Assembly (NCBI GenBank): GCA_030840415.1
Contig: JAVEEO010000361.1
Span: forward strand, 1 to 10,516
Direction of reading: 5' to 3'
DNA from: Pseudonocardiales bacterium
Lineage (GTDB): Bacteria; Actinomycetota; Actinomycetes; Mycobacteriales; Jatrophihabitantaceae
DNA length: 10,516 bases
Shown one piece after another: positions 1 through 10,516 of this stretch. Position numbers and translations under genes: made by a program. Numbering within the stretch: the stretch's first letter is position 1; every line of letters starts with the position of its first letter. Under the pieces are notes generated by a model that did not search any database, was not told the origin of the DNA, and was given only the letters and a program-made list of their open reading frames with translations.

Positions 1-58
1 CGGACGAGTAACGCATTTTCCCTCCAAGGAAAGGTGTTTCAGACGCCGGATAGACGCC

Positions 59-1126
59 TTACCGCGCGGTGCTGACCCAATGCCGATCAGGTGATCGATG
101 GGTGACTTTCCTGCCCCGCCAACTGAAGCCGCAGAGCACCTCTACTGCTTCGGCCAACGTGGCCACCGCGACGACTTCGGCCCGCCCACCGAGCACCCGA
201 CGTGCGTTGTCGACGTCGGCTCCCGATTCCGCGGGTATCACAAAGCGACGTACGTGCGGATGTGCCCGCACCGCACGCGCCTTGAACTCAATCGCACCGA
301 CACTGCCGACCCGGCCGGACATGTCGACCGTTCCGGTGGCGACCACGGTGCCGCCGGCGGCCAGCCGGCCACCGGTGAAGGCGTCCACCACGCTGAGCGC
401 GCAGGCCAGCCCGAGCGAGGGGCCGCGCAGGTCGTCGGGCAGGCTGAACCGGGCGTCGATGCCGTGGCGCAGCACCCGGCCGGCGGTGACCACCCGGATC
501 CCCCAGGCACCGTCGGGATGCCGGGTGATGGTGACCTTCGACAGGGTTCCGGACCGCCCGGCACCGGAGCCTCGCAACACCGTCAACTCGGCCGAGTCCA
601 GGCCGGCCAGCGCCGCCCGGAGGTGGACCGCCGTCTCGACGGTCCGGCCGTTGACGGCGATGATGATGTCCTCGCAGCGCAGGTCGACGGTGTCCTCGCG
701 CAGCGCCTCGACGATCGCGCCCCGGCCCAGTTCGCGCACCGGTTCGCCGAGCAGCGTCGCCGCCGCCGCGGTCGCCGATTCCAGCGACCACTTCGAGTCG
801 TCGAGTCCGGCCGCCTCGAACTCGTCGACCGGGCGCCCTCCGGTGAGCCGGGACCGGGCGATGACCGAGGCCTGCGGATCGACCAGGTGGCTCAGCAGTT
901 CCCAGGTCGAGGGCTGCAGTTCGGCCCGGTAGGACACCGCACAGACGGCGCCGACCGGCGCCGGGCGCTCGAAGCCTGGCGTGGAAAGCCGGTTGCCGTT
1001 CATCGGGATGAGCTCGTAGTCCGGGCGGACCGCCGCGACCGGCAGCCGGCCACGTCGCCGCGACGGTGCCGGGGTGCGGATCGGGGTGGGCAGCTTCCAT
1101 GCGGCCTGTCCTGCGTCAAACCTCAC
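59..1126 (-). CDS. YlbL-like PDZ/Lon-type (S16) serine protease, soluble form
   Basis: The predicted product has 355 residues. The C-terminal third is a Lon proteolytic domain. GPSLGL holds the nucleophile Ser237, and Lys282 in GAIEFKAR completes the Ser-Lys dyad; the 45-residue spacing is, from memory, the same as in Bacillus subtilis YlbL. A degenerate PDZ-like segment lies near residues 135-185 (DIIIAVNG), and the region before it resembles the extracytoplasmic part of YlbL (DYELIP, W-x-x-L, DP, then an Ala-rich helix). YlbL proteins normally begin with a membrane helix facing this domain outward. Residues 1-45 here are polar and Pro/Arg-rich with no hydrophobic stretch, so this copy looks cytoplasmic. 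The GTG at 1126 was chosen because AGGAGG lies 6 bases upstream. The frame stays open back to 1285, but that extension is not hydrophobic either. Family assignment is confident; substrate and pathway are unknown. Confidence 0.85.
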   Translation of the reverse strand: MRFDAGQAAWKLPTPIRTPAPSRRRGRLPVAAVRPDYELIPMNGNRLSTPGFERPAPVGAVCAVSYRAELQPSTWELLSHLVDPQASVIARSRLTGGRPVDEFEAAGLDDSKWSLESATAAAATLLGEPVRELGRGAIVEALREDTVDLRCEDIIIAVNGRTVETAVHLRAALAGLDSAELTVLRGSGAGRSGTLSKVTITRHPDGAWGIRVVTAGRVLRHGIDARFSLPDDLRGPSLGLACALSVVDAFTGGRLAAGGTVVATGTVDMSGRVGSVGAIEFKARAVRAHPHVRRFVIPAESGADVDNARRVLGGRAEVVAVATLAEAVEVLCGFSWRGRKVTHRSPDRHWVSTAR

Positions 1127-1381
1127 CGGCCACCTCCTACCTGCGAGGGGCCCTGGAGAACATCGAGCCGAAGGGTGGCCGACGTGGCCAGCGATGGGGT
1201 GGGGATCGTTCCGAACGCACTGTCGGTGATCACGCGGCACCTCACTCTCTGACATCACACCGGTGGGATGTTCGAATTTCGTCACAGCGCATCAGCAGGC
1301 GGAACTCCGCCAGCTGAATCAGTACGTGGAGCAGATCGGGTCGGCCCGCCGTGGCCGTCTTCTCCGGCATCCTGCCGGGCT

Positions 1382-1400
1382 GTGTAGGCAAAACTTACAC
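1382..1400. promoter_or_regulatory. Operator-like 19-bp imperfect palindrome
   Basis: GTGTA and TACAC form perfect 5-base outer arms around GGCAAAACT, with one further C-G and one G-T pair inside. The site lies in the AT-rich part of the divergent intergenic region, 256 bases upstream of the protease start. Size and symmetry fit a dimeric repressor site. No specific regulator family is recognised. Confidence 0.35.
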
Positions 1401-1426
1401 CGAGACCACACCTCGCGAAACCCCTT

Positions 1427-1447
1427 TTAGGATATGGGTGTTCCTAA
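1427..1447. promoter_or_regulatory. Operator-like 21-bp palindrome with TTAGGA/TCCTAA arms
   Basis: Perfect 6-base arms TTAGGA and TCCTAA flank nine bases (TATGGGTGT). The outer TTAGG...CCTAA is the same as the ends of the DtxR/IdeR box, but the overall length is 21 rather than 19 and the centre does not match. It may be a variant iron box or the site of another dimeric regulator. It lies between the protease and the Ser-x-x gene and could serve either. Confidence 0.4.
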
Positions 1448-1455
1448 TTGTTACC

Positions 1456-1470
1456 GTCACGCCGGGTGAC
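1456..1470. promoter_or_regulatory. Short inverted repeat GTCAC-N5-GTGAC
   Basis: Perfect 5-base arms surround GCCGG, only eight bases after the preceding 21-bp palindrome. With the site at 1382 this makes three palindromes in 89 bases. A 5-base arm can arise by chance; clustering is the main support. Confidence 0.25.
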
Positions 1471-1525
1471 TTAACGACTACAAAACACCAGACGTGAAGG
1501 GCGCGTAACGTTGGGTCTAGCGAGT

Positions 1526-1604
1526 GCTACTGAGGGTAGCGAACGGTCGTCCGGAATCAGCGACGGAACACGCCTAGTTCCGTCCAGATCGGTTAGTCGA
1601 ACCG
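1526..1604 (+). other. Candidate structured RNA: three consecutive hairpins
   Basis: Three perfect stems follow each other: GCTAC/GTAGC (1526-1540, 5-base loop), GACGGAAC/GTTCCGTC (1562-1584, 8-bp stem, 7-base loop) and CGGTT/AACCG (1590-1604, 5-base loop). AGCGA occurs three times in the same area (1519, 1538, 1559), once inside an arm. The region is not coding-like and lies 180 bases upstream of the Ser-x-x gene on the same strand, so it could be a structured 5' leader or a small RNA. It does not match a riboswitch class I know. The complementary strand would fold equally well, so orientation is uncertain. Confidence 0.3.
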
Positions 1605-1783
1605 TCATGTTCGAAAACGCCAAAACCGTCGTGCGGGGGCGGGTCAGGCCTGCTCCGGACGGCCGACCGGCCGTCCCGCCGATAGTTGACCCTGCGCTAC
1701 CGGGCGACTTCGGACCGTATCGAGCACGGATTCGGGCACTGGAGCGCCTCGACTCACCGCACCAGTGCTGCGAAGCTGGCGAT

Positions 1784-2056
1784 ATGAACAGTTCAGGCTC
1801 GCGCTGGTCGCTGTGGTCGCAGGACAGCCTGCTGTCGATCGGCTCCAAGGGATCGATGCTGTCCATCGGCAGCGTCGGCTCGTTCGCGTCGATCGGCAGC
1901 GTCGGCTCGGCACTGTCGATCTGCTCGGTCGGTTCCTGGCTGTCCGCCGGGTCGGTGGTGTCGTCGCTGTCACGCTGGTCGCTGCTGTCGCACCTGTCCA
2001 GCCGAGGGGTGTTCACCGCACCGCGGCGCCCCGACCGGTCTGGCAGCAGCACCTGA
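1784..2056 (+). CDS. Small Ser-x-x repeat protein (90 aa), function unknown
   Basis: Ser occupies every third residue without a break from Ser3 to Ser72, 24 positions in a row. The intervening pairs are mostly small or hydrophobic (LL, IG, VG, ML, AL) and give a nine-residue super-repeat such as SMLSIGSVG. Trp residues flank the tract (Trp8, Trp11, Trp52, Trp65), and the C-terminal tail is basic and Pro/Ser-rich. There is no signal peptide or obvious membrane helix. The register Ser codons mix TCN and AGY, which cannot interchange by one base change, so selection appears to act on serine itself. ATG at 1784 is chosen because coding-type GC bias begins there; the ribosome site is weak. The same frame is open from 1511, but that part is not coding-like. 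Similar Ser-rich actinobacterial proteins exist in my memory only as hypothetical proteins. A solenoid, self-assembling or surface role is speculation. Confidence 0.65.
   Translation: MNSSGSRWSLWSQDSLLSIGSKGSMLSIGSVGSFASIGSVGSALSICSVGSWLSAGSVVSSLSRWSLLSHLSSRGVFTAPRRPDRSGSST
1790..1999 (+). repeat. Tandem 27-bp (nine-codon) repeats encoding Ser-x-x triplets
   Basis: The tract encodes about eight degenerate nine-residue units. At the DNA level the best-conserved part is the 18-base ATCGGCAGCGTCGGCTCG, present exactly at 1865-1882 and 1892-1909, 27 bases apart. Other units have diverged in nucleotide sequence while keeping the Ser register, which indicates an old expansion under protein-level constraint rather than recent slippage. 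Confidence 0.75.
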
Positions 2057-2096
2057 GCCACCCGCCCGGGCAGCGACCAGCCCGAGCCCGGCGCGC

Positions 2097-2615
2097 TCAG
2101 CCGAGCCGGCGCTCGGCGACCAGTCGCCACCGGCGGGCATCCGGACCCGCGGTCTGCCACAGCGATATCCGGTCGAAGCGAACGGTCAGCGGCAGCCGCA
2201 GCCCGGCACCGGCGGCCAGCCGGAACTTGTCCGCGACCGGCAACTGGGAGTACTGCAGGCTCAGGTGCGGCTCGAAGACCGGATCGCCGGGCACCTCGAA
2301 CGTCCGTCGAGCGGTCTGGAACACCTGCCGCAGCGCCGGCCCGGGCACCGCGGCCAGGTACAGCGAGCGGTGCCAGGGGTGCTCGCAGCGGGTCTCGCCA
2401 AAGCTAACCCGCACCGGTTCCAGGGACTCGGCGAGCCGGGTCAGGCCGGCCAGCACGTCGTCGTCGGGTTGCCGTCCGAGGTCGGCGAGCACCGTGAGGT
2501 GGGAGACGAAGGCAGCGGTGGCGTGCACGGCGGCCAGCCGCGCGATGAGTGCGTCGAGCCGGTCGGCGGCCGGCGGTTCGGGCTGCAACCACAGTGACAA
2601 CCGGCCGATTTCCAT
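2097..2615 (-). CDS. 2H phosphoesterase (2'-5' RNA ligase/cyclic phosphodiesterase-like)
   Basis: This is a 172-residue protein of the 2H phosphoesterase superfamily. Both catalytic H-x-[ST] motifs are present: HLT at residues 39-41 (FVSHLTVLADL) and HLS at 117-119 (FEPHLSLQYS). They lie about 78 residues apart, as expected for the two-lobed fold. The start of the protein and the second motif resemble the Cpd1-type cyclic phosphodiesterase branch, which opens 2',3'-cyclic or ADP-ribose cyclic phosphates; other members act as 2'-5' RNA ligases or phosphodiesterases. The exact substrate cannot be read from sequence. ATG at 2615 has AGGGAG six bases upstream. The gene converges on the Ser-x-x gene with a 40-base gap and diverges from the efeUOB operon. 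It has no signal peptide and is probably cytoplasmic. Confidence 0.85.
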   Translation of the reverse strand: MEIGRLSLWLQPEPPAADRLDALIARLAAVHATAAFVSHLTVLADLGRQPDDDVLAGLTRLAESLEPVRVSFGETRCEHPWHRSLYLAAVPGPALRQVFQTARRTFEVPGDPVFEPHLSLQYSQLPVADKFRLAAGAGLRLPLTVRFDRISLWQTAGPDARRWRLVAERRLG

Positions 2616-2737
2616 CTCCCGCTCCCTGGTTCCACCTGCTCGGGTTCCGCGGCACGTCCCCTCGGCGGCCGGCCGATCCGCCGGCCGGCGGGGCGCCCGA
2701 ATGGCTGTGGCCTGGTGAAGAGTAATTCCGCAAGAGG

Positions 2738-2767
2738 TTGGTTAGGTACGCCTTACCTTGCTACTCT
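2738..2767 (+). promoter_or_regulatory. Putative efeU promoter
   Basis: TTGGTT (2738-2743) and TACTCT (2762-2767), separated by 18 bases, form a plausible housekeeping -35/-10 pair. They lie in the AT-richer gap upstream of efeU. An iron-box-like site covers the spacer, an arrangement typical of iron repression. The assignment is by eye and not unique. Confidence 0.45.
2742..2760. promoter_or_regulatory. DtxR/IdeR-type iron box upstream of efeU
   Basis: TTAGGTACGCCTTACCTTG matches the 19-base actinobacterial consensus TTAGGTTAGGCTAACCTAA at 13 positions, including the outer TTAGGT and the ACCT. It overlaps the putative promoter spacer of the efeUOB operon. Binding of Fe(II)-loaded IdeR/DtxR here would block transcription when iron is sufficient. 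The position in front of iron-uptake genes strongly supports the reading. Confidence 0.75.
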
Positions 2768-2777
2768 CCCCTAGTTG

Positions 2778-2791
2778 TTAGGCCACCCTAA
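2778..2791. promoter_or_regulatory. Second iron-box-like site between promoter and efeU start
   Basis: TTAGGCCACCCTAA matches the right 14 bases of the IdeR consensus at 12 positions (13 of 19 over the full box) and has TTAGG/CCTAA arms. It sits just before the ribosome site of efeU and downstream of the putative -10 box. It could be a second regulator site that blocks elongation or extends the repressor footprint. It is weaker than the upstream box because its left five bases match poorly. Confidence 0.5.
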
Positions 2792-2804
2792 TTCGGGAGG
2801 ATCC

Positions 2805-3656
2805 GTGCTACCCACCTTCGTCGTGATGCTGCGAGAGGGAGTCGAGGCAACGCTGATCGTGGGCATCGTCGCCGCCTTCCTGTCCACCCAGGGGGCGCGG
2901 CGCGCGCTGCGCCAGATGTGGCTGGGCGTCGCAGCCGCGACCGCGCTGTGCCTGGCGGTCGGGGTGACGCTGCACGTGCTGTCCCAAGACCTGCCGCAGC
3001 GCCAGCAGGAGATGCTGGAGACCGTGGTCGGGCTGATCGCGGTGGCCATGGTCACCTACATGGTGGTGTTCATGAAGCGCCACGCCCGCAGCCTGTCCGG
3101 CACGCTGCGCCGTTCCGCCGGATCGGCACTGGCCTCCGGGTCGCAGTGGGCCCTGGTCGCCATGGGTTTCCTCGCGGTACTGCGCGAGGGCTTCGAGTCG
3201 GCGGTGTTCCTGACCGCGCTGCTCAACGCCAGTGAGAACCAGACCGCCGGGTTGACCGGTGCGATCCTCGGGCTGGCGGCGGCCGTCGGAATCGGTTACG
3301 CCATCTATCGCGGCGGCGTGAAGCTCAACCTGTCGAAGTTCTTCGCGGTCACCGGCGCGATGCTGGTGCTGGTGTCGGCGGGCCTGGTGATGACCGCCGC
3401 GCACACCGCCCACGAAGCTGGCTGGCTGCTGTTCGGCCAGGCCCAGGCGCTCGATCTCAGCGCCCTGATCCGGCCCGGCTCGGTACAGGCCTCGCTGTTC
3501 ACCGGGGTCCTGGGCATCCAGCCGCGGCCGGTCGTCATCGAGGTGATCGGCTGGCTGGCGTACCTGGTACCGATGACCTGTTACCTGTTCTGGCCGCGCC
3601 GGCGCACCCCGGCCGCCCAGCCGACGGCCGCGACGTCGCTGCCGGCCAAGGCCTGA
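2805..3656 (+). CDS. efeU: EfeU, iron permease (FTR1 family)
   Basis: This 283-residue polytopic membrane protein is the permease of the EfeUOB elemental iron transporter. It carries both R-E-G-x-E motifs diagnostic of the FTR1/OFeT family: REGVE at residues 10-14 in the first membrane helix and REGFE at 127-131 in the fourth. These glutamates are thought to carry iron through the membrane. About seven hydrophobic segments are visible, and the HEAGW motif near residue 203 is also typical. The GTG at 2805 is chosen because CGGGAGG lies just upstream and the resulting start (VLPTFVVMLREG) matches family N-termini. The frame is open from 2775, but that start would lie inside the second iron-box-like site. 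The gene is first in the operon, 101 bases before efeO, and probably iron-repressed. Length is normal. Confidence 0.93.
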   Translation: MLPTFVVMLREGVEATLIVGIVAAFLSTQGARRALRQMWLGVAAATALCLAVGVTLHVLSQDLPQRQQEMLETVVGLIAVAMVTYMVVFMKRHARSLSGTLRRSAGSALASGSQWALVAMGFLAVLREGFESAVFLTALLNASENQTAGLTGAILGLAAAVGIGYAIYRGGVKLNLSKFFAVTGAMLVLVSAGLVMTAAHTAHEAGWLLFGQAQALDLSALIRPGSVQASLFTGVLGIQPRPVVIEVIGWLAYLVPMTCYLFWPRRRTPAAQPTAATSLPAKA

Positions 3657-3757
3657 TCGGTCCCCCACCCGCCACACCTGTCGTTCCCGCCGGCTCCGAC
3701 CGGTCGATGCGCCGCTGCCGACCGGCGGCGGTGCCGAGCCCGAAAGGCGTTCTTCCG

Positions 3758-4915
3758 ATGCTCCTCGTCCGCGTCGCAGGCCTGGTGGCCGGCTTCCTCA
3801 CCATCGCCCTGGTGGCAACCGGATGCGGGTCCGGCTCGGCCGACGAAGCGTCCGGCTCGGCTGCCGGCGCGACCGCGGTGCGGGTCAGCCTCAGCGATGA
3901 CGGCTGCCGCGCCGACCCCGCCAGCATCGCCGCCGGACCGGCGACCTTCACCATCAAGAACGAGAACGGCTCCAGCGTGTCGGAGGCCGAACTGATGAGC
4001 GGCAGCAGGATCCTGGGCGAGAAGGAAGGGCTGACGCCCGGGCTGTCCGGCTCGTTCTCCCTCGACCTGAAGCCCGGCACTTACCAGTTGTACTGCCCCA
4101 ACGCCAAGACCGAGCGCAGCGACTTCGTGGTGACCGGGACGTCGGCCAGCGCCTCGTCCTCGAGCAGCGCGGCAGCCGCCGTCAACGCCGCGACCGCCGG
4201 CTACTCCGCCTACCTCAAGGACAGGGCGGCGAGCCTGGTCACGCTGACCAGCACCTTCGTGGCCGCGGTCAAGGCGGGTCAGGTGGACCGGGCCAAGGCC
4301 CTGTACGCCCGGGCCCGGGCACCGTACGAGGCGATCGAGCCGGTCGCGGAGTCCTTCGGGGACCTCGACCCGGCGATCGACGCCCGGGAGGGTGACGTAC
4401 CTGCCGCCGAGTGGGGCGGCTACCACCGCATCGAGCGGCAGCTGTGGGTGGCCGGCAACACCGCCGGCATGGCCCCGGTCGCGGACAAGCTGCTTGCCGA
4501 CGTCAGGACGCTGGCGACCCGGATCGCCGGCAGCAGCTTCCAGGCCGCGGACCTGGCCAACGGCGCCACCGAGCTGCTCACCGAGGTCAGCAAGTCCAAG
4601 CTCACCGGCGAGGAGGAGCGCTACTCCGGCACCGACCTCAGCGACATCGCGGCCAACCTGGCCGGTTCGCGGGCCGCCTTCGACCTGCTGGCACCGGCAT
4701 TGGCCGGCAGCTCGTCCGGGATGGGGCTGGTCACCACGATTCGCAGCCGGTTCGCCCGGACGGACGCCCTGATGGCCGAGCACGCCACCGGTGGCGGCAA
4801 CTACCGGCCGTACCGGCAGCTGGAGCCGGCGGCGATCCGCGAGCTGACAGTGGCGGTCGACGCACTGGCCGAGCCGCTGTCGCAACTGGCCGAGCAGGTC
4901 GTCACCATCAAGTAG
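3758..4915 (+). CDS. efeO: EfeO, iron-uptake lipoprotein (cupredoxin plus M75/imelysin domain)
   Basis: This 385-residue secreted protein captures iron for the EfeU permease. Residues 1-23 form a lipoprotein signal peptide ending at Cys23 (LVATGC), followed by a Gly/Ser/Ala linker. A cupredoxin-like domain spans about 40-127, with a Cys in the Y-x-L-Y-C segment. A Ser/Ala-rich linker leads to the helical M75/imelysin domain, about 143-382. That domain contains the metal-binding H-x-x-E motif as His223-Arg-Ile-Glu226 and the conserved YSGTDLSDIAANL segment. The ATG at 3758 gives a clean signal peptide and has AAAGG ten bases upstream; ATG 3707 and GTG 3731 in the same frame lack better ribosome sites. 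The gene lies between efeU and efeB and is surely cotranscribed with them. It has the full two-domain architecture and nothing is missing. Confidence 0.92.
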   Translation: MLLVRVAGLVAGFLTIALVATGCGSGSADEASGSAAGATAVRVSLSDDGCRADPASIAAGPATFTIKNENGSSVSEAELMSGSRILGEKEGLTPGLSGSFSLDLKPGTYQLYCPNAKTERSDFVVTGTSASASSSSSAAAAVNAATAGYSAYLKDRAASLVTLTSTFVAAVKAGQVDRAKALYARARAPYEAIEPVAESFGDLDPAIDAREGDVPAAEWGGYHRIERQLWVAGNTAGMAPVADKLLADVRTLATRIAGSSFQAADLANGATELLTEVSKSKLTGEEERYSGTDLSDIAANLAGSRAAFDLLAPALAGSSSGMGLVTTIRSRFARTDALMAEHATGGGNYRPYRQLEPAAIRELTVAVDALAEPLSQLAEQVVTIK

Positions 4916-4931
4916 CGGAGTCTTGAGGTCG

Positions 4932-6158
4932 ATGTCAGCACATTTCTCGCGACGGGGCTTCCTCGCCGGCGCGCTCGGCAGCGCCGCGGCCGTCGGCGGC
5001 GTCGGCGTACTGGCCGGCTGCGACCCGGCCGGGCCTGCCGCGAGCCGGCCGGCAGTGGTGCCGTTCCGGGGCGCCCACCAGGCCGGCATCGCCACCCCGG
5101 CCCAGGACCGGCTGGCCTTCGCCGCCTTCGACGTCCCCGGCACCAGCCGCACCGAGCTGGTCGACCTGCTCCGGCGCTGGACGCTGGCGGCGGAGCGGAT
5201 GACCCGCGGCGAACCGGTGGGCGCGGTCGACGGCAGTGAGCACTACGTGCCGGCCGACACCGGCGAGGCCACCGGCCTGGCTGCCGCCAACCTGACCCTC
5301 ACGATCGGCTTCGGCCCCGGCCTGTTCGACTCCCGCTTCGGCCTGGCCGGCCGGCGCCCGGCGGCGCTGCGCGAGCTGCCCCGGTTCGCCGGGGACGAGC
5401 TCGATCCCCGGATCAGCGGTGGCGACCTCTGCATCCAGGCCTGCGCCGACGATCCGCAGGTGGCCTTCCACGCTATTCGCAACCTCAACCGGATCGGCTT
5501 CGGGGTGACGGCGATGCGGTGGTTCCAGCTGGGCTTCGGACGGACCTCCTCGACCACCCCGAGCCAGCAGACCCCGCGCAACCTGATGGGCTTCAAGGAC
5601 GGCACCCGCAACGTCAACGGCGAGGTGCCGGCCGACCTGGACGCCCACGTCTGGGTCGGCCCGAATTCCGACCAGGCCTGGCTGACCGGTGGCAGCTACC
5701 TGGTGAGCCGCAAGATCCGGATGGGCATCGAGTCCTGGGACCGGGACCGGATCGGCGACCAGGAAGCTGTGTTCGGCCGCACCAAGGTGGAGGGCGCGCC
5801 GCTGACCGGCCAGCACGAGCGGGACGAGCCGGACCTGGCGGCCAGGGCCGACGGGACACCGGTCATCCCGGCGGATGCCCACATCCGGTTGGCCGCCCCC
5901 GAGTCCAACGGCGGGGTGAAGATCCTGCGTCGCGGCTACTCGTTCACCGACGGGGTGGACCCGGTCACCGGCCAGCTCGACGCGGGGTTGTTCTTCATCT
6001 GCTTCCAGTCCGATCCGGCCACCGGCTTCATCCCGGTGCAGCGCAACCTGGCCACCGATGCACTCAACGAGTACATCAAGCACACCTCGAGTGCGATCTT
6101 CGCCTGCCCGCCCGGCCCGGCGGACGGGCAGTTCTGGGGCCAGCAGCTGTTCAGCTGA
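4932..6158 (+). CDS. efeB: EfeB, Tat-exported DyP-type haem peroxidase
   Basis: This 408-residue dye-decolorising peroxidase is the third component of EfeUOB, proposed to oxidise Fe(II) or act on haem outside the membrane. The N-terminus has a twin-arginine signal (SRRGFLAG, residues 6-13) and a hydrophobic stretch to about residue 29. The DyP hallmark G-x-x-D-G is GFKDG at 220-224, with the catalytic Asp at 223. The proximal haem ligand is most likely His317 (PADAHIRLAAPE) and the distal arginine lies in RRGYSF, residues 333-334. The signal also ends in a good lipobox, VLAGC with Cys30, so the enzyme may be a Tat-dependent lipoprotein tethered to the membrane. The ATG at 4932 lies 16 bases after the efeO stop; a TTG at 4923 is an alternative adding three residues. 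A strong hairpin follows the gene. Confidence 0.93.
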   Translation: MSAHFSRRGFLAGALGSAAAVGGVGVLAGCDPAGPAASRPAVVPFRGAHQAGIATPAQDRLAFAAFDVPGTSRTELVDLLRRWTLAAERMTRGEPVGAVDGSEHYVPADTGEATGLAAANLTLTIGFGPGLFDSRFGLAGRRPAALRELPRFAGDELDPRISGGDLCIQACADDPQVAFHAIRNLNRIGFGVTAMRWFQLGFGRTSSTTPSQQTPRNLMGFKDGTRNVNGEVPADLDAHVWVGPNSDQAWLTGGSYLVSRKIRMGIESWDRDRIGDQEAVFGRTKVEGAPLTGQHERDEPDLAARADGTPVIPADAHIRLAAPESNGGVKILRRGYSFTDGVDPVTGQLDAGLFFICFQSDPATGFIPVQRNLATDALNEYIKHTSSAIFACPPGPADGQFWGQQLFS

Positions 6159-6183
6159 GCAAGACCCCTGGCGGTCACCACGA

Positions 6184-6227
6184 AACGACCGAAGACCGGC
6201 CCCGTGCGGGGCCGGTCTTCGGTCGTT
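6184..6227 (+). terminator. Perfect 20-bp hairpin after efeB
   Basis: Bases 6184-6203 are the exact reverse complement of 6208-6227, enclosing the 4-base loop GTGC. The hairpin starts 25 bases after the efeB stop and lies before the convergent DUF7455 gene, which ends at 6263. There is no T-run on either side, as is common for actinobacterial terminators. It could stop transcription from both directions. Confidence 0.8.
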
Positions 6228-6262
6228 GGTTATCTGCTGGCCCGGACGGGCCCGACGAACCG

Positions 6263-6499
6263 CTAGTCGGGTCGACCCGAGGATCCGGCCGGCGTCGGCT
6301 GGGCGTCGTCCAGCCGCTCCGACTCGTCCATGATCTCGGCATCCAGTTCGCGAAGCTTGGGCGCGTACTCGCGGCCGTGGTGAGCACAGAACAGCAGCTC
6401 GCTACCGGCCGGCATCGTGACGCGCACGTAGGCCTGCGCGCCACACCGGTCGCAGCGGTCGACTGCGGTCAATGGCTCGACGGTCAAGGTGCTTGTCAC
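6263..6499 (-). CDS. DUF7455-type small zinc-finger-like protein
   Basis: This 78-residue protein has the layout of a small conserved actinobacterial family, DUF7455. A short N-terminus ending LTAVDRCDRCG is followed by AQAYVRV and then a C-x-H-H segment (LLFCAHH). The likely metal ligands are Cys16, Cys19, Cys38 and His40 or His41, suggesting a zinc ribbon. The C-terminal half is acidic and helical (KLRELDAEIMDESERL). The GTG start at 6499 has GAGG five bases upstream. The gene converges on efeB across the strong hairpin and follows the helicase gene on the same strand after 267 bases. The molecular role is unknown. Family assignment rests on motif recognition and I am fairly sure of it. Confidence 0.8.
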   Translation of the reverse strand: MTSTLTVEPLTAVDRCDRCGAQAYVRVTMPAGSELLFCAHHGREYAPKLRELDAEIMDESERLDDAQPTPAGSSGRPD

Positions 6500-6713
6500 C
6501 GGTCCCTCATTTTCTGCGACGTATCTCGCGGTAGAGCACAGACGGGGCCTCGATTGCTTAGAGACTTATCGTGTCTGCTCACTACATACAACCAGTTCAG
6601 GCGCGCCGTAGTTCCGTGAGTAACCCAATTGAGAGTTATTACGCGCGTAGCGAACGAGCCGAAACCTCGCTGAAACCTGGGCTGCGCGCCCCTGGGGCAG
6701 TTCGCGGGCCGGC

Positions 6714-6774
6714 CGGCAGGTCACAGCCCGGACGGGTGGTCCGGTCAAATCGGGCCCGGCGGCAGGTCACAGCC
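6714..6774. repeat. 15-base direct repeat flanking the helicase stop codon
   Basis: CGGCAGGTCACAGCC occurs at 6714-6728 and 6760-6774, 46 bases apart. The second copy contains the helicase stop codon (6767-6769). The first lies just beyond the gene, as if the 3' end had been partly duplicated. Confidence 0.6.
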
Positions 6775-6779
6775 GGGCC
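6728..6779 (-). terminator. Candidate tandem hairpins at the 3' end of the helicase gene
   Basis: Two perfect stems follow each other on the minus-strand transcript. GGCCCGGC/GCCGGGCC (6753-6760 with 6772-6779, 11-base loop) spans the stop codon, and CCGGAC/GTCCGG (6728-6733 with 6739-6744) lies just after it. There is no T-run. They may form a terminator between the helicase and the DUF7455 gene, but GC-rich stems are easy to find in this genome. Confidence 0.35.
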
Positions 6780-8521
6780 ATCAGGTAGGCCCGCCGGGAC
6801 TCCAGCACCTCCAGCGAGGCCGAGGCGGAGGCGGGCCCCGGCACCGCCGTCCGGAGCTGGGCGTGCAGGGCCGCGTGCGGGGTATTGGTCCGCGCCGCCA
6901 GCACCGACACCAACCGGTTCACCTCCCGGCGCAGGTCGGCCGCCGCCCGCCAGTTGCCCACCGGCGCTGCGCCGGCCGTGGCGTCGGCCTCCTCGCCAGG
7001 TTGATCCCGCTGTTCCGCCTCAGGACCGCGGGAGCGGGTGGCCCGCTTGCGCAGCTCGCTGTCGCGCCGGGACAGCAACGCCGCGGTCTGCTCGGCCGAC
7101 AGCAGGCCGGGCAGGCCGAGAAAGTCGTCCTCCCCCCCGTCCGGCCCGGCATCGGTACCGGCGCCGCCGGTGACCGCACGGCCACCATGCAGGACGTGGG
7201 CGAACTGGGCCTCGGCCTCCAGCGCCTGCCACTCCTGGAGCAACGCCGACTCAGCCTGCTCGGGCTGCTCGTCCGGCAGCTCGTCGACCAGTTCGAGGGA
7301 CTCAGCCGGGCCGGCGGGCGGCGGCAGTACGTGATTGCGCTCGTTCTCCAGCTCCGCGGCCAGCGCCAGCAGCGGACGGACGGCCGGCAGGAACACCGTC
7401 GCGGACTCGTGCCGGGACCGGGACCGGACCACCCGGCCCACCGCCTGAGCGAAGAACAGCGGGGTGCGGTAGCTGGTCAGCCAGGCCAGGCAGGCCGCCC
7501 GCGGAACGTCGACGCCCTCGGAGACCATCCGCACACAGACCGCGATCCGGGGACCGCCGGCGCTGAACTTGGCGATCTTGGAGCTGGCCTTCGGGTCGTC
7601 GGACAGGATCAGGTACGGCTTCTCCCCGGTCACCCGCTGCACGATCGCGGCGTAGGCGCGGGCATCGTCCTGGTCGGAGGCCAGCACCAGCCCGGCGGCG
7701 TCGGGCATGCCGGACTGGCGCAGCTGGGTCAGCCGCTCGTCCATCGCGGCGATCACGTGCGGCACCCAATCGCCGCTCGGATCCAGGGCAGTACGCCAGG
7801 CGGCCTGCTCGGTGGACTTGGTGCCGGCCTCGGTCAGCGACGCCGCCACCACCTCCCCGGCGCTGTTGCGCCACCGCGACACCCCGGTATAGGCGGCGAA
7901 GACCACCGGGCGCACCACGTGGTCGCGCAGCGCGTCGGCGTAGCCGTAGCTGAAGTCGGCCGTCGAGACCAGGCCGCCGGAGCCGTCCGGCTCGTAGCGG
8001 ACGAACGGGATCCGCTCGCCGACCCGGGTCCGGAACGGCGTACCGGTCAGGCAGACCCGGCGGGCGGCACCGGCGAAGGCGTGCTCGACCGCCTCCCCCC
8101 AGGACAGGCCGTCACCGGCGTGGTGGATCTCGTCCAGGATGACGAGGCTGCGCCGGGTGGTGGCGCGGGCCGCGTGCAGGCTGGGCTTGCCGGCCACCTG
8201 GGCGTAGGTGGTGACGTAGCCGTGCAGATCGGCCGGTACCGGGCCCACCGAGTTGCCCAGGTTGGGGGCCAGCGCGACCCCGAACCGCTCGGCTGCCTCG
8301 GCCCACTGCGAGCGCAGGTGGTCGGTGGGGGCCACCACGATCACCCGGTCAATCGCCCGGCGGCCCAGCAGGCCGACCGCCAGGCTGAGCGCGAAGGTGG
8401 TCTTGCCGGCGCCGGGGGTGGCGGTGAGCAGGAAGTCCTTGTGGGCCTCGGTCTCATACTTGGCCAGCGCCTCGCGCTGCCACAGGCGCAGCCGCGGACC
8501 CGTCGGGCGGCGTTCTGACAC
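6767..8521 (-). CDS. DEAD/DEAH-box superfamily 2 helicase
   Basis: The protein has 584 residues and a complete SF2 helicase core: LRLWQREAL with Gln15, Walker A TPGAGKT (35-41), motif Ia VVAPTDHLRSQW (62-73), motif II DEIH (130-133), motif III LTGTPFR (158-164), motif V RMVSEGVDVP (331-340) and motif VI QAVGRVVRS (359-367). This layout resembles the UvrB/XPB/type III restriction-like branch of SF2. A long variable, acidic region follows from about 400. Residues 515-584 form a helical C-terminal module (NWRAAADLRREVNRLVSVLA). No nuclease or methylase motif is seen and there is no defence partner nearby, so a chromosomal DNA or RNA maintenance role is more likely. The GTG at 8521 has a GGGGG ribosome site about seven bases upstream. 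The gene diverges from yihY across 243 bases. The exact substrate is unknown. Confidence 0.9.
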   Translation of the reverse strand: MSERRPTGPRLRLWQREALAKYETEAHKDFLLTATPGAGKTTFALSLAVGLLGRRAIDRVIVVAPTDHLRSQWAEAAERFGVALAPNLGNSVGPVPADLHGYVTTYAQVAGKPSLHAARATTRRSLVILDEIHHAGDGLSWGEAVEHAFAGAARRVCLTGTPFRTRVGERIPFVRYEPDGSGGLVSTADFSYGYADALRDHVVRPVVFAAYTGVSRWRNSAGEVVAASLTEAGTKSTEQAAWRTALDPSGDWVPHVIAAMDERLTQLRQSGMPDAAGLVLASDQDDARAYAAIVQRVTGEKPYLILSDDPKASSKIAKFSAGGPRIAVCVRMVSEGVDVPRAACLAWLTSYRTPLFFAQAVGRVVRSRSRHESATVFLPAVRPLLALAAELENERNHVLPPPAGPAESLELVDELPDEQPEQAESALLQEWQALEAEAQFAHVLHGGRAVTGGAGTDAGPDGGEDDFLGLPGLLSAEQTAALLSRRDSELRKRATRSRGPEAEQRDQPGEEADATAGAAPVGNWRAAADLRREVNRLVSVLAARTNTPHAALHAQLRTAVPGPASASASLEVLESRRAYLMARL

Positions 8522-8764
8522 GTGACGCCCCCTTCGAACTGACCTGTGCTCGTTGTCGCCGCACGGACCGTTTCGAGGTTCCGCCTGCCCGGCCAGGCTA
8601 ACCGCAGTCCGGCCGGGCAGGTGAGACCAACCCGCGCCGGTGTGAGATTGGCGGGATCGTGCTGACCGGGCGCGGCGGGCGAGGTAGCGATGTCATCACG
8701 TTGTCGGCGCCGGCGGCGTGTCACTTTGCCACCGGGCCGGCCCGGCTGGGCAGACTAGTAACCC

Positions 8765-9856
8765 GTGATGAGCCAGCGCAGTATCAGGACGCTGGCGTTG
8801 CGAACCGTGTCCCGGGCCTGGAACGACCGGATTCTCGGGCTGTCGGCCGAGGCGGCGTTCTGGCAGTTGCTGTCGCTGCCGTCGCTGTTCCTGGGGCTGC
8901 TGGCGGCCCTGGGCTACTTCTCCGACCTGGCCGGTCCGGGCACCGTCGACCGGGTGCAGCAGAACCTGCTGACCACCTTTTCCCGCGCGTTCAGCCCCGA
9001 GGTGGTCGACCAGTTGATCGCCCCGGTGGTGCAGCAGGTGCTGCGCGAGGGCCGCGCCGACGTCATCTCGGTGGGCTTCCTGCTTGCCCTGTGGGCCGGA
9101 TCCTCGGCGACCGCCACCTTCGTCAACACCATCACGATCGCCTACGGAATGCGTGATCTGCGCGGCGCGGTGCGCAGCAGGCTGCTGGCGCTGGGCATCT
9201 ACCTGGGCTCGATCGTGGTCGGGGTGATCGTGCTGCCGGCCCTGGTGCTGGGCCCGACGGTGCTGCCGAAGCTGTTCCCCGAAGGTGCCCGCCGCACCGC
9301 GGACCGGGTGATCAACGACGCCTACTGGCCGGTGGTCCTGCTGCTGCTGCTGATGGGCCTGACCAGCCTCTACCACCTGTCCCCGCCGCGCCGGCTGCCC
9401 TGGCGGCGCGGGGTACCCGGGGCGCTGCTGGCCATGGTGATCTTCCTGGCCGGGTCGGCCGGCCTGCGGTTCTACATCAACTTCATCATCGACCAGAACC
9501 ACGCCTACGGGACGCTCGCGGCTCCCATCGCCGCCCTGCTGTTCTTCTTCCTGCTTGCCCTGGGAGTGCTGCTGGGCGCCGAGCTCAACGCCGAGATCGA
9601 GCAGCGCTCACCCACCACCACGGTCCGGGTGCGCGGCGCCAGCCGGGGCTGGAAGCCCTACACGCCGAGCTCGGAACTGGGCCTGCCCGGATCGGGTGCG
9701 GCCGATGGTGTCTCTGCCCCCGGCGGTGTTCCGGCCGCCGGCGATATCTCGGCCGGTGCGGGTGCCGCCGGCGGTGTTCCGGCCGCCGGTCCGGCCTCGG
9801 CGGTGCCGTCCGGGCCGGCTCAGGACGAGCCGCCGCCGGAGGGCAGCGACTCGTAG
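8765..9856 (+). CDS. YihY/BrkB (UPF0761) family membrane protein
   Basis: The product has 363 residues and about six membrane segments: roughly 32-52, 100-126, 139-168, 187-203, 217-235 and 248-272. The family signatures are present: the N-terminal AEAAFWQLLSLPSLFLGLLA, YHLSPPRR at 203-210, and GAELNAEIE at 271-279 after the last helix. The family was once mislabelled as ribonuclease BN; its true function is unknown. Residues 281-363 form a Gly/Ala/Pro-rich, presumably disordered tail containing two GGVPAAG copies encoded by palindromic DNA repeats. The GTG at 8765 is immediately followed by an in-frame ATG at 8768, which may be the true start. No clear ribosome site is seen, so leaderless translation is possible. 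The 3' end overlaps the convergent DUF3039 gene by 37 bases. Confidence 0.9.
   Translation: MMSQRSIRTLALRTVSRAWNDRILGLSAEAAFWQLLSLPSLFLGLLAALGYFSDLAGPGTVDRVQQNLLTTFSRAFSPEVVDQLIAPVVQQVLREGRADVISVGFLLALWAGSSATATFVNTITIAYGMRDLRGAVRSRLLALGIYLGSIVVGVIVLPALVLGPTVLPKLFPEGARRTADRVINDAYWPVVLLLLLMGLTSLYHLSPPRRLPWRRGVPGALLAMVIFLAGSAGLRFYINFIIDQNHAYGTLAAPIAALLFFFLLALGVLLGAELNAEIEQRSPTTTVRVRGASRGWKPYTPSSELGLPGSGAADGVSAPGGVPAAGDISAGAGAAGGVPAAGPASAVPSGPAQDEPPPEGSDS
9720..9741. repeat. Palindromic 22-base repeat, copy 1
   Basis: CCGGCGG and CCGCCGG form a perfect 7-bp stem around TGTTCCGG. The full 22 bases are identical to copy 2, whose start is 48 bases further on. This copy lies within the yihY tail and encodes part of a GGVPAAG segment. 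Confidence 0.75.
9768..9789. repeat. Palindromic 22-base repeat, copy 2
   Basis: This unit is identical to the one at 9720-9741, with the same 7-bp stem and 8-base loop. It lies 31 bases beyond the stop codon of the convergent DUF3099/DUF3039 gene, where it could act as that gene's terminator. At the same time it encodes GGVPAAG in yihY. Confidence 0.75.
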
Positions 9857-10053
9857 ATCTCCTTGCAGCGCGAGCACACCGGCGAACCGGGCTTGGCCGC
9901 CCGGGTGACCGGGAAGACCTCGCCGCACAGCGCCTCGACCATGGTGCCGAGCACCGCGCTCTCGGCGACCTTGTTCTTGCGGACGTAGTGGAAGACCTGG
10001 TCGCGCTGGTCGGCGTCGGAGGTCTTCGGGGCATCCAGGGTCTGGGTAGTCAC
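9820..10053 (-). CDS. DUF3039 protein, probable internal start within the longer frame
   Basis: The 77-residue product starting at GTG 10053 has the normal length and boundaries of stand-alone DUF3039 proteins. A short T/D-rich start (VTTQTLDAPKTSD) leads to HYVRKNKVAESAVLGTMVEA, then ALCG and a C-x-x-C (VCSRCKEIYESL). Likely zinc ligands are His22, Cys43, Cys60 and Cys63. CACAAT sits exactly six bases before the GTG, mirroring the upstream DUF3099 start. Separate expression is therefore plausible although no stop codon divides the two parts. The gene converges on yihY with a 37-base overlap. If proteomics showed only the 213-residue form, this entry would be the C-terminal domain of a fusion. 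Confidence 0.6.
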   Translation of the reverse strand: MTTQTLDAPKTSDADQRDQVFHYVRKNKVAESAVLGTMVEALCGEVFPVTRAAKPGSPVCSRCKEIYESLPSGGGSS

Positions 10054-10461
10054 CCCACGATTGTGCCACCGCAGCTGGGCGCGGCGTGTTCTGATGTCGA
10101 TGACCCGCGGCTCGGCCGGCTGCGGAGGATCAGCCGCGGGCGGCTGCGGATGACCGGAGGTCAGCTGGCGCTGGGCTCGGCCGCCGCCGCCCACAAACCG
10201 GCGAAATCGCAGCTCCTGCTTGGGCGGGCGGTCATTGGCGATCAGCACGGCCGACCAGGGCAGCACCAGCGAGGCAGCCACGAACCCGGCCGCGATCCAG
10301 CCGGAGATCGAAAAGGTGCTCGCGGCGCCGACGATGCACACCGCCCGAAGCGTCATCATCAGCAAGTACCGCTTGCGACGGCGATCGAACTCGTCGTCGG
10401 CATTGACCGGCGCCTCGGTGATGAGGATCGGCCGGTCGGCGGGGTTTCTCGACGGGCGCAC
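9820..10461 (-). CDS. DUF3099 domain read in frame into DUF3039 (fusion or nested genes)
   Basis: One uninterrupted 213-codon frame holds two families that are usually separate genes. Residues about 11-80 match DUF3099: ITEAP near the start, RRRKRYLLMMTLRAVCIV, then two membrane helices (about 37-56 and 57-77) ending PWSAVLIAND. A Pro/Arg-rich linker of about 55 residues follows. Residues 137-213 are a complete DUF3039 protein. The GTG at 10461 starts the frame; there is no strong ribosome site, but a -10-like CACGAT lies six bases upstream, as in leaderless actinobacterial genes. A second GTG with the same motif opens the DUF3039 part. Translation as a membrane-tethered fusion, or as DUF3099 plus separately started DUF3039, is equally compatible with the sequence. 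Functions of both families are unknown. Confidence 0.75.
   Translation of the reverse strand: MRPSRNPADRPILITEAPVNADDEFDRRRKRYLLMMTLRAVCIVGAASTFSISGWIAAGFVAASLVLPWSAVLIANDRPPKQELRFRRFVGGGGRAQRQLTSGHPQPPAADPPQPAEPRVIDIRTRRAQLRWHNRGVTTQTLDAPKTSDADQRDQVFHYVRKNKVAESAVLGTMVEALCGEVFPVTRAAKPGSPVCSRCKEIYESLPSGGGSS
10051..10072 (-). promoter_or_regulatory. Start-site motif (copy 2) at the internal DUF3039 GTG
   Basis: On the minus strand GCGGTGGCAC is followed by AATCGTGGGGTG, ending in the start codon. It matches the motif at 10459-10480 at 18 of 22 positions with identical spacing between CACAAT and GTG. It resembles a leaderless -10 element, but no convincing -35 is seen. Confidence 0.4.
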
Positions 10462-10480
10462 CTGACCATCGTGCCACCGC
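10459..10480 (-). promoter_or_regulatory. Start-site motif (copy 1) at the DUF3099 GTG
   Basis: On the minus strand GCGGTGGCAC is followed by GATGGTCAGGTG, ending in the start codon. CACGAT lies six bases before GTG, a distance expected for a -10 box of a leaderless transcript. A nearly identical element precedes the DUF3039 start 408 bases downstream. Confidence 0.4.
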
Positions 10481-10516
10481 GGCCGGTGAGGAGGGTGAAA
10501 CGGCTGTCGCCCTGCG

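Follow-up and report, generated by a model that had tools for sequence, protein, structure and literature searches.

A family of small actinobacterial proteins with serine at every third residue and nine-residue modules between tryptophan caps

In a 10,516-nucleotide stretch of actinobacterial DNA (contig JAVEEO010000361.1; the whole stretch that was analyzed is referred to below as the window) we identified the gene for a small protein in which serine recurs at every third residue, and which belongs to a family of conserved proteins built of nine-residue modules between tryptophan-containing caps. As far as searched, we rate these serine-triplet proteins as categorically new, both as a family and as a sequence pattern. 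The family spans the actinobacteria, including many antibiotic producers, and we found neither a Pfam or NCBIfam model for it nor a relative of solved structure. The parts of the window protein and its upstream region are as follows:

1784-2056, plus strand: coding sequence of the serine-triplet repeat protein (90 amino acids, ATG start, TGA stop), with homologs and under purifying selection
1790-1999, plus strand: serine register, residues 3 to 72, with 24 consecutive serines at a spacing of i+3
1802-1828, plus strand: N-terminal cap RWSLWSQDS (residues 7-15), from the alignment and column table
1829-1963, plus strand: five nine-residue modules of the type xLS-IGS-VGS (residues 16-24, 25-33, 34-42, 43-51 and 52-60)
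1970-1990, plus strand: C-terminal cap SRWSLLS (residues 63-69), from the column table
1991-2053, plus strand: basic C-terminal tail HLSSRGVFTAPRRPDRSGSST, without the hydrophobic segment typical of most measured relatives
1772-1777, plus strand: putative -10 hexamer GAAGCT ending at -7, its position conserved in relatives

The serine-triplet protein and its homologs

An earlier note on this DNA had claimed 24 serines at every third residue from residue 3 to residue 72, and translation of the gene confirms this exactly. A chance pattern is ruled out, as 100,000 shufflings of its 90 residues, 30 of them serine, gave no such serine run longer than 11, and the runner-up run of any residue at this spacing in the six frames of the window was 7. 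An Rfam scan of the window at gathering thresholds and a tRNA scan were both empty. The modules of the window protein were delimited by the phase of leucine and glycine relative to the C-terminal cap, by the cap-to-cap lengths in the family and by a comparison of the units at the DNA level. The tryptophan of the C-terminal cap is part of the pattern with which the cores were collected, which by itself makes it fully conserved in them.

A search of 5.8 billion proteins with the window protein as query recovered 285 matches at an E-value of 0.001 or better, which rules out an orphan gene. The 120 of these matches that were listed, from hosts such as Streptomyces, Kitasatospora, Phytohabitans, Virgisporangium and Micromonospora, carry neither a Pfam domain nor a name that indicates function, those that are named being hypothetical or uncharacterized proteins. 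The window protein itself had no match in Pfam at E 0.001, and when 71 members were compared with Pfam at E 0.1 no family matched more than 2 of them. Searches of the open-access PMC literature on the pattern, its peptide words and related concepts showed nothing about this family, and of six terms checked in a paper on knotted solenoids (PMC13123833) none about serine, tripeptides or actinobacteria occurs there. The view of the protein as something undescribed has thus held as far as searched.

The earlier note had also proposed a profile search of actinobacterial genomes, which found homologs across the phylum. A scan of one genome per species yielded at least 544 confirmed stretches, the best 80 of which are actinobacterial by title, Acidimicrobiia included. 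Among 61 genomes (that of the window and 60 relatives) 27 match the family profile at E 0.001, 13 of these at 88 bits or more, and strong matches occur in three of the nine genomes of the window's own genus, some of the remaining six being incomplete. At least 17 genomes, the window's own counted, match at 1e-8 in a phylum-wide sample of 396, a lower bound with 11 candidates scored per genome. A phage or viral origin was rejected: the phage collection held no match to the family and none of 21 pattern matches in viral contigs was confirmed, while three Streptomyces plasmids carry family matches.

Using a more distant member as query we obtained 479 matches, of which 120 were listed, belonging to a second sub-family with the variant GSILSIGSSGSILSIGS. 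Its proteins (loci L123 and L124; proteins P0122-P0239) have modules of the form SGS-ILS-IGS and up to 32 register serines each. A third set, probably a further branch of the same superfamily, is formed by five minus-strand loci with SIASIGSAGS-like repeats (L015-L019, in genomes G030, G034, G046, G056 and G047), most of which share a C-terminal FG-VF--PVA- ending. Weaker matches at L021, L022, L025, L028, L023 and L026 have a low-complexity appearance. At L027 (genome G029) there is a different repeat of Ser, Ala, Val and Ile, SIATAGSALVVGS, followed in one frame by a Cys-rich VACVACVAC stretch, which may be either a real gene or low complexity.

The serine frame is the coding frame

The serine frame is the coding frame and is under purifying selection. 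Two sets of ungapped cores were compared, one of 42 sequences (341 pairs) and one of 34 (519 pairs); pN/pS in the serine frame is 0.37 in the first and 0.14 in the second, while the best antisense frame gives 0.73 and 0.39. Most of the differences fall at third codon positions (8,036 of 14,038 and 13,492 of 18,437, respectively). The plus strand had been proposed as the coding one, and the serine itself as the conserved feature, from the mixture of TCN and AGY codons at the register. Both proposals stand: the mixture extends over 81 loci (1,838 TCN and 146 AGY codons), and serines of both codon families occur in 14 of 45 register columns. In the three antisense frames the run is interrupted by stops in 39, 6 and 13 of the 81 loci, respectively; the zero count of stops in the serine frame is by construction, the stretches having been measured within an open frame, and is not counted as evidence.

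We give almost no credence to the idea that there is no protein gene here in this frame, the pattern being either the by-product of a DNA repeat or the shadow of a real gene on the opposite strand. Antisense frame +1 is nevertheless a true competitor: it is almost free of stops, which occur in 2 of the 42 sequences of one set and in none of the 34 of the other, and its pN/pS values are below 1. In this frame the register codons give, as had been noted, Asp or Glu opposite TCN (which reads backwards as GAN) and Leu opposite AGY. Against it, pN/pS on the sense strand is two to three times lower; the check that the earlier note had asked for, whether relatives conserve the opposite frame instead, thus favors the serine frame. 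Moreover, serine is kept across the TCN/AGY divide in columns where the antisense product would have to jump from Asp/Glu to Leu, an upstream hexamer is fixed relative to the sense ATG, and the repeat units are not homogenized at the DNA level (both described below).

A nine-residue module with a strict serine register

The unit of the family is nine residues long. This unit, mentioned only in passing in the earlier note, emerges as a family-wide rule from both the cap-to-cap lengths and the phase of leucine and glycine. The distance from the N-terminal SLWS-type to the C-terminal SRWS-type motif, which was not measurable in 72 of 202 sequences, is divisible by nine in 117 of 119 unique cores: 45 residues in one core, 54 in 79, 63 in 35 and 72 in two, the exceptions being 48 and 52. 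Leucine precedes the register position in 838 of 1,198 cases at one of the three phases, against 161 of 1,307 and 103 of 1,231 at the others, and glycine shows the reverse distribution, with 60, 869 and 799 occurrences at those same phases. Slippage of a 27-bp DNA unit could yield the same length classes. Third-position identity between adjacent units of one gene is, however, 0.50, hardly more than the 0.47 between units of different genes (326 comparisons), while units of the same index in different genes are more alike, at 0.58. Recent slippage therefore does not explain the module, and the units look old and individually conserved.

Between the tryptophan caps the register is 97.9% serine, with 2,574 of 2,628 cells in 120 unique cores, the remainder comprising 33 Ala, 19 Cys and 2 Gly with no Thr at all. 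The anchor patterns limit what six columns per core can hold; with these set aside, the 1,908 cells that are left are likewise free of Thr, which is present at the +1 position (4.5% and 5.6%). Outside the caps the register is looser: of the 2,076 cells counted over the wider runs, where only S, C, A, G and T were admitted, 53 hold Ala, 15 Gly, 13 Thr and 11 Cys. For the second sub-family the count, run ends included, is 2,628 Ser in 2,799 cells, the rest being 70 Ala, 31 Gly, 25 Cys, 12 Arg, 9 Thr and 24 other residues. Threonine is a common conservative replacement where a hydroxyl group matters and is one base away from serine; its lack in the register between the caps suggests that size, and not chemistry alone, has apparently been selected. 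We infer that the register serine occupies a packed position, a model which predicts that replacement of Ser by Ala would be tolerated and that of Ser by Thr would not.

The other two positions between the caps are typically occupied by Val or Ile (+1) and by Gly or Leu (+2), glycine accounting for about 40% of the latter. Charged residues are rare there, and on our reading of the column table no candidate catalytic set is conserved. The strictness of the rule as a whole, with serine at every third position, only Ala, Cys or Gly in its stead and lengths changing in steps of nine, leads us to expect one particular fold, and a new fold for the family is possible.

C-terminal tails and structure prediction

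By a simple hydropathy measure, 114 of 141 unique C-terminal tails contain a 15-residue stretch with a mean hydropathy of at least 1.6, while 27, the window's among them, are without one. A C-terminal membrane segment is therefore likely in most of the measured relatives. The mean net charge flanking the hydrophobic segment is +2.3 on both sides, and so does not settle its topology. On reading the members by eye no N-terminal signal-like stretch was noticed; with this, and with the hydrophobic C-terminal tail in most measured relatives, the suggestion in the earlier note of a surface protein is so far unsupported.

AlphaFold2 modeled the window protein, with 71 sequences, as a single long helix with a mean pLDDT of 58 and a pTM of 0.23, too weak to speak for any fold. 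In the protein P0050 the repeat part has ten-residue block means of 40 to 56, giving no confident repeat structure, and the tail a confident helix at residues 90-111, with block means of 89 and 94. The window protein had no match among PDB sequences, and the family profile had eight weak matches in the PDB, the two shown being Ser-rich low-complexity stretches.

An upstream hexamer suggests leaderless expression

To judge from the sequence before the start codon, the serine-triplet genes are probably leaderless, and expression as single genes is likewise likely. Of 72 loci, 60 have a hexamer of the form.A..AT that ends exactly at -7 (positions -12 to -7), compared with 2.0% of 800 control starts, and the looser.A...T ends there in 65 of the 72 against 8.9% of controls. 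The 72 are those of 81 loci with a usable ATG at most 25 codons before the run, the nearest such ATG being a guess at the start; the 800 controls are other starts in the same loci, from ORFs delimited by a simple caller with imprecise starts. The full TA...T occurs in 17 of the 72. Shine-Dalgarno-like sequences are equally frequent before family genes (22 of 72) and controls (252 of 800). As 48 of the 72 loci are from Streptomyces, we also counted by genus-level groups, where.A..AT is found in 13 of 19 and.A...T in 16 of 19, or in 18 when a shift of one base is allowed. In a further set, to which the window and some distant members whose starts are uncertain belong, 14 of 25 loci have.A...T.

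The hexamer of the window, GAAGCT, is a weak one, in which the second-position A and the last T are kept without an A at -8; two relatives in the genus have GATGCT and CATGCT at this place. This putative element would set the transcription start at or beside the ATG. In the second sub-family upstream translations such as CENxxM would, by eye, suit the same hexamer position.

According to earlier reports, leaderless genes have a TANNNT about 12 bp before the start (PMC3160421), those of Streptomyces lividans with A at position 2 in 94.5% and T at position 6 in 97.4% (PMC8079986), and leaderless mRNAs of Streptomyces coelicolor prefer AUG, at 76.4% (PMC4895711 being among the sources for Actinobacteria). 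The serine-triplet genes resemble these in having a -10-like hexamer some 12 bp ahead of the start codon, and differ from the actinobacterial TANNNT in that C is the usual first base (43 of 72) and that no -35 element appeared in fixed-position column counts.

Genomic context

Across 80 loci in 23 genus-level groups (assigned from titles), no cluster of neighboring genes within 6 kb recurs in more than four groups, with clusters derived from a simple gene caller and the gene itself and its antisense reading set aside. A function based on an operon was accordingly rejected, and the gene behaves as a free-standing, optional unit. Within the window's genus the order Lon-like protein, serine-triplet gene, 2'-5' RNA ligase-like protein, DUF7455, helicase, BrkB and DUF3039 is common to three genomes (G000, G002 and G003), and the Lon-like proteins of the two relatives are 82% and 77% identical to that of the window. 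The 2'-5' RNA ligase/cyclic phosphodiesterase-like gene (2097-2615, minus strand) is present in the same three of nine genus genomes as the high-scoring serine-triplet gene and in none of the other six; the two may just travel together on one variable patch.

Between this ligase-like gene and DUF7455 the window has EfeU-EfeO-EfeB iron-uptake genes (2775-6158, plus strand), which are missing from that place in two relatives of the genus (L115 and L116), by either insertion or loss. The 3' part of the BrkB-like gene of the window is a 48-bp imperfect tandem repeat (9715-9806). In a single case, on a plasmid of Streptomyces sp. NBC_01558 (L112), the serine-triplet gene has a LanC-family gene about 0.75 kb away, the two being separated by a GNAT gene.

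Possible structure and role

We tentatively interpret the family, with a confidence just short of even, as a real conserved protein of nine-residue serine modules with tryptophan caps that forms a short modular rod at the membrane. The modules would form either a narrow solenoid or three-fold helices gathered in a bundle, in both cases with packed serine positions; leucines may stack with a period of nine, glycines would give room at the other two places, and Val, Ile, Phe and Ala would point outward. Attachment to the membrane would be through the protein's own anchor in most relatives, and in the window protein perhaps through the basic tail and the tryptophan caps. The caps at both ends, together with the membrane tail in most measured relatives, make a structural membrane role the most economical reading, and self-association would be more likely than catalysis. 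All three elements, the rod fold, the packing of serine and the place at the membrane, are drawn from sequence patterns. Counting against the membrane rod are the lack of the hydrophobic segment in the window protein and others (27 of 141 unique tails in all), the AlphaFold2 model of a helix and not a solenoid, and the patchy occurrence of the gene. In a bolder and quite unlikely version the rod would be a triangular solenoid with nine residues per turn and three small serine positions per layer, which would be a new and extremely narrow fold. A rise of 4.8 Angstrom per turn is the textbook spacing of beta-sheets; at about this value per module six modules between the caps would span about 29 Angstrom and seven about 34, near the core of a lipid bilayer, and such a solenoid, its core uncharged and rich in Ser and Gly, might even span the membrane as a rod. 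Should the fold be a nine-residue solenoid or a serine-packed three-fold bundle, it would establish a new class of structure and offer protein design a simple scaffold.

Three other interpretations retain the protein and differ in what it does. One is a self-assembling fiber or aggregate, in which the Ser/Gly/Val/Ile modules would stack between molecules in an amyloid-like or silk-like manner on the cell envelope, with the tail serving only for nucleation. The low charge of the repeat, with its Val/Ile at +1 and Gly/Leu at +2, and the modular variation in length are consistent with this, but the small number of length classes (mostly 54 or 63 residues between caps) and the recurrence of both caps better fit a bounded unit, and no secretion signal was noticed on reading; we consider a fiber unlikely. 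It is distinctly improbable that the product is a membrane-active peptide, either bacteriocin-like or the toxin of a toxin-antitoxin pair, with the Ser-rich segment inserting into the membrane. Such a peptide could well be small, flanked by Trp, weakly hydrophobic in its repeat and patchy in occurrence, as here, yet no partner gene accompanies it in more than 4 of the 23 genus-level groups, and a gene that is under purifying selection and keeps its place in three members of the genus is unlike fast-changing bacteriocins. The remaining interpretation, a precursor of a modified peptide whose serines and occasional cysteines would be dehydrated, cyclized or otherwise altered as in lanthipeptides or His-Xaa-Ser systems, draws on the exchange of Ser and Cys at the register, the plasmid copy near a LanC-family gene, and sub-threshold matches of 60 of 71 members to the HxsA4 profile. 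With no recurring modification enzyme beside the gene, HxsC above its cut-off in none of 61 relatives, and Ala substituting for Ser more often than Cys does (33 against 19), we regard it as highly improbable.

Comparison with known systems

The nearest named profile is that of HxsA4 (NCBIfam NF038313), and the serine-triplet proteins resemble HxsA in having serine at every third residue in tandem tripeptides. The matches of the 60 members are at E 0.1 or better, the best being 9.4e-6, and the window protein reaches 17.4 bits against a cut-off of 55. One of the 61 genomes (G034) exceeds this cut-off, with 55.9 bits from summed matches in one frame at a locus other than that of its family match. 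Unlike HxsA, the family has a nine-residue super-period, and histidine makes up 1.1% of the +1 position in 84 cores of the 54-residue class and falls outside the twelve commonest +1 residues in the 63-residue class. HxsA is paired with the radical-SAM maturases HxsB and HxsC; the HxsC profile (TIGR03977) was above its cut-off in none of the 61 relatives. Membership in HxsA was rejected on the scarcity of histidine in the pattern, the scores below cut-off, the lack of HxsC and the absence of a recurring neighbor.

The glycine-rich polyproline-II helical bundle of antifreeze proteins from Collembola, a fold described as unique to Collembola (PMC10235112), likewise repeats strictly every three residues and has at one position a small residue that allows close packing. 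In that bundle, however, the fixed small residue is glycine, whereas in the present family it is serine, with glycine frequent at +2 only, and the serine-triplet proteins in addition have nine-residue units and tryptophan caps. With beta-solenoids, such as the HET-s prion domain with its triangular core, the serine-triplet proteins share a constant repeat length, hydrophobic stacks and insertions or deletions of whole units (PMC6027354). The restriction of length changes to whole turns, seen in 117 of 119 unique cores, is compatible with a solenoid and no proof of one. A turn of nine residues would, to our knowledge, be shorter than that of any beta-solenoid known.
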